Position numbers and translations under genes: made by a program. Below are positions 1 through 64,000 of a stretch of DNA of 64,000 nucleotides, piece by piece (the stretch's first letter is position 1; each line of letters begins with the position of its first letter). Under the pieces are notes generated by a model. That model was not told the origin of the DNA and did not search any database. It worked only from the letters and a program-made list of their open reading frames with translations. Source of the stretch: Catellatospora vulcania (lineage in GTDB: Bacteria > Actinomycetota > Actinomycetes > Mycobacteriales > Micromonosporaceae); assembly GCF_009720385.1 (NCBI RefSeq), contig NZ_WARX01000001.1, positions 124,001 to 188,000 on the forward strand. The letters are read 5' to 3'.

Positions 1-455
1 TCCGCGTCCACGCTCAGCAGCGCGAACGCCGAACGTTCCGCGCGCCGGGCGGTGGTGCGCGCGACGTGCAGCAGGGCCGCCCCCGGCGAACCCCCCGGCA
101 GGATAAAAGAATCCAGCTTGGCCAGTCGCGCGTTGAACTCGTCGCACCAGCCCTCCAGGCGGGTGACGTAGTCCTGCGTGACGCGCAGCGGCGGGTACTT
201 CGGATCGGGGGTGATCGGGTTGCACAGGTCGGCGCCCACGTCGAACAGATCGTTCTGGATGAGGGTCAGCACATTGCGCACATCATCAGCTAGGTTGCCC
301 AGAGCGAGCGCCACACCCAGTGCGGCGTTGCACTCGTCCACATCGGCGTACGCGGTGATGCGCGGATCGGTCTTGTCCACACGCTCGCCGTTGCCGAGCG
401 CAGTGGTGCCGGCGTCGCCGGTCCTGGTGTAGATGCGGGTGAGGTGAACAGCCAT
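1..455 (-). CDS. Cob(I)alamin adenosyltransferase, PduO type (3' end outside window)
   Basis: Reading the minus strand from the ATG at 455, an open frame runs off the left edge (151 residues visible of about 190 usual). It begins [18 protein letters not shown], the N-terminal ATP-binding signature of PduO-type ATP:cob(I)alamin adenosyltransferases, and continues with the helical core ([41 protein letters not shown]). This family transfers the 5'-deoxyadenosyl group of ATP to cob(I)alamin in the cytoplasm, making coenzyme B12. That fits the B12 mutases encoded in this window (MeaA, IcmA) and the mutase chaperone MeaB. It is divergent from murA, leaving about 85 bp between starts if murA begins at 541. 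The family call is secure; the C-terminus is unseen. Confidence 0.93.
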
Positions 456-540
456 GACAGCGAGCCTAATGGTGGCCGACGGTGGTGACTCCGTCGGCGC
501 GTTGCTGGCGGACGCCCGGATGGGGGGTCCGGCTTCTACG

Positions 541-1830
541 ATGGCCGACGTGGATGTGATCCGGGTCAAGGGCGGCGTACGGCTGGCCGGCGAGGTCGGC
601 GTGGTCGGCGCGAAGAACAGCGCGCTCAAGCTGATGGCGGCGGCGTTGCTGGCCGAAGGCGAGAGCGTCATCACGAACGTGCCGCGCATCACCGACATCG
701 CGCTGATGGGGGAGGTGCTACGGCGGCTGGGCGCGGACGTCTTCTTCGAAGACGACCGGGTGCGCATCGACGTGCCCGCGAAACTGCACCCCGAGGCCGA
801 CTACGAGCTGGTGCGCCGGCTGCGGGCGTCGATCTGCGTGCTCGGGCCGCTGCTCGCGCGCTGCGGCAAGGTGCGGGTGGCGCATCCGGGCGGCGACGCG
901 ATCGGCTCGCGCGGGCTGGACATGCACGTGTCCGGTCTGGCGAAGATGGGCGCGGACATCAGCGGCGAGCACGGCTTCGTCGTCGCCGAGGCCCCGTCGG
1001 GCCTGCACGGCGCGAAGATCAGCCTGGACTTCCCCAGCGTCGGCGCGACCGAGAACCTGCTGATGGCTGCGGTGCTGGCCCGTGGCACCACGGTGATCGA
1101 CAACGTGGCGCGCGAGCCGGAGATCGTCGACATCTGCCAGATGCTGACCGCGATGGGCGCGCGTATCGAGGGGGCCGGCACCTCCGAGCTGACCGTGCAC
1201 GGCGTGAGCCAGCTCCAGCCCGTCGAGCACGCCACCATCGGCGACCGCATCGTGGCCGGCACCTGGGCCTTCGGCGCCGCGATGACCCGCGGTGACGTGA
1301 CCGTGCGCGGCATCGACCCGCGCTGCCTGGAGATCGCGCTGGACAAGATCCAGCAGGCGGGCGGCGACGTCGACTACGGCCCCGACTGGTTCCGGGTGCG
1401 CCAGGCCGACCGGGCCACCGCGGTGGACGTGCGCACGCTGCCCTTCCCGGGTTTCGCCACCGACCTGCTGCCGATGGCCATCGGCATGGCCGCGGTGGCC
1501 GACGGCGTCTCGCTGATCACGGAGAACATCTTCGACGGGCGGTTCATGTTCGCCGAGGAGCTCAAGCGGCTCGGCGCCGACATCCGCATCGAGGGCCACC
1601 ACGCGATGGTCCGCGGCCGGGACAGGCTGTCCAGCGCGGAGGTCACCGCCAGCGACATCCGCGCCGGAGCCGGCCTGGTCATCGCGGGCCTGTGCGGCGA
1701 CGGCGTCACCACCGTCCGCGCCGTCCACCACATCGACCGCGGCTACCCCGACTTCGCCCGCGACCTGCGCGCCCTCGGCGTCCAAGTCGAACGCGCCGAA
1801 ACCCCCGCCGACCCCGAATACGGCTTCTGA
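541..1830 (+). CDS. murA: UDP-N-acetylglucosamine 1-carboxyvinyltransferase MurA (Asp-type)
   Basis: MurA transfers enolpyruvate from PEP to UDP-GlcNAc, the first committed step of peptidoglycan synthesis, in the cytoplasm. The 429-residue product carries GAKNSALK at about 23-30 (substrate Lys/Asn) and the catalytic loop [13 protein letters not shown]. The loop residue that is Cys115 in E. coli MurA is Asp here (Asp119 from this start). Asp at this site is known from mycobacterial MurA and goes with fosfomycin resistance. An in-frame ATG at 454 would add 29 residues but would overlap the start codon of the divergent adenosyltransferase and leave no promoter. The ATG at 541 has a G-rich Shine-Dalgarno about 12 nt upstream and gives [12 protein letters not shown], a typical MurA N-terminus. 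The 3' end is followed by a 64-bp palindrome. Confidence 0.96.
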
Positions 1831-1881
1831 CCCACCCGCCACCCCGCCACCCCCCGCCGGGCCGTCGCGCCGCGTCGCGTC

Positions 1882-1945
1882 GCGCAACTCTGAAGGACTT
1901 GCGGCCTCAGGACGTCCTGAGGCCGCAAGTCCTTCAGAGTTGCGC
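1882..1945. repeat. Perfect 64-bp intergenic palindrome (family A, copy 1)
   Basis: Two 32-nt arms meet with no loop at 1913/1914. The outer part (CAACTCTGAAGGACTTGCGG) matches copies at 30908-30966 and 36980-37038 except at sites changed in both arms at once. It lies 51 bp past murA and between convergent genes, so it probably works as a bidirectional terminator. An RNA hairpin would need a few unpaired bases at the tip. Confidence 0.85.
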
Positions 1946-2030
1946 AGCGCCGGGCGGGCCGACGACGGCCGGGCCGTGGTCGGCCGTGGTGGTGGGACCG
2001 GGTGCCGGCGGCGTTGACGGCAACCGGGGT

Positions 2031-2351
2031 TCAGCGGGTTTCGCCGACGACGCGGCGGGCGCGGCTGACCTCGTCGGCGAAGACCAGCACCCGGATGCGC
2101 CCGTCGGGTGCGGTGGCGAGCGTGGCGCGGATGCCGACGCTGTGCAGATGCTCACGGATGAGCGCCGCGTCGGCGAGGGTACGGACCACGGCGGCGCTGG
2201 CGAGCAGGCCGTAGTCGTCGAGGGCAGGGCTCGGCGCGACCGGGACGGCTGGCTCGGCGTCGCGCTGCAGGCCGCGGTGCATGACCACGGCGAGGACCGC
2301 GATCGTCAGGATCGCGACCATCGGGCCGGCGAGATAGGCACTAGCAGGCAT
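2031..2351 (-). CDS. Small membrane-anchored protein with DUF2007-like tail
   Basis: This 106-residue protein has one N-terminal membrane helix (about residues 3-24, ending in HRGLQR). A linker rich in Pro and Ala follows, then a compact domain of about 55 residues (VVRTLADAALIREHL, GRIRVLVFADEVSRARRV). That domain has the spacing of the short ferredoxin-like DUF2007 'putative signal transducing' fold; this is a resemblance only. The ATG at 2351 is preceded by CAAACT exactly 6 nt upstream, which suits a leaderless transcript. The gene is convergent with murA and divergent from the HBD gene. Function unknown. Confidence 0.72.
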   Translation of the reverse strand: MPASAYLAGPMVAILTIAVLAVVMHRGLQRDAEPAVPVAPSPALDDYGLLASAAVVRTLADAALIREHLHSVGIRATLATAPDGRIRVLVFADEVSRARRVVGETR

Positions 2352-2400
2352 GATCCCAGTTTGCACCCCGGTGACGGGGTCGCGAGGCCGTTCGCAGCGT

Positions 2401-2418
2401 CCTGAGCGATCGTTTAGG
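2401..2418. promoter_or_regulatory. Acyl-CoA regulon operator candidate, copy 1
   Basis: The 18-mer CCTGAGCGATCGTTTAGG is an imperfect palindrome about 70 bp upstream of the HBD start. Close relatives occur before the fused dehydrogenase, ccr, thiolase/epimerase and icmA genes. The dyad length fits a TetR-family dimer site; the regulator is not in view. Confidence 0.55.
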
Positions 2419-2487
2419 CTCGACTGCGGTCGGCAGCGCGTCCACCGGCGCCGACGACACGGATGACGTTCAGTGGGAGGCAGGGCA

Positions 2488-3336
2488 ATGGCAGGGAAGC
2501 TCGCGGTCATCGGGGCGGGACTCATGGGCGCCGGCATCGCCCAGGTGGCGGCGCAGGCCGGTTGGCAGGTCACGCTGCGCGACCTCGACGACGCCGCCAC
2601 CGGGCGGGGCCTGGAGGGCATCCGCACCTCGCTGGGCCGGTTCGCCGCCAAGGGCACCATCACCGAACAGGACGCCCAGGACGCGCTGGGACGCATCACC
2701 ACCACCACGGACCTCGAAGCCGCGGCCGAGGCCGACATCGTGATCGAGGCGGTCTTCGAGAAGCTGGAGATCAAGCAGGAGGTGTTCCGGGCGCTGGACC
2801 GCATCTGCAAGCCGGACGCGGTGCTCGGCACCAACACCTCCGCCATCCCGATCACCCAGATCGCCGCCGCCACGTCCCGGCCCGAGATGGTCGTCGGCAC
2901 CCACTTCTTCTCGCCGGTGCCGATGATGAAGCTGTGCGAGCTGGTCCGCGGCCACCGCACCAGCGACGAGACGCTGGCCGCCGCGCGGGCGTTCGCCGAG
3001 GGCATCGGCAAGACCTGCATCGTGGTGAACCGCGACATCGCGGGCTTCGTCACCACCCGGTTGATCGCGGCGCTGGTCGTGGAGGCGGTCAAGCTGGTCG
3101 AGTCGGGCGTGTGCACGCCAGAGGATCTGGACACGGCCTGCAAGCTGGGGTTCGGTCACGCGATGGGGCCGCTGGCGACGACCGACCTGACCGGGGTGGA
3201 CATCCTGGCGCACGCCGCGCGCAACATCTACACCGACACGGCCGACCCGAAGTTCTTCCCGCCGGAGCTGCTCCAGCGCATGGTCACGGCCGGTGAGCTG
3301 GGGCGTAAGAGCGGCAAGGGCTTCTACACGTACTGA
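2488..3336 (+). CDS. 3-hydroxybutyryl-CoA dehydrogenase
   Basis: This enzyme interconverts acetoacetyl-CoA and 3-hydroxybutyryl-CoA with NAD(P)H. The 282-residue length is right for the short HBD/PaaH family. The Rossmann motif GAGLMGAG lies at residues 9-16, the catalytic His at 139 in the THFFSP motif, and the C-terminus ends KSGKGFYTY as usual. The start is fixed by GGGAGG 7 nt upstream. A shared palindromic operator candidate lies upstream at 2401-2418. Downstream MeaA, Ccr and thiolase use the same C4 intermediates. Cofactor preference (NADH or NADPH) cannot be read from the motif alone. Confidence 0.93.
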   Translation: MAGKLAVIGAGLMGAGIAQVAAQAGWQVTLRDLDDAATGRGLEGIRTSLGRFAAKGTITEQDAQDALGRITTTTDLEAAAEADIVIEAVFEKLEIKQEVFRALDRICKPDAVLGTNTSAIPITQIAAATSRPEMVVGTHFFSPVPMMKLCELVRGHRTSDETLAAARAFAEGIGKTCIVVNRDIAGFVTTRLIAALVVEAVKLVESGVCTPEDLDTACKLGFGHAMGPLATTDLTGVDILAHAARNIYTDTADPKFFPPELLQRMVTAGELGRKSGKGFYTY

Positions 3337-3369
3337 TCGGCGGTCGCACATCGCCCGACCCGCCTTCAA

Positions 3370-3432
3370 TAGACGTTGGCCTATCACATCGAGTTCGATC
3401 TGCAAATAATCGATGTGATAGGCCAACGTCTA
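3370..3432. repeat. Intergenic inverted repeat (family D, copy 1)
   Basis: Perfect 22-nt arms at 3370-3391 and 3411-3432 enclose a 19-nt AT-rich loop. The outer 16 nt (TAGACGTTGGCCTATC) recur at 24601-24665 while the inner stem differs. It sits between convergent stops at 3336 and 3444. An A-run, not a T-run, follows the right arm. Confidence 0.8.
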
Positions 3433-3443
3433 GGAAAAAGCGT

Positions 3444-4235
3444 TCACGCGGGGGACAGGGCGCGGCCGAGGAAGTCGAAGGCGGCCGGGGTGATCGAGTT
3501 CCAGTAGGTGCGGGTGTGTGCGCCGTCGGCGTACGCCGTGGTGGCGCCGGGGATCGTGGGGGCCAGGGCCCGCACGTCCTCGTAGAAGCCGTCCTGCTTG
3601 CCGCACCACAGCGCGACGGGGGTGCCCGCCAGCGCCGCCGCGTCCGCGAAGACCCGGTCGCCACGCGCGACCGCGGGGGAGAAGGCCGCGACCGCGCGGT
3701 ACGCGCCGGGGCGCGACTCGGCCAGGCGCAGCACCCCGTAGCCGCCCATGGACCAGCCCCACAGGGCCAGCCGGGTGGTGTCGAAGCCGCGCTCGGCGCA
3801 CCAGGCCGGGATCTCCTCGTACGCCATCCGCTGCGGGTCGTCGGAGCCGGACGGCTCCCAGCGCAACCGCCCGCCGGTCGCCCCGGCCAGCACGAACGGC
3901 GGCACGCCGCGGCGGACGGCGTCACTGAGGAAGCGGCCGAAGCCGAAGCCGGGGTAGCTCGCCGCGGTCGCCGACGCGCCGTGCAGGACCAGGCAGACGG
4001 GCAGGCCGCGGCCGTCGCCGTGACCCGCGGGCACCGCGGTGTAGAAGTCGACGGTCGCGCCGCGGGCGCTCGACTGCCGCTGCTCCAGCCGCTCGTCGCC
4101 GAGCGGCACGTCGGGGATCAGTGCGGCCGCGGTCGTCGCGTCGTCGGGGCCGCGCCGCCAGAGCAGGGCGCCGCCGAGCACCGCCGCGCCGAGGGTCACC
4201 CCCGCCGCGGCCTGCAGCACCCGGCGGCGTTCCAT
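3444..4235 (-). CDS. Tat-exported alpha/beta-hydrolase (esterase)
   Basis: The 263-residue product starts MERRRVLQAAAG, a twin-arginine-like signal with a hydrophobic stretch to about residue 27, so export or membrane anchoring is likely. The alpha/beta-hydrolase triad is visible: GWSMGG (Ser), CGKQDGFYED (Asp) and DGAHTRTYW (His). The oxyanion strand reads VCLVLHGAS. The shape is that of esterase-D or feruloyl-esterase-like enzymes. Its ATG overlaps the stop of the upstream ABC permease by one base (TGATG), so it is translationally coupled to the exporter. Substrate unknown. Confidence 0.85.
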   Translation of the reverse strand: MERRRVLQAAAGVTLGAAVLGGALLWRRGPDDATTAAALIPDVPLGDERLEQRQSSARGATVDFYTAVPAGHGDGRGLPVCLVLHGASATAASYPGFGFGRFLSDAVRRGVPPFVLAGATGGRLRWEPSGSDDPQRMAYEEIPAWCAERGFDTTRLALWGWSMGGYGVLRLAESRPGAYRAVAAFSPAVARGDRVFADAAALAGTPVALWCGKQDGFYEDVRALAPTIPGATTAYADGAHTRTYWNSITPAAFDFLGRALSPA

Positions 4236-5092
4236 CAGCCTTCCCGCTTGGTGGTCCAGCGGAACCCGACCAGGCACAGGATCAGGCCGCCGACGCACCA
4301 GGCGGCCAGCACCAGGGCGACCCGGCCCAGCTCGTACGAGCCGGCCACCTCCTGGCTGGCGAAGGACTCGGGCAGGAAGACGCTGCGCAGTCCCTGGCAC
4401 ATCCACTTCAGCGGGAACAGGGCGGCGAACTGCTGCATCCAGTGCGGCAGGTCGCTGTACTCGAAGAACACGCCCGAGGTGAACTGCAGGATCAGCGCGA
4501 TCGGGGTGACCACCGCCGGCCCGGACCGGCCGGTCTTCGCCACGCCGGAGAAGGCGATGCCGCACAGCGTGCAGGCGATCAGGCCGAGCACGCTGACCCA
4601 GCCGAAGGTGAACCACTTCTGGCCGGTGTCGGGCAGGCGGAGGTCGTAGAGGGCCACCGCCACGCCCAGCAGCAGGACGATGGCGATGAAGGCGAGCGCC
4701 GCCACGCAGAGGATCTTGCCGGCGAAGAAGACCCATTTCGGCATGGGCGTGCCGCGGTAGCGCTTGAGCACGCCCCGGTCCCGCTCGATGGGGATGGTGA
4801 TGGCCAGGTTCTGGAAGCCGGTGGCCATGATGCCCGAGGCGATCATGCCGGTGACGAAGTACTGCGACAGGGTCACCGCGGGGATCTCGCCGGGCGGGGT
4901 GATGATCACGCTGCCGAAGATGGACCCGAAGATCAGCATCAGCATGACGGGGAAGAGCAGCGTGAAGACCAGGGACTCCCGGGTACGCACGAACTGCTTG
5001 AACTCGATCCCGCCCTGCGCCAGGGCCAGGCTGAGCCCGCCCGCCTCCCGCACGGCAGGCTGCGCCGTTTCCTGCTTTGTCAACGTGCTCAT
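4235..5092 (-). CDS. ABC-2 type transporter permease
   Basis: This 285-residue integral membrane protein has six predicted helices, with the first (SLVFTLLFPVMLMLIFGSIFG) after a cytoplasmic N-terminus. The layout is that of DrrB/NodJ-type ABC-2 permeases: a large loop, then ERDRGVLKRYRGTPMP, a conserved cytoplasmic coupling segment. It should pair with the ATPase encoded just upstream; their genes overlap by ATGA at 5089-5092. Antibiotic or lipid export is usual for the family. The coupled esterase is an unusual companion. Confidence 0.9.
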   Translation of the reverse strand: MSTLTKQETAQPAVREAGGLSLALAQGGIEFKQFVRTRESLVFTLLFPVMLMLIFGSIFGSVIITPPGEIPAVTLSQYFVTGMIASGIMATGFQNLAITIPIERDRGVLKRYRGTPMPKWVFFAGKILCVAALAFIAIVLLLGVAVALYDLRLPDTGQKWFTFGWVSVLGLIACTLCGIAFSGVAKTGRSGPAVVTPIALILQFTSGVFFEYSDLPHWMQQFAALFPLKWMCQGLRSVFLPESFASQEVAGSYELGRVALVLAAWCVGGLILCLVGFRWTTKREG

Positions 5093-5964
5093 GCCGGCTC
5101 CTGCCCGTTCTCGCCGATCATCTTCAGGTAGACGTCCTCCAGCGTGGGCCGGGTGACGGTCAGCTCCGGCACCTCGCCGCCGAACGAGGCGGCCAGCCGC
5201 TGCACCACCTCGGTGGGCCGGTCGGTGTCCTCGCTGCGCGGGCCGCCCTCTTCGCGCCAGCTCACCGTGGCCGTGGCCAGGTGCCGCCCGCCCAGCTCGG
5301 CGGGGGTCGACACGGCGATCATGGTGCCGCGCGCGATCACGCCGACCCGGTCCGCGAGCGCCTCGGCCTCGTCCAGGTAGTGCGTGGTGAGCAGGATGGT
5401 GGTGCCGGTGTGCGAGAGCTGGCGGATCAGGTCCCAGAACTCGCGGCGGGCCGCCGGGTCGAAGCCCGTCGTCGGCTCGTCGAGGAACAGCACCTCGGGC
5501 TGGTTCACGATGCCCAGCGCCACGTCGAGCCGGCGCTTCTGGCCGCCGGAGAGGGTGTGCGTGCGCGAGTTCGCCTTCTCGGTCAGCCCGACCCGCTCGA
5601 TGACCTCGTCGGGGTCGGCCGGGTTCGGGTAGAAGCGGGCGAAGTGGCGTACCACCTCATGCACTTTGAGCTCGTCGAACTCGCCGGTGCCCTGCAGCAC
5701 GATGCCGACCCGGCGACGCCAGTCGCGGTCGGCCCTGGCCGGGTCGATGCCGAGCACCGACACCTGGCCGGAGTCCCGGGTGCGGAAGCCCTCAAGGATC
5801 TCCACGGTGGTGGTCTTGCCGGCCCCGTTGGGCCCCAGCAGCGCGAACACCTCGCCGCGCGGCACGGCCAGGTCGACCCCCGCGACCGCGACGTTGTCCG
5901 CATAGGACTTGCGCAGCCCGGAAACGCTGATCGCCAGCTCTTCGTGAGTCACACCCGGCACCAT
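5089..5964 (-). CDS. ABC transporter ATP-binding protein (DrrA/CcmA type)
   Basis: The 291-residue ATPase contains Walker A GPNGAGKTT, Q-loop VLQGTGEFDEL, signature LSGGQKRR, Walker B LFLDEPTTGFD and the H-loop TTHYLDEAE. A C-terminal extension of about 70 residues is typical of drug-export ATPases. It drives the permease encoded immediately downstream (4-nt overlap). The gene is divergent from meaA with 115 bp between starts. ATG at 5964 is used; a GTG at 5952 is possible. Confidence 0.92.
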   Translation of the reverse strand: MVPGVTHEELAISVSGLRKSYADNVAVAGVDLAVPRGEVFALLGPNGAGKTTTVEILEGFRTRDSGQVSVLGIDPARADRDWRRRVGIVLQGTGEFDELKVHEVVRHFARFYPNPADPDEVIERVGLTEKANSRTHTLSGGQKRRLDVALGIVNQPEVLFLDEPTTGFDPAARREFWDLIRQLSHTGTTILLTTHYLDEAEALADRVGVIARGTMIAVSTPAELGGRHLATATVSWREEGGPRSEDTDRPTEVVQRLAASFGGEVPELTVTRPTLEDVYLKMIGENGQEPA

Positions 5965-6055
5965 ACGTCAGGGCCGCATCGAGGCCCGCCGGTGCTCGGC
6001 CGGGCGCGAGCGACGCCACGCGGCCTCAGTGAGAATGTTCACCGGCACAAGTTAC

Positions 6056-6073
6056 TGAACGTTCACTTAGCAT
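6056..6073 (+). promoter_or_regulatory. meaA promoter: AACGTT dyad and leaderless -10
   Basis: The palindrome TGAACGTTCA (6056-6065) abuts a TAGCAT -10 hexamer (6068-6073), which ends 6 nt before the meaA ATG. No Shine-Dalgarno is seen. A leaderless mRNA and a repressor site over the core promoter are inferred. The dyad is 4 bp shorter than the operator at the other acyl-CoA genes. Confidence 0.55.
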
Positions 6074-6079
6074 CGGCGT

Positions 6080-8071
6080 ATGGAGCCTCGTCTAGCCGAT
6101 CGTGACCGTCCCTGGGTCATGCGCACCTACGCCGGCCACTCGAACGCGGCGGCCACCAACGCGCTCTTCCGGCGGAACCTGGCCAAGGGCCAGACCGGGC
6201 TGTCGGTCGCCTTCGACCTGCCCACGCAGACCGGCTACGACCCCGACCACGAGCTGGCCGCCGGCGAGGTGGGCCGGGTCGGCGTGCCGGTGGCGCACCT
6301 CGGCGACGCGCGGGCACTGTTCGACGGCATCGACCTGGCCGCCGCGAACACCAGCATGACCATCAACGCCACCGCGATGTGGCTGCTCGCGCTGTACGTC
6401 ACCGTCGCGCAGGAGCAGGGCGCCGACCCCGCCGCGCTGGCCGGGACGACGCAGAACGACATCATCAAGGAGTACCTGTCGCGCGGGACGTACATCTTCC
6501 CGCCCGGCCCCTCGCTACGCCTGACCACCGACGTCGTCGCGTGGACCGTGGCCAACGCGCCCGCCTGGAACCCGGTCAACATCTGCTCGTACCACCTCCA
6601 GGAGGCGGGCGCGACGCCCGTGCAGGAGGTCGGCTTCGCGCTGGCCACCGCGGTCGCGGTGCTGGACCGGGTGCGCGACGGCGGTCAGGTCGCGCCCGAG
6701 CGCATGGGCGACGTCGTGCAGCGCATCTCGTTCTTCGTCAACTCCGGCGTGCGCTTCGTCGAGGAGATGGCGAAGATGCGCGCGTTCAACCGGCTCTGGG
6801 ACGAGATCACCCGCGACCGGTACGGCGTCACCGATCCCAAGCAGCGCCGCCTGCGCTACGGCGTACAGGTCAACTCGCTGGGGCTGACCGAGCCGCAGCC
6901 GGAGAACAACGTCGCCCGGATCGTGCTGGAGATGCTCGGCGTCACCATGTCCCGCGACGCGCGCGCCCGCGCCGTGCAGCTGCCCGCCTGGAACGAGGCC
7001 CTCGGGCTGCCCCGGCCCTGGGACCAGCAGTGGTCGCTGCGCCTGCAGCAGGTGCTGGCGTACGAGTCGGACCTGCTGGAGTACCCCGACCTGTTCGCCG
7101 GATCGCACGTCGTGGAAGGGCTGGTCGACGAGATCGCGGACGGGGCCCGCAAGCAGCTCGCCGAGGTGCTGGAACTCGGCGGGGCTGTCGTCGCCGTGGA
7201 GAGCGGGCACCTCAAGAGTGCCCTGGTCGCGTCCCTGGCCCGGCGGCGCGGGCGGGTCGAGTCGGGCGAGGACGTCGTCGTCGGCGTCAACCGGTTCGTC
7301 GAGACCGAGCCGTCGCCGCTGACCGCCGCGGGCGCGCAGGCCATCGAGCAGGTCGACCCGGCCGCGGAGAAGGCGGCGATCGACGCGGTGCAGCGCTGGC
7401 GCGCCGAGCGCGACGGCCAGGCCGCCGCCGAGGCGCTGGACCGGCTGCGGGCCGAGGCCGCCGGGTCGCGCAACCTGATGCCGGCCACGCTGGAGTGCGT
7501 ACGGGCCGGGGTCACCACCGGCGAGTGGGCCGGGGTGCTGCGCGAGGTGTTCGGCGAGTACCGCGCCCCCACCGGCCTGAGCAGCGGTGTGTCGGGCAGC
7601 GGGGACGGAACGCTGGCCAGGGTCCGCGAGCGGGTGCACGCCACGGCCCGCGAGCTGGGTCGTCCGGCGCTGCGGCTGCTGGTCGGCAAGCCGGGGCTGG
7701 ACGGGCACTCCAACGGCGCGGAGCAGATCGCCGTACGCGCCCGCGACGCCGGGTTCGAGGTTGTCTACCAGGGCATCCGGCTGACCCCGGCGCAGATCGT
7801 GGCGGCGGCGGTGCAGGAGGACGTGGACCTGGTCGGCCTGTCGGTGCTGTCCGGCTCACACCTCAACGCGGTGCCCGCCGTACTGAACGGCCTGCGCGCG
7901 GCCGGCCTGGCCGACCTGCCCGTCGTCGTCGGCGGCATCATCCCCGAAGACGACGCCGAGGTCCTGCGCGAGGCTGGCGTCGCCCGCGTCTTCACCCCGA
8001 AGGACTTCGCCCTCACCGACATCATGTCCGAACTCGTGACGGTCGTCCGCGAACGCCACAACCTGCCCTGA
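6080..8071 (+). CDS. meaA: Ethylmalonyl-CoA mutase / MeaA
   Basis: This 663-residue coenzyme-B12 mutase converts ethylmalonyl-CoA to methylsuccinyl-CoA in the ethylmalonyl-CoA pathway. The TIM-barrel half (about 1-500) and the B12-binding half (about 530-660, DGHSNG base-off motif, then GLSVLSGSH) are fused. It keeps the dicarboxylate-binding Arg (Arg135 in YLSRGTYIF) and Tyr17 (RTYAGHS). The AGH in place of the AGF of methylmalonyl-CoA mutase matches MeaA/Ecm. The window also encodes Ccr, which makes ethylmalonyl-CoA, and an epimerase, which supports the assignment. Transcription is probably leaderless (TAGCAT 6 nt before ATG). Confidence 0.9.
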   Translation: MEPRLADRDRPWVMRTYAGHSNAAATNALFRRNLAKGQTGLSVAFDLPTQTGYDPDHELAAGEVGRVGVPVAHLGDARALFDGIDLAAANTSMTINATAMWLLALYVTVAQEQGADPAALAGTTQNDIIKEYLSRGTYIFPPGPSLRLTTDVVAWTVANAPAWNPVNICSYHLQEAGATPVQEVGFALATAVAVLDRVRDGGQVAPERMGDVVQRISFFVNSGVRFVEEMAKMRAFNRLWDEITRDRYGVTDPKQRRLRYGVQVNSLGLTEPQPENNVARIVLEMLGVTMSRDARARAVQLPAWNEALGLPRPWDQQWSLRLQQVLAYESDLLEYPDLFAGSHVVEGLVDEIADGARKQLAEVLELGGAVVAVESGHLKSALVASLARRRGRVESGEDVVVGVNRFVETEPSPLTAAGAQAIEQVDPAAEKAAIDAVQRWRAERDGQAAAEALDRLRAEAAGSRNLMPATLECVRAGVTTGEWAGVLREVFGEYRAPTGLSSGVSGSGDGTLARVRERVHATARELGRPALRLLVGKPGLDGHSNGAEQIAVRARDAGFEVVYQGIRLTPAQIVAAAVQEDVDLVGLSVLSGSHLNAVPAVLNGLRAAGLADLPVVVGGIIPEDDAEVLREAGVARVFTPKDFALTDIMSELVTVVRERHNLP

Positions 8072-8092
8072 CCAAGCGGCCCGCCAACCCGG

Positions 8093-8153
8093 GTTGATCA
8101 TGAATTTGTGGACGTGACACGCCGTCGAGCCGTGCCATAAGTTCATGATCAAC
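8093..8153. repeat. Intergenic inverted repeat (family C, copy 1)
   Basis: Arms of 19 nt (8093-8111 and 8135-8153) begin GTTGATCATGAA and pair with two G-U-type mismatches around a 23-nt loop. A related copy lies at 46018-46075. It starts 22 bp after meaA and separates two convergent genes, so terminator use is likely. Confidence 0.75.
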
Positions 8154-8186
8154 GAGGTGTGGCGCGGGGCCGGGCCGGGTGGGGGG

Positions 8187-8843
8187 TCAGGCTAGGACGA
8201 TGGTGGCGGTTGCCAGCATGCCTGCGAGGACCACCAGGCCGATGGCGCCGGGGTCGAGGCGGGCGCCGAACCAGCGGTCGGCGAGGTCGCGGGCGGGGAG
8301 CAGGCCGGACAGCGGGGCGGCGAGCAGGACCAGCCAGCCGGCCAGCAGGCCGGCGGGGCCGTGGGACTGCAGGAGTGCCGAGACCAGGGTGACTACGGCC
8401 GAGCAGGCCGCGCCGAGGGCGAACAGCAGAGGCAGGATCAGCGGGGGGAGCTTCTCGCCGCCGCGCCGGGCCCGGTCGATCCGGGCGGCGGCGCTCTCCA
8501 TCAGCGCGATCGGGTCGGTGACCGTGGCGGCGGGCTGCTCGGGCATCGGCAGCGGCGGCGGCACGGGGCCCAGGCGGCGGCCGCGGCGGCCGCGTACCTC
8601 CTTCAGCTCGTCCCACAGGGCGCCCGACGCGAGGTCGGTCTGCGCGACGAGGCGCTGCGCGTGGGCCATCCGGGCGGTCGCCGCGACCACGGCGTCGTCG
8701 GCCGCGGCGAGGTCGTGCTCGATGGTGGCGATGCCGTCCGCATGGGACTGCACGGCCGCGGTCAGCGCCGTCTCGTGCCGCCGGGACGCGGCGACCAGGT
8801 CGGCGATCAGCGCGCGGTAGCGGACCGTCGGCGGGGAGGTCAC
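8187..8843 (-). CDS. Coiled-coil membrane protein, last gene of FtsK-like operon
   Basis: I do not recognise this 218-residue protein. The first ~95 residues are helical and charged (RYRALIADLVAASRR, DDAVVAATARMAHAQRL). They are followed by a Pro-rich linker and three hydrophobic segments at about 145-170, 175-195 and 200-218. That makes a membrane protein with a long cytoplasmic coiled coil. GTG at 8843 overlaps the stop of the ATPase gene by 4 nt (GTGA), so it belongs to the same operon and is translationally coupled. It may be the membrane anchor or channel partner of the ATPase; this is inference. Confidence 0.8.
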   Translation of the reverse strand: MTSPPTVRYRALIADLVAASRRHETALTAAVQSHADGIATIEHDLAAADDAVVAATARMAHAQRLVAQTDLASGALWDELKEVRGRRGRRLGPVPPPLPMPEQPAATVTDPIALMESAAARIDRARRGGEKLPPLILPLLFALGAACSAVVTLVSALLQSHGPAGLLAGWLVLLAAPLSGLLPARDLADRWFGARLDPGAIGLVVLAGMLATATIVLA

Positions 8844-11563
8844 GGGGCCACCTCGTACGGGATGATGAGCTGCGCGCGGTGGTGCACCGCACGGTCGAAG
8901 TGCAGGGCCCGGTTGAGCCGGGGGAACCAGGGCGGGCCGCCGGGCTGCGGATACAGCGCGGAGAGCTCGGGTCCGTGCACGTCGAGCGCCACCCACGCGC
9001 CGATCGTGTCGAAGCGGGCGCCGGGGCCGCCGAGGTCGTCGCGCAGCCGGGCGACCGTGCGCCACCAGCCCAGCACGTGGGTGCGCCGCTCGGGGCCGCG
9101 CGCCAGCACGGTGCGCAGCAGCTCGTGGCCGCTGGGCAGGCCCGGTCCGGGTTTGGCGGCCAGGCGGGCGGCGACCGCGTCCAGGGCGAAGGCGAACACG
9201 TAGTGCGGGGTGTCGGCGACCTCGGCGTCGGGCCGCTCCGCGGCGAGTTCGGCCAGCAGGCCGGTGATGCCGTCGGCGTCGTACCAGTCGCAGCGGTGGC
9301 GGGTGTCGAGCACCGCGTGCAGCGACTTGGCGGCGGTAGTCGCGTCGGAGTCCAGGCACAGCACGCTGAACCGGGCCGAACCGGAGGTGTGCTGGCTGCC
9401 CAGGGCGTGCCCGGCGGCCAGCAGCACCGCGCAGGCCTCGTCGGCCCGGGTGCCGAGCACGGCGAGGTTGCGGCCGGGCGCGCGGTTGAGCCGCAGCGTG
9501 GCCGGGCGGCCGGTCACGTCGATGGTCTCGCCGAGCAGGGCCACCGCGCCCACCGCGGCGGGCAGCTCCGGCGCGGGCGGCGGCGGCAGCAGCGGGAACA
9601 GCGGGCGGGCGTCGCCGTCGAACAGCCGCGGCGGCTCAGCTCCGTCGGGTCGCGCCGACCACAGCTGTTCCTGCAGCCCGAGCCAGGTCGCGCGGTCGCC
9701 GGCGTCGGGCAGCCGCACGATGGTGTTCGCCGACGGCACGCCCGAGTCGGCGTTGACCACGGCGTGGCAGCGCGGGATCAGCTCGGCGGCCAGGTTCACA
9801 TCCGACAGGATGCGCCGTGCCTTGGGCAGCGCGATGCGCAGCGTGAACTGCGAGACCAGGCCCGAACGGCCCCACAGCGCCTCGATGCCGGACACGTCCT
9901 GGCTGGCCAGCACCAGGTGGATGCCCTGCGAGCGGCCCCGGCGGGCCAGGTCCTCCAGCAGGTCCACGGCCTCGCTGGTCACCGCGTCGCGCGCACCCAG
10001 CAGCACCTGGAACTCGTCGATGACGGCGACGATGCGCGGCCAGTCGCCCGCCGGGTCCTCGGCCCGCAGCTCGGCGAGCTTGGTCGCCTCGTGCTGCTTG
10101 GCGGCGGCGGCCCGGCGCTTGAGCTCCTCGGCCAGGTGCCGCAGCAGGGCCAGGCCGAACTCCCGGTCGCTGTTGACGTTGACGCCGACCAGCCGCACCT
10201 GCGGCAGCCAGCTCGGGTCGCGGGTGCCGGGGGCGAAGCGGGCGAAGGACACGCCCTCCTTGAAGTCCAGCAGGTACAGCGACAGCTCGCCGGGGGAGTA
10301 GCGGGTGGCCAGCGCGGCCAGCCAGCAGTAGATCAGGTTGGTCTTGCCGGAGCCGGACGGGCCGCCGATCAGCGCGTGCGGCGGGTCGTCGCCGAGCACC
10401 AGCTCCACCAGCCGCCCGTCGGTGCCCTCGCCGATGGGCGCGCGCAGCGCCTCGGCCGAGGACTGCTGCCAGATCTCGTCGGGCAGCAGGGCCGCGAACG
10501 GCACCGGCGGCGGCCCGGCGGTGGCCTGCTCGGCCAGCGCCCGGCAGACCCCGGTGACCAGGGCAGCCCCCGGCGGGGCGTCCAGGCGCACCGGGATCTC
10601 GCCGGTGAGGCTGGTCCGGGCGGTGCCGCCCGCCCGGAGTGCGATCGTCTCGACGTCGGCGTCACCGGCGAGCTCGAAACCACGGCTGATCAGGTGTACG
10701 CCGGCCGCGACGCCAGTGCGGGCCACCCGGTCGAGCTGGGCGCGCTCGGCTTTGGACAGCTCCGCCCCGTTCGGGTCGGCCAGCAGCACCGCCACCCGCC
10801 ACGGCTCGGGGCGGCGGCCGGTCTCCGCGGCCAGCTCGGCGACGCTCAGGTAGACCCCGCCGAGCACGTTCTCGTTGATGCGGCGGATCTGCTCGGCGAG
10901 GTCGTCGAGCAGCGGGGCGAGCCCGCCCGGCCCGAGATACGAGATGAGCCCGGCCGGGGCCAGCGGAGCGAGCCCCGCCAGCGCGCCGCCGAGGCGGCCC
11001 GGGTCGTACACGCTGATCCGCAGCGAACCGGGCGGCACCGACGCCAGTGCACGCAGCAGCATCGCCCCGATCAGGGCGTCCACGGCGGCCGCGCCGTCGC
11101 CGGACACGTGCAGGTGCGCGTTGTCCAGCAGCGGGACCAGGGCCGGGACGGGCGTGGCCGGGGCCGGTTCCTGCACCAGCGAGCCGACGCGCAGCAGCCC
11201 GGGGGTGAGCCCGGCCTGCGGCTCCGGCTTCATCCCGGGTCGCCACGCCGTCCACGGGCTGCCCGCGGTGCCGGGCGCGGCCGCCTCGGCGAGCCCGAGC
11301 AGCCCCCGGCCGAGCTTGGCGGTCTCCCGCTCGCGGCGGGCACGGGCCTCGGCCAGCGCGGTGTCCCGGGTCGCCAGCAGTTCGTCGCGCCGTTTCGGGG
11401 CCGAGCGCCGGACGGCGTCGAGCTGCGCGAGCGCCGCGACCCGGGCCGCCGCGGTGGCGGCCAGCGAGGCGCGGGCGGCGTGCCGGGCCGCGGCAAGTTC
11501 CCTGCGTACCGCCGCGACGATCCCTCGGCTGGTCGGCGCAGTCGCGGCGTCCTGTTCAGCCAC
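8840..11563 (-). CDS. FtsK/SpoIIIE-type ATPase, possibly with degenerate flanking domains
   Basis: The 907-residue protein has an Ala-rich helical N-terminus (1-100). A first region (about 125-390) reads like an FtsK fold but lacks Walker A (HVSGDGAAAVD). The central ATPase is intact: GGPSGSGKT ending at about 408, LYLLDFKEGVSF, and Walker B VAVIDEF at about 512-518, then LASQDVSG. A third region (about 660-860) starts NLAVLGTRADEA, a broken P-loop. A chain of FtsK-like domains with one competent site recalls EccC of type VII secretion. It has no FtsK N-terminal membrane helices and no gamma domain, so it is not the chromosome translocase. Partners are a small helical protein, a 335-residue protein and a membrane protein. 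Confidence 0.85.
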   Translation of the reverse strand: MAEQDAATAPTSRGIVAAVRRELAAARHAARASLAATAAARVAALAQLDAVRRSAPKRRDELLATRDTALAEARARRERETAKLGRGLLGLAEAAAPGTAGSPWTAWRPGMKPEPQAGLTPGLLRVGSLVQEPAPATPVPALVPLLDNAHLHVSGDGAAAVDALIGAMLLRALASVPPGSLRISVYDPGRLGGALAGLAPLAPAGLISYLGPGGLAPLLDDLAEQIRRINENVLGGVYLSVAELAAETGRRPEPWRVAVLLADPNGAELSKAERAQLDRVARTGVAAGVHLISRGFELAGDADVETIALRAGGTARTSLTGEIPVRLDAPPGAALVTGVCRALAEQATAGPPPVPFAALLPDEIWQQSSAEALRAPIGEGTDGRLVELVLGDDPPHALIGGPSGSGKTNLIYCWLAALATRYSPGELSLYLLDFKEGVSFARFAPGTRDPSWLPQVRLVGVNVNSDREFGLALLRHLAEELKRRAAAAKQHEATKLAELRAEDPAGDWPRIVAVIDEFQVLLGARDAVTSEAVDLLEDLARRGRSQGIHLVLASQDVSGIEALWGRSGLVSQFTLRIALPKARRILSDVNLAAELIPRCHAVVNADSGVPSANTIVRLPDAGDRATWLGLQEQLWSARPDGAEPPRLFDGDARPLFPLLPPPPAPELPAAVGAVALLGETIDVTGRPATLRLNRAPGRNLAVLGTRADEACAVLLAAGHALGSQHTSGSARFSVLCLDSDATTAAKSLHAVLDTRHRCDWYDADGITGLLAELAAERPDAEVADTPHYVFAFALDAVAARLAAKPGPGLPSGHELLRTVLARGPERRTHVLGWWRTVARLRDDLGGPGARFDTIGAWVALDVHGPELSALYPQPGGPPWFPRLNRALHFDRAVHHRAQLIIPYEVAP

Positions 11564-12563
11564 CGCTGCGGCGGCGCGTGGACTGCGTGACGCGGCCCAG
11601 CTCGTCGACGGCGGAGCGGCGGCGGCCGCTGTCGGTGATGCGCAGCGCTGCCCGGTGGGCCTCGGCCCGCTCGGTGGCCCGCTGCTGCGCGGCTCCGGCG
11701 GCGGCCCGTTCGGCCTCGATGATCTGGTTCAGCTCGTCGGCCGGCCGGCCGTTGGCCCGCAGCAGCGCGGCGACCAGCAGCGCGGCAGCGGTGGCGGCGT
11801 CCACCGGGTGGGTGGGCGGCCGGTCGGCGGTGCGCTGGGGCGAGGTGTGGCAGACCCGCGCCACGATCTCCTCGGCCGCCTGGGCGGGCAGCTGCGGCAG
11901 CAGTTCCGCGGGTAGCGGCAGGCCCGCCCGGCGTACCCGGGCCAGGTCCTCCAGCCGCGGCGGGTAGCCGACCAGGTCGGCGGCGAGGTGGCGCAGCAGC
12001 GGCGGCGCGATCGCGGCCAGGCCCAGGCCGACGGCGGGTCCCGCCGCGGCCAGGTGCCGGTGCAGCCGCCTGCGGTCGCCGTCGTGGGCCGCCTGCACAC
12101 AGCGGCGCAGCAGCTCGGCGCTGGACTGCGCGGCGTCGGCGCGGTCCCCGGTGAGCGTGGACGCGGAGAAGGCTTCGCCGGTCAGCGCGGCGATCCGCTC
12201 GCCCCACCAGTCGGCCAGCCGGCAGTCGCCGGAGCCGGTGACCTCGCCGCGCGGGGCCTGGGCGGGCACGACGGCCTGCCACCCCTCGTCGTGGCGGGCG
12301 TGGGCGTCGGCGGGCATGCCCAGTGCCAGCGCGTACTCGTCGAGCCGGTCCTGGGCGACGCGCAGCGCGGCGGCGGCGTGGTCCAGGCGCTCGACGGCGC
12401 GGCTCAGGTCGGGCACGCTGATCGGGGTCGCGCTGTGGTGCAGCACCCAGGCCAGCAGCCCGGTGGCGCTGCGCAGGCGCTCGGCGGCCGCGGAGACCTG
12501 CGGCAGGGGCAGCTCCTCGCGGGCGACGCGCAGCTGGTCGGCAAGATCTTGTACAAGGCTCAT
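11556..12563 (-). CDS. Hypothetical helical protein of the FtsK-like operon
   Basis: I do not recognise this 335-residue protein. It is almost wholly alpha-helical with no signal peptide or membrane segment. The N-terminal ~100 residues (MSLVQDLADQLRVAREEL and the next helices) form a coiled-coil-like bundle. The middle holds DCRLADWWGERIAALTGEAF, and the C-terminus is long, charged and Arg/Ala-rich (ERAAAGAAQQRATERAEAH). Its 3' end overlaps the ATPase start by 8 nt, and the small 86-residue gene ends 7 nt upstream of it. Position suggests an adaptor or regulatory subunit. Confidence 0.78.
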   Translation of the reverse strand: MSLVQDLADQLRVAREELPLPQVSAAAERLRSATGLLAWVLHHSATPISVPDLSRAVERLDHAAAALRVAQDRLDEYALALGMPADAHARHDEGWQAVVPAQAPRGEVTGSGDCRLADWWGERIAALTGEAFSASTLTGDRADAAQSSAELLRRCVQAAHDGDRRRLHRHLAAAGPAVGLGLAAIAPPLLRHLAADLVGYPPRLEDLARVRRAGLPLPAELLPQLPAQAAEEIVARVCHTSPQRTADRPPTHPVDAATAAALLVAALLRANGRPADELNQIIEAERAAAGAAQQRATERAEAHRAALRITDSGRRRSAVDELGRVTQSTRRRSGG

Positions 12564-12570
12564 CGGGCGC

Positions 12571-12831
12571 TCACAGCGTCGCGACGTACGACTCGGCCTG
12601 CTCCACCGCGTGCAGCGTCGCGGTGAGGCACTCCTCGAGTTCCGAGGCGGCCTGGGCGAGTGCGGCCTGCGCGGCGGTCACGGCCTCGTGGCCGGACCCC
12701 TCGACCGCGGTGGCGAGGCTGAGCTGCGCCTCGCCGAGCCGGTCGTTGGCGGAACGGACCGCGTCCTGGCCTTCCTGCACATGCAGCATGGCGGCATCGA
12801 TGGCGGCTTTGACCTCGGCGACGCTGGCCAC
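12571..12831 (-). CDS. Small two-helix protein, first gene of FtsK-like operon
   Basis: This 86-residue protein starts at GTG 12831 with GGAGG 4 nt upstream. The sequence is two long amphipathic helices broken near the middle (VEGSGHEAVT), rich in Ala, Glu and Gln, with one Cys (EECL). Size and helix-turn-helix hairpin shape match the WXG100 class of type VII substrates. The turn lacks the WxG motif and the end lacks YxxxD/E. It leads an operon with a FtsK/EccC-like ATPase, as WXG100 genes often do. Substrate, chaperone or structural subunit are all possible. Confidence 0.72.
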   Translation of the reverse strand: MASVAEVKAAIDAAMLHVQEGQDAVRSANDRLGEAQLSLATAVEGSGHEAVTAAQAALAQAASELEECLTATLHAVEQAESYVATL

Positions 12832-12923
12832 GAGACCTCCACGGGGGATCGGATGGAATACCTCCGCGAGAGTATGACGTTTTCGCCCGTTTCAGGTCCT
12901 TTCGCCACGCCTGATGGCCGTAG

Positions 12924-13526
12924 CTACTTTTCCGACAGTGCCCGGACCGCCCGCCGCTGCCGCCGCCTTCGGGAAACGGTCATCACCCACCAGACGAAAC
13001 CGATCAGGAAGATGACCACCAGGAACGGGATGATGATCGCCACGACCGACAGGCCGATGCTCGCGCCGTCCTCCACCGTCGACACCACCGGAGCCGCCAC
13101 CCCGCCCGAGGCGAGATTCATCACCGGCCGGGCAGCCGCCTTGGTGCCGTGCACCGTGAGCGCTATGAGCAGGCCGATCACGATCGGTATCCACAGCTTC
13201 TGCGTCCACAGCGCCGACGGGTCGGTGACCGTGACCGTCTCCGAGCCCGAACCCGCCGCGAAGGCCATGCCGCCCGCGGTCGGCCGGACCACCGTCTGCA
13301 CCACGTCGTTGACGCTGTCCACCACCGGCACCTTGTCCGCGACGAACTCGATCGCCAGCAGCACCGCGAGGATCAGCATCACCCACCCGTTGCTCAGCCA
13401 GGACCAGGCTGAAGGCAGATTGATGAGGTTCGTGTACCGGTCGAGCAGGCCGATCACCAGCAGCGGGATGTACGCATTGAGCCCCGCCGCGGTGGCCAGC
13501 CCCGTTCCGGTCAGAAGTTCGAGCAC
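12924..13526 (-). CDS. DUF4126 family membrane protein
   Basis: The 200-residue membrane protein begins MLELLTGTGLATAAGLNAYIPLLVIGLLDR-like, the usual start of DUF4126, with Gly-rich small-residue helices. About five membrane segments follow and a basic tail ends it (SRRRRQRRAVRALSEK). Function of the family is unknown. The GTG start at 13526 has CATGCT exactly 6 nt upstream. It is divergent from nucS with 71 bp between starts. Confidence 0.82.
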   Translation of the reverse strand: MLELLTGTGLATAAGLNAYIPLLVIGLLDRYTNLINLPSAWSWLSNGWVMLILAVLLAIEFVADKVPVVDSVNDVVQTVVRPTAGGMAFAAGSGSETVTVTDPSALWTQKLWIPIVIGLLIALTVHGTKAAARPVMNLASGGVAAPVVSTVEDGASIGLSVVAIIIPFLVVIFLIGFVWWVMTVSRRRRQRRAVRALSEK

Positions 13527-13585
13527 GATCCCAGCATGCCCCGCACGCGCAACGGACGCGAACGCTACGGCGGATACGCGTCCCT

Positions 13586-13591
13586 TAGGCT
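13586..13591 (+). promoter_or_regulatory. nucS leaderless -10 (TAGGCT)
   Basis: TAGGCT ends 6 nt before the GTG start of nucS and no ribosome site precedes the start. The spacing is the same as at ten other genes in the window. Confidence 0.6.
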
Positions 13592-13597
13592 GTTTCG

Positions 13598-14257
13598 GTG
13601 CGTCTCGTCATCGCCCGGTGCACCGTCGACTATGTCGGACGGCTGTCATCCCACCTCCCCTCCGCCAAACGCCTGCTCATCGTGAAGGCGGACGGTTCGG
13701 TCTCGATCCACGCCGACGACCGGGCATACAAGCCGCTGAACTGGATGAGCCCACCCTGCAAGCTGGTCGAGGAGCCCGGCGTGTGGCGCGTGGTCAACAA
13801 GGCCGGTGAGGAACTCCGCATCGCCCTGGAGGAGGTCTTCGAGGACACCTCCCACGTCTTCGGCCCCGACCCGGGCCTGCAGAAGGACGGCGTCGAAGCC
13901 CATCTCCAGGAGCTGCTGGCCGCCGCCCCCCACACTTTCGGCGAGGGCTACACCCTGGTCCGCCGCGAGTACATGACCGCCATCGGCCCCGTGGACCTGC
14001 TCTGCCGCGACGCCGCCAAAGCCCACGTGGCTGTCGAGATCAAACGTCGCGGCGAGATCGACGGCGTCGAGCAACTGACCCGCTACCTCGAACTCCTCAA
14101 CCGCGACCCCCTGCTCGCCCCGGTCGCCGGCATCTTCGCCGCCCAAGAGATCAAACCCCAGGCCCGGGTCCTCGCCGAAGACCGCGGCATCCGCTGCGTG
14201 GTCGTGGACTACGACCGCCTCCGCGGCACCAAAAAAGACGAACTCACCCTCTTCTGA
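13598..14257 (+). CDS. nucS: Endonuclease NucS (EndoMS)
   Basis: The 219-residue NucS cuts both strands at mismatched bases. It provides the non-canonical mismatch repair of Actinobacteria that lack MutS/MutL. It begins [20 protein letters not shown] and has the N-terminal dimerisation/DNA-binding domain. The RecB-like nuclease core follows with GPVDLLCRD (Asp) and [11 protein letters not shown] (Glu-x-Lys). It ends DELTLF, resembling the C-terminal clamp-interacting peptide of the family. GTG at 13598 is likely leaderless. A family B repeat starts right after the stop codon. Confidence 0.95.
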
Positions 14258-14349
14258 CGAGATCCCGACGATCTTGCGCGGACCGCGGGTGCGACCCGCC
14301 CGAAACGGGTGTGAAGCGCAACGGTTCACGCGAGATCGTCGGGATCTCG
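14258..14349 (+). repeat. Intergenic structured repeat (family B, copy 1)
   Basis: Outer arms of 21 nt (14258-14278, 14329-14349) pair with one G-U-type mismatch around a 50-nt inner part. That part aligns with other B copies and can form a short inner hairpin. It begins immediately after the nucS stop and lies between convergent genes. Confidence 0.8.
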
Positions 14350-14372
14350 GGGTGGCCGGCGGGGGTCTACGG

Positions 14373-14960
14373 CTACGGGGTGAAGCCTTTGGCGACCTTG
14401 GCGAGGGAGTCGTCGACGACCTTGGCGAGGTCCAGGGTGCCGTTGGAGTCGACCCAGGCGAAGATGGCGGGGAGCATGGCGCCCAGGCAGGCGCCGGCCA
14501 TGATCTGGACCTCCAGGTCGTCCTCGGGGCGGCCGATGCGGGGCGCGACCGCGGCTGCGATCAGCTTGATGTTGCCGAGCAGGCCGTCGAGCAGGCGGGC
14601 GCGCAGCGCCGGCACGGAATTCTGCAGGCGGGAGCGGAAGAGCAGCTTGTCACGGTCGGCTTCGGGGAGGTTGCCCATCGTGGTGCGCACCGCGTGCCGC
14701 AGCGCGTCGATCGGTCCCAGGTCGGCCGGGGCCGCGGCGACCGCGGCGCCCAGCATCGGGTCGTACTCGTCGTCGAGCACGACATCCTCTTTGGTGGCGA
14801 AGTACCGGAAGAACGTGCTGGGGGAGATCTCGGCGGCCGCGGCGATCTGCTCCACCGTGGTCGCGTCGTAGCCCTGCTCGGTGAACAGCCGCAGCGCGTG
14901 CTCCTGGATCGCCCAGCGCGTCTTCTGCTTCTTCCGCTCACGCAACCCCGACGAGCTCAT
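14373..14960 (-). CDS. TetR family transcriptional regulator
   Basis: The 195-residue protein has a TetR helix-turn-helix at about 25-50 (TTVEQIAAAAEISPSTFFRYF) followed by a ligand-binding helical domain. ATG 14960 is chosen for a GGAGA site 8 nt upstream; 14978 would add six residues. It overlaps the 3' end of the MFS exporter gene by 23 nt and is its operon partner. It probably represses the operator at 16478-16509 until a drug-like ligand binds. Confidence 0.88.
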   Translation of the reverse strand: MSSSGLRERKKQKTRWAIQEHALRLFTEQGYDATTVEQIAAAAEISPSTFFRYFATKEDVVLDDEYDPMLGAAVAAAPADLGPIDALRHAVRTTMGNLPEADRDKLLFRSRLQNSVPALRARLLDGLLGNIKLIAAAVAPRIGRPEDDLEVQIMAGACLGAMLPAIFAWVDSNGTLDLAKVVDDSLAKVAKGFTP

Positions 14961-16461
14961 GTGCGGATTCTCCACCATCGCCGGGGTCGGTACGGCGGGT
15001 GGGCAGCAGCAGGGCCGTCAGCACCGCCCCGACGACCGTGATCGCCGCGCAGCACCACAGCACGGCGGCCATGCCCGCGATGAACGCGTCATGGGCGCTC
15101 GCCGCCAGCTCCGGGCGGCCCAGCGCGGCAGCCACGGCGTACGCTCCGGCGGCCGAGTCCCGGGCGGTCCCGGCCGCGTCGGACCCGAGGCCGGTGACGT
15201 CGACCCGTCCCGCGTAGACGGCATTGAGCAGGCTGCCCAGCAGGGCCACGCCCAGTGCCCCGGCGGCCTGGCGCATGGTCATCGTCAGTGCGGTGCCGGA
15301 GCCGGCCCGCTCCGGCGGCAGCGCACCCAGCACGGCGTCCATCGCGGGGGCAAGGGCCAGCCCGGTGCCGAAGCCGACGATCGCGCACCAGGCGGCCGTG
15401 AAGCCGTACCCCGTGGCGGGTCCGGTCGTCGCGCCCAGCGCCAGCCCGGCCGCGGTGATGAGCAGGCCCGCGGTGACCGGAAGCCGGTGGCCGATCCGGA
15501 CGGACAGCCGAGCCGCGAGCGGTGACGCCACGAACAGTCCGCCGATCAGCGGCAGCAGCCGTACGCCGGTGCCGAGGGCGTCGTAGCCGAAGCCGAAGGA
15601 CAGGTACTGCGGCACGACGAAGAGCAGGCCGAACAGGCCGAAGGAAAGGATCGTGGCGGCGACCGCGCCCCACAGGAAGCCGGGGTCCCCGAACAGCCGC
15701 AGGTCGATCATCGGGTCGGCGGTGCGGCGCTCCCACCACCCGAAGGCCGTCAGCAGCAGGACGCCGCCGGCCAGCGCGGCCACCACCAGCGGGTCCCCCC
15801 AGCCGCGTTCGGGGGCGGCGACGATGCCGTACACCAGGGTCACCAGGCCGGTCGTGGAGAGCAGGCCGCCGGGCAGGTCGGCGGGGCGCGGGCGCGGATC
15901 GCGGTTCTCCGGCATCAGCAGCGCCACGGCGAGCATGCCGAGTGCCGCGACCGGCACGTTGATCAGGAAGATCGAACCCCACCAGAAGTGATCGAGCAGG
16001 TAGCCGCCCACGATCGGGCCGAGCGGGATGCCCAGTCCCAGGCCCAGCATCAGCACCGCGACCGCCTTCGGCCGTTCGGCGGGGGCGAACAGCGCGGGCA
16101 GCACCGCGATAGCGGTCGGGGTCAGCATCGCCGCGCCCGCGCCCATCAGGGTGCGGGCGACCAGCAGCGCGGCCAGCCCGTCCGCGAACACCGAGATCAG
16201 CGAGGCCGCGCCGAGCACGGCCAGCCCGGCCAGGATCAGCCGGCGGCGGCCGTAGCGGTCGCCCAGCGCCCCGAACGGCAGCATCAGGCCCGCGAACACC
16301 AGCACGTACGCGTTGACGACCCACTGCAGCCCGTCGGTGCCCGCGTCCAGGTCCGCCGCGATCGTGGGCAGCGCGACATTGAGCACCGTCCCGTCCAGGC
16401 CCACCACGAGCACGCTGAGCACCAGCGCGCCCAGTGCCCACCAGCGCCGTACGTTCGACAT
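14938..16461 (-). CDS. MFS drug exporter, DHA2 (EmrB/QacA) family
   Basis: The 507-residue protein has 14 predicted membrane helices, as expected for the DHA2 proton-antiport exporters. Motif C-like VGLDGTVLNVALPTIA is in helix 1, GDRYGRRR (motif A) follows helix 2, and further family loops are present. Such proteins expel cationic or lipophilic drugs. GGAGG stands 7 nt before the ATG. The upstream region carries a strong inverted repeat, and the TetR gene follows with overlapping frames, so self-regulation is likely. The exact substrate is not readable. Confidence 0.9.
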   Translation of the reverse strand: MSNVRRWWALGALVLSVLVVGLDGTVLNVALPTIAADLDAGTDGLQWVVNAYVLVFAGLMLPFGALGDRYGRRRLILAGLAVLGAASLISVFADGLAALLVARTLMGAGAAMLTPTAIAVLPALFAPAERPKAVAVLMLGLGLGIPLGPIVGGYLLDHFWWGSIFLINVPVAALGMLAVALLMPENRDPRPRPADLPGGLLSTTGLVTLVYGIVAAPERGWGDPLVVAALAGGVLLLTAFGWWERRTADPMIDLRLFGDPGFLWGAVAATILSFGLFGLLFVVPQYLSFGFGYDALGTGVRLLPLIGGLFVASPLAARLSVRIGHRLPVTAGLLITAAGLALGATTGPATGYGFTAAWCAIVGFGTGLALAPAMDAVLGALPPERAGSGTALTMTMRQAAGALGVALLGSLLNAVYAGRVDVTGLGSDAAGTARDSAAGAYAVAAALGRPELAASAHDAFIAGMAAVLWCCAAITVVGAVLTALLLPTRRTDPGDGGESAHELVGVA

Positions 16462-16477
16462 GACAGCTCCTCCAAAA

Positions 16478-16509
16478 TGACAGCTACTAGAAAATGACAG
16501 TAGCTGTCA
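16478..16509. promoter_or_regulatory. Operator over the MFS-tetR promoter
   Basis: Arms TGACAGCTACT (16478-16488) and AGTAGCTGTCA (16499-16509) are perfectly inverted with a 10-nt spacer that repeats AAAATGACAG. It lies 17-48 bp upstream of the exporter start, beside the ribosome site, and fits a TetR dimer site. Confidence 0.65.
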
Positions 16510-16532
16510 GAATTTTGGAGCGCAAACAGCGA

Positions 16533-16560
16533 GGCCCCCGGCGTGGTTACGCCGGGGGCC
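16533..16560 (-). terminator. Hairpin terminator after aldehyde dehydrogenase
   Basis: Arms of 12 nt (GGCCCCCGGCGT and its complement) with a GGTT loop lie 15 bp past the dehydrogenase stop. No T-run follows, as is common in high-GC actinomycetes. Confidence 0.7.
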
Positions 16561-16574
16561 CGTCGTGTCTTCGA

Positions 16575-18074
16575 TCAGCGGTCGCGGCCGTGCAGCAGCT
16601 TCGTCACCCTCAGCGCCAGCCGGACCGCCGCCGGTGTGCGCTCGAAGGTGAGCAGGGCGGGCAGGCTCGGCATCCGCCGCCGGGCGATGGACTTGGCGCG
16701 GGTGAACTCGCGCAGGCCGTCCGCGCCGTGGATGCGGCCGAAGCCGGACGCGCCGACGCCGCCGAAGGGCAGCGTGGGCAGCACCGCGAAGGAGAAGGCG
16801 GAGTTCACCGCGGTCATGCCGGTGCGCAGGCGGCGGGCGATGGCCATGCCGTGGCGCTTGGAGAACACCGCTGAGCCGAGGCCGTACGCCGAGTCGTTGG
16901 CCAGCGTTATGGCCTCCTCGACCGAGGCGACCTTGGTGACCGTGATGGTCGGGCCGAACGTCTCCTCGCGCACGGCCGCCGAGGACTCCGGCACGTCGAC
17001 CAGGATGGTCGGCTTGACGTACGCGCCCTGCACCGAGTCCGGCCCGCCGAGCAGGGCGCGGCCGCCGCTGGTCAGGGCGTCGTCGATGTGCCGGGCGATG
17101 ATGTCGCGCTGGCCGGGCATGGTGATCGGGCCGACCTGCTCGCCGACCGTCAGCTTCTCGGTGCGCGCCACCAGCTTGCCCACGAACGCGTCGTACACCC
17201 GCTCGTGCACGTACGCCCGCTCGATGCCGACGCAGGCCTGTCCTGCGTTGAAGTTCGCGCCCCAGGCCGCCGCCTCCGCCGCCGCGTCGAGGTCGGCGTC
17301 GTCGGCCACGATCAGCGCGTCCTTGCCGCCGCACTCGATGAGCACCGGGGTCAGCGACTCGGCGCAGGCCGCCATCACCTTGCGGCCGGTCGCCGCGGAA
17401 CCGGTGAAGGCCAGCTTGTCCACGCCCGAGCGGCACAGCGCGGCCCCGGTCTCGCCGGTGCCGTGCACGATCTGCAGCACCGGGTGCTCCGGCACGATCT
17501 CGTTGAACGCGTCCACGTAGAACTGGCCGACGGCGGGGGTGTACTCGCTGGGCTTGAACACCACGGCGTTGCCCGCGGCCAGCCCGTACGCGATGGAGCC
17601 GAACGGGGTGAAGATCGGGAAGTTCCACGGGCCGAGCACGCCGATGACGCCGAACGGCTGGTACTCCAGGTGGGCGGCGTACTCCGACTGCATCAGCGAG
17701 CCGCCGACCCGGCGCGGGCCGAGCACCTTGCGGGCGTGCTTGGCGGCCCAGGCGGCGTGGTCGACCGAGACGACGATCTCCAGCAGTGCCTCGTCGACCG
17801 GCTTGCCGCCCTCGCGGTGCATCAGCTCGGCCAGCTCGTGGATGCGGGTGACCAGCAGGCTGCGCCAGGCCAGCAGCCGCCGGCGGCGCTCGCGCCAGCC
17901 CAGTCCGGCCCACCACGCGGCGGCGACGCGGGCTCGCGCGACGGCGGCGGCCACGTCCGCGGCGGTGGCGACGGGCAGGCGGGCCACCTCGTCGCCGGTG
18001 GCGGGATTCGTCGAGATCAGCTCGCCGGCCTCGACGACACTCGCGCCGGGCGGCAGGGATGAGGTGGTGGTCAC
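16575..18074 (-). CDS. NAD(P)-dependent aldehyde dehydrogenase
   Basis: This 499-residue aldehyde dehydrogenase oxidises aldehydes to acids. The general-base Glu247 lies in IECGGKD, the nucleophile Cys281 in NAGQACVG, and the cofactor loop in FTGSAATGRKV. GPWNFPIFTPFG marks the substrate/NAD region, and PFGGVGASGFGRIHG is the conserved C-terminal segment. A basic tail (ARRRMPSLPALL) may associate with membrane, as in long-chain fatty aldehyde dehydrogenases. GTG 18074 has TAGACT exactly 6 nt upstream. It is followed by its own hairpin, so it is a single-gene unit. Confidence 0.92.
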   Translation of the reverse strand: MTTTSSLPPGASVVEAGELISTNPATGDEVARLPVATAADVAAAVARARVAAAWWAGLGWRERRRRLLAWRSLLVTRIHELAELMHREGGKPVDEALLEIVVSVDHAAWAAKHARKVLGPRRVGGSLMQSEYAAHLEYQPFGVIGVLGPWNFPIFTPFGSIAYGLAAGNAVVFKPSEYTPAVGQFYVDAFNEIVPEHPVLQIVHGTGETGAALCRSGVDKLAFTGSAATGRKVMAACAESLTPVLIECGGKDALIVADDADLDAAAEAAAWGANFNAGQACVGIERAYVHERVYDAFVGKLVARTEKLTVGEQVGPITMPGQRDIIARHIDDALTSGGRALLGGPDSVQGAYVKPTILVDVPESSAAVREETFGPTITVTKVASVEEAITLANDSAYGLGSAVFSKRHGMAIARRLRTGMTAVNSAFSFAVLPTLPFGGVGASGFGRIHGADGLREFTRAKSIARRRMPSLPALLTFERTPAAVRLALRVTKLLHGRDR

Positions 18075-18080
18075 GCGCGC

Positions 18081-18086
18081 AGTCTA
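18081..18086 (-). promoter_or_regulatory. Aldehyde dehydrogenase leaderless -10 (TAGACT)
   Basis: On the minus strand TAGACT is followed by six bases and the GTG start. No Shine-Dalgarno is present. Confidence 0.6.
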
Positions 18087-18115
18087 GGCCTACCCGTGAG
18101 TAATCCGAAACATCC

Positions 18116-18802
18116 TCACGCCTGGAGATGCTCCTCGATCAGCCGCGCGGCGATCGCGGCCGGGTCGGGCAGCTCGTTGTTCTCGTACAGGTCGAGGAAG
18201 CGCTGCTGACCGGCGAACCGGGCACCGCGGATCGTCTCCTGCATCCCGGTGTCCATCACGCCCGGGTTGACGATCTCCACCTTGATCCGGGGATCGTCCG
18301 AGCACTGCTCGGCCAGGTGCGCGAAGAACTCCTCCGCCCCGCGCTTGGTCGCCGAGTACGCCGACCAGCCGTCGATGACCCGGTGCGCCGCACCCGAGGA
18401 GACGAACATGATCACGGCGCGGCCGGCGGTCGCCGGCAGCGCGGCCAGCAGGGAGTTGGTCAGCAGCATCGGCGCGGTCAGGTTCACCGCCACGGCGTTG
18501 GCCAGCTCGTCGGCGTCCAGGTCGCCGATCGGCCCGATCGGGGCGACCACCGCCGCGTTGTGGATCAGGACCACCTCGTCGGCGTCCTCGAACAGCTCGC
18601 TCAGCTCCGCCGCGTGCGGCAGGGTGGACGGCTCGGCCAGCTCGCAGTGGCGCAGGATCAGCCGCTTGCCGGCGGCGATGCGCTGCGCGTCGGTGAAGCC
18701 GCGACCCAGCGCCAGCACCGTGGTGTCCTCGTCGGTCTCGAACTGGTTCAGCAGCGCCTCGCCCAGCCCGCGGGACACGCCTGTGATCACGACATAACGC
18801 AC
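18116..18802 (-). CDS. Short-chain dehydrogenase/reductase
   Basis: The 228-residue classical SDR has the cofactor motif TGVSRGLG at residues 8-15, the NAAVVAPIG strand, Ser in FVSSGA and the YSATK active-site pair. PGVMDTGM follows. The overall shape is close to the YciK/Irc24-like sepiapterin- or benzil-reductase branch, with substrate unknown. GTG 18802 follows TAACCT with 6 nt spacing. It stands alone between aldehyde dehydrogenase and the RNA ligase, all on the minus strand but with gaps. Confidence 0.88.
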   Translation of the reverse strand: MRYVVITGVSRGLGEALLNQFETDEDTTVLALGRGFTDAQRIAAGKRLILRHCELAEPSTLPHAAELSELFEDADEVVLIHNAAVVAPIGPIGDLDADELANAVAVNLTAPMLLTNSLLAALPATAGRAVIMFVSSGAAHRVIDGWSAYSATKRGAEEFFAHLAEQCSDDPRIKVEIVNPGVMDTGMQETIRGARFAGQQRFLDLYENNELPDPAAIAARLIEEHLQA

Positions 18803-18808
18803 GCTGAC

Positions 18809-18814
18809 AGGTTA
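18809..18814 (-). promoter_or_regulatory. SDR leaderless -10 (TAACCT)
   Basis: On the minus strand TAACCT ends 6 nt before the GTG start of the SDR gene. Confidence 0.55.
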
Positions 18815-18986
18815 GTGGTTCGCCTGGTCCGGCCATGCGACCGGCTCGAACCGAATAGTGGCGCGGCGGCGGCCGCCCGGAGCGCGAACGGCGCAGCGGC
18901 CGGGCCCGGAGCGCTCGACGGTCGCCGTCTCCGGCGGCCCGGGTGCCCGTTGCGGACAGACCGGGCCGGCCGGAGACGGCGGCGGA

Positions 18987-20063
18987 TCACTCGTACTCGG
19001 TGCCGCCTCTTCGGGTCAGGTAGGCGGGGGAGACCAGCTTGCCGATGGCCCGGCCGCCGGTCACCGGGCTGTAGCGCTCGGGCGTGGAGCGCACGACCAG
19101 GCCCTCGCGCAGGTTCGCGCCGGTGCCCGAGACCGTCTCGACGCCGTCGGCCAGCGCGATCAGCGCCTGCTCGTCGTAGCCGCCCCGGAACAGCACCGGG
19201 ACCAGCGGCACCCCGTGGCCGGCAGCCAGGGGCGCGTACTCGTCCAGCGTCAGCCAGCGCACGCCGTCCCCGACGTCCACGCACACGTCGAACACCGCGT
19301 ACCCGGGACGCACCCCCGCGTTCGCGCCGTACGGCAGGTCCTGCACGCCGCGGCCGAACACCTCGCCGAACACGCCGACCCGGGCCGCGTCGAACGCCCC
19401 GGCGACGGTCGCGGCGAACGCGGGCACGTCGAAGGTGCGGATCGCGCGCCAGTAGAGGTTGTGCCCGGTCTCCTTGATCGCCAGGCGCTGCTTGCCGAAG
19501 CCCTTCGAGGATGCGTACACCCCGCCGGTGGCCGCGACGAACGTCATCAGCGTGGCCGACCCGTGGATCTTCTCGGTGGCGATCACCGGCTCGCCGGCCG
19601 TGAACAGGTCCGGGTAGCGGCGGATGTTCTCCACCTCCAGCCAGGGCAGCAGGTCGGCGGCGGGCTCCATGTCCCCGGCCAGGTGCACCGGCACCGGCGG
19701 GTTCCACTTGACCACGCCGAGCAGCTCCGCGAAGTCCGTGCCCGCCGCGGCGGCCAGGGCAAGGTCCACGTCGGACAGCGCCTTGGGCAGGCAGACGATG
19801 CCCTGGGACAGCTCGCCGCGCAGGCGTACCGCGGTGATGCGGTCCTTGTTCGCGCCCGCGAGCCGTCCGGTGAGGCCGAGTTCGGCGATCAGCGGCTCCG
19901 GCAGCACGGAGCTTTCGGGCAGGTAGACGGCGTGGTCCCCGGTGCGGAAAGCGCCCTTGGCGACCACCGCGCGCAGCCGTCCCACCTCGGCGAGTTCGAG
20001 CGCGTCGGCATTGGGGTGCGGGTGGATCACCAGCCGTTCCGCGGTGACCTTGAGTGTCGACAT
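18987..20063 (-). CDS. RNA ligase (ATP), DRB0094/Rnl5 family
   Basis: The 358-residue protein matches the Deinococcus DRB0094-type RNA ligase layout. An N-terminal module of about 110 residues (VTAERLVIHPHPNADALE) is followed by the nucleotidyltransferase domain. The adenylation motif is EKIHGS with Lys165; motif III-like FGEVFGRGVQDL and motif V-like LREGLVVRS come later. This family seals 3'-OH/5'-phosphate nicks in RNA, including those with a DNA strand on one side. ATG 20063 gives the typical MSTLKVTAER start. The 183 bp downstream hold no gene. No tRNA-damage or repair partner is adjacent, so the biological role is open. Confidence 0.88.
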   Translation of the reverse strand: MSTLKVTAERLVIHPHPNADALELAEVGRLRAVVAKGAFRTGDHAVYLPESSVLPEPLIAELGLTGRLAGANKDRITAVRLRGELSQGIVCLPKALSDVDLALAAAAGTDFAELLGVVKWNPPVPVHLAGDMEPAADLLPWLEVENIRRYPDLFTAGEPVIATEKIHGSATLMTFVAATGGVYASSKGFGKQRLAIKETGHNLYWRAIRTFDVPAFAATVAGAFDAARVGVFGEVFGRGVQDLPYGANAGVRPGYAVFDVCVDVGDGVRWLTLDEYAPLAAGHGVPLVPVLFRGGYDEQALIALADGVETVSGTGANLREGLVVRSTPERYSPVTGGRAIGKLVSPAYLTRRGGTEYE

Positions 20064-20129
20064 GCGAAGGATGCTTCCGCCCGCGGCAGGCCCCGGCAAC
20101 CGACTTCCCGCCCACCCGCCCGGCACGGA

Positions 20130-20175
20130 GGAAGGGCGCCTTCCTGTCGCTTGGCGATGCGGCAGGTGCCCTTCC
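20130..20175. repeat. Inverted repeat (family F, copy 2, weak)
   Basis: GGAAGGGC (20130-20137) and GCCCTTCC (20168-20175) pair across 30 nt; the bases beyond resemble the copy at 21308-21349. It lies in the 295-bp divergent gap between the RNA ligase and hydrolase starts. Nothing else is recognisable in that gap. Confidence 0.5.
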
Positions 20176-20358
20176 CCGCTGCTGCATGCCGAAGGAGCAC
20201 CCCGACCTGCATGGACGGCAATGCGCACCGGACCCGGTGAGGACGAGGTGCGACGGGCGCGGGGCCGCGTCCGGTGACGTGGATTGTGTGGGCAGACACC
20301 ACTGGCAGGGCGGGGCCGGTGTGGCAGCATCCGGCGCACGACGAGGAAGGGGCGGCAG

Positions 20359-21258
20359 ATGGGCGACGTGGTGGCGTACCGGATGGACAGCGTTCCCGTG
20401 CGCGGCGGCGAGCTGCGGGTGGGCGTGTGGGGCGAGGACGGTCCGGTGATCGTCGCGGTGCACGGGATCACGTCGTCGCACCTGGCCTGGACGCTGATCG
20501 GGCCGGAGCTGGGCCGGGACCACCGGGTGGTCGCGGTGGACCTGCGCGGACGCGGCGGCAGCCGGGATCTGCCGGGCCCGTACGGCATGGCCGCGCACGC
20601 CGCCGACATCGCCGAGGTCGTCCGGGCGTACGCCGACAGCCCGGTGCCCCTGCTGGGCCACTCGATGGGCGGCTTCGTGGTCGCCGAGACCGCCCGCCGC
20701 TTCCCGGAGCTGGTGGAGCGCCTGATCCTGGTCGACGGCGGAGCCCCGCTGCCGCTGCCGCCCGGCATCGACGCGTCAGCCGGACCGGCCGCGCTGGAGC
20801 AGGCGATCGCCACGACGGTGGGTGCCGTCTTCGCCCGGCTGAACATGACCTTCCCGGACCGGGCCGAGTACCTGGCGCTGTGGCGGCAGCACCCGTCCTT
20901 CGACCCCTGGCCCGAGGGGGCGGACGCGTATCTCGACTACGACCTGGTGGGCGAGGAGCCGCACCTGCGCGCCGCCTGCTTGATGGAGGCCGCGGCGCGC
21001 GACGGCCAGGACCTCTACGCGCTGCCGGGCGCGACGCCCGCGGCGCTGCCCCGCCCCGCGGTGTTCCTGCGCGCCCCGCGCGGCATGTTCGACGACCCCG
21101 ACTCCCCGCTCTACGCCCCTGGCCGGGCGGGCGAGTGGCTGCCGGACGTGGTGGAGTCCGACGTGCCGGATGTGAACCATTACACGATCACGCTGGGCCG
21201 TGCGGGCGCCGAGGCCGTGGCTGCCGCGGTCCGCGCCGCCACCCATCACGCGCCCTGA
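20359..21258 (+). CDS. Alpha/beta-hydrolase
   Basis: The 299-residue alpha/beta-hydrolase has oxyanion motif VAVHGITSS, nucleophile elbow LGHSMGG, a cap region after LVDGGAPLP and a His near the end (VNHYTITLG). The C-terminal half differs from haloalkane dehalogenases and suits an esterase or lactonase. ATG 20359 has a GGAAGGGG site upstream. The enzyme is cytoplasmic with no signal peptide. Substrate unknown. Confidence 0.85.
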   Translation: MGDVVAYRMDSVPVRGGELRVGVWGEDGPVIVAVHGITSSHLAWTLIGPELGRDHRVVAVDLRGRGGSRDLPGPYGMAAHAADIAEVVRAYADSPVPLLGHSMGGFVVAETARRFPELVERLILVDGGAPLPLPPGIDASAGPAALEQAIATTVGAVFARLNMTFPDRAEYLALWRQHPSFDPWPEGADAYLDYDLVGEEPHLRAACLMEAAARDGQDLYALPGATPAALPRPAVFLRAPRGMFDDPDSPLYAPGRAGEWLPDVVESDVPDVNHYTITLGRAGAEAVAAAVRAATHHAP

Positions 21259-21307
21259 CCTGCCCATGCGTCCGCTCGGCCGGCCGCCCGACGCCGCGGG
21301 CGTTAAC

Positions 21308-21349
21308 AAGGGCACCTTCTACAACGCATAGCGATGTGAAGGTGCCCTT
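21308..21349. repeat. Inverted repeat (family F, copy 1)
   Basis: Perfect 12-nt arms AAGGGCACCTTC (21308-21319) and GAAGGTGCCCTT (21338-21349) enclose an 18-nt loop 50 bp past the hydrolase stop. It probably terminates that unit before the dehydrogenase promoter. Confidence 0.7.
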
Positions 21350-21443
21350 CCTTCGTACGCACCGCGGGGTGGCTGATGAGTGGCTATGTTCACTTCCGGC
21401 ACGCGATGTGGGAACGCGGGGGCTCTGGCAGACTCCCGAGTAA

Positions 21444-21461
21444 CCTTAGCGATCGTTCGGG
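21444..21461. promoter_or_regulatory. Acyl-CoA regulon operator candidate, copy 2
   Basis: CCTTAGCGATCGTTCGGG fits the shared 18-mer at all but two fixed positions. It ends 7 nt before the dehydrogenase ATG, overlapping the Shine-Dalgarno region, so binding would block initiation directly. Confidence 0.55.
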
Positions 21462-21468
21462 AGATGGG

Positions 21469-23262
21469 ATGGGCACTGTGGCTCGCGAAATCAACACGGT
21501 GGGCGTGGTCGGCCTCGGCACCATGGGCGCCGGCATCGTCGAGGTATTCGCGCGCAACGGCCTGGACGTCGTGGCCGTCGAGATCAGCGAGGGCGCGCTG
21601 GAGCGGGGCCGGGCCAACCTGGCCGGCTCGACCGACCGCGCGGTGGCCAAGGGCAAGCTGTCGGCGGAGGACCGCGACGCGCTGCACGCCCGGGTCGACT
21701 TCCAGGTCGGCCTGGCGGCGCTGCACAGCGTCGATTTCGTGATCGAGGCCGTGCCCGAGCACCTGGACCTCAAGCAGGCGATCTTCGCCGAGCTGGACAA
21801 GGTCTGCCCGCCGCACGCCATCCTCGCCACCAACACCAGCTCGCTGTCGGTCACCGAGATCTCGGTGGCCACCCACCGGCCCAACCAGGTCATCGGGGTG
21901 CATTTCTTCAACCCCGCGCCGGTGATGAAGCTGGTCGAGATCATCCGTACCGTGGTGACCGCGCCGGAGGTCGTCGCCGACGTGGAGGCGCTGTGCGCCC
22001 GCCTCGGCAAGACCGACGTGACCATCAGCGACCGGGCCGGGTTCATCGCCAACGCGCTGCTGTTCGGGTACCTGAACCACGCCGTCACCATGTTCGAGAA
22101 CCACTACGCCACCCGCGAGGACATCGACGCGGCCATGAAGCAGGGTTGCGGCCTGCCCATGGGCCCGCTCGCGCTGATGGACCTGATCGGCCTGGACACG
22201 GCGTACGAGATCCTCGACACCATGTACCGCCGCGGCGGCCGCGACCGCCGCCACGCCCCGGCTCCGCTGCTCAAGCAGATGGTCACCGCGGGCCTGCTGG
22301 GCCGCAAGACCGGCCGCGGCTTCTACACCTACGAGAAGCAGGGCTCGCCGGTCGTGGTGGCCGACGAGCTGACCCCGGCCGCCGGTGAGCACGAGGCCGC
22401 TCCGCGGCCGATCGGCACCGTCGGGATCGTCGGCTCGGGCACCATGGCCACCGGCATCATCGAGGTCTTCGCCAAGGCGGGGTACGAGGTGCTGAGCGTG
22501 ACCCGCGGCGCGGAGAAGTCCGCGAAGGTCTGCGAGACCGTCAAGACCTCCCTGAACAAGGGCGTGGTGCGCGGCAAGCTCACCGAGGCCGAGCGCGACG
22601 CGGCCATCGGCCGGATCACCTGGTCCACCAACCTGGACCACCTGGCCGACGTGGACATGGTCGTCGAGGCCGTGGTCGAGGAGCTGAGTGTCAAGAAGGC
22701 CCTGTTCGCCAGCCTGGACGAGATCTGCAAGCCGGGCACGGTGCTGGCCACCACCACGTCGAGCCTGCCGGTCGTCGAGTGCGCCATGGCCACCCACCGC
22801 CCCGCGGACGTGGTCGGCCTGCACTTCTTCAACCCCGCCCAGGTGATGCCGCTGATCGAGGTGGTGGCGACCATCCGCACCAGCGCCGCGACCCTGGCCA
22901 CCGCCGACGCCGTCGTGTCCAGCCTCGGCAAGACCGCCGTCGACTGCGCCGACCGGGCCGGCTTCATCGTCAACGCGCTGCTCTTCCCGTACCTCAACGA
23001 CGCGGTGAAGATGCTGGAGGCCAGCTACGCCACCGCCGACGACATCGACGCCGCGATGAAGCTCGGCTGCGGCTACCCGATGGGCCCGTTCGAGCTGCTC
23101 GACGTGGTCGGCCTGGACGTGTCCCTGGCGATCCAGCGCGAGCTCTACCTCGAACTCCGCGAGCCCGGCTTCTCCCCGGCCCCGCTGCTGGAGCACCTGG
23201 TCACCGCCGGCTACCTCGGCCGCAAGACCGGCCGCGGCTTCCGCGACCACACCCACCGCTGA
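21469..23262 (+). CDS. Tandem-fused 3-hydroxyacyl-CoA dehydrogenase
   Basis: The 597-residue protein is two complete HBD/HADH units joined head to tail. Unit 1 (about 5-295) has GLGTMG at 15-20, VHFFNPAPVMK and a KTGRGFYTY end. Unit 2 (about 315-597) has GSGTMA at 322-327, LHFFNPAQVM and KTGRGFRDH. Both keep the catalytic His in HFFNP, but unit 2 loses the third Gly of GxGxxG. The enzyme should oxidise 3-hydroxyacyl-CoA in beta-oxidation or reduce acetoacetyl-CoA. The ATG at 21469 has GGGAG 5 nt upstream. The operator candidate and the family B repeat flank it, so it is monocistronic. Confidence 0.92.
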   Translation: MGTVAREINTVGVVGLGTMGAGIVEVFARNGLDVVAVEISEGALERGRANLAGSTDRAVAKGKLSAEDRDALHARVDFQVGLAALHSVDFVIEAVPEHLDLKQAIFAELDKVCPPHAILATNTSSLSVTEISVATHRPNQVIGVHFFNPAPVMKLVEIIRTVVTAPEVVADVEALCARLGKTDVTISDRAGFIANALLFGYLNHAVTMFENHYATREDIDAAMKQGCGLPMGPLALMDLIGLDTAYEILDTMYRRGGRDRRHAPAPLLKQMVTAGLLGRKTGRGFYTYEKQGSPVVVADELTPAAGEHEAAPRPIGTVGIVGSGTMATGIIEVFAKAGYEVLSVTRGAEKSAKVCETVKTSLNKGVVRGKLTEAERDAAIGRITWSTNLDHLADVDMVVEAVVEELSVKKALFASLDEICKPGTVLATTTSSLPVVECAMATHRPADVVGLHFFNPAQVMPLIEVVATIRTSAATLATADAVVSSLGKTAVDCADRAGFIVNALLFPYLNDAVKMLEASYATADDIDAAMKLGCGYPMGPFELLDVVGLDVSLAIQRELYLELREPGFSPAPLLEHLVTAGYLGRKTGRGFRDHTHR

Positions 23263-23272
23263 CCCGACCACG

Positions 23273-23349
23273 CCAGCGATCTTGCGCCGGCCGTGGGGAT
23301 GACACGCCCTAATCGGGCATTTCCCCAGCGGTTCGCGCAAGATCGTTGG
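23273..23349 (+). repeat. Intergenic structured repeat (family B, copy 2)
   Basis: Outer arms of 15 nt (23273-23287 and 23335-23349; core GCGATCTTGCGC) pair with one G-U-type mismatch. The interior can extend the stem (TGGGGA with TCCCCA). It begins 11 nt after the fused dehydrogenase stop, same orientation as copies 1 and 3. Confidence 0.8.
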
Positions 23350-23367
23350 GTCGGGTGGGGTGCGCCG

Positions 23368-23373
23368 TATCTT
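23368..23373 (+). promoter_or_regulatory. Leaderless -10 (TATCTT) of the zinc-ribbon gene
   Basis: TATCTT ends 6 nt before the ATG at 23380, which supports that start over the upstream in-frame codon inside the repeat. Confidence 0.55.
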
Positions 23374-23379
23374 GGGGAC

Positions 23380-23706
23380 ATGAGCCCGCGTCGTAACAAC
23401 AAGAAAGATCGCCCGGAGCGCGATCTTGATGAAGCCATGTCGCGACGCGGGGTGGAGTACGTCCATGACGATCCGGACGGGGAGTTCACCGTCCGGCATC
23501 TGAGTGGTGAGCGGTCGGACAAGACGTACAAGTGTCCGGGCTGCCACCAGGAGATCCGGCCCGGGGTGCCGCACGTGGTCGCCTGGCCGTCGCAGGGCTG
23601 GGGTGACGCGGGTGACCGCAGGCACTGGCACAGCAGTTGCTGGGGGAGCCGTCACCAGCGCAGACCCAACGTCGAACGGTCGCGCAACGCGCCCCGTTAC
23701 GGCTGA
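23380..23706 (+). CDS. Small zinc-ribbon-like conserved protein
   Basis: The 108-residue basic protein has a charged N-terminus (RRNNKKDRPERD) and a core with CPGCH followed about 30 residues later by HWHSSCW. This Cys2 plus His/Cys set could bind one metal ion. Homologues are widespread in Actinobacteria, often labelled 'ATP/GTP-binding protein', though no P-loop is present here. The C-terminus is Arg/Asn-rich. Nucleic-acid binding is plausible but unproven. Confidence 0.8.
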   Translation: MSPRRNNKKDRPERDLDEAMSRRGVEYVHDDPDGEFTVRHLSGERSDKTYKCPGCHQEIRPGVPHVVAWPSQGWGDAGDRRHWHSSCWGSRHQRRPNVERSRNAPRYG

Positions 23707-23772
23707 GCGGCCCGGTGTGATCACCGTGACGTCAGGGGGTAGGGCGGCCTCCGGCGCGGGCAGACTGTAGGC

Positions 23773-24552
23773 GTGACCGCGATCCGTGCCAACTCGATCC
23801 TGCCCGCGCGACGGCAGGACATCGAACTGCATACCGCCGACGGGTTGAAGCTGGTGGGGGAGCTGGCGCTGCCCGCCGACCGCGACCCGGTCGCCACCCT
23901 GATCTGCCTGCACCCGCTGCCGACGCACGGCGGCATGATGGACAGCCACGTGTACCGCAAGGCCGCCTGGCGGCTGCCCGCGCTCGCCGGGATCGCCGTG
24001 CTGCGCTTCAACAGCCGCGGCACGTCCAGCGTGCGCGGCACCAGCGAGGGGGCTTTCGACCACGCGGTGGGGGAGCGCTTCGACGTCGCCGCCGCCATCG
24101 AGTACGCCGAGTTCCACGAGCTGCCGAACCTGTGGCTGGTCGGCTGGTCCTTCGGCACCGACCTGGCCCTCAAGTACGGCTGCGACCCGGCGGTCGCCGG
24201 CGCAATCCTGCTGTCCCCGCCGCTGCGCTTCTCCAAGCCCGAAGACCTGGCGGTATGGGCGCAGTCCGGCCGCCCGGTGACCGCGCTGGTGCCCGAGCAC
24301 GACGACTACCTGCGCCCCGCCGAGGCCAAGGAGCGCTTCGCCGCGATTCCGCACGCCGAGGTCGTGGGCGTGCCCGGCGCGAAGCACCTGTGGGTCGGCG
24401 ACGCCGAGACGGTGCTGGACGAGATCGTCCGGCGGGTCGCCCCCGAGGCCGAGGTCCCGCTCCCCAAGGACTGGTCCGGCCCCATGGAGTACGGCGACGC
24501 CAGCGCGTACGCCGACCGCACCGTCGCCGCCTTCGCCGACAAGCCGATCTGA
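23773..24552 (+). CDS. Alpha/beta-hydrolase (dienelactone-hydrolase-like)
   Basis: The 259-residue protein has CLHPLPTHGG for the oxyanion region, nucleophile GWSFG, acid EHDDYL and His in GAKHLWVG, an intact triad. The arrangement matches small alpha/beta-hydrolases with the DHPLPxHGG loop found across bacteria. GTG 23773 is preceded by CAGACT exactly 6 nt upstream. The family D repeat follows at the convergent junction. Cytoplasmic; substrate unknown. Confidence 0.85.
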   Translation: MTAIRANSILPARRQDIELHTADGLKLVGELALPADRDPVATLICLHPLPTHGGMMDSHVYRKAAWRLPALAGIAVLRFNSRGTSSVRGTSEGAFDHAVGERFDVAAAIEYAEFHELPNLWLVGWSFGTDLALKYGCDPAVAGAILLSPPLRFSKPEDLAVWAQSGRPVTALVPEHDDYLRPAEAKERFAAIPHAEVVGVPGAKHLWVGDAETVLDEIVRRVAPEAEVPLPKDWSGPMEYGDASAYADRTVAAFADKPI

Positions 24553-24600
24553 CCCCATCGCCGCCGGTCACGCCGCCCCCGCGCGCCGCACCGTTTTTTG

Positions 24601-24665
24601 ATAGACGTTGGCCTATCTGGATGAGAATTCGTCGATCGAATTAATCCAGATAGGCCAATGTCTAT
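24601..24665. repeat. Intergenic inverted repeat (family D, copy 2)
   Basis: Arms of 22 nt (24601-24622, 24644-24665) pair with one G-U-type mismatch around a 21-nt AT-rich loop. The outer arm ATAGACGTTGGCCTAT equals copy 1; the inner arm is unrelated. A T-run precedes it, so relative to copy 1 the element is inverted and has the same flanking A-run. Confidence 0.8.
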
Positions 24666-24723
24666 GGAAGTCGCGGGTCGCGTGCCGCCCCCGGCCCGGC
24701 CGGGCCGGGCCGGGCCGGTAGTG

Positions 24724-26034
24724 CTAGCGGTTGGGCGCTCCGGCGTCGCTGCGTCCGTCGAGGCTGATGGTGGGCTCGTTGCCGGCCAGCATGATGGTGG
24801 GCTCGTCCCCGCTCTGCGACTCGGCCGGCCGGGTCGCCTGCGGCTGATCGGGCTGCGGCTGCGCGGGTGCGGGCTGCGCCGGTGCGGCTGCCGGGGCGGC
24901 CGGTGCGGCCGGGCTGGGCGGCGCAGGCAGCGTCACGGCCTGGGTCGGCTCATCGGCGGGAGCCGGGTCGGCAGAGCGCTGTGCCTCGGCCCGGCGGCGC
25001 TCGGCCGCCTCAGCCTCGCGCTGCGCCTTGGCCAGTCGCTCCAGCTCGACGTGCAGCTGCTGCTTCAGCTCGGCCAGCCGGTGCTCGACCTGCGTGATGT
25101 CGGCCCGCATCGCCACCAGGCGGGTCTGGCCGTCCTCGTACTGCTGCTTGGCGGTGTCCGCGGCGGCCTGCTCGGCGGCCGCCCGCCCGCGGGCGAGCGC
25201 CACCTCCTGCTCGGCCTGGTCGGTGCGCTGGGACGCCTGGGTCTCCACCTCGGCCAGCTTCTGCTGGACGGTGGCGGTCGCGGCGGCGATCCGCTGCTCA
25301 GCCTCGGCGGACGCCGCGGCCAGCCGCTGCTCGGCTTCCGCGGCGGCCGCCGCGAGCTGCTGCTCGGCCTGGGCGCGGCTGTCGGCCGCGTGCTGCTCGG
25401 TCGCGGCGCGCGCGGCGGCGATCTCCTTGTCGGCCTGGATGCGTCGGGAGGCGGCCTCCTGTGCCGCGGCGGTGCGTACGCCCTGCGCCTCGACCTGGGC
25501 GTGCGCGAGCAGTTCGCGGGCCTCGGTGCGCAGGCGCTGCGTCTCGTTCATCAGGTCGACGCGGTGCTGCTCCTCGGCCTTGCGCTCCTCGGCCCGCCGG
25601 GAGGCCAGGGCGAGATCGAAGTCGCGGGAGGCGGTGGCGGCGCGCTCACGGGCGTCGGCGAGCAGGCGCTCCGCTTCGGACCGCTGGTCGGCGATCTCCT
25701 GGGCGGCGCCGTTGCGCAGGTCGTCGGCCTGGTCCTCGGCCAGCGAGAGGATCTGCTCCACGCGCGCGCCGAGGTGCCGGAAGGAGACGCGGGACGGCAC
25801 CGCGCGGCGGGCGGCGTCGGCGAGCTCCAGCTGGAGCTGCTGCACCTGGCCGGCCAGGGCCTGCAGTTGCGAGATGGCCTGGTCCCGTTCGGCGGCCAGG
25901 GTCGCCAGTTCGGATTCGACCTGGACGACGTATCGGTTCACCTGTTTCTTGTCGAAGCCCTTGAGGGACGTATCGAAGCTGGGTTCCGATGAGACGCCCT
26001 CACCGAGCGCGAACAGGTCTCCGCCGTGCGACAT
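24724..26034 (-). CDS. DivIVA-like coiled-coil protein (second paralogue)
   Basis: The 436-residue protein has an N-terminal DivIVA-like module (FDTSLKGFDKKQVNRYVVQVE) and a second conserved block (FRHLGARVEQILSLAEDQAD). About 250 residues of continuous Ala/Glu/Gln coiled coil follow, with repeats such as AEAEQRLAAASAEAEQRI. A disordered Pro/Ala tail ends in two similar motifs (EPTIMLAGNEPTISL). Proteins like this (Scy/FilP/DivIVA group) scaffold polar growth. ATG 26034 is taken; 26043 is possible. A hairpin ends about 24 nt upstream. Confidence 0.82.
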   Translation of the reverse strand: MSHGGDLFALGEGVSSEPSFDTSLKGFDKKQVNRYVVQVESELATLAAERDQAISQLQALAGQVQQLQLELADAARRAVPSRVSFRHLGARVEQILSLAEDQADDLRNGAAQEIADQRSEAERLLADARERAATASRDFDLALASRRAEERKAEEQHRVDLMNETQRLRTEARELLAHAQVEAQGVRTAAAQEAASRRIQADKEIAAARAATEQHAADSRAQAEQQLAAAAAEAEQRLAAASAEAEQRIAAATATVQQKLAEVETQASQRTDQAEQEVALARGRAAAEQAAADTAKQQYEDGQTRLVAMRADITQVEHRLAELKQQLHVELERLAKAQREAEAAERRRAEAQRSADPAPADEPTQAVTLPAPPSPAAPAAPAAAPAQPAPAQPQPDQPQATRPAESQSGDEPTIMLAGNEPTISLDGRSDAGAPNR

Positions 26035-26057
26035 GCGGTCCATCTTCACATAAAGAG

Positions 26058-26093
26058 TCACGCCGCGCCCGACAGGTGCCGGGCGCGGCGTGA
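26058..26093 (-). terminator. Hairpin between the two coiled-coil genes
   Basis: Perfect 14-nt arms (26058-26071, 26080-26093; core CGCCGCGCCCG) with an 8-nt loop lie just past the first gene's stop and 24 nt before the second gene's start. It may terminate the first gene partially or act as an attenuator. Confidence 0.65.
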
Positions 26094-26112
26094 TCAGATG
26101 TGGGCCGAGTCG

Positions 26113-27345
26113 TTATTCGGCCTTTTCCGCCTTGGGCTTCTCCTCGGCCGCCGGGGCGGGCGCGGGGTTGCCGACGCCGGGCACGATGCCGGCCAGGCCG
26201 GACAGCATCTGGCCGAGCTGCGCGGTGACCGCGTTCTTCTGGCGGGTGAGGTCGTCGACCTCGCGACGGGCGGCCGTGGTGGTCAGCTCGGCCTCGTTGC
26301 GGGCCTCGGTCACCAGGCGGTGCGCCTCGGCCTTGGCCTCGTTGACGTTCTTCTCGGCGGCGACGCGGGCCTTCTCGGTCGTCTCGGTCGCGGTGCGCTC
26401 GGACTCGACCCGGCGCGCCTCGGCGCGCTGCTCGATCTCCTTGGCCCGGTCCTCGGCGGCGCGGGCGCGCTCCTCGGCCTCGCCGACCAGCTTCTGCGTG
26501 GCGGCCACGGCGGAGGAGTGGCGCTGCGACTCCTCGCGCTCGGACTTCTCGCGGCGCTCGGCCAGCTCCAGCTGCAGGGCCTGCAGGTCCTTGTCGCGCT
26601 TGTCGCGGGCGTCGGCCAGCATCTTGGAGGCCTCGGCGCGCTTCTCCTCCGCCTCGCGGGCGGCCTTGGCGCGCAGCTGGGTGATCTCCCGCTCGGCGGT
26701 GGCGCGCAGCGTCGCGACCTCGCGCTCGACGGTGGCCTTGAGCTCGGCCACCTCGTGCGAGGTGGCAGTGCGCAGCTGCTTGGTCTCGCGGTCGGCGTCG
26801 GCGCGCAGCGTGTCGGCCTCGCGGCGGGCCTGCACCCGGACCTCGGCGGCCTCGCGCTCGGCGGCGGTGCGCAGGTTGCCGGCCTCGCGCTCGGCGGTCG
26901 CCTTCATGGCGGCGGCCTCGGCACGCGCCTTGTCGGTGATCTCGCGGGCCTCGAGGCGGGCCGCGGACAGGATGCCCTCGGACTCGCGCTTGGACTCGCC
27001 GCGGTGGTCGTTGGCCTGCTCCTCGGCGAGGCGCAGGATCTGCTCCACGCGGGTGCCGAGGCCGGACAGGGTGGGGCGGCTGTTCTCTTCCAGCTGCTTG
27101 CTCGTGTCGGTCAGCTTCTGCTCGACCGAGTTGAGCCGCTGCTCAGCCTGGCGCAGACGACGCTGGGCGTCGTTCATGCGCTGCTCGGCCTCCCCGCGTG
27201 CCTGCTCCGACTGGGCAAGCTGAGCGTTCAGGCGACCGACAAACGCGTTTACCTGCTCGCGGTCGAAACCGCGCAGGACGACTGTGAAGTCTTGTTGGGT
27301 ATTCGCGCCATCGAAGAACGCGACGGAGGAGGGCTGCTGGGACAT
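26113..27345 (-). CDS. DivIVA-like coiled-coil protein (first paralogue)
   Basis: The 410-residue protein shares its plan with the downstream gene: an N-terminal DivIVA-type segment (DFTVVLRGFDREQVNAFV), the block LGTRVEQILRLAEEQAN at about 95-112, then roughly 250 residues of heptad-rich coiled coil. It has a short Pro/Ala/Glu tail and lacks the EPTI motifs. It is cytoplasmic with no membrane segment. A scaffold at the growing pole or septum is likely by analogy with Scy and FilP of Streptomyces. ATG 27345 gives MSQQPSSVAFF. Confidence 0.83.
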   Translation of the reverse strand: MSQQPSSVAFFDGANTQQDFTVVLRGFDREQVNAFVGRLNAQLAQSEQARGEAEQRMNDAQRRLRQAEQRLNSVEQKLTDTSKQLEENSRPTLSGLGTRVEQILRLAEEQANDHRGESKRESEGILSAARLEAREITDKARAEAAAMKATAEREAGNLRTAAEREAAEVRVQARREADTLRADADRETKQLRTATSHEVAELKATVEREVATLRATAEREITQLRAKAAREAEEKRAEASKMLADARDKRDKDLQALQLELAERREKSEREESQRHSSAVAATQKLVGEAEERARAAEDRAKEIEQRAEARRVESERTATETTEKARVAAEKNVNEAKAEAHRLVTEARNEAELTTTAARREVDDLTRQKNAVTAQLGQMLSGLAGIVPGVGNPAPAPAAEEKPKAEKAE

Positions 27346-27493
27346 TGGGACATACTCGCAGATGACCCCGGGTGTAGCGCAAGGCCGTGGGGGCACTTTC
27401 GCCCACCGGATGTGGGCCGGAGGCACCAAAAGTGCCAGTGCCATTCCAGCCGTAAGATCCATACCGGAAGCCAATTGTGATTATTGCCGGAAA

Positions 27494-27533
27494 TGCCGGA
27501 TGGCGGAAGCGCGCCGTCGCGCCTCCGCCATCC
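27494..27533 (-). terminator. Hairpin terminator of ccr
   Basis: Arms of 18 nt (27494-27511, 27516-27533; CCGGATGGCGGAAGCGCG) with a 4-nt loop and one G-U-type mismatch lie 40 bp past the ccr stop. Confidence 0.8.
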
Positions 27534-27572
27534 GGGTCTCGGTAGCCGGCCTCACCTGCGGTGAGCTTGAGA

Positions 27573-28928
27573 TCACACCCCGCGGAAGCGGTTGATCGCG
27601 GGCAGGTGGCGGGCCCGCTTCTCCTGATCGCGTACGCCGAGGCCCTCCGCGGGCGCCAGGCACAGCACACCGACCTTGCCCTGGTGCGTGTTGCGGTGCA
27701 CCTCGTAGGCGGCCTGGCCGGTCTGCTCCAGCGGGAACACCTTCGACAGCGTCGGGTGCACCCGGCCCAGGTCGACCAGGCGGTTGGCCTCCCACGCCTC
27801 GCGGTAGTTGGCGAAGTGGCTGCCCACGATCCGCTTCAGCGACATCCACAGGTAGCGGTTGTCGTACTGGTGCTCGTACCCGCTGGTCGAGGCGCAGGTG
27901 ACGATGGTGCCGCCCTTCTTGGCGACGTACACGCTGGCGCCGAAGGTCTCCCGGCCCGGGTGCTCGAACACGATGTCCGGGTCCTCGCCGCCGGTCAGCT
28001 CCCGGATGCGCGCCCCGAACCGCTTCCACTCGGCCGGATCCTGGGTGTGCTCATCGGACCAGAACCGGTAGCCCTCGGCCGCCCGGTCGATGACCAGGTC
28101 GGCGCCCATGCGCCGGCAGATCTCGGCCTTCTCCGGGGAGGACACCACGCACACCGGGATCGCGCCGCCGTTGAGCGCCATCTGCGTCGCGTACGAGCCG
28201 AGGCCGCCGCTGGCGCCCCAGATCAGCACGACGTCGCCCTGCTTCATGTTCGCGCCGTGGTGCGACACCAGCTGCCGGTACGCGGTGGAGTTGACCAGCC
28301 CCGGGCTGGCCGCCTCCTCCCAGGTCAGGTGGGCGGGCTTGGGCATGAGCTGGTTCGCCTTGACGATCGCGAGCTGGGCCAGGCCGCCGAAGTTGGTCTC
28401 GAAGCCCCAGATGCGCTGCTGCGGGTCGAGCATCGTGTCGTCGTGGCCCGCCGCGTCCTCCAGCTCGACGTTGAGGCAGTGCGCCACGACCTGGTCGCCG
28501 GCCTTCCACTTCGTCACGCCGACGCCGGTGCGCAGCACCACGCCCGCGGCGTCCGAACCGACCACGTGGTACGGCAGGTCGTGGCGCTTGGTCAACGCCG
28601 ACAGCCGCCCGTATCGCTTCAGGAACCCGAAGGTCGACAGCGGCTCGAAAATGGACGTCCACACGGTGTTGTAGTTGACCGCGCTGGCCATGACCGCGAT
28701 CAGCGCCTCGCCCGGCCCCAGCTCCGGCACGGGCACTTCCTGCAGGTGGAGGGCCTTGCGCGGGTCCTTGTCGCGAGTGGCCAGTCCGTCGAACATGGCG
28801 GTCTCGTCCTCGCGTACCACCATGCCCTGGTACGAGGCGGGCACCGGCACGTCGGCCAGGCTCCGCAGCCGCGCGGCGGGGTCGGCCGCGTTCTCGGCTT
28901 CCATGATCACGTCGAGGATGTCTTGCAC
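27573..28928 (-). CDS. ccr: Crotonyl-CoA carboxylase/reductase
   Basis: Ccr reduces crotonyl-CoA with NADPH while fixing CO2, giving ethylmalonyl-CoA (butyryl-CoA without CO2). The 451-residue MDR-family protein reads very close to Streptomyces Ccr: KALHLQEVPVPELGPGEAL, NYNTVWTSIFEP, the nucleotide loop IWGASGGLGSYATQ and CASTSGYEHQYDNRYLWM. The start is GTG 28928, with GGAGG 7 nt upstream; earlier in-frame codons have no such site. It supplies the substrate for MeaA and C4 extender units. A shared operator candidate lies 197 bp upstream. Its terminator is the hairpin at 27494. Confidence 0.96.
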   Translation of the reverse strand: MQDILDVIMEAENAADPAARLRSLADVPVPASYQGMVVREDETAMFDGLATRDKDPRKALHLQEVPVPELGPGEALIAVMASAVNYNTVWTSIFEPLSTFGFLKRYGRLSALTKRHDLPYHVVGSDAAGVVLRTGVGVTKWKAGDQVVAHCLNVELEDAAGHDDTMLDPQQRIWGFETNFGGLAQLAIVKANQLMPKPAHLTWEEAASPGLVNSTAYRQLVSHHGANMKQGDVVLIWGASGGLGSYATQMALNGGAIPVCVVSSPEKAEICRRMGADLVIDRAAEGYRFWSDEHTQDPAEWKRFGARIRELTGGEDPDIVFEHPGRETFGASVYVAKKGGTIVTCASTSGYEHQYDNRYLWMSLKRIVGSHFANYREAWEANRLVDLGRVHPTLSKVFPLEQTGQAAYEVHRNTHQGKVGVLCLAPAEGLGVRDQEKRARHLPAINRFRGV

Positions 28929-29124
28929 GGCGCCACCTCCGTGGTGAGGGAACTGCGGCGTCCCGCGCTCGCGCTGCGGGCGGAGTTCCGGGTCTGCGGG
29001 CCATCCTTGGCGGGCCCTCCTGCGGGTCGCCATGTGGTCGGGCACACATGTGCGGTTCAGGTGAGCCGGACGTTACTGGTCGGTAGCTTGCGCGGGAACG
29101 CTTGTGTGAAAAAGTCCACGCTCT

Positions 29125-29142
29125 ACTTAACGATCATTCAGC
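29125..29142. promoter_or_regulatory. Acyl-CoA regulon operator candidate, copy 3
   Basis: On the minus strand CTGAATGATCGTTAAG matches the shared dyad. It stands between the end of the epimerase gene and ccr, about 200 bp before the ccr start, in a 236-bp gap with no gene. Confidence 0.55.
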
Positions 29143-29164
29143 CGGGGTGGCCCGCAGGGGCCGG

Positions 29165-29644
29165 TCAGTGGCCGTGGCCGGGCTCCACCAGCTCGACCAG
29201 CACGCCGCCGGCGTCCTTCGGGTGCACGAAATTGATCCGCGAGCCGGCCGTGCCGCGCTTCGGAGCCTCGTAGAGCAGGCGTACGCCGCGCTCGCGCAGG
29301 GCCGCGCAGGTCGCGTCGACGTCGGCGACCGTGTACGCCATCTGCTGGATGCCGGGGCCGCTGCGGTCCAGGAACTTCCCGATCGGCGAGTCCGGGCGCA
29401 GCGGGGCGAGCAGCTGCACTGCCCCACCCTCGGGACTCGGCCCGACCTGGAGCATCGCCTCGCGTACGCCCTGCTCCTCGTTGGTCTCCGTGTGCACGCA
29501 GGTCATCCCGAACGTACCTTCGTAGAAGGCGATCGCGGCGTCGAGATCCGGCACCGCGATGCCGACATGATCGATGCGCAGCAAGCCCACGAGCTGTGAC
29601 GGAGTGCTCTGTGATGAGGTCGACAGGGATGCTGGTTCGGTCAT
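29165..29644 (-). CDS. mce: Methylmalonyl-CoA epimerase
   Basis: The 159-residue VOC-fold protein begins its domain at LLRIDHVGIAVPDLDAAI. Metal-ligand positions His (DHVGIAV), Gln (AVQLLA), His (FVHPKD) and Glu (VELVEP) are all present, as in methylmalonyl-/ethylmalonyl-CoA epimerases. It interconverts the 2R and 2S acyl-CoAs needed by the B12 mutases. A Ser/Gln-rich lead of ~20 residues is unusual but short. The ATG at 29644 has CAGACT 6 nt upstream and is divergent from the thiolase (65 bp between starts). Specificity for ethyl- or methylmalonyl-CoA cannot be told. Confidence 0.93.
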   Translation of the reverse strand: MTEPASLSTSSQSTPSQLVGLLRIDHVGIAVPDLDAAIAFYEGTFGMTCVHTETNEEQGVREAMLQVGPSPEGGAVQLLAPLRPDSPIGKFLDRSGPGIQQMAYTVADVDATCAALRERGVRLLYEAPKRGTAGSRINFVHPKDAGGVLVELVEPGHGH

Positions 29645-29656
29645 GCGGTTAGTCTG

Positions 29657-29674
29657 ACCGAACCATCGTTAAGG
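29657..29674. promoter_or_regulatory. Acyl-CoA regulon operator candidate, copy 4
   Basis: ACCGAACCATCGTTAAGG keeps the right half of the shared dyad and most of the left half. It lies in the 65-bp gap between the divergent epimerase and thiolase starts and could control both. Confidence 0.45.
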
Positions 29675-29709
29675 CGATACGTGAACCAGGCCACTCGGAG
29701 GGGTACACC

Positions 29710-30891
29710 ATGACTTCTGTGATCGTGAGCGGAGCGCGCACCCCGATGGGCCGCCTGCTCGGCAACCTGAAGGACCTGTCGGCCACGCAGCTCGGCTCGG
29801 TCGCCATCAAGGCCGCCCTGGAGCGCGCCGGGGTCTCCCCCGACCAGGTGCAGTACGTGATCATGGGCCAGGTGCTGCAGGCCGGCGGCGGCCAGATCAC
29901 CGCCCGCCAGGCCGCCGTCGGCGCCGGCGTGCCGATGAGCGTGCCCGCCCTCACCGTCAACAAGGTCTGCCTGTCCGGCCTCGACGCCATCGCGCTGGCC
30001 GACCAGCTCATCCGGGCCGGCGAGTTCGACATCGTCGTCGCGGGCGGCATGGAGTCGATGACCAACGCCCCGCACCTGCTCGTCGGGCAGCGCACCGGCT
30101 ACAAGTACGGCGACGTCACCGTCAAGGACCACATGGCGCACGACGGCCTGTCCGACGCGTGGGACCAATGCTCGATGGGCGAGTCGACCGAGCGCCACAA
30201 CGGCCGCTACGAGATCAGCCGCGCCGAGCAGGACGCCTTCTCCGCCGCGTCGCACCAGCGCGCCGCCGCCGCGATCAAGGACGGCCGCTTCGCCGAGGAG
30301 ATCGCTCCGGTCACCATCCCCGCCCGCAAGGGCGACCCGATCGTGATCAGCGAGGACGAGGGCGTACGCCCCGACACCACCGCCGACACCCTGGGCAAGC
30401 TGCGCCCGGCGTTCGCCAAGGACGGCACCATCACCGCCGGCTCCTCCTCGCCGATCTCCGACGGGGCTGCCGCGGTCGTGGTCATGCGCAAGGAGAAGGC
30501 GCAGGAGCTGGGCCTCACCTGGATCGCCGAGATCGGCGCGCACGGCAACGTCGCGGGCCCGGACAACTCGCTGCACGCCCAGCCCGCCAACGCCATCAAG
30601 CAGGCGCTGGCCAAGGAGGGCCTGACCCCGGCCGACCTCGACCTGGTCGAGATCAACGAGGCGTTCGCCGCGGTCGGCATCCAGTCCACCCGCGAGCTGG
30701 GCATCGACCCCGAGATCGTGAACGTCAACGGCGGCGCGATCGCCCTGGGCCACCCCATCGGCATGTCCGGCGCCCGCCTGGCCCTCACCCTGGCCCTGGA
30801 GCTCAAGCGCCGCGGCGGCGGCACCGGCGCGGCCGCCCTCTGCGGCGGCGGCGGCCAGGGCGACGCCCTGATCCTCAAGGTCCCCGCCTGA
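29710..30891 (+). CDS. Acetyl-CoA C-acetyltransferase (biosynthetic thiolase)
   Basis: The 393-residue thiolase condenses two acetyl-CoA to acetoacetyl-CoA, or the reverse. The acyl-carrier Cys87 is in NKVCLSG, His348 in ALGHPIG and the base Cys378 in LCGGGGQG, equivalent to the triad of the Zoogloea enzyme. Length and start are normal for the family. It begins the C4 route used by the hydroxybutyryl-CoA dehydrogenases, an enoyl-CoA hydratase and Ccr. A family A palindrome follows 17 bp after the stop. Confidence 0.94.
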
Positions 30892-30907
30892 CCGCCTTTT
30901 CGTGGCG

Positions 30908-30966
30908 CAACTCTTAAAGAGTCGCGGCTTCCCGGGTATCCGGTGGCCGCGACTCTTTAAGAGTTG
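30908..30966. repeat. Intergenic palindrome (family A, copy 2)
   Basis: Perfect 21-nt arms (30908-30928, 30946-30966; CAACTCTTAAAGAGTCGCGG) enclose 17 nt. Compared with copy 3, two bases differ and both are compensated in the opposite arm. It ends 35 bp before the MeaB start. Confidence 0.85.
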
Positions 30967-31000
30967 AGGCGCACCTGCTGACCCGTCCCGCCGTCTGTGA

Positions 31001-32002
31001 ATGGTTGAGCTGATGACCGAGCCGAGTACGCCGTCCCTGTCGCCTGTGCCGCAGAGGTCGGTCGCTGAGCTTGTCGCGCGGGCTCGGGAGGGGGAGGCCA
31101 GGGCGGTGGCGCGGCTGATCACGCTGGTGGAGTCGGGTGCGGCGGCGCTGGCGGAGATCGCGGCGATGCTGGCGCCCACGGCGGGGGACGCGATCGTGCT
31201 CGGGTTGACCGGGTCGCCGGGGGTGGGCAAGTCGACCACCACCAACGAACTGGTGCGGGCGTACCGGGCGGCGGGCAAGCGGGTCGCCGTGCTCGCCATC
31301 GACCCGTCCAGCCCGTACACCGGCGGGGCGATCCTCGGTGACCGGATCCGGATGCAGGACCACGCCACCGATCCCGGCGTCTACATCCGGTCCATGTCCA
31401 GCCGCGGCCATCTGGGCGGGCTGTCGGCGGCCACCCCCGCGGCGGTACGCGTGCTGGCCGGCGTCGGCTTCGACGTGGTGCTGGTGGAGACCGTCGGGGT
31501 GGGCCAGGCCGAGGTCGAGATCGCCTCGCTGGCCGACACCACGCTGGTGCTGCTCGCGCCCGGCATGGGCGACGCCATCCAGGCCGTCAAGGCGGGCATC
31601 CTGGAGATCGCCGACATCTTCGTCATCAACAAGGCCGACCGCGACGGCGTGGAGGCCACCCACCGCGACATCCAGGGCATGATCGCCCTCGGCGGGTCGG
31701 ACCGCGGCCCCGGGGACTGGCGGCCGCGCGTGGTCAAGGCCGTCGCGGCGCGGGCCGAAGGCATCGACGGCATCATCGCCGCGATCGAGGAGCACCGCAC
31801 CTGGCTGGTCGACACCGACCAGCTGACGGTGCGCCGCCGCCGCCGGGCCGCCGCCGAGATCGAAGCCCTGGCCCTGGGCCGGCTACGCGCCCGCTTCGCC
31901 GACCTGCCCGGCGACGGCATCGCCGCCCTCGCCGACAAGGTCGTCACCGGCGCCCTCGACCCCTACGCCGCCGCCAACCAGCTCCTGGACGAGCTGGTCT
32001 GA
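31001..32002 (+). CDS. meaB: MeaB/ArgK-type GTPase, B12-mutase chaperone
   Basis: MeaB couples GTP hydrolysis to loading and protection of B12 mutases. The 333-residue protein has P-loop GSPGVGKST at 71-79, AIDPSSPYTGG and GDRIRM (switch I/II-like), VETVGVGQAE, NKADRDG for base recognition, and the family-specific C-terminal dimerisation segment. In this window its clients would be MeaA (6080) and IcmA (42160), both unlinked. ATG 31001 and ATG 31013 are both possible; no clear ribosome site separates them. A family E repeat follows after 16 bp. Confidence 0.94.
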   Translation: MVELMTEPSTPSLSPVPQRSVAELVARAREGEARAVARLITLVESGAAALAEIAAMLAPTAGDAIVLGLTGSPGVGKSTTTNELVRAYRAAGKRVAVLAIDPSSPYTGGAILGDRIRMQDHATDPGVYIRSMSSRGHLGGLSAATPAAVRVLAGVGFDVVLVETVGVGQAEVEIASLADTTLVLLAPGMGDAIQAVKAGILEIADIFVINKADRDGVEATHRDIQGMIALGGSDRGPGDWRPRVVKAVAARAEGIDGIIAAIEEHRTWLVDTDQLTVRRRRRAAAEIEALALGRLRARFADLPGDGIAALADKVVTGALDPYAAANQLLDELV

Positions 32003-32018
32003 GCAGCACCCGCCGCAG

Positions 32019-32070
32019 TTTCGGGGAAACTGCATGCACAAGCCTCGCCTTTCGTGCAGTTTCCCCGAAA
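32019..32070. repeat. Intergenic inverted repeat (family E)
   Basis: Perfect 16-nt arms TTTCGGGGAAACTGCA (32019-32034) and complement (32055-32070) enclose 20 nt. It lies 17 bp past meaB; nothing more is recognisable in the remaining 190 bp to the ABC permease apart from a weak operator-like sequence at 32211-32228. Confidence 0.8.
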
Positions 32071-32263
32071 GCGCCGCGCAGGCCGCCGCCGAGAGGGCGG
32101 CAGGGGCGGTGTGGAGGTGGGCTTGTTAACGCTGTGTGAGCAGGTGGATTCGGCCGGAGAGCTGCTCGGACGCGGGTTGGCAACGATAGGTGAAGCGACT
32201 TCACGGGTGGACTGACCAATCGCTAAGGTGTCGGGGCACATAGGGCTCTTACGCGTGGAGGCG

Positions 32264-35200
32264 ATGGTGACCGGTTGGTCCGTCATGATGCGGGGCATCC
32301 GTCACCGCTCCGGCCGATCGCTGGTGGTGTTGTCGCTCGCGGCCTTCGCCACCGCCGCGGCGGTGCTCGCCCCGGCGTACGGCCGCGCCGCACAGCAGTC
32401 GGTGCTGACCGACGCGCTGAGCGCGGCCCCGGCCAGCGCCGCCGCGGTCACGGTGACCGCCGAGGGCAGCGCGGACACCGCCGAGGCGGCACACCAGCCG
32501 GTCGGTGACACCCAGTCGATCGTCAACGGCGCGCTGGCCAAGGCGCCGCACCTGGCCGCGGTGCTGGACCGGCCGATCGGCTCTGTCAGCACCGACACCA
32601 CGCTGTCCACGGTGAGTGGGAACCGTTTCGCCGCCCGGCTGGCCTGGCACCAGGGAGCGTGCGCGCACCTGCGGATCACCGGCGACTGCGCCATCGACGC
32701 CGAGCAGGTGCTGCTCAGCGAGCGCGCCGCGGCCGAGGCCGGGGTCGAGGTCGGCGACAAGGTGTCGGCACGCGCCACGCAGGGCGAAGCGAAACTCCGG
32801 ACGTACGAGGTCGTCGGCCTCTACACCCCGCTCGCCCCGGACGACTCCTACTGGGGCAACAACGGCTACTTCGCGCAGGCCCAGTCCGGCGGGGAGGGCG
32901 CGCCGCGCCTGGACGCCGTGTTCACCGGGGCCGAGGACGACGTGCGGCTCGGCGACGCGGTGCCGGTGACGCTGTCCGTGGCGTACCCGCTGAAGTCGGC
33001 GCAGGTGCGGCTCGACGACGTCACCGCGCTGCGCGACGAGCTGGGCGCGCTCGGCCTGGCCCTGAACGGGTTCGAGCTGCAGGTCGAGACGGCGCTGCCG
33101 TCGATCGTCGAGGACGCCGCCAAGGACCAGGACGCCCTCGCCCGGACCGTGCCCATCATCGCGGTGCCGCTGGTGCTGCTGGCCTTCGTCGTACTGCTGC
33201 TGCTGGTCGCGGCGCTGACCGAGGAGCGTGGCCCGGAGCTGGCGCTGGCCCGGCTGCGCGGCTACGGCAGCGGCGGCACGATCCGCTTCGGGCTGGGCGA
33301 GACGCTGCTGCTGATCGTCCTCGGCGCGCCGGTGGGCCTGGCGGCCGGGCTGGGCGCGGTCGAGCTGGCCGCCCGCTCGGTGCTCGCCGACGGCGTACAC
33401 GTAGAGCTGCGCTGGCCGGTATTCGCAGCCGCCGCGGGCGGCCTGCTGCTCGCCTGCGCCGCCGCCTGGCTGGCCGCACGGGCCACGCTCGGCCGCAGCG
33501 TGCTGGGTCTGCTGCGGCGCGTGCCGCAGCGGGTCACCTGGCGCGCGGGCGTGCTGGAGGGCGTGGCCGCGGCGCTGGCGATCGCCTCGCTGGCCGCGGC
33601 GCTGCGCGACCGGTCCGCACCGCTGGCGCTGCTGGCGCCCGCCGCGCTCGCCATCGTCGCGGGCGTGTTCGCGGGCCGGCTGCTGAGCCTCTGGTCGCGG
33701 GCGCGGCTGAGCCTGGCCCGTCGCCGCGGCCGGCTGCCCGCCATGCTGTCGGCGGCGCAGCTCTCACGCCGACCGGGGGCTGCCCGCACGGTCGCCGTGC
33801 TCACCGCCGCCGTCGCGCTGCTGACCTTCTCCGCCACCGCCTGGGACGTCGCCGCGGACGCGCGCGCCGAGCGGGCCGACGACGCGGTCGGCGCGCCGAC
33901 CGTCTACGCGGTCTCCGCGGCGCACCCGCAGGCGCTGGTCAAGGCACTGGCCGCGGCCGACCCGTCGAGCCGCTCGATGGCCGTGGTGCGGGTCGACGAG
34001 CTGTACAACAACCAGCGCGTCGAGCTGATCGGCGTGCAGTCCGAGCGGCTGCCCGCCGTCGCGATCTGGCGTGACCACGACGCTGCCGCGCTGTCCCTGC
34101 TGGCGGGCCGCCTGCGCGCGGACGTGCCGCAGGCCGCCGAGGTCAGCAGCCAGGTGACCGCCCGGGTGTCGGTGAGCACGCTCGGCGAGACGCCGGCCCG
34201 GCTGGGGGCGGTGCTGTCCTCGCCCGGTGAGCCGCCGAGCATCGTCTGGCTGGGCAGGCTGCGCGACGGCGCGCGCAACTACACCGCCGCCGCGCCCGCC
34301 TGCGCGGCCGCGCCCTGCCGCCTGGTCGGCCTGGCGGTCGCCCGGGAGCCCGGGGAGAGCGGCCCGGTGCAGGCCGAGCTGGTCGTGCAGTCGCTCAGCT
34401 CCGGCGGGCAGCAGCTGCCGGTGCGCTTCACCGAGTCGTCGGCCTGGCGGTTCCTGGTGGACCGCACCCCCAACGCGACCGTACGCGTCACCGCAGGCCA
34501 GCAGCTCGGCCTCAGCGTGAACTCCGCCGACCAGGGCGATGTGCTCATCTCCTACCTGGACACCCCGGCGGAGCTGCCCGCGGTGCTGGCCGGGCCCGCG
34601 CCGAGCAGCGACGATCCGGAGCACTTCGACCTGCCCGCGTTCGCCGAGACGCCGCAGGCGTTCAGCGTGCTGGAGAAGGCCGCGGTGCTGCCCCGGGCGG
34701 GCGAGCGCGGACTGCTGTTCGACCTCGACCTGGCGACCCGGGCCGCCGCGGTGACGCAGGGCCTGTCCGACGCGAGCGACCTGCGCTACGAGGTGTGGGC
34801 CGCGGCGGACGCCCCGTCCGACCTCGCCGCGAAGCTCGCCGGCCAGGGCGTACGGGTGCTGCGCACCGAGACCGTGCCGGACGAGCTGGCCCGGCTGGGC
34901 CGCCGCGCCCCCGCGCTCGGGCTGCTGCTCTACCTGCTGGCCGGTGTCGCGGCCGCGCTGCTCGCGCTCGGCGTGCTCGCGCTCAGCACCCGGCTGGGCG
35001 CCGCCGACCGCCAGGCAGAACTGGCCGCGCTGCGCGTCACCGGCGTACGCCCGAACGTGCTGCGCCGCGGGCTGCGGCGGGAACGGCTCGCGCTGATCGG
35101 CCTGCCGATGATCGTCGGATTGCTGGTCGGCCTCGGCGCCGCGGCCCTGATGCTGCCCGGCATCCCGCTGGTCACCGTCGGCACGCCCGGCGCGCCGAAC

Positions 35201-35362
35201 CTGACCGGGGACGTGCTCGGCACGCTGGTGCCCGGACTGACCCTGGACGCGCTGCCGCTGGCGATCGCCGGTGCCCTGCTGGTGCTCGTGGTGGTCGTGC
35301 TGCGCAGCGGCCGGCTCGTGAAGCGGGCGACCCCCGAACTGATCCGAGGAGGCGGCCGGTGA
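32264..35362 (+). CDS. ABC transporter permease, FtsX/MacB-like, double module
   Basis: The 1,032-residue membrane protein starts with a helix at about 18-40 (SLVVLSLAAFATAAAVLAP) and a large extracytoplasmic domain. Four helices follow at about 290-460 (FtsX unit 1: ERGPELALARLRGYG coupling loop). A second large outside domain and a C-terminal FtsX unit of three helices (DRQAELAALRVTGV coupling loop) complete it. Both coupling loops face the cytoplasm. GTGGAG before ATG 32264 fixes the start. It is translationally coupled to two ATPase genes. MacB-like permeases move lipids, peptides or signals by mechanotransmission. Confidence 0.88.
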   Translation: MVTGWSVMMRGIRHRSGRSLVVLSLAAFATAAAVLAPAYGRAAQQSVLTDALSAAPASAAAVTVTAEGSADTAEAAHQPVGDTQSIVNGALAKAPHLAAVLDRPIGSVSTDTTLSTVSGNRFAARLAWHQGACAHLRITGDCAIDAEQVLLSERAAAEAGVEVGDKVSARATQGEAKLRTYEVVGLYTPLAPDDSYWGNNGYFAQAQSGGEGAPRLDAVFTGAEDDVRLGDAVPVTLSVAYPLKSAQVRLDDVTALRDELGALGLALNGFELQVETALPSIVEDAAKDQDALARTVPIIAVPLVLLAFVVLLLLVAALTEERGPELALARLRGYGSGGTIRFGLGETLLLIVLGAPVGLAAGLGAVELAARSVLADGVHVELRWPVFAAAAGGLLLACAAAWLAARATLGRSVLGLLRRVPQRVTWRAGVLEGVAAALAIASLAAALRDRSAPLALLAPAALAIVAGVFAGRLLSLWSRARLSLARRRGRLPAMLSAAQLSRRPGAARTVAVLTAAVALLTFSATAWDVAADARAERADDAVGAPTVYAVSAAHPQALVKALAAADPSSRSMAVVRVDELYNNQRVELIGVQSERLPAVAIWRDHDAAALSLLAGRLRADVPQAAEVSSQVTARVSVSTLGETPARLGAVLSSPGEPPSIVWLGRLRDGARNYTAAAPACAAAPCRLVGLAVAREPGESGPVQAELVVQSLSSGGQQLPVRFTESSAWRFLVDRTPNATVRVTAGQQLGLSVNSADQGDVLISYLDTPAELPAVLAGPAPSSDDPEHFDLPAFAETPQAFSVLEKAAVLPRAGERGLLFDLDLATRAAAVTQGLSDASDLRYEVWAAADAPSDLAAKLAGQGVRVLRTETVPDELARLGRRAPALGLLLYLLAGVAAALLALGVLALSTRLGAADRQAELAALRVTGVRPNVLRRGLRRERLALIGLPMIVGLLVGLGAAALMLPGIPLVTVGTPGAPNLTGDVLGTLVPGLTLDALPLAIAGALLVLVVVVLRSGRLVKRATPELIRGGGR

Positions 35363-36303
35363 ACGGCACGGTTACCTGTCGCGGCCTGGTCTACATCTAC
35401 CGGCTGGAGGGGTACGACGTGGTCGCCCTCGGCGGGGTGGACCTGGACATCGCACCCGGCGAGTCGGTGGCCCTGCTGGGCCCGTCCGGCTCCGGCAAGT
35501 CCACGCTGCTCTCCCTGCTGGCCGGGCTGATCCGCCCGGCCGCCGGGCGGGCCACCGTCGGCGAGACCGACCTGGCCAAGGCGTCCGAGGCGGACCTGGC
35601 CCGGATGCGCGCCACCGAGGTCGGCGTCGTGCTGCAGGGCGCCGAGCGCAACCTGCTGCCGTACCTGACCGCCGAGCAGAACGTGCGCTTCGCCCAGCGG
35701 GCCGCCCGCTCGCACGGTGTGGCCGACCTGCCCGCCCCGCGTGACGTGCTCGCGCTGGTCGGCCTGCTCGGCGTGCGCGGCCGGCTGCGCCAGCGCCCGC
35801 ACGAGCTGACCCCCGGCGAGCGGCAGCGCCTGGCGCTGGCCGTCGCGCTGGCGCACAAGCCGGGGCTGCTGCTCGCCGACGAGCCGACCAGCCAGCTCGA
35901 CTCGGTCGCCCGCGACGAGGTCATCGCCGCCCTGGAGTCGGTGCGCCGCAACGGCACCACGGTCGTCGTGGTCACCCACGACCCCGAGGTCGGCGCGGGC
36001 ATGGGCCGCCAGGTCACCATCCGCGACGGGCGGGTCGGCGGCGAGGGACGGCTCGGTGAGGAGTTCGCCGTGGTCGGTCGGGACGGCTCGGTGCACCTGC
36101 CGCCCGACGTGCTGGCGCTGCTGCCGCCCGGCACCAAGCTGCGGGTGCACGCGCGTCCCGACGGCACGGTGCTGCTGGCCCCCGCGCACGCGGCCCAACC
36201 GGGCAGCGCGGTCGTGCCGGTCGACGAGTACGAGCCCGAGGACGACGCGACCGCCTACCGGCGTGGTCAGATCGTCCCCGACTACAGCCGTGAGGTGGCC
36301 TGA
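35359..36303 (+). CDS. ABC transporter ATP-binding protein with C-terminal extension
   Basis: The 314-residue ATPase has Walker A GPSGSGKST, Q-loop VVLQGAERNLLPYLT, a diverged signature ELTPGERQRLALA in place of LSGGQ, Walker B LLLADEPTSQLD and switch VTHDPE. About 90 extra residues follow the domain, ending DYSREVA. GTG 35359 overlaps the permease stop by 4 nt. The altered signature suggests a heterodimer with the next ATPase, in which one composite ATP site is impaired. Confidence 0.9.
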   Translation: MNGTVTCRGLVYIYRLEGYDVVALGGVDLDIAPGESVALLGPSGSGKSTLLSLLAGLIRPAAGRATVGETDLAKASEADLARMRATEVGVVLQGAERNLLPYLTAEQNVRFAQRAARSHGVADLPAPRDVLALVGLLGVRGRLRQRPHELTPGERQRLALAVALAHKPGLLLADEPTSQLDSVARDEVIAALESVRRNGTTVVVVTHDPEVGAGMGRQVTIRDGRVGGEGRLGEEFAVVGRDGSVHLPPDVLALLPPGTKLRVHARPDGTVLLAPAHAAQPGSAVVPVDEYEPEDDATAYRRGQIVPDYSREVA

Positions 36304-36962
36304 TGACCCGGATGCTGCTGGCCGAGCGGATCACCATGGCGTACGGCAAGGACCGGGCGGTGCTGCGCGACATCACCGTGGCCGCCCAGCCGGGCCGGAT
36401 CCTGGCCGTCACCGGCGCGTCCGGCGCGGGCAAGACCACGCTGCTGTGGGCGCTGGCCGGGCTGCTGCGCCCGGTAGAGGGGCAGGTCAGCCTCGACGGA
36501 GCGCCGCTGCGTGACCGCGACCAGGCCGTCACCCACGGCATCGTGCTGATCCCGCAGCACAACGGGCTCGCCCCGACCCTGACCGCGGCCGAGAACATCC
36601 TGGTCGCCCTGGTGTCGGCGGGTGTACGGGCCCCGGACGCGCGCCGGCTCACCGCCGAGGCGCTGGAGCGGGTCGGCCTGGCCAACCAGGCCGAGCAGCT
36701 GGTCGAGGAGCTGTCCGGCGGGCAGCAGCAGCGTACGGCGATCGCCCGCGGCCTGGCCCTGCGCGGCCCGGTGCTGCTGGCCGACGAGGTCACCAGCGAA
36801 CTCGACGCCGCCAACCGCCAGACGGTGCTGACCCTCCTGCGTGCCGAAGCCGAACGCGGCGCAGCCGTCGTCTTCGCCACCCACGACCCCCAAGCCGCGG
36901 CAGCCTGCGACGACGAACTCCACCTCGTCGACGGCTACGCCACCACCCCCGCCACCCACTGA
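36303..36962 (+). CDS. ABC transporter ATP-binding protein (LolD/MacB type)
   Basis: The 219-residue ATPase is canonical: Walker A GASGAGKTT, Q-loop IPQHNGLAPTLT, signature ELSGGQQQRTAIA, Walker B LLADEVTSELD, switch ATHDPQ. ATG 36303 overlaps the previous stop (TGATG). Together with the 35359 ATPase it should power the double-module permease at 32264. A family A palindrome closes the operon. Confidence 0.92.
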   Translation: MTRMLLAERITMAYGKDRAVLRDITVAAQPGRILAVTGASGAGKTTLLWALAGLLRPVEGQVSLDGAPLRDRDQAVTHGIVLIPQHNGLAPTLTAAENILVALVSAGVRAPDARRLTAEALERVGLANQAEQLVEELSGGQQQRTAIARGLALRGPVLLADEVTSELDAANRQTVLTLLRAEAERGAAVVFATHDPQAAAACDDELHLVDGYATTPATH

Positions 36963-36979
36963 CCCACCCCTTCCTTTCG

Positions 36980-37038
36980 CAACTCTTAAAGACTTGCGGC
37001 CTCCGAGTCACTCGGAGGCCGCAAGTCTTTAAGAGTTG
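36980..37038. repeat. Intergenic palindrome (family A, copy 3)
   Basis: Arms of 29 nt (36980-37008, 37010-37038; outer CAACTCTTAAAGACTTGCGG) are perfect with a single unpaired base. It lies between convergent stops at 36962 and 37057 and is the likely terminator for both. Confidence 0.88.
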
Positions 37039-37056
37039 TCGCAGGTCGGTGACGCG

Positions 37057-40000
37057 TCAGCGGCTGTAGACCTCGATCTCCCAGAGGCTGTAGCCGTAGG
37101 TGGTGGCGCGTTGGACGCCCTGCATGCGGACGTAGCGGGCGTTGACGGGGGTGAAGGTGTTGATGTCGACGCCGCCGTTGCCGGTGGTGGTGGACCAGGC
37201 CGTGGTCCAGGTGCTGCCGTCGGTGGAGACGTCGATGCGGTACGAGCGCCCGTACGCCGCCTCCCAGCGCAGGATGGTCCGGCCTACGCTGCGTACGCTG
37301 CCCAGGTCGACGGTGATCTGCCTGCTGTCGGCGGAGGTGCTGCTCCAGCGGGTGGTCGGGTTGCCGTCGACGGCGTTGCCGACCGGGTAGAACAGCTGGC
37401 TGCCGTTCGCCGAGACCGAGCGGCCCTGGGCCAGGTTGGCGATGTCCTGGCCACGCCTGGCCGGGAACGACACCACCTGCTGGTAGGTCGGCCGGTTCTG
37501 CCAGGCGGTCAGCGGCGCGGTGATGCCGCCCAGCGCCGACTGCAGGATCGCGTCGGCACACCACTGGTCACCGGCGGCGCAGTGCTCGTCGCCGGGGTAG
37601 ACGGCACTCGCCCCCTGCCCGTTGGCGCTGCCCAGGGTGGACAGCAGCACGGTGCGGCACGCGCTGAGCACGCCGTTGCCGCAGTACGTGCGCCCGAGCC
37701 CGCCGGCGACCGGGTCGCCGAGCACGGTGCGCACGTCCTTCTCGACGTACCCCCACCAGCCGTGCTGGAAGGACGAGCCCTTGTGGGCCTGGCTGGCGGA
37801 CAGCGAGCCGGGCAGGCCGGAGCCGGGACCGTTCTGGCCGCCGGACGGTGATTCGTTGATCTGCATGGCGTCGACGAGGGCGCCGTAGAGCCCGTCGCCG
37901 AGTTCGGCCTTGAACTGGCCGCTGACCAGCAGCGGCCACCACGCGTCGAAGATCCGGATCGCGTCGGCGTGGGCGTAGGCCTTCGAGCCGGGGGCGGTCT
38001 CGACGCGCCGGGCTCCGGCCTGCTGCCATGCCTTGAGCTTGGCGACGGCGGCGGACAGCGTGGGGTCGGTGACGGCCTGGCTCTCGATGACCCGGAGCAG
38101 GTCGTCGAGCACCTTCCAGCCGCGCAGGTCGGTGACCCCGGCGTTCTCGACCAGGCTCGCCAGCGAGGAACGGGTGAACTTGTGCCCGCTCGCGATCGCG
38201 GCTTTGACCGGGGCGTCGAGCAGGTCGCCGCGGTGCACCGAGCCGAAGCTGAAGTCGCCGTCGGCCGCCCCGAAGTCCTTGGCCTGCCGGTTGTTCCAGC
38301 TGATGTAGTAGTCCTGGTTCACCGACTGCGGGTGGGTGGCGTTGGCCGCCCAGGTCGCGTTGTTGCTGTCGGGCTGGTAACCCAGCCACTCGTATGGCGC
38401 GTCGCCGCGTACCGGCAGGTTGGGGTTGTGCCCGGCGGCGCGCTGCGGGTTGCTGCCGGACATGAAGTAGGCGGTGTCGGTGGAGTTCACGTAGAACCAG
38501 TTGAACGAGTAGCCGACGTTGCCCGCGGCGGTCTTGAAATCGGCCGCCGAGCCCATCGCGGCGGGGTCGTTGAACATCTGGAAGCCGATCGCCGAGTCGG
38601 CCTCGTGGCGGTAGGTGGACCGCAGGTGGGTGAATGCGTGCGGTACGCCGCCGACGGTGCCGCGCCAGGCCACCAGACCTAGCTTGGTCCGGTACGTGAC
38701 CAGCTTGTACGAGCCCGCGGCGGTGCCGTCGGCCGTGCTCGGCGTCCACGCGTTGGTGTGCGACAGCTCCTCCATCGCGGTGCAGACACCCCGGTAGAAG
38801 TACTTGTTGCTGCTCAGGGTGGGGGCGCTGCCGTCGGTGGTGCACAGCGGCAGGGAGTACGTGTCGGTGATGTCGTGCGCCGCCGAGGTGGCGCTCCACG
38901 CGTAGTCCTGCCCGCGGCCGAGCAGCACGTACAGGTTGAGCCCGGCGAACGCCGCGCCGCGGGCGCTGATCCCGGGGCCCTGCAGCTCCTGCACCATCAG
39001 CAGCTGCGGGGAGAAGTAGCCGGTCTGCGGCCCGAACACGGCGACCGGGTGGCCGGTGGCGGAGTGCGCCGCGGAGATCACCGCCGCGTTGGACATGCCC
39101 TTGCGCTTGTTGCCGATGGTCAGGCTGCCCAGGGCTGCGGCGATGTCGGACTGCGCGGTGACGGCGCTGTTCGCCGAGCCGGTCGGGTTGGTGACGACCG
39201 GTTCGACGACGGCGCTGTTCGCGTCGGGCAGCACCACACCGGCCGCGTTGTCGTCGGCCGCGCCGTACGGGAAGCTCGTGCCGTCGTGGATGGTGAGCAC
39301 GGCCTCCGGGTCGGTGCGGCTGCGGAACGCGTTCCACACCGCGTCGCCCTCGACCGCGCCGTAGCGGGCCCGCGCGGCGACGCGGACCAGCGCGGACTCC
39401 ATCTCGCTGCCGCCGCCCCCGCCGAACAGGCCGCCGACCACGCCCGCGATGGCGATCAGGTCGGTCATCGTGAACTGCACCGGGCCGCCCGCGTTGGTGA
39501 CCGCGTCGAGGTGCCCGGTGAGCACGTACTCGCCGGGGCAGTTGCGGTCGGCCATGCACTTGGCGATGTAGGCGTTGATGCCGGCGATGTAGTTCTGCAC
39601 GTCGGTGTAGAGCTGCGCCCCCCGGGTGCCGAGGTTCTGCAGCGCGTTGACCTGCGCCTGGAGGTCGGCTTCGGTGTACGGCGCGTTGCGCCACACGCTC
39701 TGCTCCAGCGAGCGGTTGCCCGCAGCCCCGCCCGCGAACGGGGTGAGCGTGCCGCGCCCGACGTGGCGCAGCAGATCCATGGTGAACAGCCGGTCCTCGG
39801 CCCCGGCGTAGCCGGCCCCGAACATGGTCCCGGCCCGGGTGGTGCCGGTGACGTGCGGCGTGCCGGTGGCCTTGTCGCGTACCACGGTCACGTCGGAGCG
39901 GGGGGCGTAGCTGCGTTCGACCTGCCCGGCGGGCACGCCGAACGAGGCGTCGTTGAAGTACGCCGGGATCTGCTCGTCGGTGAGCCCGGCGTAGTTGTAG

Positions 40001-40281
40001 ACCAGGTTGGCGTACCGGTCGAGCTGGTCGGCCGAGTGCGCGGGCCGGGTGCCGAACACCTGGTGGCCGAGGATGTCGACGAGGGTGGCGTTGCCGTTCT
40101 GGCCAGGCGGCAGGATGTCTGCGCACTCGGCCAGACAGAAGTCGTTCGGGGCCAGCACGGCTGCGGCGGCGGGGGCCGCAGCGGGCACGAACGTGGCGAA
40201 CGCACCGGCTGTGACCAGTGCGAACGTGGCGGCTAGGGGGCGTTTGACCCGGGAGCGGGCCGGGGTGGCGCGTCGGGACAT
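37057..40281 (-). CDS. Secreted penicillin-acylase-family hydrolase with discoidin domain
   Basis: The 1,074-residue protein has a basic N-terminus and hydrophobic segment (about 15-41, ending APAAAAV), a Sec-type signal. The Ntn-hydrolase acylase region covers about 60-930. The likely autocleavage point is before Ser397 in KRKGMSNAAVIS; family features after it include GPQTGYFSPQL and a Gly-rich run. This serine would become the N-terminal nucleophile of the beta chain. A C-terminal F5/8 type C (discoidin/CBM32-like) domain spans about 945-1074 (FYPVGNAVDGNPTTRWSS). Relatives cleave penicillins, acyl-homoserine lactones or lipopeptide amides. The added domain should hold it on a glycan surface. 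Confidence 0.9.
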   Translation of the reverse strand: MSRRATPARSRVKRPLAATFALVTAGAFATFVPAAAPAAAAVLAPNDFCLAECADILPPGQNGNATLVDILGHQVFGTRPAHSADQLDRYANLVYNYAGLTDEQIPAYFNDASFGVPAGQVERSYAPRSDVTVVRDKATGTPHVTGTTRAGTMFGAGYAGAEDRLFTMDLLRHVGRGTLTPFAGGAAGNRSLEQSVWRNAPYTEADLQAQVNALQNLGTRGAQLYTDVQNYIAGINAYIAKCMADRNCPGEYVLTGHLDAVTNAGGPVQFTMTDLIAIAGVVGGLFGGGGGSEMESALVRVAARARYGAVEGDAVWNAFRSRTDPEAVLTIHDGTSFPYGAADDNAAGVVLPDANSAVVEPVVTNPTGSANSAVTAQSDIAAALGSLTIGNKRKGMSNAAVISAAHSATGHPVAVFGPQTGYFSPQLLMVQELQGPGISARGAAFAGLNLYVLLGRGQDYAWSATSAAHDITDTYSLPLCTTDGSAPTLSSNKYFYRGVCTAMEELSHTNAWTPSTADGTAAGSYKLVTYRTKLGLVAWRGTVGGVPHAFTHLRSTYRHEADSAIGFQMFNDPAAMGSAADFKTAAGNVGYSFNWFYVNSTDTAYFMSGSNPQRAAGHNPNLPVRGDAPYEWLGYQPDSNNATWAANATHPQSVNQDYYISWNNRQAKDFGAADGDFSFGSVHRGDLLDAPVKAAIASGHKFTRSSLASLVENAGVTDLRGWKVLDDLLRVIESQAVTDPTLSAAVAKLKAWQQAGARRVETAPGSKAYAHADAIRIFDAWWPLLVSGQFKAELGDGLYGALVDAMQINESPSGGQNGPGSGLPGSLSASQAHKGSSFQHGWWGYVEKDVRTVLGDPVAGGLGRTYCGNGVLSACRTVLLSTLGSANGQGASAVYPGDEHCAAGDQWCADAILQSALGGITAPLTAWQNRPTYQQVVSFPARRGQDIANLAQGRSVSANGSQLFYPVGNAVDGNPTTRWSSTSADSRQITVDLGSVRSVGRTILRWEAAYGRSYRIDVSTDGSTWTTAWSTTTGNGGVDINTFTPVNARYVRMQGVQRATTYGYSLWEIEVYSR

Positions 40282-40504
40282 GGGGTGGATCCCTTCGGCA
40301 GGACGGGACGGGGGCCGCTGATCCGCATCGGACAGCAGGCCCACGCGCAGCCTGACGCGACGTGTCCGCCGCCGACGCACTTACGTGAAGCAATTTCGTG
40401 TACCGGATGGTAACGAAGTATTCACTGTGACGAAAGAGACAGACACCGATCGAATGCCCGTCCGGCGGGGGACCGTCCGCTCGCGACGGTCGCCAGGCCG
40501 CCTT

Positions 40505-40578
40505 GATCGCCGACTTGCCAGGCAGGTGGGCGAAAGGGCACGCAAGATACGCACAGGCGCCAGGCAAGTCGAGCGATC
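40505..40578. repeat. Intergenic inverted repeat (family G)
   Basis: GATCGC-CGACTTGCC (40505-40519) pairs with GGCAAGTCG-A-GCGATC (40563-40578), 15 bp with one bulge, around 43 nt. It lies 27 bp beyond the glycerophosphotransferase stop in the 324-bp gap before the acylase. The rest of that gap holds only the acylase leader and no recognisable gene. Confidence 0.65.
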
Positions 40579-40605
40579 TTGACGCCGCGACCGGGACTGT
40601 CCGGG

Positions 40606-41871
40606 TCAGGACAGGGCGGGCTGCTGGGCCGGCCGGTCGGCAGGCGTGGCCTGCTGGGGTACGGCGGGTGCGGGCGCGGGGCGATCCCCGACCTGCTCGC
40701 CGAGCAGCACCCGGCGCACCACGCGTTCGCCGGCCTTGCCGTCTTCCAGGGCGCAGAAGCGCTCGCGGAACGCCGCCCGCCGCTGCCGGGCCTGCTCGTC
40801 GTCGACCGCGCCGGAGGCGAACACGGCAGCAAGCTCGTCCTGGGTGGCCGCGATCGCCCCGGGGTGCGCGTCGAAGATGTCGAAGTACACGCCGCGGGTG
40901 GTGCGGTACCACTCCCAGTCCGGGGCGAAGATCACGATCGGCCGGTCCAGCACCGCGTAGTCGAACATGGTCGACGAGTAGTCCGTGACCAGCACGTCCG
41001 CGGCGAGGTAGAGGTCCTCCACCCGGGGGTGCCCGGTCACGTCCAGGACCTGGGCGGAGCCGCCGGGCGCGGCCGGCTTGCCCTCGTAGAAGTAGTGCGC
41101 GCGGACCAGGATCACCGAGTCCGGGCCGAGCGAGCCCGCCAGCTCGGCGAGGTCGAGGTAGCCGGACACGTCCCTGTTGCGGCCGCGGTGCGTCGGCGCG
41201 TACAGCACGACCTGCTTGCCGGGCTCGATGCCGAGCGCGGCGCGCACCTTCGCGCCGTGGTCGGGGGCGGCGTTGACCAGGACGTCGTTGCGCGGGTAGC
41301 CGTACTCCAGCGACTCGTAGCCGCCACCCGGGTAGGCGGTGCCCCAGGACTGCGTCGAGTGCTGGTTGGCCGCCACGCTGTAGTTCCACCGGCCGACCCG
41401 CTTGAGCAGCTCGTCGCCGCCCTTGCCGCGGCGGCCGCCGTAGGTGAGCCCGTCCATGCCCATGAGCTTCAGCGGGGTGCCGTGGTGGGTCTGCACCTCG
41501 ACCGCGCCGGGCCGCTTGACGATGTAGTCGGGGAAGTTCGCGTTGCTGATGAAGTACTTGGCGCGGGCCATCGCCCGGAAGTAGGCCGGGGACTCCTCGA
41601 CCACGTACTCGACGCCGGCCGGCAGGTGCGCCACGCGGTCGGGCTTGACCACCCAGACGCCGCGGATGTGCGGGGCCAGCTCGCGGGCCTTCTCGTAGAT
41701 CGCGGCCGGGTTGCAGCTGTAGCCGGCGCCCCAGTAGGCCGAGTAGACGGCGAGCCGCTCGTCGACGGGCAGGCGCAGCTGCGCGCGGTAGAGCGCGTAC
41801 TTGAGGGCGCGGCCGGGCTCGCGGGTCACGCGGCGGGCCTTGGCGCTGATCGACCGCATCCGGCGCAGCAT
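40606..41871 (-). CDS. CDP-glycerol:glycerophosphate glycerophosphotransferase-like protein
   Basis: The 421-residue protein belongs to the TagF/TagB-type family (GT-B fold) that transfers glycerol phosphate or ribitol phosphate to wall or teichoic polymers. Motifs include HHGTPLKLMG, YAPTHRG, HPRVEDLYLAADVLVTDYSS and FDYAVLDRPIVIF, all typical. No membrane helix is seen; the basic N-terminus may bind membrane. ATG 41871 has GGGGGAG about 8 nt upstream. The C-terminal 30 residues are Pro/Ala/Gln-rich. No other wall-polymer gene is adjacent. Confidence 0.88.
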   Translation of the reverse strand: MLRRMRSISAKARRVTREPGRALKYALYRAQLRLPVDERLAVYSAYWGAGYSCNPAAIYEKARELAPHIRGVWVVKPDRVAHLPAGVEYVVEESPAYFRAMARAKYFISNANFPDYIVKRPGAVEVQTHHGTPLKLMGMDGLTYGGRRGKGGDELLKRVGRWNYSVAANQHSTQSWGTAYPGGGYESLEYGYPRNDVLVNAAPDHGAKVRAALGIEPGKQVVLYAPTHRGRNRDVSGYLDLAELAGSLGPDSVILVRAHYFYEGKPAAPGGSAQVLDVTGHPRVEDLYLAADVLVTDYSSTMFDYAVLDRPIVIFAPDWEWYRTTRGVYFDIFDAHPGAIAATQDELAAVFASGAVDDEQARQRRAAFRERFCALEDGKAGERVVRRVLLGEQVGDRPAPAPAVPQQATPADRPAQQPALS

Positions 41872-42081
41872 CGGCACAGCTCCCCCTCGCGTGCGTTCAC
41901 CTGGGGCGATGGGCCCGGGGACCCGTTCGCTCCATGACCGGCGGACCGTCGCCGAACCGCGGCCATAGTGGGCCAGAAGATAACAGGACGGCCCGCTCCA
42001 AGTAAACCGCAGCGGAACGGGCGGTGACCTGATCATGCGTAGGGAGCTGCGGTTCGGCAAGTGACCGGCGGGTAGCGACTG

Positions 42082-42099
42082 GCTGAGCGATCGTTCAGG
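42082..42099. promoter_or_regulatory. Acyl-CoA regulon operator candidate, copy 5
   Basis: GCTGAGCGATCGTTCAGG, the best conserved copy of the shared dyad, lies 61 bp before the icmA GTG start. The 288-bp region upstream of icmA holds no other gene. Confidence 0.6.
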
Positions 42100-42159
42100 C
42101 AATCGGGCTACGCTGTGCTCGAAATCCTGTGATCCAGGTATCAGACCCCGGGAGGAAAC

Positions 42160-43833
42160 GTGGACGCGAACGAGATCGCCGCCGGTCGCGAGCGTTGGCA
42201 GCAGCGGTACGACAAGGCGCACAAACGCCATGCGGACTTCACCACGCTCAGCGGGGTCGAGGTCGAGCCGCTCTACGGCCCGGCCGAGGGCGTCGCGTAC
42301 CCGGGCTTCGAGCGCATCGGCTGGCCCGGTGAGTTCCCGTTCACCCGCGGCCTGTACCCGACCGGCTACCGGGGCCGCACCTGGACCATCCGCCAGTTCG
42401 CCGGGTTCGGCAACGCGGTGCAGACCAACGAGCGCTACAAGCTGATCCTCGGCGCGGGCGGCGGCGGCCTGTCCGTCGCCTTCGACATGCCCACCCTGAT
42501 GGGCCGCGACTCCGACGACGGCCGCTCGCTGGGCGAGGTCGGCCACTGCGGCGTCGCCATCGACTCGGCCGCCGACATGGACGTGCTGTTCGGCGGCATC
42601 GACCTGCAGAAGGTCACCACCTCGATGACCATCTCCGGCCCCGCGGTGCCGGTGTTCTGCATGTACCTGGTCGCCGCCGAGCGCCAGGGCGCCGACCTGA
42701 GCAAGCTCGACGGCACCCTGCAGACCGACATCTTCAAGGAGTACATCGCGCAGAAGGAGTGGCTGTTCGACCCCGAGCCGCACCTGCGCCTCATCGGCGA
42801 CCTGATGGAGTACTGCGCGCACGAGATCCCGAAGTACAAGCCGCTGTCGGTGTCGGGATACCACATCCGCGAGGCGGGTGCGACGGCCGCGCAGGAGCTG
42901 GCGTACACGCTGGCCGACGGCTTCGGCTACGTCGAGCTGGGCCTGTCCCGCGGCCTGGACGTCAACGTCTTCGCCCCCGGCCTGAGCTTCTTCTTCGACG
43001 CGCACGTCGACTTCTTCGAGGAGATCGCGAAGTTCCGCGCCGCCCGCCGCATCTGGGCCCGCTGGATGCGCGACGTGTACGGCGCGACCAGCGAGAAGGC
43101 CCAGTGGCTGCGCTTCCACACGCAGACCGCCGGCGTCTCGCTGACCGCCCAGCAGCCCGTCAACAACGTGGTGCGCACCGCCGTCGAGGCGCTGTCGGCC
43201 ATCCTCGGCGGCACCAACTCGCTGCACACCAACGCCCTGGACGAGACCCTCGCGCTGCCCACCGACGAGTCCGCCGAGATCGCCCTGCGCACCCAGCAGG
43301 TGCTCCTGGAGGAGACCGGCGTCGTCAACGTGGCCGACCCGCTGGGCGGCTCCTGGTACGTCGAGGCCCTCACCGACAAGATCGAGGCCGAGGCCGAGGC
43401 GATCTTCCAGCGCATCAAGGAACGCGGCACCGACGGCACCATCACCAGCGGCATCCTGCGCGGCATCGAGGACGGCTGGTTCACCTCCGCGATCGCCGAC
43501 TCCGCCTACACCTACCAGCGCGCGCTTGAAGAAGGCCAGAAGCGCATCGTCGGCGTCAACTGCCACACCGGCACCATCGCCAAGGACCTGGAGATCATGC
43601 GGGTCTCCCACGAGGTCGAGCGCGAGCAGGTCAAGATGCTCCAGGCCCGCCGCACCGACCGCGACCAGGCCGCCGTCGACGCCGCCATCAAGAAGATGGT
43701 CGACGTCTCCCGCACCGAGGCCAACATGGTCCCCGCCATGCTCGACGCCTGCCGTGCCGAAGCCACCCTCGGCGAAATCTGCGACGCCCTCCGCGCCGAA
43801 TGGGGCGTCTACCGCGAACCCGCGCGCTTCTAA
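42160..43833 (+). CDS. icmA: Isobutyryl-CoA mutase large subunit
   Basis: The 557-residue protein is the catalytic TIM-barrel half of a B12 acyl-CoA mutase with no B12-binding domain. Two residues decide the substrate. Phe80 ([10 protein letters not shown]) replaces the Tyr of methylmalonyl-CoA mutase, and Gln198 ([10 protein letters not shown]) replaces the carboxylate-binding Arg. Phe80/Gln198 is the IcmA signature for isobutyryl-/n-butyryl-CoA. A separate small subunit (IcmB) must bind B12; it is not in this window. GTG 42160 follows GGGAGGAAA. It could feed valine- or butyrate-derived carbon into extender units with Ccr. A family B repeat follows. Confidence 0.93.
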
Positions 43834-43847
43834 CCCCCGACCGAGGC

Positions 43848-43920
43848 GACGATCTTGCGTGAACTGTGGGTACGACACACTCGTACCGGGCAAAAGGGCA
43901 ACAGTTCACGCAAGATCGTC
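43848..43920 (+). repeat. Intergenic structured repeat (family B, copy 3)
   Basis: Perfect 20-nt outer arms (43848-43867, 43901-43920; CGATCTTGCGTGAACTGT) enclose an inner hairpin GGTACGA-CACAC-TCGTACC. It starts 15 nt after icmA and ends 66 nt before the next start, the cleanest example of the two-stem B structure. Confidence 0.85.
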
Positions 43921-43985
43921 GTGATCTATGGGTGGGGCGGGACCTTGGCGGGGGGATTGTCACCGGCGTGGGAGACTGGGTAACC

Positions 43986-44927
43986 ATGAGCGATCTCCGA
44001 CCCGGACAGTCGATCTTCACGCGTGGCGCGGTGGATCTCGGCGCGCTGGCCGCGCGCAGTCAGCAGGCGCCCGCGGCGACCCCGGCCGCGTCCACGACGA
44101 CCTCGGCCGGTCCCGGCAACGGTGGTAACGGCGGCTTCCCCGGTGCGCCCGCGGGGGGCGGTCACGTGGTGGACGTGACCGAGGCCAACGTGCAGGACGA
44201 GGTCCTGCAGAAGTCGATGACCACCCCTGTGGTGGTGGCCTTCCTCGCTCCGGGCTACCCCGAGGTGGACCAGCTCGCCGACGCGCTGGCGCAGTTCAAC
44301 GCCGCCGACGGCGGCACCTGGGTGCTCGCCCGGGTGAACGCGCAGGCCGATCCGCGGCTGGCCGCCATGTTCCGGGTGCAGAGCGTGCCCACCGTGTATG
44401 CCGTCGTGGGCGGGCAGCCGATCGACGCGTTCGCCGGGCCCGTGCCGCCGGCCCAGCTGCGCCAGTGGCTGGACGCCGTGCTGCGGGCCGGCGGGGTCGA
44501 CGTGGCCTTGCCCGAGGACCCGCGCCTGGAAGAGGCCGACGAGGCCCTGATCATGGGCAACCTGGACGAGGCCGAGAAGGCGTACCGCAAGATCCTTTCG
44601 GATTCGCCGAAGGACGCCGCGGCCGAGGCCGGCCTGGCCCAAGTCGTGCTGGCCAAGCGGGTCACCGGGGTGGACCCGCAGGCCGCGGTCGCCGCCGCCG
44701 ACGCCGCACCCGACGACATGGCCGCGCAACTGCGGGCGGCCGACGTCGAGGTGCTGGCCGGTCAGGCAGAGCAGGCGTATCAGCGGCTGGTCAATCTGGT
44801 GCGCCGCGTCTACGGTGACGATCGGGAGACGGTGCGCCAGCACCTCGTGTCGCTGTTCGCCGTCGCCGGCCCGGACGATCCCGCGGTGGCGGCCGCGCGG
44901 CGTGCCCTGGCCAGCGCTTTGTTCTAA
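43986..44927 (+). CDS. YbbN/CnoX-like thioredoxin-fold TPR protein
   Basis: The 313-residue protein has a low-complexity N-terminus (Ala/Thr/Gly, about 20-58). A thioredoxin-fold domain (about 60-168) keeps the cis-Pro (VQSVPTVYAVVGG) but reads FLAPGYPEV where CxxC should be. TPR-like helices follow to the end (EEADEALIMGNLDEAEKAYRKIL). YbbN/CnoX proteins are redox-linked holdases; without the cysteines only a chaperone or tether role remains. The segment GNGGNGG is a linker. A hairpin follows. Confidence 0.86.
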   Translation: MSDLRPGQSIFTRGAVDLGALAARSQQAPAATPAASTTTSAGPGNGGNGGFPGAPAGGGHVVDVTEANVQDEVLQKSMTTPVVVAFLAPGYPEVDQLADALAQFNAADGGTWVLARVNAQADPRLAAMFRVQSVPTVYAVVGGQPIDAFAGPVPPAQLRQWLDAVLRAGGVDVALPEDPRLEEADEALIMGNLDEAEKAYRKILSDSPKDAAAEAGLAQVVLAKRVTGVDPQAAVAAADAAPDDMAAQLRAADVEVLAGQAEQAYQRLVNLVRRVYGDDRETVRQHLVSLFAVAGPDDPAVAAARRALASALF

Positions 44928-44949
44928 CCGCTCGTGGCCCGTCCCGGAC

Positions 44950-44970
44950 GGCCCGCCTGTACGGCGGGCC
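44950..44970 (+). terminator. Hairpin terminator
   Basis: GGCCCGCC-TGTAC-GGCGGGCC forms an 8-bp stem 23 bp after the YbbN-like gene and 50 bp before the arginase start. Confidence 0.65.
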
Positions 44971-45019
44971 GCCGGGCACTCCCCACCAGCGTGCATGAGG
45001 CCAGGGGGGAGAAGGGGTT

Positions 45020-46000
45020 ATGCGCCGCATCGCGGTTCTCGACGCGCCGTCGAACCTGGGCCTGCGCCCGCCGACCGAGACCTCCGTGCCCGGCTGCGCC
45101 AAGGCGCCGGGCGCGCTGCGTGACAAGAAGCTGCTGACCCGGCTCGACGCGCGCGACGCCGGCTGCGTCACCCCGCCCCGCTACGACCCCGGTGACTGGC
45201 GGCCGGGCGACGGGGTGGCGCACGCGCTGCAGATCCACTCGTACAGCGTGCGGCTGGCCGAGCGGATCGGCGCGATCGTCGACGGTGGGGAGTTCCCGCT
45301 GGTGCTGGGCGGTGACTGCTCGATCCTGCTGGGTTCGGCGCTGGCCATGCGGCGGCTCGGCGAGGAGGTCGGCGGCCGGATCGGGCTGGTCTTCGTGGAC
45401 GGGCACTCCGACTTCCGCCACCCGGGCAACGCCCCGTACGTCGGCGCGGCCGCGGGCGAGGACCTCGCCCTGGTCACCGGCCGGGGCCAGACCGAGCTGG
45501 CCGGGATCGAGGGCCGCCGCCCCTACTTCCGCGACACCGACGTGGTCGTGCTCGGCATCCGCGAGCACGACGAGTACCGCCTCGACCTGCAGGCCGCCGG
45601 TTTCGCGACCCGCCCGGCCACCGCGGTGCGCGCCGAGGGCGCCCGCCGCACCGCCCAGTGGGCCCGCGAGCGCCTGGCCGACTGCGCCGGCTTCTGGGTG
45701 CACATCGACGTGGACGTGCTCGACCCCGCGGTCATGCCCGCCGTCGACGCCCCCGAGCCCGGCGGCATCGCCCTGACCGAACTCGAACTCCTGCTCACCG
45801 GCCTGGTCAACACCCCCGACTGCCTCGGCATGGAGCTGACCGTCTTCGACCCCGACCACGACCCCGACGGCCGCCACGCCGCCGAGCTGGTCAGCACCCT
45901 GGTCGCCGGTCTGGCCCCGTTGATGCCCCCCAAACGCCCCACCCGCGCCCCCCGCGTCCCCAGCCCTCGCACCGCCACCGAGAAACGCACCGCTGCCTGA
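45020..46000 (+). CDS. Arginase/agmatinase family ureohydrolase
   Basis: The 326-residue protein has the manganese-site motifs LGGDCS, DGHSDF (usually DAHxD), HIDVDVLDP and the Glu in GMELTVFDPDHDP. The family hydrolyses arginine, agmatine or a related guanidine to urea. Specificity is not set by the visible motifs. The tail (about 300-326) is a Pro/Arg/Thr-rich extension. A GAGAAGGGG site precedes ATG 45020. Confidence 0.88.
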   Translation: MRRIAVLDAPSNLGLRPPTETSVPGCAKAPGALRDKKLLTRLDARDAGCVTPPRYDPGDWRPGDGVAHALQIHSYSVRLAERIGAIVDGGEFPLVLGGDCSILLGSALAMRRLGEEVGGRIGLVFVDGHSDFRHPGNAPYVGAAAGEDLALVTGRGQTELAGIEGRRPYFRDTDVVVLGIREHDEYRLDLQAAGFATRPATAVRAEGARRTAQWARERLADCAGFWVHIDVDVLDPAVMPAVDAPEPGGIALTELELLLTGLVNTPDCLGMELTVFDPDHDPDGRHAAELVSTLVAGLAPLMPPKRPTRAPRVPSPRTATEKRTAA

Positions 46001-46017
46001 CCACGCGACACCTCCGC

Positions 46018-46075
46018 GTTGATCATGAACTTATGGCACGGGTCGGCGGCGTGGCGTCGCCACAACTTCATGATC
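46018..46075. repeat. Intergenic inverted repeat (family C, copy 2)
   Basis: GTTGATCATGAACTTATGG (46018-46036) faces CCACAACTTCATGATC (46060-46075), which pairs with two mismatches. It starts 18 bp after the arginase stop; compare 8093-8153. Confidence 0.7.
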
Positions 46076-46187
46076 GTGGGGAGAGCGGCGGTCTGCCGCG
46101 CTGCGTGATCAGCATCGGCGGCAGGTGCCGGCGGTGGTGTGGGCTAACTCGCGCGGAGGTGCGCGCGGAGGGGACGGCCTCGGCGGA

Positions 46188-46193
46188 TACTGT
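46188..46193 (+). promoter_or_regulatory. Leaderless -10 (TACTGT)
   Basis: TACTGT ends exactly 6 nt before ATG 46200 of the first small membrane gene. Confidence 0.5.
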
Positions 46194-46199
46194 GGCCGC

Positions 46200-46556
46200 A
46201 TGCCCGCTGTGCTCTCCACCGCGACGACCGTCGTCGCCCTGCTGCTGGCCGCCGTCGCGTTGCTGGCGGCCGCGCTCAACCGCGCTCCGGACCGCGTGCA
46301 GCTGATCGGCACCGTGATCGTCAGCATCGCCGCCGTGGTGCTGGTCGGCGCCGCCGTGGCGAGCTGGATCGGCGGTCACTCGCCGCGGGAGACCACCACC
46401 TTCCTGGGGTACGCCCTGACGATGCTGCTCCTGCCCGCGGGCGCCTGGATCGTCGGCAAGATGGAGCCCACCCGCTTCGGCAGCGTGATCATCGGGGTGG
46501 CCGCGCTCATCGTGCCCGTGCTCGTGCTGCGCATCGGCCAGGTGTTCGGTGCCTAG
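46200..46556 (+). CDS. Small four-helix membrane protein
   Basis: This 118-residue protein has four hydrophobic segments (about 5-26, 34-56, 68-88, 95-115) with short loops, and no catalytic motif. Its stop overlaps the next membrane gene by 8 nt, so the two are probably made together. Function unknown. Confidence 0.78.
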   Translation: MPAVLSTATTVVALLLAAVALLAAALNRAPDRVQLIGTVIVSIAAVVLVGAAVASWIGGHSPRETTTFLGYALTMLLLPAGAWIVGKMEPTRFGSVIIGVAALIVPVLVLRIGQVFGA

Positions 46557-46977
46557 GCCCGTGAACACCGGCCTGGGCCGGGTTCTCGTCTTCGTGTACG
46601 GCCTGTTCGCCGTCGCCGCGACCTGCCGGGCTGGTGTGCAGATCATCATGAAGTTCGGTGAGGCTCCGGTCTCGTACCTGCTCAGCGCGCTGGCCGCGGT
46701 GCTCTACATCGTCGCCACGGTCGGCCTGGTGCGCGGTGACGCGGGTGGCCGCCGCCTGGCGCAGGCCTGCTTCACCGTCGAGCTGATCGGCGTGCTCGCC
46801 GTCGGCACGCTCAGCGTGCTCCAGCCGCAGGACTTCCCGGACGCCACGGTGTGGTCCGGTTTCGGCGAGGGCTACGGCTACCTGCCGCTCGTGCTGCCGG
46901 TGCTCGGCCTGATCTGGCTGCGCCGCCCGCAGCAGGCCGCGACGGGGGCCGTGACGGAGGACTCGACCGTCCGCTAG
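46549..46977 (+). CDS. Small membrane protein, paired with the previous gene
   Basis: The 142-residue protein has four predicted helices, with RAGVQIIMKFGEAPVSYLLS in the first loop and a hydrophilic tail. The pattern resembles small integral membrane proteins often found as pairs in Micromonosporaceae. GTG 46549 overlaps the upstream frame; GTG 46561 is another start. Function unknown. Confidence 0.75.
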   Translation: MPRPVNTGLGRVLVFVYGLFAVAATCRAGVQIIMKFGEAPVSYLLSALAAVLYIVATVGLVRGDAGGRRLAQACFTVELIGVLAVGTLSVLQPQDFPDATVWSGFGEGYGYLPLVLPVLGLIWLRRPQQAATGAVTEDSTVR

Positions 46978-47273
46978 GCTGCGCCGATTCGTCGGGTGGA
47001 GCGGGGGACGTGACGACCCCGGGCGCCCTCTGCGGCATCCGATCGTGCTGCGCGCCGGGCTCGCCGCGGTGCCCGGCGCCGCAGTGGCCGCACTGGCCGA
47101 ACCCGGTGTCGTCGCCCTGCCGGGCGCCCTCGTGTGCCTGTTCGCACTCACCGCGCGGTTGCCCGGCCGCTGACGTCGCCGCCAGCTGCGCGGCTACTTC
47201 GACCGGTGCCGCCGCGTCCCGGCGGACCGTCTGAAACGGCCCGGGGGACACGGCGGCGGACCGCCCGCGCCGG
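46978..47273. other. 296-bp gap with a short hydrophobic frame
   Basis: A frame from GTG 47045 to 47173 encodes 42 residues (VLRAGLAAVPGAAVAALA, then ALPGALVCLF). A second GTG upstream at 47010 is in another frame. It reads like a membrane-protein fragment. No ribosome site or repeat is evident, so it is not called a gene. Confidence 0.35.
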
Positions 47274-48248
47274 TCAGGCTTCGGCGAGGTGGTAACGGGT
47301 GTAGTCACGCAGCTTCACGAAGGACCGCTCGGCCTTGCCGTGGTAGTACCACGGGTCGTCGGTGACGAAGGCGTCCCCGATGAGGGCGAAACAGCGTTCG
47401 GCTTCGGTGAAGTGGTCACCCAGCGCGAACGCCATGGCGAACGCGTTCCAGACGTAGGGCGTGTTCGGGGTCCGGCGGTAGTCCGGATGCCAGATCGAGC
47501 TCTCGGCGGCCGCCACCAGCTCGTCGCCGACTTCGCGCTGCTCCAGGTATTCGTCTTCCTTCTTGCGGGAGAGCCACTCCTCGATGTGCGCCTCCGCGAT
47601 CAGGCCGGGCAGACCCGTGCCGGGGAAAGCGGCAGCCCGCTCACGGGCGAACCGGAACATCAGCTCGGAGCTGCCGCTCCACTTGCGGCACACCGCCTGC
47701 AGCATCGTCGCGTGGGCGCTCTCGTTGGTCGGGTCGATCGCGATCACCGCGTCGAACCGCCGCTGGATCTCGGCCAGCCCTTTGGAGCGGGCGCTGGCGA
47801 GGGTGATCAGACCGGCGAGCGCCTTGACGTTCCCAGGGTCCCGGTCGAGGACCTCGTCCAGGCAGTTCTCGGCGAGCACGAGCCGCTGCCGGAACAGCTT
47901 CCAGCCCTCCTCCGTGACGCTGGACGCGTAACCGCTGCCCCGGGCGTCCCAGGCCCAGCTGATCGCCGCGAGGCCCTTGACCAGCAGCGGCACGGTCGGG
48001 TCGGGGTCGGAGCGGACGGCGTCGTCGATCCACTCCATCAACCCGGACTTCGTCGAGGCGATGCCGGCGTAGTACCCGTGCAGCACCGGATCGGGGTTCA
48101 TGACGATGGCGCGGGCGGCTGCCCAGTCACGGTTGCCCAGGTGCATGCTCAGCCGCCGGGCGTCGGCATCGCCGAGGAACGGGTCGATCGTGATCTCGGG
48201 CGGGGACTCCTCAGGAGCCGCCCTCACCTTCTTGCGAAACGGCCACAT
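47274..48248 (-). CDS. DUF4034-like helical-repeat protein
   Basis: The 324-residue soluble protein is built of TPR-like helical pairs: HLGNRDWAAARAIV, NCLDEVLDRDPGNVKALAGLI and HFTEAERCFALIGDAF. N-terminal MWPFRKK is typical of DUF4034-type proteins, which often occur near toxin-immunity or secreted systems in actinomycetes. ATG 48248 follows TAGGGT at 48257-48262 with 8-nt spacing. It ends at 47274, facing the small membrane genes. Function unknown. Confidence 0.78.
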   Translation of the reverse strand: MWPFRKKVRAAPEESPPEITIDPFLGDADARRLSMHLGNRDWAAARAIVMNPDPVLHGYYAGIASTKSGLMEWIDDAVRSDPDPTVPLLVKGLAAISWAWDARGSGYASSVTEEGWKLFRQRLVLAENCLDEVLDRDPGNVKALAGLITLASARSKGLAEIQRRFDAVIAIDPTNESAHATMLQAVCRKWSGSSELMFRFARERAAAFPGTGLPGLIAEAHIEEWLSRKKEDEYLEQREVGDELVAAAESSIWHPDYRRTPNTPYVWNAFAMAFALGDHFTEAERCFALIGDAFVTDDPWYYHGKAERSFVKLRDYTRYHLAEA

Positions 48249-48300
48249 GCCCCGCGACCCTAACCGCCGCCCGCGGATCCCGCTGACCCCCGAAGATCGC

Positions 48301-48373
48301 GACGATCTTGCACGAACGGTTGCTGTTTCGTCCGGTACGAGTGTGTCGTACCCACCGTTCGTGCAAGATCGTT
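48301..48373 (-). repeat. Intergenic structured repeat (family B, copy 4, inverted)
   Basis: Arms of 20 nt (48301-48320, 48354-48373; CGATCTTGCACGAACGGT) pair with one terminal mismatch. The inner hairpin GGTACGA/TCGTACC is that of copy 3 but reversed. Relative to the transpeptidase (minus strand, stop 48385) the orientation is therefore the same as at other genes. CGCTGACCCCC flanks pair further out. Confidence 0.85.
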
Positions 48374-48384
48374 GAGGTTGGGGG

Positions 48385-50313
48385 TCAGCGGAGGTTGCGG
48401 AGGAAGGACTCGGTCACGGGGACGGCGGTTTCGCTGGGCTTGATGCCGTTCTCGACGAAGACGGCGAAGGCGATGTCGCCCTGCCAGCCGATGAACCAGG
48501 CGTGGGTGTGCGCGGGGTTGTCGTCGTACTCGGCGGTGCCGGTCTTGCCGTAGACGGCGCCGCCGGGGGCGTCCTTCAGGGCGGTGGCGGTGCCGACGGT
48601 GACGACCTCGCGCATCATGGCCCGCAGCGGGTCGACGGTGGTGGGCTTGAGGGCGGGGCCGTCGGCGGCGGGCTTGGCCGGGACCGGGTCGAGCAGCAGG
48701 ATGGGCTGCTTCCACTGGCCGCGGGCGATGGCGGCGGCGACGCCGGCCATGGCGACGGGGCTGACGATGGTCTGGCCCTGGCCGAAGGAGGCCGCGGCGA
48801 GTTCGGTGGCGCTGCCGCCGGTGGAGACGCGGCCGGTGAAGGCGGGCACGCCCAGGTCCCAGGTCTGGCCCAGGCCGAGGGCGTTGCCGGCGCTGATCAG
48901 GCCGTCCGGGCCCAGCTGCGGGGCCAGCGAGGCGAACGCCGTGTTGCAGGACTTGGCGAAGTCCGTGTGGAAGGGGACGTTGCCCAGTTCCAGGAAGTTC
49001 GAGTTCTTGAACTGGCGGCCCTCGACGGTGAAGAACTTCGGGCACGGCACGACCTGGTTCGCGGTGACCTTGCCGGCGTCGAGCAGGCCGTACGCGGACA
49101 CGGCCTTGAAGGTCGAGCCCGGCGGCACCTGGGCGGTGAAGGCGAGGTTGTCCGCCCCGCTGTTGGCCACCGCGACGATCTTGCCGTCGCTGACCCGGAT
49201 CGCCACCATGGCGCTGCGCTGCTTGACCGTGGCGAGCGCCTTCTCGGCCGCGATCTGGCTCTTCTCCTCGATGGTGAGCTGGAGCTTCTGACCGTCCTTG
49301 TCCTCCACCGTGTAGAGCGGGGTGTCCTGGACGGTGCCGTCGGTGGCCTTGCGGCTGGAGACCACGCTCAGCCCGGCGGTGCCGCGCAGCCGGTCGTCGT
49401 AGCTGCGCTGGATGCCGCCGAGACCGGCCTGGTCGCCCACCTGGTAGGCGCCGGGCTTGCTGTCCATGATCTCTTTGGTGACCGGCCCGACCGTGCCGAG
49501 CAGCGCCCGCGCGAACGTGCGGGTCGGCGAGAGCAGCCACTCCTCCTCGCGGAACGACACACCCTTGTCCATCTGCGCCCGCAGGCGGTCGCGGATCGGC
49601 TCGTAGATCTCGCGGCGCAGGGTCACGATCTCGACCAGCGCGTCCGGCTTGGCGTCCTTCACCCGGGCGGGCAGCTTGGCCAGGTCGTCCTTGCTGACGT
49701 CGTACGCCCCCGAGGTGAAGATCTCGGTCAGGTCCTTGACCAGCGTGTCGATGTCCTTGACCTTCTGCGGCTCGATGCCGATGACGACGACCGGCCGGGA
49801 CTTGACGATCTCGGCGCCGGTGCCGTCGAAGACACCGGCGCGGGCCGGGGCCAGCCGGCGTACGGCCAGCTCGTCGCCCTTGGTCAGCTTCTCGTGCACG
49901 ATGGCGGGCTCCCAGATGACCTGCCAGGTGTCCTTGGCCTTGGTCATCCGGACCGTGGTGGTGTACTCCCAGTTGGTCTTGTCCGGCAACGGCTGGGCGA
50001 CCTTGATCTGGGTGGTCGCCAGGTTCTGGCTCACCGCCGGGTCCTGCCTGGTCAGCGTCGGGGGAGTGTCGCGGAAGACACCCTCCAGGGCGCGCAGCTC
50101 GGTCTTGACTGCGTCGACGGCGACACCCTGGCCGGTCGGGCTGACGAACGTGACCTTGTCGAAGGTCCCCGAGCGCCAGCCGGCCAGGAACGCGTCGAGC
50201 ATCGTCTCGGGGCCGTCGTCCTTCGAGCAGGCGGCAAGTGCGGGGAACAGCAGCGACATCGCCACCAGAGAGAGGACAATCTTGGGACGGCGTACCTTCG
50301 AGCGCAGAGCCAT
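48385..50313 (-). CDS. Lipoprotein penicillin-binding transpeptidase (MecA_N type, class B)
   Basis: The 642-residue protein has a lipobox (LFPALAACSK; Cys lipidated), an NTF2-like MecA_N domain (about 32-150), a dimerisation/pedestal domain (about 155-320) and a transpeptidase domain. Active-site motifs are Ser400-x-x-Lys403 (GSTFK), Ser455-Cys-Asn and Lys590-Thr-Gly. The plan resembles MecA/PBP2a and actinomycete PbpA-like enzymes that cross-link peptidoglycan outside the membrane. ATG 50313 has CAGAAT 6 nt upstream. It is monocistronic, with a family B repeat after it. Confidence 0.92.
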   Translation of the reverse strand: MALRSKVRRPKIVLSLVAMSLLFPALAACSKDDGPETMLDAFLAGWRSGTFDKVTFVSPTGQGVAVDAVKTELRALEGVFRDTPPTLTRQDPAVSQNLATTQIKVAQPLPDKTNWEYTTTVRMTKAKDTWQVIWEPAIVHEKLTKGDELAVRRLAPARAGVFDGTGAEIVKSRPVVVIGIEPQKVKDIDTLVKDLTEIFTSGAYDVSKDDLAKLPARVKDAKPDALVEIVTLRREIYEPIRDRLRAQMDKGVSFREEEWLLSPTRTFARALLGTVGPVTKEIMDSKPGAYQVGDQAGLGGIQRSYDDRLRGTAGLSVVSSRKATDGTVQDTPLYTVEDKDGQKLQLTIEEKSQIAAEKALATVKQRSAMVAIRVSDGKIVAVANSGADNLAFTAQVPPGSTFKAVSAYGLLDAGKVTANQVVPCPKFFTVEGRQFKNSNFLELGNVPFHTDFAKSCNTAFASLAPQLGPDGLISAGNALGLGQTWDLGVPAFTGRVSTGGSATELAAASFGQGQTIVSPVAMAGVAAAIARGQWKQPILLLDPVPAKPAADGPALKPTTVDPLRAMMREVVTVGTATALKDAPGGAVYGKTGTAEYDDNPAHTHAWFIGWQGDIAFAVFVENGIKPSETAVPVTESFLRNLR

Positions 50314-50514
50314 GCGGGCATTCTGCCGCAACGGCACCAGCCGTGTGACACCAGCGCTGTCCGGCACCGGACTGACGGGGCGCGATGTCGGCGGCCCCCG
50401 AACGAGTGCCTGGCCGGGGGTGCTGGCTAGGCTGGGGTTGACGACGGGACGGCCCCTGCAACGGCCCGTCCCACCAACGACCCACAGCGCGGTGGGCGAA
50501 GGGGAGTGCTTTTC

Positions 50515-53500
50515 ATGGAGTCTGGCGGCGCAACGGTCGGCGGCAGCGCTTCGGCCGAGGTCGAAGCCGGTGCGAGCGGCGACACCATCAGGAACGAAGG
50601 GGTGCCGCAGGCACATCCGGACGACCTGGACGACGCCGATCTCGACGAGCCCCTGCCCAACGGCGAGCGCCTGATCGCGGCCGCGGTCGCGCTGGCCGCC
50701 GGGGGCAGCCCCGACACCCCGAGCCTGGCCGACGACCGGCTCGCCGAAGCCCAGCTGGTACAGCGGTACTGGCGCTTCGCCCCGGACGAGGAACTCGTCG
50801 ACCTCACCCCGGCCCGCCTGGTCGAGGCCGCCCGCGCGCACCGCGAGCTGGCCGCCTCCCGGATGCCGGGCGAACTGAAGCTGCGCCTGTCCCTGTCGGG
50901 TGAACCGCGCCACACCGTCGTGGAGCTGGTCACCGACGACATGCCGTTCCTGGTCGACTCGGTCACCGCGGCGCTGTCCGCCCGCAAGGACGTGCAGCTG
51001 CTGGTGCACCCGGTGATGGTGGTGCGCCGCGACGAGCAGGGCGACCTGACCGAGGTCTGCGCCGACGTCGAGCCGGACGACGCCATTCCCGGCGACCTGG
51101 TCGAGAGCTGGATGCGGATCGAGGTCGGCGCGATCCGCGACGAGGCGGAGCTGGCGCACCTGCGGGCCGACCTGGAGCGGGTGCTGGGCGACGTGCGCCG
51201 GGCGGTCGAGGACTGGCCGCGCATGCGGGCGCAGGCGCTGGCGCTGGCCGACGAGATCTCCGGGGCCGAGCTGCCGGTGCCCGACCGCGACCTCACCGAC
51301 TCGGTGGAGCTGCTGCGCTGGCTGGCCGACCACCACTTCACCTTCCTCGGCTACCGCGAGTACGAGCTGGTCCACGTGCCCGGCGCGGCCGGCAACGAGA
51401 CCGACCTGATGCGGGCCGTGCCCGGCACAGGGCTGGGCATCCTGCGCGACGACGCGTCCTCCACGGCCCGCACCCTGGAGTCGATGACGCCCGAGGCGCA
51501 GCACAAGGCGCTGGAGAAGCGCCTGCTGGTGATCACCAAGGCGAACTCGCGGGCCACCGTGCACCGCTCGGCCTACCTGGACTACATCGGCTTCAAGATG
51601 TTCGACGCGGACGGCAACGTCAGCGGCGAGCGCCGCTTCCTCGGCCTGTTCTCGTCGGCGGCGTACCGCACCAGCGTGCGGGATCTGCCGGTGATCCGCC
51701 GCAAGGTGGACAACGTGCTGGACCGCTCCGGCCTGTCCGCGCGCAGCCACTCCGGCAAGGACCTGCTGGAGATCCTGGAGACCTACCCGCGCGACGAGCT
51801 GTTCCAGATCAGCACCGACGACCTGTACCAGGCCGTGACCGGGGTGCTCAGAATGGCCGGACGCCGCCAGTTGCGGCTGTTCCTGCGCCGCGACGGCTAC
51901 GGCCGGTTCATCTCCTGCCTGATCTACCTGCCGCGGGACCGGTTCACCACCGCGCACCGGCTGGCCATGCAGGACATCCTGCTGCGCGAGCTGAACGGCA
52001 TCGGCGTCGACTACACCACCCGGGTCAGCGAGTCCAACCTGGCCCGGATCCACTTCATCGTGCGCACCGACCCGAACGACCCGCCCGGTGACGTGGATGC
52101 CGACGCGTTGGCCGAGATGCTGGGCGACGCCACCCGCAACTGGGACGACGACTTCCGGCTGGTGCTGGAGCGCAAGGTCGGCGACGAGCAGGCCCGGCTG
52201 CTGGCGGCGCGGTACACCGACGCGCTGCCGGAGACCTACAAGGACGGGCACCTGCCCTACGAGGGCGCGCAGGACCTGGCCAAGCTGGAGCTGCTGGACG
52301 AGCCCGGTCAGCTGGAGATGCACCTGTTCCGGCGGCGCTTCACGGCAGGTTCGGGCAGCGTCGTCGAGGCCACCACGCCCGGCAACGACGTGCGGTTCAA
52401 GGTGTACCGGCACGGCGAGCCGATGCTGCTGTCGGCGGTGCTGCCGGTGCTGCACTCGCTGGGTGTGCGGGTCACCGACGAGCGGCCGTACGAGGTGCGC
52501 CGCGACGACGCGACCGTGTTCGTGTACGACTTCGGCCTGCAGCTGCCCGCCGGGGCGCGGGACCTGGCCGAGGTGCGCGCGCACGTGGAGAACGCCTTCG
52601 CCGCCGCGTGGCGGGGCGAGGCCGAGGTCGACGGCTTCAACGAGCTGGTGCTGCGCGCGGGCCTGACCTGGCGGCAGGCCGTGGTGCTGCGGGCGTACGC
52701 GAAGTACCTGCGCCAGGCCGGCACCGTCTTCGCGCAGGAGTCGATGGAGGCCACCTTCACGGCGTACCCGCAGATCGCGGCGATGCTGGTGGCGCTGTTC
52801 GAGACCCGGTTCAACCCGAGCCTGCAGCTGTCCGACACCGAGCGCAGCAGCCAGGCCAAGGAGCTGATCTCGGCGATCGGCCGCCAGCTGGAGTCGGTGG
52901 CGAGCCTGGACCAGGACCGCATCCTGCGCAACTTCCTGACCCTGATGCAGGCCACGCTGCGTACCTCCTTCTTCCAGAAGGCGGCCGACGGGCGGCCCAA
53001 GTCCTACATCGCGTTCAAGCTGGACCCGCAGGCCATCCCGGACCTGCCGGCCCCGCGGCCCAAGTTCGAGATCTTCGTGTACTCGCCCCGCTTCGAGGGT
53101 GTGCACCTGCGCTTCGGCGCGGTGGCCCGGGGCGGGCTGCGCTGGTCGGACCGCCGCGACGACTTCCGCACCGAGGTGCTGGGCCTGGTCAAGGCGCAGA
53201 TGGTCAAGAACGCGGTGATCGTGCCGGTGGGGGCCAAGGGCGGCTTCGTGCTCAAGCAGGCTCCCGCCGCGGGCGACCGCGACGCGCTGCAGGCCGAGGG
53301 TGTGGCCTGCTACAAGCGCTTCATCTCGGCGCTGCTCGACATCACCGACAACCTCGACGCCGGCAAGATCGTCCCGCCGGTGGACGTGGTGCGCCACGAC
53401 GGCGACGACCCGTACCTGGTCGTCGCCGCGGACAAGGGCACCGCGACGTTCTCGGACATCGCCAACGAGATCTCCGCCTCGTACGGGTTCTGGCTGGGCG

Positions 53501-55536
53501 ACGCGTTCGCCTCGGGCGGCTCGGCCGGCTACGACCACAAGGGCATGGGCATCACCGCCCGCGGCGCGTGGGAGTCGGTCAAGCGGCACTTCCGCGACCT
53601 GGGCCGCGACACGCAGACCGAGGACTTCACCGTGGTCGGCGTCGGCGACATGTCCGGCGACGTGTTCGGCAACGGCATGCTGCTGTCCGAGCACATCCGC
53701 CTGGTGGCCGCGTTCGACCACCGGCACATCTTCCTCGACCCGGACCCCGACGCGGCCGCCTCGTTCGCCGAGCGGGCCCGGATGTTCGCCCTGCCGCGCA
53801 GCTCGTGGGCCGACTACAACCCGGAGCTGATCTCCGCGGGCGGCGGCGTGCACCCGCGCACCGCCAAGTCCATCCCGGTCACCCCGCAGGTCCGGGCCGT
53901 GCTCGGCCTGGCCGACACGGTCACCGCGATGAGCCCGGCCGAGCTGATGAAGGCGATCCTGCTCGCCCCGGTCGACCTGCTGTGGAACGGCGGCATCGGC
54001 ACCTACGTCAAGGCCACCACGGAGTCGCATGCCGAGGTCGGCGACAAGGCCAACGACGCGATCCGGGTCAACGGCGGGCACCTGCGCGCCAGGGTCGTCG
54101 GCGAGGGCGGCAACCTGGGCCTGACCCAGGCCGGGCGCATCGAGTACGCGCGCCGCGGCGCACAGGGCGCGGGCGGCCGGATCTTCACCGACTTCATCGA
54201 CAACACGGCCGGGGTGGACTGCTCCGACCACGAGGTCAACATCAAGATCCTGCTGGGCGCGGACCCGGAGCTGGGCCGCGACGCCCGCAACGAGCTGCTG
54301 GCCTCGATGACCGACGAGGTCGCCGCCCTCGTGCTGCGCGACAACTACGGCCAGGCCACGGCGCTGGGCAACGCCCGCGCGCAGACGCTGTCCCTGCTGC
54401 CCGTGCACCGCCGCCTCATCACCGAGCTGGAGCGCTCCGGCCGGCTGGACCGGGCCCTGGAGGGCCTGCCCGGCGACGAGGAGCTGGCGGCCCGCTCGGA
54501 GAACGGCGAGGGCCTGTCCACGCCCGAGTTCGCCGTGCTCATGGCGTACGTGAAGATCGTGCTGGAGGAGGAGATCGTCCACTCGGATCTCCCCGACGAC
54601 GCGTGGACGGCCCAGACCATGGCCGACTACTTCCCGACGCCGCTGCACGGCATGACCCAGCAGATGGCCGAGCACCGGCTGCGCCGCGAGATCGTCACCA
54701 CGGTGCTGGTCAACGAGACCGTCAACCGGGGCGGCATCACGTTCGTGCACCGTACGGTCGAGGAGACGGGCGCGTCCGCCGCGGACGTGCTGCGCGCCTT
54801 CGAGATCGTGTGGGAGGTCTTCGAGCTGCCCGCGCTGTGGGCGGCCGTCGAGGCGACCGACAACGTCGTGCCGACCGCAGCCCAGACCGCGGTCTACCTG
54901 AAGGCCCGGCGGCTCATGGACCGGGCGGTGCGCTGGCTGATCCAGAACCGGCGCTCGCCACTGGACGTGCCCGGCGAGATCGCGAAGCTCAAGCCCGGCG
55001 TGTCCGCGCTGGCCCCGCGCATGAAGGAGATGTTCCTGGGCGCGGAGCGCGAGGGCATCGCCGAGCACGAGGCCGAGCTGGTGGCCCTGGGCGCACCCCA
55101 GGACCTGGCCGAGTGGGGCGCCCGCACCCTGTACAGCTTCGCCCTGCTGGACATCGTCGAGGTGGCCTCGTCCACCGGCCACGACCTCGACGAGGTGGCC
55201 GGCGTCTACTTCGTCCTGTCCGAACGCTTCCGCGTCGACGAGCTGCTGACGAAGATCTCCCAGCTCCCGCGCGACGACCGCTGGCAGACCCTGGCCCGCA
55301 TGGCCCTGCGCTACGACCTCTACGCAGCCCTGGCCGCCCTGACCGGCGAGGTCCTCGCGGCCACCCCGGCCGCCCCCGCCCAGGACCGGGTCACCCAATG
55401 GGAGCAGCACAACGCCGCCACCATCGCCCAGGCCCGCAAATCCATCAGCGAACTCGAGGGCATCAAGGCCGACCTGGCCCCCCTCTCCGTCCTCCTCCGC
55501 CAGATCCGCACCCTGGTCCGCACCGCCGCCGCGTAA
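50515..55536 (+). CDS. NAD-dependent glutamate dehydrogenase, large (GDH-1600) type
   Basis: This 1,673-residue enzyme is of the GdhB/L-GDH-180 class, which deaminates glutamate to 2-oxoglutarate with NAD. The N-terminal ~700 residues contain regulatory ACT-like modules (ELVTDDMPFLVDSV and later). The catalytic core reads GGLRWSDRRDDFRTEV, VPVGAKGGFVLKQ and NGGIGTYVKA, with an NAD-fold half after it. A long helical C-terminus to 1673 follows. ATG 50515 has GAAGGGGAG about 9 nt upstream. It is the largest gene here and stands alone. The 200 bp upstream hold the divergent promoters only. Confidence 0.95.
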   Translation: MESGGATVGGSASAEVEAGASGDTIRNEGVPQAHPDDLDDADLDEPLPNGERLIAAAVALAAGGSPDTPSLADDRLAEAQLVQRYWRFAPDEELVDLTPARLVEAARAHRELAASRMPGELKLRLSLSGEPRHTVVELVTDDMPFLVDSVTAALSARKDVQLLVHPVMVVRRDEQGDLTEVCADVEPDDAIPGDLVESWMRIEVGAIRDEAELAHLRADLERVLGDVRRAVEDWPRMRAQALALADEISGAELPVPDRDLTDSVELLRWLADHHFTFLGYREYELVHVPGAAGNETDLMRAVPGTGLGILRDDASSTARTLESMTPEAQHKALEKRLLVITKANSRATVHRSAYLDYIGFKMFDADGNVSGERRFLGLFSSAAYRTSVRDLPVIRRKVDNVLDRSGLSARSHSGKDLLEILETYPRDELFQISTDDLYQAVTGVLRMAGRRQLRLFLRRDGYGRFISCLIYLPRDRFTTAHRLAMQDILLRELNGIGVDYTTRVSESNLARIHFIVRTDPNDPPGDVDADALAEMLGDATRNWDDDFRLVLERKVGDEQARLLAARYTDALPETYKDGHLPYEGAQDLAKLELLDEPGQLEMHLFRRRFTAGSGSVVEATTPGNDVRFKVYRHGEPMLLSAVLPVLHSLGVRVTDERPYEVRRDDATVFVYDFGLQLPAGARDLAEVRAHVENAFAAAWRGEAEVDGFNELVLRAGLTWRQAVVLRAYAKYLRQAGTVFAQESMEATFTAYPQIAAMLVALFETRFNPSLQLSDTERSSQAKELISAIGRQLESVASLDQDRILRNFLTLMQATLRTSFFQKAADGRPKSYIAFKLDPQAIPDLPAPRPKFEIFVYSPRFEGVHLRFGAVARGGLRWSDRRDDFRTEVLGLVKAQMVKNAVIVPVGAKGGFVLKQAPAAGDRDALQAEGVACYKRFISALLDITDNLDAGKIVPPVDVVRHDGDDPYLVVAADKGTATFSDIANEISASYGFWLGDAFASGGSAGYDHKGMGITARGAWESVKRHFRDLGRDTQTEDFTVVGVGDMSGDVFGNGMLLSEHIRLVAAFDHRHIFLDPDPDAAASFAERARMFALPRSSWADYNPELISAGGGVHPRTAKSIPVTPQVRAVLGLADTVTAMSPAELMKAILLAPVDLLWNGGIGTYVKATTESHAEVGDKANDAIRVNGGHLRARVVGEGGNLGLTQAGRIEYARRGAQGAGGRIFTDFIDNTAGVDCSDHEVNIKILLGADPELGRDARNELLASMTDEVAALVLRDNYGQATALGNARAQTLSLLPVHRRLITELERSGRLDRALEGLPGDEELAARSENGEGLSTPEFAVLMAYVKIVLEEEIVHSDLPDDAWTAQTMADYFPTPLHGMTQQMAEHRLRREIVTTVLVNETVNRGGITFVHRTVEETGASAADVLRAFEIVWEVFELPALWAAVEATDNVVPTAAQTAVYLKARRLMDRAVRWLIQNRRSPLDVPGEIAKLKPGVSALAPRMKEMFLGAEREGIAEHEAELVALGAPQDLAEWGARTLYSFALLDIVEVASSTGHDLDEVAGVYFVLSERFRVDELLTKISQLPRDDRWQTLARMALRYDLYAALAALTGEVLAATPAAPAQDRVTQWEQHNAATIAQARKSISELEGIKADLAPLSVLLRQIRTLVRTAAA

Positions 55537-55545
55537 CCCTCCACC

Positions 55546-55558
55546 GCGACGATCTTGG
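55546..55558 (+). repeat. Family B remnant
   Basis: CGCGACGATCTTG, the left end of a B element, sits 10 nt after the glutamate dehydrogenase stop in the usual orientation. No right arm is found, so it looks like a decayed copy. Confidence 0.5.
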
Positions 55559-55594
55559 GGCGCGGGGTGCGGGGGTGAGGGTGTGGGGGCGTGG

Positions 55595-56152
55595 TCAGGC
55601 GAGGAAGGTTTTGGCGCGGGTCAGGGCTTCGGCGTCGGCAGAGATGTCGCCGGGGCGGTTGCCGTAGCCGATGAGTGCGCCGCCCCAGTGCATGCCGAGG
55701 TAGCGCGCTGACAGGCGCAGGGTGCCGAGCAGGGGGTCGGCGGTGGTGCGGTCGGTGGAGCTGATGGTGGTGACGGCCGAGAGGGTCTTGCCGCGCATGC
55801 GGGCCTTGAAGTCGGCGCCGGGGACGCGCAGCCAGCCCGACCAGTAGTCGAGGTAGAGCTTGGCCGAGGCGGAGACGCTGTACCAGTACAGCGGGGAGGC
55901 GATGACGAGGTGGTCGGCGGCCAGGGTGGCGTCGAGCAGGATCTTCTCCGCGCCTTCGGGCTGGGGGTAGACGCCGTCGCCGGCGTGCCGGATGTCGGCG
56001 AACGGGGCCAGCGGCAGCTCTCGCAGGTCCAGCCAGGTCTGGGCGGCGTGCGCGGGGAGCTCGGCCGCCGCGGCGCGGGCCAGCGTCTCGGTGTTGCCGC
56101 CCTCTCGCGCCCCGGCGAGCAGGAAGAGGTAGGTGCTGGGGTCGTGCGGCAC
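55595..56152 (-). CDS. Flavodoxin-like NAD(P)H oxidoreductase
   Basis: The 185-residue protein has a flavodoxin-type fold: GAREGGNTETLARAAAAEL as FMN phosphate loop, ASPLYWYSVSASAKLYLD as the FMN loop, and a C-terminal helix. This is the WrbA/azoreductase/modulator-of-drug-activity group that reduces quinones or azo compounds. GTG 56152 has AGGAG 8 nt upstream; the in-frame ATGs upstream would extend across a strong inverted repeat. Substrate unknown. Confidence 0.86.
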   Translation of the reverse strand: MPHDPSTYLFLLAGAREGGNTETLARAAAAELPAHAAQTWLDLRELPLAPFADIRHAGDGVYPQPEGAEKILLDATLAADHLVIASPLYWYSVSASAKLYLDYWSGWLRVPGADFKARMRGKTLSAVTTISSTDRTTADPLLGTLRLSARYLGMHWGGALIGYGNRPGDISADAEALTRAKTFLA

Positions 56153-56175
56153 GGCGGGTTCTCCTGTCGGAAACG

Positions 56176-56210
56176 ATTCATGCTCACGCATTAGATGCGT
56201 GAGCATGAAT
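56176..56210. promoter_or_regulatory. Operator-like 35-nt hairpin upstream of flavodoxin-like gene
   Basis: ATTCATGCTCACGCAT and its complement (16-nt arms, 3-nt loop) are perfect and lie 24-58 bp before GTG 56152. It could be a MarR/HxlR-type site, or the terminator of nagZ (stop at 56255). Confidence 0.6.
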
Positions 56211-56254
56211 ACTGCCATCGGGTCGGCCGTCAGTCCAGACCGGAGTGACGCCCG

Positions 56255-57703
56255 TTACGAGGCGAGGCCCAGGATCTCGGCGGCGGCGCGGCCGTTGGCG
56301 TGGCTCGCGCCGTACGTGGTGACGAAGGCCTTCACGCCGCTCGGCCGCCAGCCGGCGGGCCAGCCCATCTCCACGACAGCCAGCGGGTGCACCGCGGCGA
56401 GCTGCTCGGCCAGGGACCGGGCGGCCGGGTTGCGGTGGGTGTGCCGTCCGACGAGCACGATGGGACGTCCGGCGGCGGCGTCGATCAGTGCTCCGGCGCT
56501 GGTCTCGTCGGCGGCCACGGCCAGCTGCGGGGTGCCGTCGAGGTGCGGCGACAGGCCCCACGGCACGGCGCCCTCGGCGATGGTGTGCCCGGCCCGCAGC
56601 TGTACGACGAACGGCTGCTCGAACCCGGTCAGGCTGCCCTCGACGCTCACCGCTCGCCGTGCCGCGTCGTAGCCCAGCCGCGGGCTGAGCTCGATCTCCT
56701 CGATCCCGTGCGTCCACGCGGCCAGCGCCTGGTTGCGGGCGACCGCCTGCTCGACCCGAGCGACCGGCAGCGTGCCGTCGGCCAGCGCGCCGGCGATGGC
56801 GGCGGCCACCCGCTCGGTGATCTCCAGGTCGATGTCCGCGCCGAGGCACAGCAGGTCCGCCCCGGCTGCCAGGGCCCGTACGGCGGCCGGGCCGATGCCG
56901 CCCGCGGCGCGGGCAGCGCCCTGCATCTCCAGCGCGTCGGTGACCACGGTGCCGGTGAAGCCGTACTCCCGGCGCAGCACGTCGACCAGCAGCGTCTCGC
57001 TGAAGGTGGCCGGGTCGTCGCCGGTGATGGCGGGCACCCGGATGTGCGCCGTCATGATCGCCTTGGTGCCCGCCGCGATGACGGCCGCGAACGGGGGCAG
57101 CTCGCGGTCGCGCAGCAGCTGCGGCGTCACGTCGACGGTGGGCAGTTCGAGGTGGGAGTCGGCGATGGTCGCGCCGTGCCCGGGGAAGTGCTTGGCGCAG
57201 GCGGCCACCCCGGCCTGCTGGAGGCCGACCACGGCCGCGGCGGCGTGCGCGGCGACCCGGACCGGGTCCGCGCCGAACGACCGGGTGCCGATGACCGGGT
57301 TGTCGGTCGCGGTGTTGACGTCGACGGTCGGCGCGAGGTTCAGGTTGATGCCGACGTCGGCCAGCTCCCGCCCGATGGAGTGGTACACCCGGCGGGTCAG
57401 GTCGAGGTCGCCGATCGCGCCCAGCGCCGCGTTGCCCGGGTACGGGCTGCCGGTGCGGTGGGCCAGCCGGGTGACGTCGCCGCCCTCCTCGTCGATGGCG
57501 ATCAGGGTGTCCCGGCGCGCGGCCCGCAGCTGTGCGGTCAGCCCGGCGAGCTGCGCCGGGTCGGCGACGTTGAACCCGAACAGCGTGTAGCCGGCCAGGC
57601 CCTCGCCGAGCAGGCCGGTGGCCCACTCGGGGGCGGTGTGGCCCTCGAACGCGGCGAGCATGGTGCGCAGTGCCAGCCGGCGCAGACCTGGATCAGTGGT
57701 CAC
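56255..57703 (-). CDS. nagZ: Beta-N-acetylhexosaminidase, GH3 family (NagZ-like)
   Basis: The 482-residue GH3 enzyme removes N-acetylglucosamine from wall or chitin fragments. The diagnostic signature KHFPGHGATIADSH carries the His/Asp dyad, and the nucleophile Asp lies in VVTDALEMQ. IDEEGGDVTRLAHR is the substrate loop. Unlike Gram-negative NagZ it has a C-terminal domain of about 150 residues. GTG 57703 has GGAGG 5 nt upstream. No signal peptide is seen from this start. It is divergent from the ROK regulator, which is likely its controller. Confidence 0.93.
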   Translation of the reverse strand: MTTDPGLRRLALRTMLAAFEGHTAPEWATGLLGEGLAGYTLFGFNVADPAQLAGLTAQLRAARRDTLIAIDEEGGDVTRLAHRTGSPYPGNAALGAIGDLDLTRRVYHSIGRELADVGINLNLAPTVDVNTATDNPVIGTRSFGADPVRVAAHAAAAVVGLQQAGVAACAKHFPGHGATIADSHLELPTVDVTPQLLRDRELPPFAAVIAAGTKAIMTAHIRVPAITGDDPATFSETLLVDVLRREYGFTGTVVTDALEMQGAARAAGGIGPAAVRALAAGADLLCLGADIDLEITERVAAAIAGALADGTLPVARVEQAVARNQALAAWTHGIEEIELSPRLGYDAARRAVSVEGSLTGFEQPFVVQLRAGHTIAEGAVPWGLSPHLDGTPQLAVAADETSAGALIDAAAGRPIVLVGRHTHRNPAARSLAEQLAAVHPLAVVEMGWPAGWRPSGVKAFVTTYGASHANGRAAAEILGLAS

Positions 57704-57791
57704 GGTGTCCTCCGCTTCGACCCGACTTTGGTGGTGGGCCCTTCGGCCAGTGTGGTCGGGTCTTGCCATCCATAGTGGTTTTGTGCGCGTA

Positions 57792-57850
57792 GGCCGTAGG
57801 CTACGGCCGTACTGGTTAAGGTAACCCAATCTAATAAGAAACTTTACTAA
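57792..57850. promoter_or_regulatory. Control region between nagZ and ROK genes
   Basis: The 203-bp divergent gap holds GGCCGTAG-G-CTACGGCC (57792-57808) and the AT-rich dyad CTAATAAGAAACTTTACTAA (57831-57850), an isolated AT island in GC-rich DNA. The second looks like a ROK-family operator (AAGTTT-type core), placed 57-76 bp before the ROK start. Confidence 0.5.
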
Positions 57851-57892
57851 AAGCCAGCGGCGCGCCGACACCCGGTGCTGCATGCCGAACTC

Positions 57893-57898
57893 TAGGAT
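57893..57898 (+). promoter_or_regulatory. ROK gene leaderless -10 (TAGGAT)
   Basis: TAGGAT lies 8 nt before ATG 57907 with no ribosome site between. Confidence 0.5.
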
Positions 57899-57906
57899 GA
57901 CGCACC

Positions 57907-59097
57907 ATGGCCGCAGTTTCCCAACCCGGCACCCCCCGGCTGCTCCGCGCGCTCAATGACCGGGCCGCGCTCGAGCTGCTGCTGGCCCGGGGCCCGCTCA
58001 CCCGTTCCCAGCTCGGCGAGCTGACCGGGCTGTCCAAGGTCACCGCCTCCCAGCTGGTCGAGCGGCTGGAGGAGCGCGGCCTGGTGCGCCGGGTCGGCGA
58101 GCAGGCGGGCGGCCGCGGGCCCAACGCGCAGCTCTACAACGTCGCCCCGAACAGCGCGTACGTGGTGGGTGTCGAGGTGGGCGACGAGCACGTGGTGGCC
58201 GCCTGCGCCGACATCACCGGGGCGGTGGTGGGCCGGGTCGAGGTGTCCACCAAGCCCGACGCCAACGGCGGCGGTGAGGACCCGGTCCGGCTGGTGCACA
58301 ACGCCGTCGTCCAGGCGGCCGAGCAGGCCGGCGCGCAGCTCGGCGACGTACGCCGCATCGTGCTGGGCACCCCCGGCCTGGTCGACCCGAACACCGGCGA
58401 CATCGTCTTCGCCTTCAACCTGCCCCGCTGGCAGCGCGGCCTCGCCGCGGCCCTGCGCGACGACCTGCACACCACCATCGTGTTCGAGAACGACGTGAAC
58501 CTCGCCGCGGTCGCCGAGTCGCACCACGGCGCGGCCCGCGAGGTGGGCGACTTCCTGCTCGTCTGGATCGGCCAGGGCGTCGGTCTGGCCGTGATGCTCG
58601 GCGGCCGGCTGCACCGAGGCACCGCCGGGGCGGCCGGTGAGATCGGCTACCTGCCGGTGCCCGGCGCGGACATCCCGCGCGAGGTCAGCCGGCGCGGCAA
58701 GGGCGCCTTCCAGCAGGTCGCCGGGGCGGACGCGGTCCGCCAGGTGGCCCGCGAGCACGGCTTCCGGGCCGGCACCGCGGCCGAGGCGGTCAAGGCCGCG
58801 ATCGCGGCCGGCACCAAGGGCGGCCCGGTGCTCGACGAGGTGGCCCGGCGGCTCGCGCTGGGCGTGGCGGCCTCCTGCATCGTGCTCGACCCGCCGCTGG
58901 TCGTGCTCGCCGGCGAGGTCGGCGCGGCAGGCGGCACCCCGCTCGCCGAGCGCGTGCAGCACGAGGTAGCCGCGATCAGCCCGGTCGCCCCGCGGGTCGT
59001 GGTGACCGGCGTCGCCGACGAACCCGTGCTCCAGGGCGCGCTGCTCACCGCCCTCGACGCGGTCCGCGACGAGGTCTTCGGCTCCACCGTCGACTGA
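57907..59097 (+). CDS. ROK family transcriptional regulator without zinc cysteines
   Basis: The 396-residue protein has an N-terminal winged helix-turn-helix (LTRSQLGELTGLSKVTASQLVERLEE in pattern) and a ROK sugar-kinase-like domain (VLGTPGLVDPNTG, ENDVNLAAV, GQGVGLAVMLGGRL). The usual CxCGxxGCxE zinc motif of ROK proteins is absent: GEIGYLPVPGADIP is followed by a Cys-free stretch. It is divergent from nagZ and probably senses an amino-sugar or wall-derived ligand. The kinase site may be non-functional. Confidence 0.9.
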   Translation: MAAVSQPGTPRLLRALNDRAALELLLARGPLTRSQLGELTGLSKVTASQLVERLEERGLVRRVGEQAGGRGPNAQLYNVAPNSAYVVGVEVGDEHVVAACADITGAVVGRVEVSTKPDANGGGEDPVRLVHNAVVQAAEQAGAQLGDVRRIVLGTPGLVDPNTGDIVFAFNLPRWQRGLAAALRDDLHTTIVFENDVNLAAVAESHHGAAREVGDFLLVWIGQGVGLAVMLGGRLHRGTAGAAGEIGYLPVPGADIPREVSRRGKGAFQQVAGADAVRQVAREHGFRAGTAAEAVKAAIAAGTKGGPVLDEVARRLALGVAASCIVLDPPLVVLAGEVGAAGGTPLAERVQHEVAAISPVAPRVVVTGVADEPVLQGALLTALDAVRDEVFGSTVD

Positions 59098-59103
59098 TCC
59101 GAG

Positions 59104-59130
59104 CCCCCGCCCGACGGGATCGGGCGGGGG
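59104..59130. terminator. Hairpin between convergent genes
   Basis: CCCCCGCCCGA-CGGGA-TCGGGCGGGGG, 11-bp stem, lies between the ROK stop (59097) and the ABC permease stop (59142). Confidence 0.75.
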
Positions 59131-59141
59131 TCCGGCAAGCA

Positions 59142-60116
59142 TCAGGCCAGGTCGCGGCGGCGGAAGTTGGCGAACGCGGCGGCCAGCAGGGCGGCGGTCA
59201 GACCTGCCACGACCATGCCGCCGCTGAGCCGGGTGATCACCAGGTCGCCCGTGCCGTCGAGGCCGTGCCAGTACGTCAGGTCGCCGGTGATGAACGCGGA
59301 CAGATAGCTGGACAGGAAGTACGGGTCGTACGGCAGCATGCCGCCGATCTCGAAGACGATGCGCGCGCCCGCCTCCCAGATCAGGAAGTAGCCGACTGCG
59401 ATGCCCAGCGCAGCCGCGGTGTGCCGGGCCAGCGTGGCCAGCGCGAAAGCGCACGCCGCACCGGCCGTCGACAGGGCGACGGCGCGCCAGCTCAGCGCGG
59501 CGAGGTCGCCCCAGAAGGCCACTCCCGTGTCACCGGGCCAGCCCGAGGTGTACGCGATCAGGTAGAACGTGCCCACGTAGAGCGCCGTGAAAAGGATGGA
59601 GAAGAGCGCCACGCAGCCGGTCAGCGCGGCCAGCTTGGCCCCGAGGATCGCCGAGCGCTGCGGCCGCCACAGCAGCAGGTTGGTGATGCCGCCGCTGCTC
59701 ATCTCGGCCCCGATGAACGACGCGGCGACCACGAAGGCGAAGAAGCTGAGATACACCGCCAGGAACACGGTCAGGCCCCGGATCTCCTGGTCGAACACGA
59801 ACGCGTCCTCAAGGTAGGGCGCGGCCTTGATGTCGGCCGGGTCGCCCGCGGCGTCGCAGCCGTCGGCGAACATCGCCTCGGCGCTCTCCTTGTCGTCCCG
59901 GAACGCCGCCTCGCAGTTCGCCTTGAACCTGACGAGGCTCTCGCGCCGCTCCGCGGCGGACTTCTGCGCCGCCGCCCAGGTCCCGTCGCTGGGCCGGGTC
60001 GAGTTGGCCAGCGTCGTCGCGGCGGTGACGCCGAACACGGCGAGCAGGCCGATCACCATGATGAGCGTGAACCGCCGCGACAGCAGCCGGCTCACCTCGG
60101 CACGTACCAGGTTCAT
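59142..60116 (-). CDS. ABC transporter permease (ABC-2 type)
   Basis: The 324-residue membrane protein has one N-terminal helix (about 17-38), an outer loop of about 80 residues with two Cys (FKANCEAAF, FADGCDAAG), then five more helices. The conserved FIGAEMSSGGITNLLLWRPQR coupling segment is present. ATG 60116 overlaps the ATPase stop by 4 nt. The two loop cysteines may form a disulfide outside. Substrate unknown. Confidence 0.86.
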   Translation of the reverse strand: MNLVRAEVSRLLSRRFTLIMVIGLLAVFGVTAATTLANSTRPSDGTWAAAQKSAAERRESLVRFKANCEAAFRDDKESAEAMFADGCDAAGDPADIKAAPYLEDAFVFDQEIRGLTVFLAVYLSFFAFVVAASFIGAEMSSGGITNLLLWRPQRSAILGAKLAALTGCVALFSILFTALYVGTFYLIAYTSGWPGDTGVAFWGDLAALSWRAVALSTAGAACAFALATLARHTAAALGIAVGYFLIWEAGARIVFEIGGMLPYDPYFLSSYLSAFITGDLTYWHGLDGTGDLVITRLSGGMVVAGLTAALLAAAFANFRRRDLA

Positions 60117-61141
60117 GCCCGCTCCTCGCTTCCCACGCTCACGTCGGATCCCCGCACGTCGAGGTCGATGAAACTGCCCGCGGGCGGCTGGCGGCGGGTC
60201 GGCACGGCTATCTGCGGCGGCGCGTCCGGGGCGGGCCGGGTGCCGGTGAGATCCAGGAAGACGCTCTCCAGGTCGGGGGTGAGCGGGGTCAGCTCGGTCA
60301 GCCAGAGCCCGGCCCGGCCGAGGGTCTCGCTGATCGCGGCCGGGCCGCTGACGCCGCCCACGAACAGCACGCCGTCGGCGACCCGCACACTCGCCCCGGC
60401 CGCCCGCAGCAACCGCGCGGCCTGCTCGACGTCGGCGACCCGCACCAGGTGCTCGCCGGTGTCGTGACCGGCCAGCACCACCGACACCGGGCCGTGGGCG
60501 ACCCGGCGGCCCCGGTCGATGATGGTGACCGAGTCGCAGACCTGCTCGATCTCGGACAGCAGGTGGCTGGACAGCAGCACCGTGACGCCCTGCGCGGCCA
60601 GGTCGCTCATCAGCGTGCGCATGGCGTGGATGCCGGACGGGTCCAGCCCGTTCGCGGGCTCGTCCAGAATGAGCAGTTCCGGCCGTTTGAGCAGGGCGGA
60701 GGCGACGGCGAGCCGCTGGCGCATGCCGAGCGAGTACACCTTGACCGGCTCGTCCGCGCGGTCGCGCAGCCCGACGGTGGTCAGCGCCTCGTCCACCCGC
60801 CCCTTGGGCAGCCCACCCGCGGTGGCCAGCAGCTGAAGCGTCTTGCGGCCGCTGAACGGGGTGAAGAACGCCGGGCTCTCCACGATCGCGCCGACCCGGT
60901 GCGCCACGTCGCCGAACCGGGCGCTGGGCGTGTCGAGGATGCGCATCACGCCCTCGTCGGGCCGCAGCAGGCCGAGCAGGGTGCGCAGGGTGGTGGTCTT
61001 GCCCGAGCCGTTGGGGCCGAGGAAGCCGTGGACCTGGCCCTTCTCGACGTGCATGTCGAAGCCGTCGAGGGCTGTCTTCTCCTCGCGCCACAGGCTGTGG
61101 AACGTCTTGCACAACCCGCTGATCTCGATCACGGCGGTCAC
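60113..61141 (-). CDS. ABC transporter ATP-binding protein (CcmA/BcrA type)
   Basis: The 342-residue ATPase has Walker A GPNGSGKTT, signature YSLGMRQRLAVA (BcrA-like), Walker B LLILDEPANGLD and a C-terminal domain of about 120 residues. BcrA/CcmA-type ATPases export antibiotics or lipids. GTG 61141 follows GGAGG. It is translationally coupled to the permease at 60116. Confidence 0.92.
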   Translation of the reverse strand: MTAVIEISGLCKTFHSLWREEKTALDGFDMHVEKGQVHGFLGPNGSGKTTTLRTLLGLLRPDEGVMRILDTPSARFGDVAHRVGAIVESPAFFTPFSGRKTLQLLATAGGLPKGRVDEALTTVGLRDRADEPVKVYSLGMRQRLAVASALLKRPELLILDEPANGLDPSGIHAMRTLMSDLAAQGVTVLLSSHLLSEIEQVCDSVTIIDRGRRVAHGPVSVVLAGHDTGEHLVRVADVEQAARLLRAAGASVRVADGVLFVGGVSGPAAISETLGRAGLWLTELTPLTPDLESVFLDLTGTRPAPDAPPQIAVPTRRQPPAGSFIDLDVRGSDVSVGSEERA

Positions 61142-61278
61142 AGCGCCTCCCCAATCGGTCTGTGTGCCGCCTCACCGTATGTGATCCGGCGGAGGCCATG
61201 GGGTCCCGGCGTCGGCCGGACTGTGATCTGGCTGGCAGGTCTGCACCCCGGCGGGGGCGGCCGTGATTGGATATCGGC

Positions 61279-62127
61279 GTGTCAGGACTGCACCGCGTTG
61301 CTCAGACCGTCCACGAGGTGAACCGGGCGGTCGCCCCGGACGACCCCGATCTCGTCATCGCCGCCGACGGTGTCGACGTCGTGCGCGAGGGCAAACACCT
61401 GCTCCGGGACATCTCGTGGCGGGTGGAACTGGACGAGCGCTGGGTGGTGCTCGGCCCCAACGGCGCGGGCAAGACCACCCTGCTGCACCTGGCCGCGGGC
61501 CGCGCGCACCCGACCAAGGGCGCCGTGTACGTGCTCGGCGAGCGCATCGGCCGCGTCGACATGAACGAGCTGCGCACCCGGATCGGCCTGTCCACGGCGG
61601 CGCTGGCCGAGCGGGTGCCCGCGGGCGAGCTGGTCCGCGACGTGGTGGTGACCGCGTCCTGGTCGGTGGTGGGCCGCTTCCGCGAGGCGTACGACCCGAT
61701 GGACGAGGCCCGCGCCGAGGAGCTGCTCGCCGAGTGGGGCATGGCCGGGCTGGCCCAGCGCCAGTACGGCACGCTGTCGGAGGGCGAGCGCAAGCGCACC
61801 CAGATCGCCCGCGCCCTGATGACCGACCCCGAGCTGCTGCTGCTGGACGAGCCCGCGGCCGGGCTGGACCTGGGCGGCCGGGAGGACCTGGTGGCACGGC
61901 TGTCCGAGCTGGCCGCCGACCCGGACGCGCCGGCCCTGGTGCTGGTCACGCACCACGTGGAGGAGATCCCGCCGAGCTTCACCCACGCGCTGCTGCTGCG
62001 CGAGGGCGGCATCGTCGCGGCCGGGCCGATCCCGGAGACGATCACGTCGGACAACCTGTCGGCGACCTTCGGCCTGCCGCTGGAGGTCACCTCGGCCGAG
62101 GGCCGGTTCACGGCCCGCGCCAGGTGA
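61279..62127 (+). CDS. ABC ATPase without linked permease (ModF/YlmA-like)
   Basis: The 282-residue ATPase has Walker A GPNGAGKTT, signature LSEGERKRTQIA, Walker B LLLLDEPAAGLD and switch THHVEEIP. Only a DUF402 gene follows. Stand-alone ATPases of this type with a VHEVN-like lead occur in actinobacteria; a non-transport role is possible. GTG 61279 is preferred; an upstream TTG at 61267 adds four residues. Its stop overlaps the next start (GTGA). Confidence 0.86.
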   Translation: MSGLHRVAQTVHEVNRAVAPDDPDLVIAADGVDVVREGKHLLRDISWRVELDERWVVLGPNGAGKTTLLHLAAGRAHPTKGAVYVLGERIGRVDMNELRTRIGLSTAALAERVPAGELVRDVVVTASWSVVGRFREAYDPMDEARAEELLAEWGMAGLAQRQYGTLSEGERKRTQIARALMTDPELLLLDEPAAGLDLGGREDLVARLSELAADPDAPALVLVTHHVEEIPPSFTHALLLREGGIVAAGPIPETITSDNLSATFGLPLEVTSAEGRFTARAR

Positions 62128-62741
62128 CCCGCCGCTTCACCCCCGGCGAGACCGTCGTCCGGCGGGAGATCATGCACGGCGAGGTGTGGTTCGGGTACGC
62201 GGGAGTCTGCGTGCAGGACACCGACGACCTGCTGGCCACGTTCGTGCCCCCGGGCACCCGGTTCGGCTTCCCCGCGTCCGGGACGTTCCCGGTCGGCGAG
62301 CACCCGTACCTGCTGGAGGGCAAGCAGGAGTGGCGCGGCCACGGCATGCTCTGCCTGCACTTCCCGGGGGTCGACCACGCGATCTTCGTGTTCTGGACGG
62401 GTCCGCAGCGCGAGTGGAACGGCTGGTACGTCAACCTCCAGGACGCGCCCCGGCGTACCGCCATCGGGTTCGACACCCTGGACCACGAGCTGGACCTGAA
62501 CGTCCCCGCGACCACCGGGCAGTGGGAGTGGAAGGACGTCGAGGCCTTCGCGCGCACCGGCCCGGCCCGCTACCCCGGGCGGATGGCGGCGATCCAGGCC
62601 GAGGGCGACCGGGTGGCTCAGTTGCTGGAGGCCGGCGAGCGGTGGTGGGACGAGTCCTGGGCCCGGTGGCAGCCGGATCCGGCCTGGCAGCCGCGACCGC
62701 TGCCCGCGGGATGGGACGAACTCGCGCCTACCTTGCCCTGA
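62124..62741 (+). CDS. DUF402 domain protein
   Basis: The 205-residue protein has the DUF402 core: REIMHGEVWFGYAGVCVQD, FVFWTGPQREWNGWYVNLQ and the acidic DTLDHELDL with a WEWKDVEAFARTG tail. Characterised members are divalent-ion nucleoside di-/triphosphatases. It is translationally coupled to the ABC ATPase gene (GTGA overlap at 62124-62127), which hints at a shared function. Confidence 0.85.
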   Translation: MTRRFTPGETVVRREIMHGEVWFGYAGVCVQDTDDLLATFVPPGTRFGFPASGTFPVGEHPYLLEGKQEWRGHGMLCLHFPGVDHAIFVFWTGPQREWNGWYVNLQDAPRRTAIGFDTLDHELDLNVPATTGQWEWKDVEAFARTGPARYPGRMAAIQAEGDRVAQLLEAGERWWDESWARWQPDPAWQPRPLPAGWDELAPTLP

Positions 62742-62759
62742 CCCGTCACGATCGTAGGT

Positions 62760-63137
62760 ATGCGCACGCTCCTGAACATCCTGTGGTTCATCTTCGGTAG
62801 CGGCTTCCTGCTGGCCATCGCGTACGGGCTGGCCGGCATCATCTGCTTCGTCCTGATCGTGACCATCCCGTTCGGGGTGGCCTCGTTCCGGCTCGCCCGG
62901 TACGCGCTGTGGCCGTTCGGGTACACCATCGTGGAGAAGCCCAGCGCCGGGCTGGCCTCGACGCTGGCCAACGTCGTCTGGCTGATCGTGGCGGGCTGGT
63001 GGCTGGCGCTGATGCACATCGTCACCGGCATCGCCCTGTGCATCACCCTGATCGGCATCCCGTTCGGCGTCGCCAACTTCAAGCTGGTGCCTGCCGCCCT
63101 GTGGCCGCTCGGCCGGGAGATCGTCGAGCGCCCCTGA
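62760..63137 (+). CDS. YccF domain membrane protein
   Basis: The 125-residue protein has two copies of the hydrophobic YccF unit: LYN-like lead (MRTLLNILWFIFGSGFLL), IPFGVASFRLARYALWPFG, then IPFGVANFKLVPAALWPLG. About four helices. Family function unknown, with roles suggested in inner-membrane stress. Starts 18 bp after DUF402. Confidence 0.9.
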   Translation: MRTLLNILWFIFGSGFLLAIAYGLAGIICFVLIVTIPFGVASFRLARYALWPFGYTIVEKPSAGLASTLANVVWLIVAGWWLALMHIVTGIALCITLIGIPFGVANFKLVPAALWPLGREIVERP

Positions 63138-63148
63138 CCGTCGTGCCG

Positions 63149-63184
63149 CGGTCGGCCCGTCCCGGATCCGGGACGGGCCGACCG
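63149..63184. terminator. Perfect 36-bp palindrome between convergent genes
   Basis: CGGTCGGCCCGTCCCGGA and its complement meet with no loop, between stops at 63137 and 63192. Sequence is unrelated to families A-G. Confidence 0.75.
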
Positions 63185-63191
63185 TGCCGCG

Positions 63192-63668
63192 CTACCGGTG
63201 TTGTTCGAGGGCGCGCTGGATGGAGCGGTAGATGCGGCCGAAGCGCGACTCGTCGGCCACGCGCAGCAGGAGCAGCTCGCGGCCGCGCCACACCGCCCAG
63301 ATCTCGTGCATCGAGATGCCCTGGTCGTAGCTGTGGTCCAGGCGGTGCAGCGTCCACTCCAGGGCGGGACCGGCCAGGCCGACCAGCAGCACCACGACCG
63401 CCAGCGGCACCAGCACCCGGCCCGCGGCTCCGGGGTCGCCGACCGTGGCGGCGATCAGGTAGATGAGTCCGAGCAGGGCGAGCACCGCCCCGACCACGAC
63501 GCCCGCGTTGAGCGCGCCGCGTCCGGCCAGCCGGCGCATGGACCGCGGATCTGCGGTGATCTCGCGGTGCCAGACGTACTCCAGATCCTCGAGCCGGAAG
63601 ACGCGGTCGTGGATGTGGATCGCGGTCGAGGTGACTTCGACCGCGGGATCGCGGTAATAGACGATCAT
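63192..63668 (-). CDS. DUF6232-like membrane protein
   Basis: The 158-residue protein starts MIVYYRDPAVEVTSTAIHIHDRVFRLEDL, a beta-rich PH-like N-terminus. Two helices follow at about 53-75 and 83-103, and a basic C-terminal part (ESRFGRIYRSIQRALEQHR). The layout matches short actinobacterial DUF6232 proteins. GGAGG precedes ATG 63668. Function unknown. Confidence 0.75.
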   Translation of the reverse strand: MIVYYRDPAVEVTSTAIHIHDRVFRLEDLEYVWHREITADPRSMRRLAGRGALNAGVVVGAVLALLGLIYLIAATVGDPGAAGRVLVPLAVVVLLVGLAGPALEWTLHRLDHSYDQGISMHEIWAVWRGRELLLLRVADESRFGRIYRSIQRALEQHR

Positions 63669-63748
63669 CGCAGCCTCCGGCCCTCACCGTAGGCGATGCA
63701 CGCAAACCGCCTAAGCTCGTCCTATCGGCACTCGATGAGGAGGCAGCG

Positions 63749-64000
63749 GTGGGCGAGTTCGTGAACGTGGAAGTCGACGCAGGGATCGGCACCATCCGGT
63801 TGGAACGCCCGCCGATGAACGCGCTCAACGTCCAGGTCCAGGAGGAGCTGCGGGCCGCGGCCCAGGCGGTCACGACCGACAGCCGCATCGCCGCCGTCGT
63901 CGTCTACGGCGGACCGAAGGTCTTCGCGGCCGGCGCCGACATCAAGGAGATGGCGGACATGTCGTACGTGGACATGTCAGCTCGCGCCGGTGCGCTGAGC
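63749..64000 (+). CDS. Enoyl-CoA hydratase/isomerase family (5' part only)
   Basis: Reading from GTG 63749 (GAGGAGG 5-11 nt upstream), 84 residues of an open frame run off the right edge. They show the crotonase N-terminus: IGTIRLERPPMNALN, then AVVVYGGPKVFAAGADIKEMA, the oxyanion-hole and acyl-CoA region. Crotonase-family enzymes hydrate enoyl-CoA. In this window it would link 3-hydroxybutyryl-CoA to crotonyl-CoA for Ccr. No operator copy is seen upstream. Confidence 0.88.
   Translation, partial: MGEFVNVEVDAGIGTIRLERPPMNALNVQVQEELRAAAQAVTTDSRIAAVVVYGGPKVFAAGADIKEMADMSYVDMSARAGALS

What the first reader, a model, noticed from the sequence alone, without database searches (positions are those of the whole stretch)
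8187..12831. Four-gene operon around an EccC/FtsK-like ATPase, possibly an undescribed secretion or DNA-handling system
Genes of 86, 335, 907 and 218 residues are translationally coupled or near-abutting on the minus strand. The first is a two-helix protein of WXG100 size without the WxG motif. The ATPase shows one intact FtsK-like site (GGPSGSGKT, VIDEF) with degenerate P-loop-like regions before and after. The last is a coiled-coil protein with three membrane helices. The set resembles a minimal type VII-like machine, but EccB, EccD, EccE and mycosin are missing. I know no named system with this exact set.
Basis: partly seen in the sequence, partly recalled or inferred. Interest (0 to 1): 0.72.

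Follow-up and report, generated by a model that had tools for sequence, protein, structure and literature searches.

The report
Minimal type VII-like ATPase operon
A four-gene set in a soil actinobacterium looks like a stripped-down relative of the type VII protein secretion machine whose motor seems to borrow its membrane anchor from the next gene; the general kind has been described before, while this actinobacterial version was not found in the papers searched.

Summary
The four genes are real, at the stated coordinates and in order, and recur in 10 of 10 other same-genus genomes. The ATPase (E <= 1e-60) is in 51 of 61 family genomes sampled, own included. It is modelled with three RecA-like domains; only the middle one keeps Walker A and B, in 36 of 36 aligned sequences. 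Foldseek's first eight matches are type VII EccC/EssC. The 86-aa protein resembles WXG100 hairpins with W lost and G kept. The 335-aa protein's N-terminus resembles the 86-aa protein. The 218-aa protein is a coiled coil with three predicted membrane helices; an ORF with predicted membrane helix follows the ATPase in 150 of 154 related loci. Papers of 2012 and 2024 already describe WXG partners with a three-domain, one-active-site ATPase (PMC3482391, PMC11090510). Not found there: an inherited actinobacterial version, its membrane partner, and the hairpin-fused 335-aa protein. Best reading: a type VII-like translocase anchored in trans. Transport is inferred, not shown; many related ATPase loci lack the 86-aa gene. 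New variant of a known kind.

The parts
12571..12831 (-). C86: 86-aa WXG100-like helical-hairpin protein without the W
   Evidence: Pfam WXG100 E 0.0021, 18.7 bits, below the 27.3-bit cut-off; 13 of 21 family members hit WXG100 at E <= 1, best 5e-5; profile's top PDB sequence hit is ESAT-6, E 4e-4, gapless over 72 residues; hhalign with 8 WXG100-type proteins score 27.5, shuffle maximum 20.9 of 80
12697..12705 (-). turn V43-E44-G45 of C86, in register with WxG
   Evidence: alignment printed; G45 invariant in 21 aligned members
12574..12588 (-). C-terminal Y82-V-A-T-L86 of C86
   Evidence: Y82 invariant in 21 of 21, L86 in at least 90%; some further copies found later differ
11556..12563 (-). 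B335: C86-like hairpin (residues 1-85) fused to an all-helical region
   Evidence: hhalign with C86 E 8.8e-5; controls; model mean pLDDT 79.2, all helical; no Pfam family, no PDB fold match at E <= 0.001
8840..11563 (-). A907: three-domain EccC/EssC-like ATPase with one intact site
   Evidence: FtsK_SpoIIIE 2.1e-18; EccCa 5.8e-29 but 101 bits against a cut-off of 509; model; Foldseek
11279..11530 (-). N-terminal long helix of A907 (residues 12-95)
   Evidence: model
10583..11197 (-). domain 1 of A907 (residues 123-327), P-loop lost
9713..10447 (-). domain 2 of A907 (residues 373-617), active site intact; weakest part of the model
10340..10363 (-). Walker A, residues 401-408
   Evidence: G404, G406, K407, T408 in 36 of 36
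10010..10024 (-). Walker B VIDEF, residues 514-518
   Evidence: D, E, F in 36 of 36
9062..9547 (-). domain 3 of A907 (residues 673-834), P-loop lost
8187..8843 (-). D218: coiled coil plus three predicted membrane helices, proposed anchor
   Evidence: peaks at 136, 164, 200; of 72 orthologues 64 show three segments and 8 show two; membrane-helix ORF after the ATPase in 150 of 154 loci

Best explanation
The operon encodes a minimal, type VII-like translocase. A907 acts as an EccC/EssC-like motor in which only the middle RecA domain burns ATP and the two dead domains regulate it and dock its clients. A907 has no clear membrane helix of its own; D218 supplies the anchor in trans, through coiled-coil contact with the N-terminal helix of A907. 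C86, a W-less WXG100-like hairpin, and the hairpin domain of B335 are the handled proteins or adaptors, probably as a pair like EsxA/EsxB, recognised through their C-terminal Y-x3-L/I helix ends, perhaps by domain 3. Shown: the gene set and its conservation, the modelled domain architecture, the active-site pattern, the membrane-helix neighbour, the profile similarities. Inferred: hexamer, trans anchoring, hairpin pairing, docking on domain 3, and movement of protein into or across the membrane.
For: Three modelled alpha/beta domains, only the middle site intact in 36 of 36. Foldseek ranks 1-8 are EccC/EssC, best E 9.1e-22, first FtsK 1.0e-7. C86: ESAT-6 is the top PDB sequence hit; WXG100 comparison beats 80 of 80 shuffles. 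B335 N-terminus against C86: score 30.8, above 120 of 120 shuffles (maximum 17.7), the reversed alignment and three other regions of the operon. Membrane-helix ORF directly after the ATPase in 150 of 154 loci. In 74 loci, a C86-like hit lies near 34 of 62 ATPases with domain 3 matched and near 1 of 12 without, Fisher p 0.0036. Protein-folding machines as neighbours: a Clp-type gene near the set in 40 of 80 named loci (Pfam of one such gene); Hsp70, DnaJ-TPR and GrpE before the ATPase on a Rhodococcus plasmid.
Against: C86 is not universal: 28 of 62 loci with domain 3 matched have no C86-like hit, and gene tables of 14 of these show a D-type gene but, by eye, no C86-like gene, so C86 may be an accessory. 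The domain 3 association ignores ancestry: 5 of the 12 loci without it are same-genus orthologues (L045, L059, L060, L204, L205), three of the 12 (L158-L160) are long proteins whose domain 3 may merely be unmatched, and the C86 hit of L252 falls on what reads as a B335 frame and that of L233 lacks the motifs. C86 misses the Pfam and NCBIfam cut-offs and the W; unrelated coiled-coil proteins score not far behind ESAT-6 (dynactin, E 0.003), and in single members other helical families score as well. With another WXG100 alignment C86 gave only 5.7% probability, and WXG100 against the B335 N-terminus gave nothing (score 10.6). Model confidence is moderate (mean pLDDT 72.4, pTM 0.48), and Foldseek TM-scores are low (at most 0.37 for the first eight), so the domain packing is not matched. 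One hydrophobic stretch of A907 (residues 158-176, mean 1.76) passes a lax threshold, though it is a domain 1 helix in the model. No secretion data exist.
Confidence: 0.5

Rival explanations
1. A membrane-associated ATPase and scaffold that remodels or positions envelope or septal proteins; C86 and B335 are structural subunits and nothing leaves the cell.
For: The ATPase-D pair is the constant part and often lacks C86; broad presence in one family, much of it syntenic; DivIVA-like frames, by eye, beside two copies (L212, L235). SmeA-SffA of Streptomyces is a recalled analogy (only a search listing seen).
Against: First fold matches are secretion ATPases; the hairpin resembles WXG100 proteins.
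Confidence: 0.25
2. An anti-phage or anti-plasmid defence module in which the ATPase senses or pumps foreign DNA.
For: PADLOC profiles mad8 (1.1e-16) and SspH (4.3e-16) hit the ATPase domain; relatives sit beside TerY-P, CARF or TerD genes in L040 and L042.
Against: Those hits cover the FtsK-like domain shared by many families; the nearest flanking genes are housekeeping; the set is syntenic across the genus; no nuclease was recognised among the four proteins by Pfam.
Confidence: 0.1
3. A DNA translocase for conjugation, chromosome or spore DNA segregation, tethered by D218.
For: FtsK_SpoIIIE Pfam domain 2.1e-18; FtsK and TcpA motors appear lower in the fold list.
Against: FtsK DNA translocase model only E 0.034, 11.8 of 1566 bits; EccC/EssC ranked first with three domains.
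Confidence: 0.1

Closest known systems
Solo WXG proteins with a distinct YueA-like ATPase (PMC3482391, Table 1 note 6; passage seen)
   Same: Three FtsK/HerA domains with only the middle active; small WXG-type partner
   Different: [quoted passage not shown] here actinobacterial, syntenic, with a membrane partner gene
[quoted passage not shown]
   Same: Central domain alone active, N-terminal coiled coil in place of membrane helices, WXG100-type proteins one of which lacks WxG; ATPase of L040, which resembles such a locus, aligns with A907 (30% over 560 columns, E 2e-41)
   Different: No vWA, kinase, phosphatase, CARF or McrBC-like gene among the nearest neighbours here; a three-helix membrane protein is added
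WXG100 and FtsK as a minimal type VII set in Helicobacter pylori (PMC4978471, passages seen)
   Same: WxG plus FtsK-like pair
   Different: Other phylum; no B335 or D218 mentioned in the passages seen
T7SSa (ESX) and T7SSb-j (PMC11217815, abstract, outline and passages seen)
   Same: EccC/EssC-like ATPase and a WXG100-like protein
   Different: Those ATPases are membrane-bound and have further membrane subunits; A907 lacks clear membrane helices

Membership tests
Three-domain, one-active-site YueA/EssC-like ATPase with WXG partner | Three FtsK/HerA-like domains, only the middle active | tested here: met
   (middle site in 36 of 36; domains 1 and 3 as modelled)
Three-domain, one-active-site YueA/EssC-like ATPase with WXG partner | N-terminal coiled coil, no membrane helices in the ATPase | tested here: met
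   helix 12-95; 79 of 79 orthologues without a segment of hydropathy >= 1.9; one window stretch at 1.76 inside domain 1
Three-domain, one-active-site YueA/EssC-like ATPase with WXG partner | Mobile distribution | tested here: not met
   syntenic in 10 of 10 other same-genus loci; 51 of 61 family genomes
WXG100 | Curated family score | tested here: not met
   18.7 of 27.3 bits in Pfam, 15.3 of 44.85 in NCBIfam
WXG100 | W-x-G turn | tested here: not met
   V-E-G in C86; one relative, L176, reads W-D-G; G45 invariant in 21 of 21
WXG100 | Profile similarity of the whole hairpin | tested here: met
   weaker with another set
WXG100 | C-terminal HxxxD/ExxhxxxH (PMC3935865) | tested here: inconclusive
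   by eye: the acidic residue is not conserved, a Y-x3-L end is
T7SSa (ESX) | Membrane-bound EccC with EccB, EccD, EccE and mycosin | tested here: not met
   no clear membrane helix in A907; EccCa score 101 of 509 bits; nearest three flanking genes are not T7SS; other window genes not scanned
Type VII secretion in general | Secretion of the hairpin protein | not testable with these tools
   needs an experiment
CoCoNuT Type III-A | CnuB/CnuC and TerY-P neighbours | tested here: not met
   nearest flanking genes are mutase, DUF4126 and NucS
FtsK DNA translocase | Full-length FtsK model | tested here: not met
   NF007615 E 0.034, 11.8 of 1566 bits

The most novel reading that the evidence does not exclude
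A separate, vertically inherited actinobacterial type of type VII-like secretion: a cytosolic EccC-like motor with one active domain, anchored in trans by a dedicated three-helix coiled-coil membrane protein, exporting a W-less hairpin together with a hairpin-fused partner through a C-terminal Y-x3-L signal.
Probability: 0.3. Interest if true: 0.78.

Novelty: new variant of a known kind. Interest (0 to 1): 0.52.

Why it matters
The 2024 description of the relatives left a puzzle: an EssC-like ATPase with WXG partners but no membrane helices, so that 'a different mechanism appears likely' (PMC11090510). The actinobacterial loci offer a concrete, testable answer, a membrane partner gene directly after the ATPase in 150 of 154 loci examined. 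They place such a system in most sampled genomes of Micromonosporaceae, and give a four-gene set small enough to rebuild when asking what the least is that type VII-like transport needs.

Tried and rejected
DNA translocase: the FtsK translocase model is weak and EccC/EssC rank first in the fold search. Defence island: no defence gene among the nearest flanking genes, set syntenic in the genus. C86 as a universal partner: rejected, many ATPase-D pairs lack a C86-like hit. First WXG100 alignment against C86: 5.7% probability; a second set including three WXG100-type proteins of this genome gave 53.7%, so this result depends on the set. WXG100 against the B335 N-terminus: nothing. B335 in Pfam: no family for the window protein, scattered weak hits for a few of 36 members; in PDB folds nothing at E <= 0.001. 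Actinoplanes-type loci at the NucS position lack C86 and B335 nearby; in L073, L079 and L140 the ORF in between reads, by eye, as an unrelated membrane protein. C86 is still encoded elsewhere in 8 of 8 such genomes tested, and the 6 of these fetched carry a full C86-B-A-D set there. Promoters, terminators and RNAs were not examined.

Errors of mine: a script failed on a name pattern (redone). In some searches a name match took a wrong record for the window, so the gene calls and the window lines are void; they were redone. The other counts do not use that record.
Full report
Setting. The window is G000:C1:124001-188000 of an 8.8 Mb genome in 36 contigs. Among named loci the nearest are Catellatospora species, with 94-96% identity over the ATPase in the three closest; that the window is a Catellatospora is my inference. 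The four genes fill 8187-12831 on the minus strand, between a methylmalonyl-CoA mutase gene and a DUF4126 gene followed by NucS.

Conservation. In 21 relatives searched, own genome included, 21 have some hit, but that includes ordinary FtsK-like proteins; the orthologue itself (83-96% identity, in two pieces in G002 and G007) is in 10 of 10 other same-genus genomes, and 10 of 10 of those loci show the four genes in order. In a sample of the family, 51 of 61 genomes (own included) and 36 of 44 genera have an ATPase match at E <= 1e-60, often more than one copy. In a sample of the class it is 10 of 60, own included, at E <= 1e-30. Around these 80 my gene caller found all four genes in 47, C86-B-A in 7, C86-A-D in 2, B-A-D in 1, A-D in 21, A alone in 1, no ATPase in 1; three of the incomplete ones that I inspected (L086, L090, L124) owe a gap to the caller, and others lie at contig ends. 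dN/dS in three within-genus comparisons is 0.02-0.07 for C86, 0.22-0.33 for B335, 0.14-0.32 for A907 and 0.34-0.47 for D218.

The ATPase. The AlphaFold2 model (36 sequences, mean pLDDT 72.4, pTM 0.48) shows a long N-terminal helix and three alpha/beta domains, with good confidence in most of domains 1 and 3 and poor to moderate confidence in domain 2. The middle domain keeps the Walker A G-x-G-K-T and Walker B D-E-F in 36 of 36. At the matching places of domains 1 and 3 no lysine is among the five commonest residues of any printed column; domain 3 has a conserved G-T-R-x-x-E-A-C instead. Foldseek's first eight matches are EccC/EssC cytoplasmic domains, best E 9.1e-22 over 960 columns; their TM-scores are low (0.20-0.37), so domains match but not their packing. 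By profile the protein hits EccCa with 101 bits, far under the curated 509. One middle active domain between two dead ones is what PMC11090510 (section 10) and a table note of PMC3482391 describe for minimal, WXG-linked ATPases elsewhere.

The small hairpin. The C86 family profile (21 sequences) has ESAT-6 as its top match among 177,635 PDB sequences, gapless over 72 residues, E 4e-4; coiled-coil proteins follow (dynactin, E 0.003), so the score alone is modest. Of 21 members 13 hit Pfam WXG100 at E <= 1, best 5e-5; DUF6244 and Trypco1 hit 10 each, and single members hit other helical families as well. Against eight WXG100-type proteins, three of them of this genome, the score is 27.5; 80 block shuffles reach at most 20.9 and the reversed family 15.6. 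A different set of seven gave 5.7% probability. In the alignment the motif W falls on V43 and the motif G on G45, which is invariant, as is Y82 (21 of 21); more distant copies found later do not all keep the tyrosine.

The third gene. Residues 1-80 of B335 match the C86 family end to end: E 8.8e-5, score 30.8 for residues 1-90, against maxima of 12.0 (60 column shuffles) and 17.7 (60 block shuffles), 13.8 reversed, and 8.4-12.6 for the rest of B335 and the coiled coils of A907 and D218. The conserved tyrosines are in register. WXG100 proteins directly against this region gave nothing. The rest of B335 is modelled all-helical, with no match in PDB folds. I take C86 and B335 as a possible hairpin pair.

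The membrane partner. Of 79 ATPase orthologues none has a stretch of hydropathy >= 1.9; in A907 one stretch in domain 1 reaches 1.76. In 154 loci (the 80 named ones and 74 others), 150 have an ORF with at least one predicted membrane helix in its last 60% starting at the end of the ATPase gene; the exceptions are two contig ends (L067, L114) and two doubtful picks (L123, L236). The loci are related, so this is not 154 events, and the plasmid loci L040, L041, L042, L044 and the locus L161 were not in that count. In L044 a coiled-coil gene with one predicted membrane helix lies before the ATPase. In L040 and L041 I saw no such gene by eye, so the partner may be a feature of some lineages only.

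Wider set. In L155, L156, L157 and L160, from two other families, the order is ATPase, membrane coiled coil, 85- or 87-aa hairpin, without a B335 (families). On the Rhodococcus plasmid L039, Hsp70, DnaJ-TPR and GrpE genes precede the ATPase. A Clp-type gene lies near the set in 40 of 80 named loci. The second copy of this genome (C3) ends after domain 2 and has no C86-like hit nearby. Over 74 loci a C86-like hit lies near 34 of 62 ATPases with domain 3 matched and 1 of 12 without (Fisher p 0.0036). I read this as weak support for domain 3 as docking site: five of the 12 are same-genus orthologues, L158-L160 are long proteins with perhaps an unmatched domain 3, and the hits in L252 and L233 are doubtful. 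Against it, 28 of 62 have domain 3 and no hit. The ATPase with its membrane partner is the core; C86 and B335 are additions.

Literature. Searches showed no description of this actinobacterial set. Only open-licence papers are held; the 2012 Ter paper cited by two of those seen is not held under the id I tried. Micromonospora lupini has genes listed as eccC and FtsK/SpoIIIE-like in a table (PMC4182475, passages seen); I did not map them to this set.

Verdict. New variant of a known kind. The gene set, its conservation and the active-site pattern are firm; the domain models and profile links are moderate; transport is inferred.

Noticed in passing
L045:7032-9651 (G000:C3, own genome): Second ATPase and D-type pair; the ATPase ends after domain 2. 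Nearby are genes that read as ftsH- and folE-like and a gene with an AAA_10 domain.
   Followed up: partly
L039:3469-12086: Rhodococcus pseudokoreensis plasmid: Hsp70, DnaJ-TPR, GrpE, ATPase, membrane coiled coil, 86-aa hairpin, then a 272-aa protein that by eye looks like a hairpin joined to a toxin-like domain (no Pfam hit).
   Followed up: partly
L207:7676-8275, L208:8111-8713, L208:8794-9384, L047:7084-7719: Recurring accessory family of about 200 aa starting with an I-P-V-G-x-x-L-G-P-like stretch beside ATPase-D pairs (by eye); no Pfam hit for the L047 member.
   Followed up: no
L207:8346-9788, L228:7084-8583: Frames that by eye read as Ser/Thr kinases close after the ATPase-D pair.
   Followed up: no
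L048, L237, L256, L257, L258: ATPase copies in which my patterns found neither Walker A nor Walker B; perhaps dead paralogues.
   Followed up: no
window 24724-26061 and 26113-27345: Two neighbouring minus-strand genes with DivIVA-like beginnings (by eye; not searched).
   Followed up: no
L040:3901-16726: Caballeronia plasmid locus with vWA, WXG100, FtsK-like ATPase, CARF, second vWA, PP2C, kinase and AAA genes, resembling the extended Type III-A CoCoNuT operons of PMC11090510.
   Followed up: partly
L047:3785-5789: Next to a third copy in G011: a YbaB-family gene and a 434-aa protein with a weak WXG100_2 hit (E 0.0012, below cut-off).
   Followed up: no
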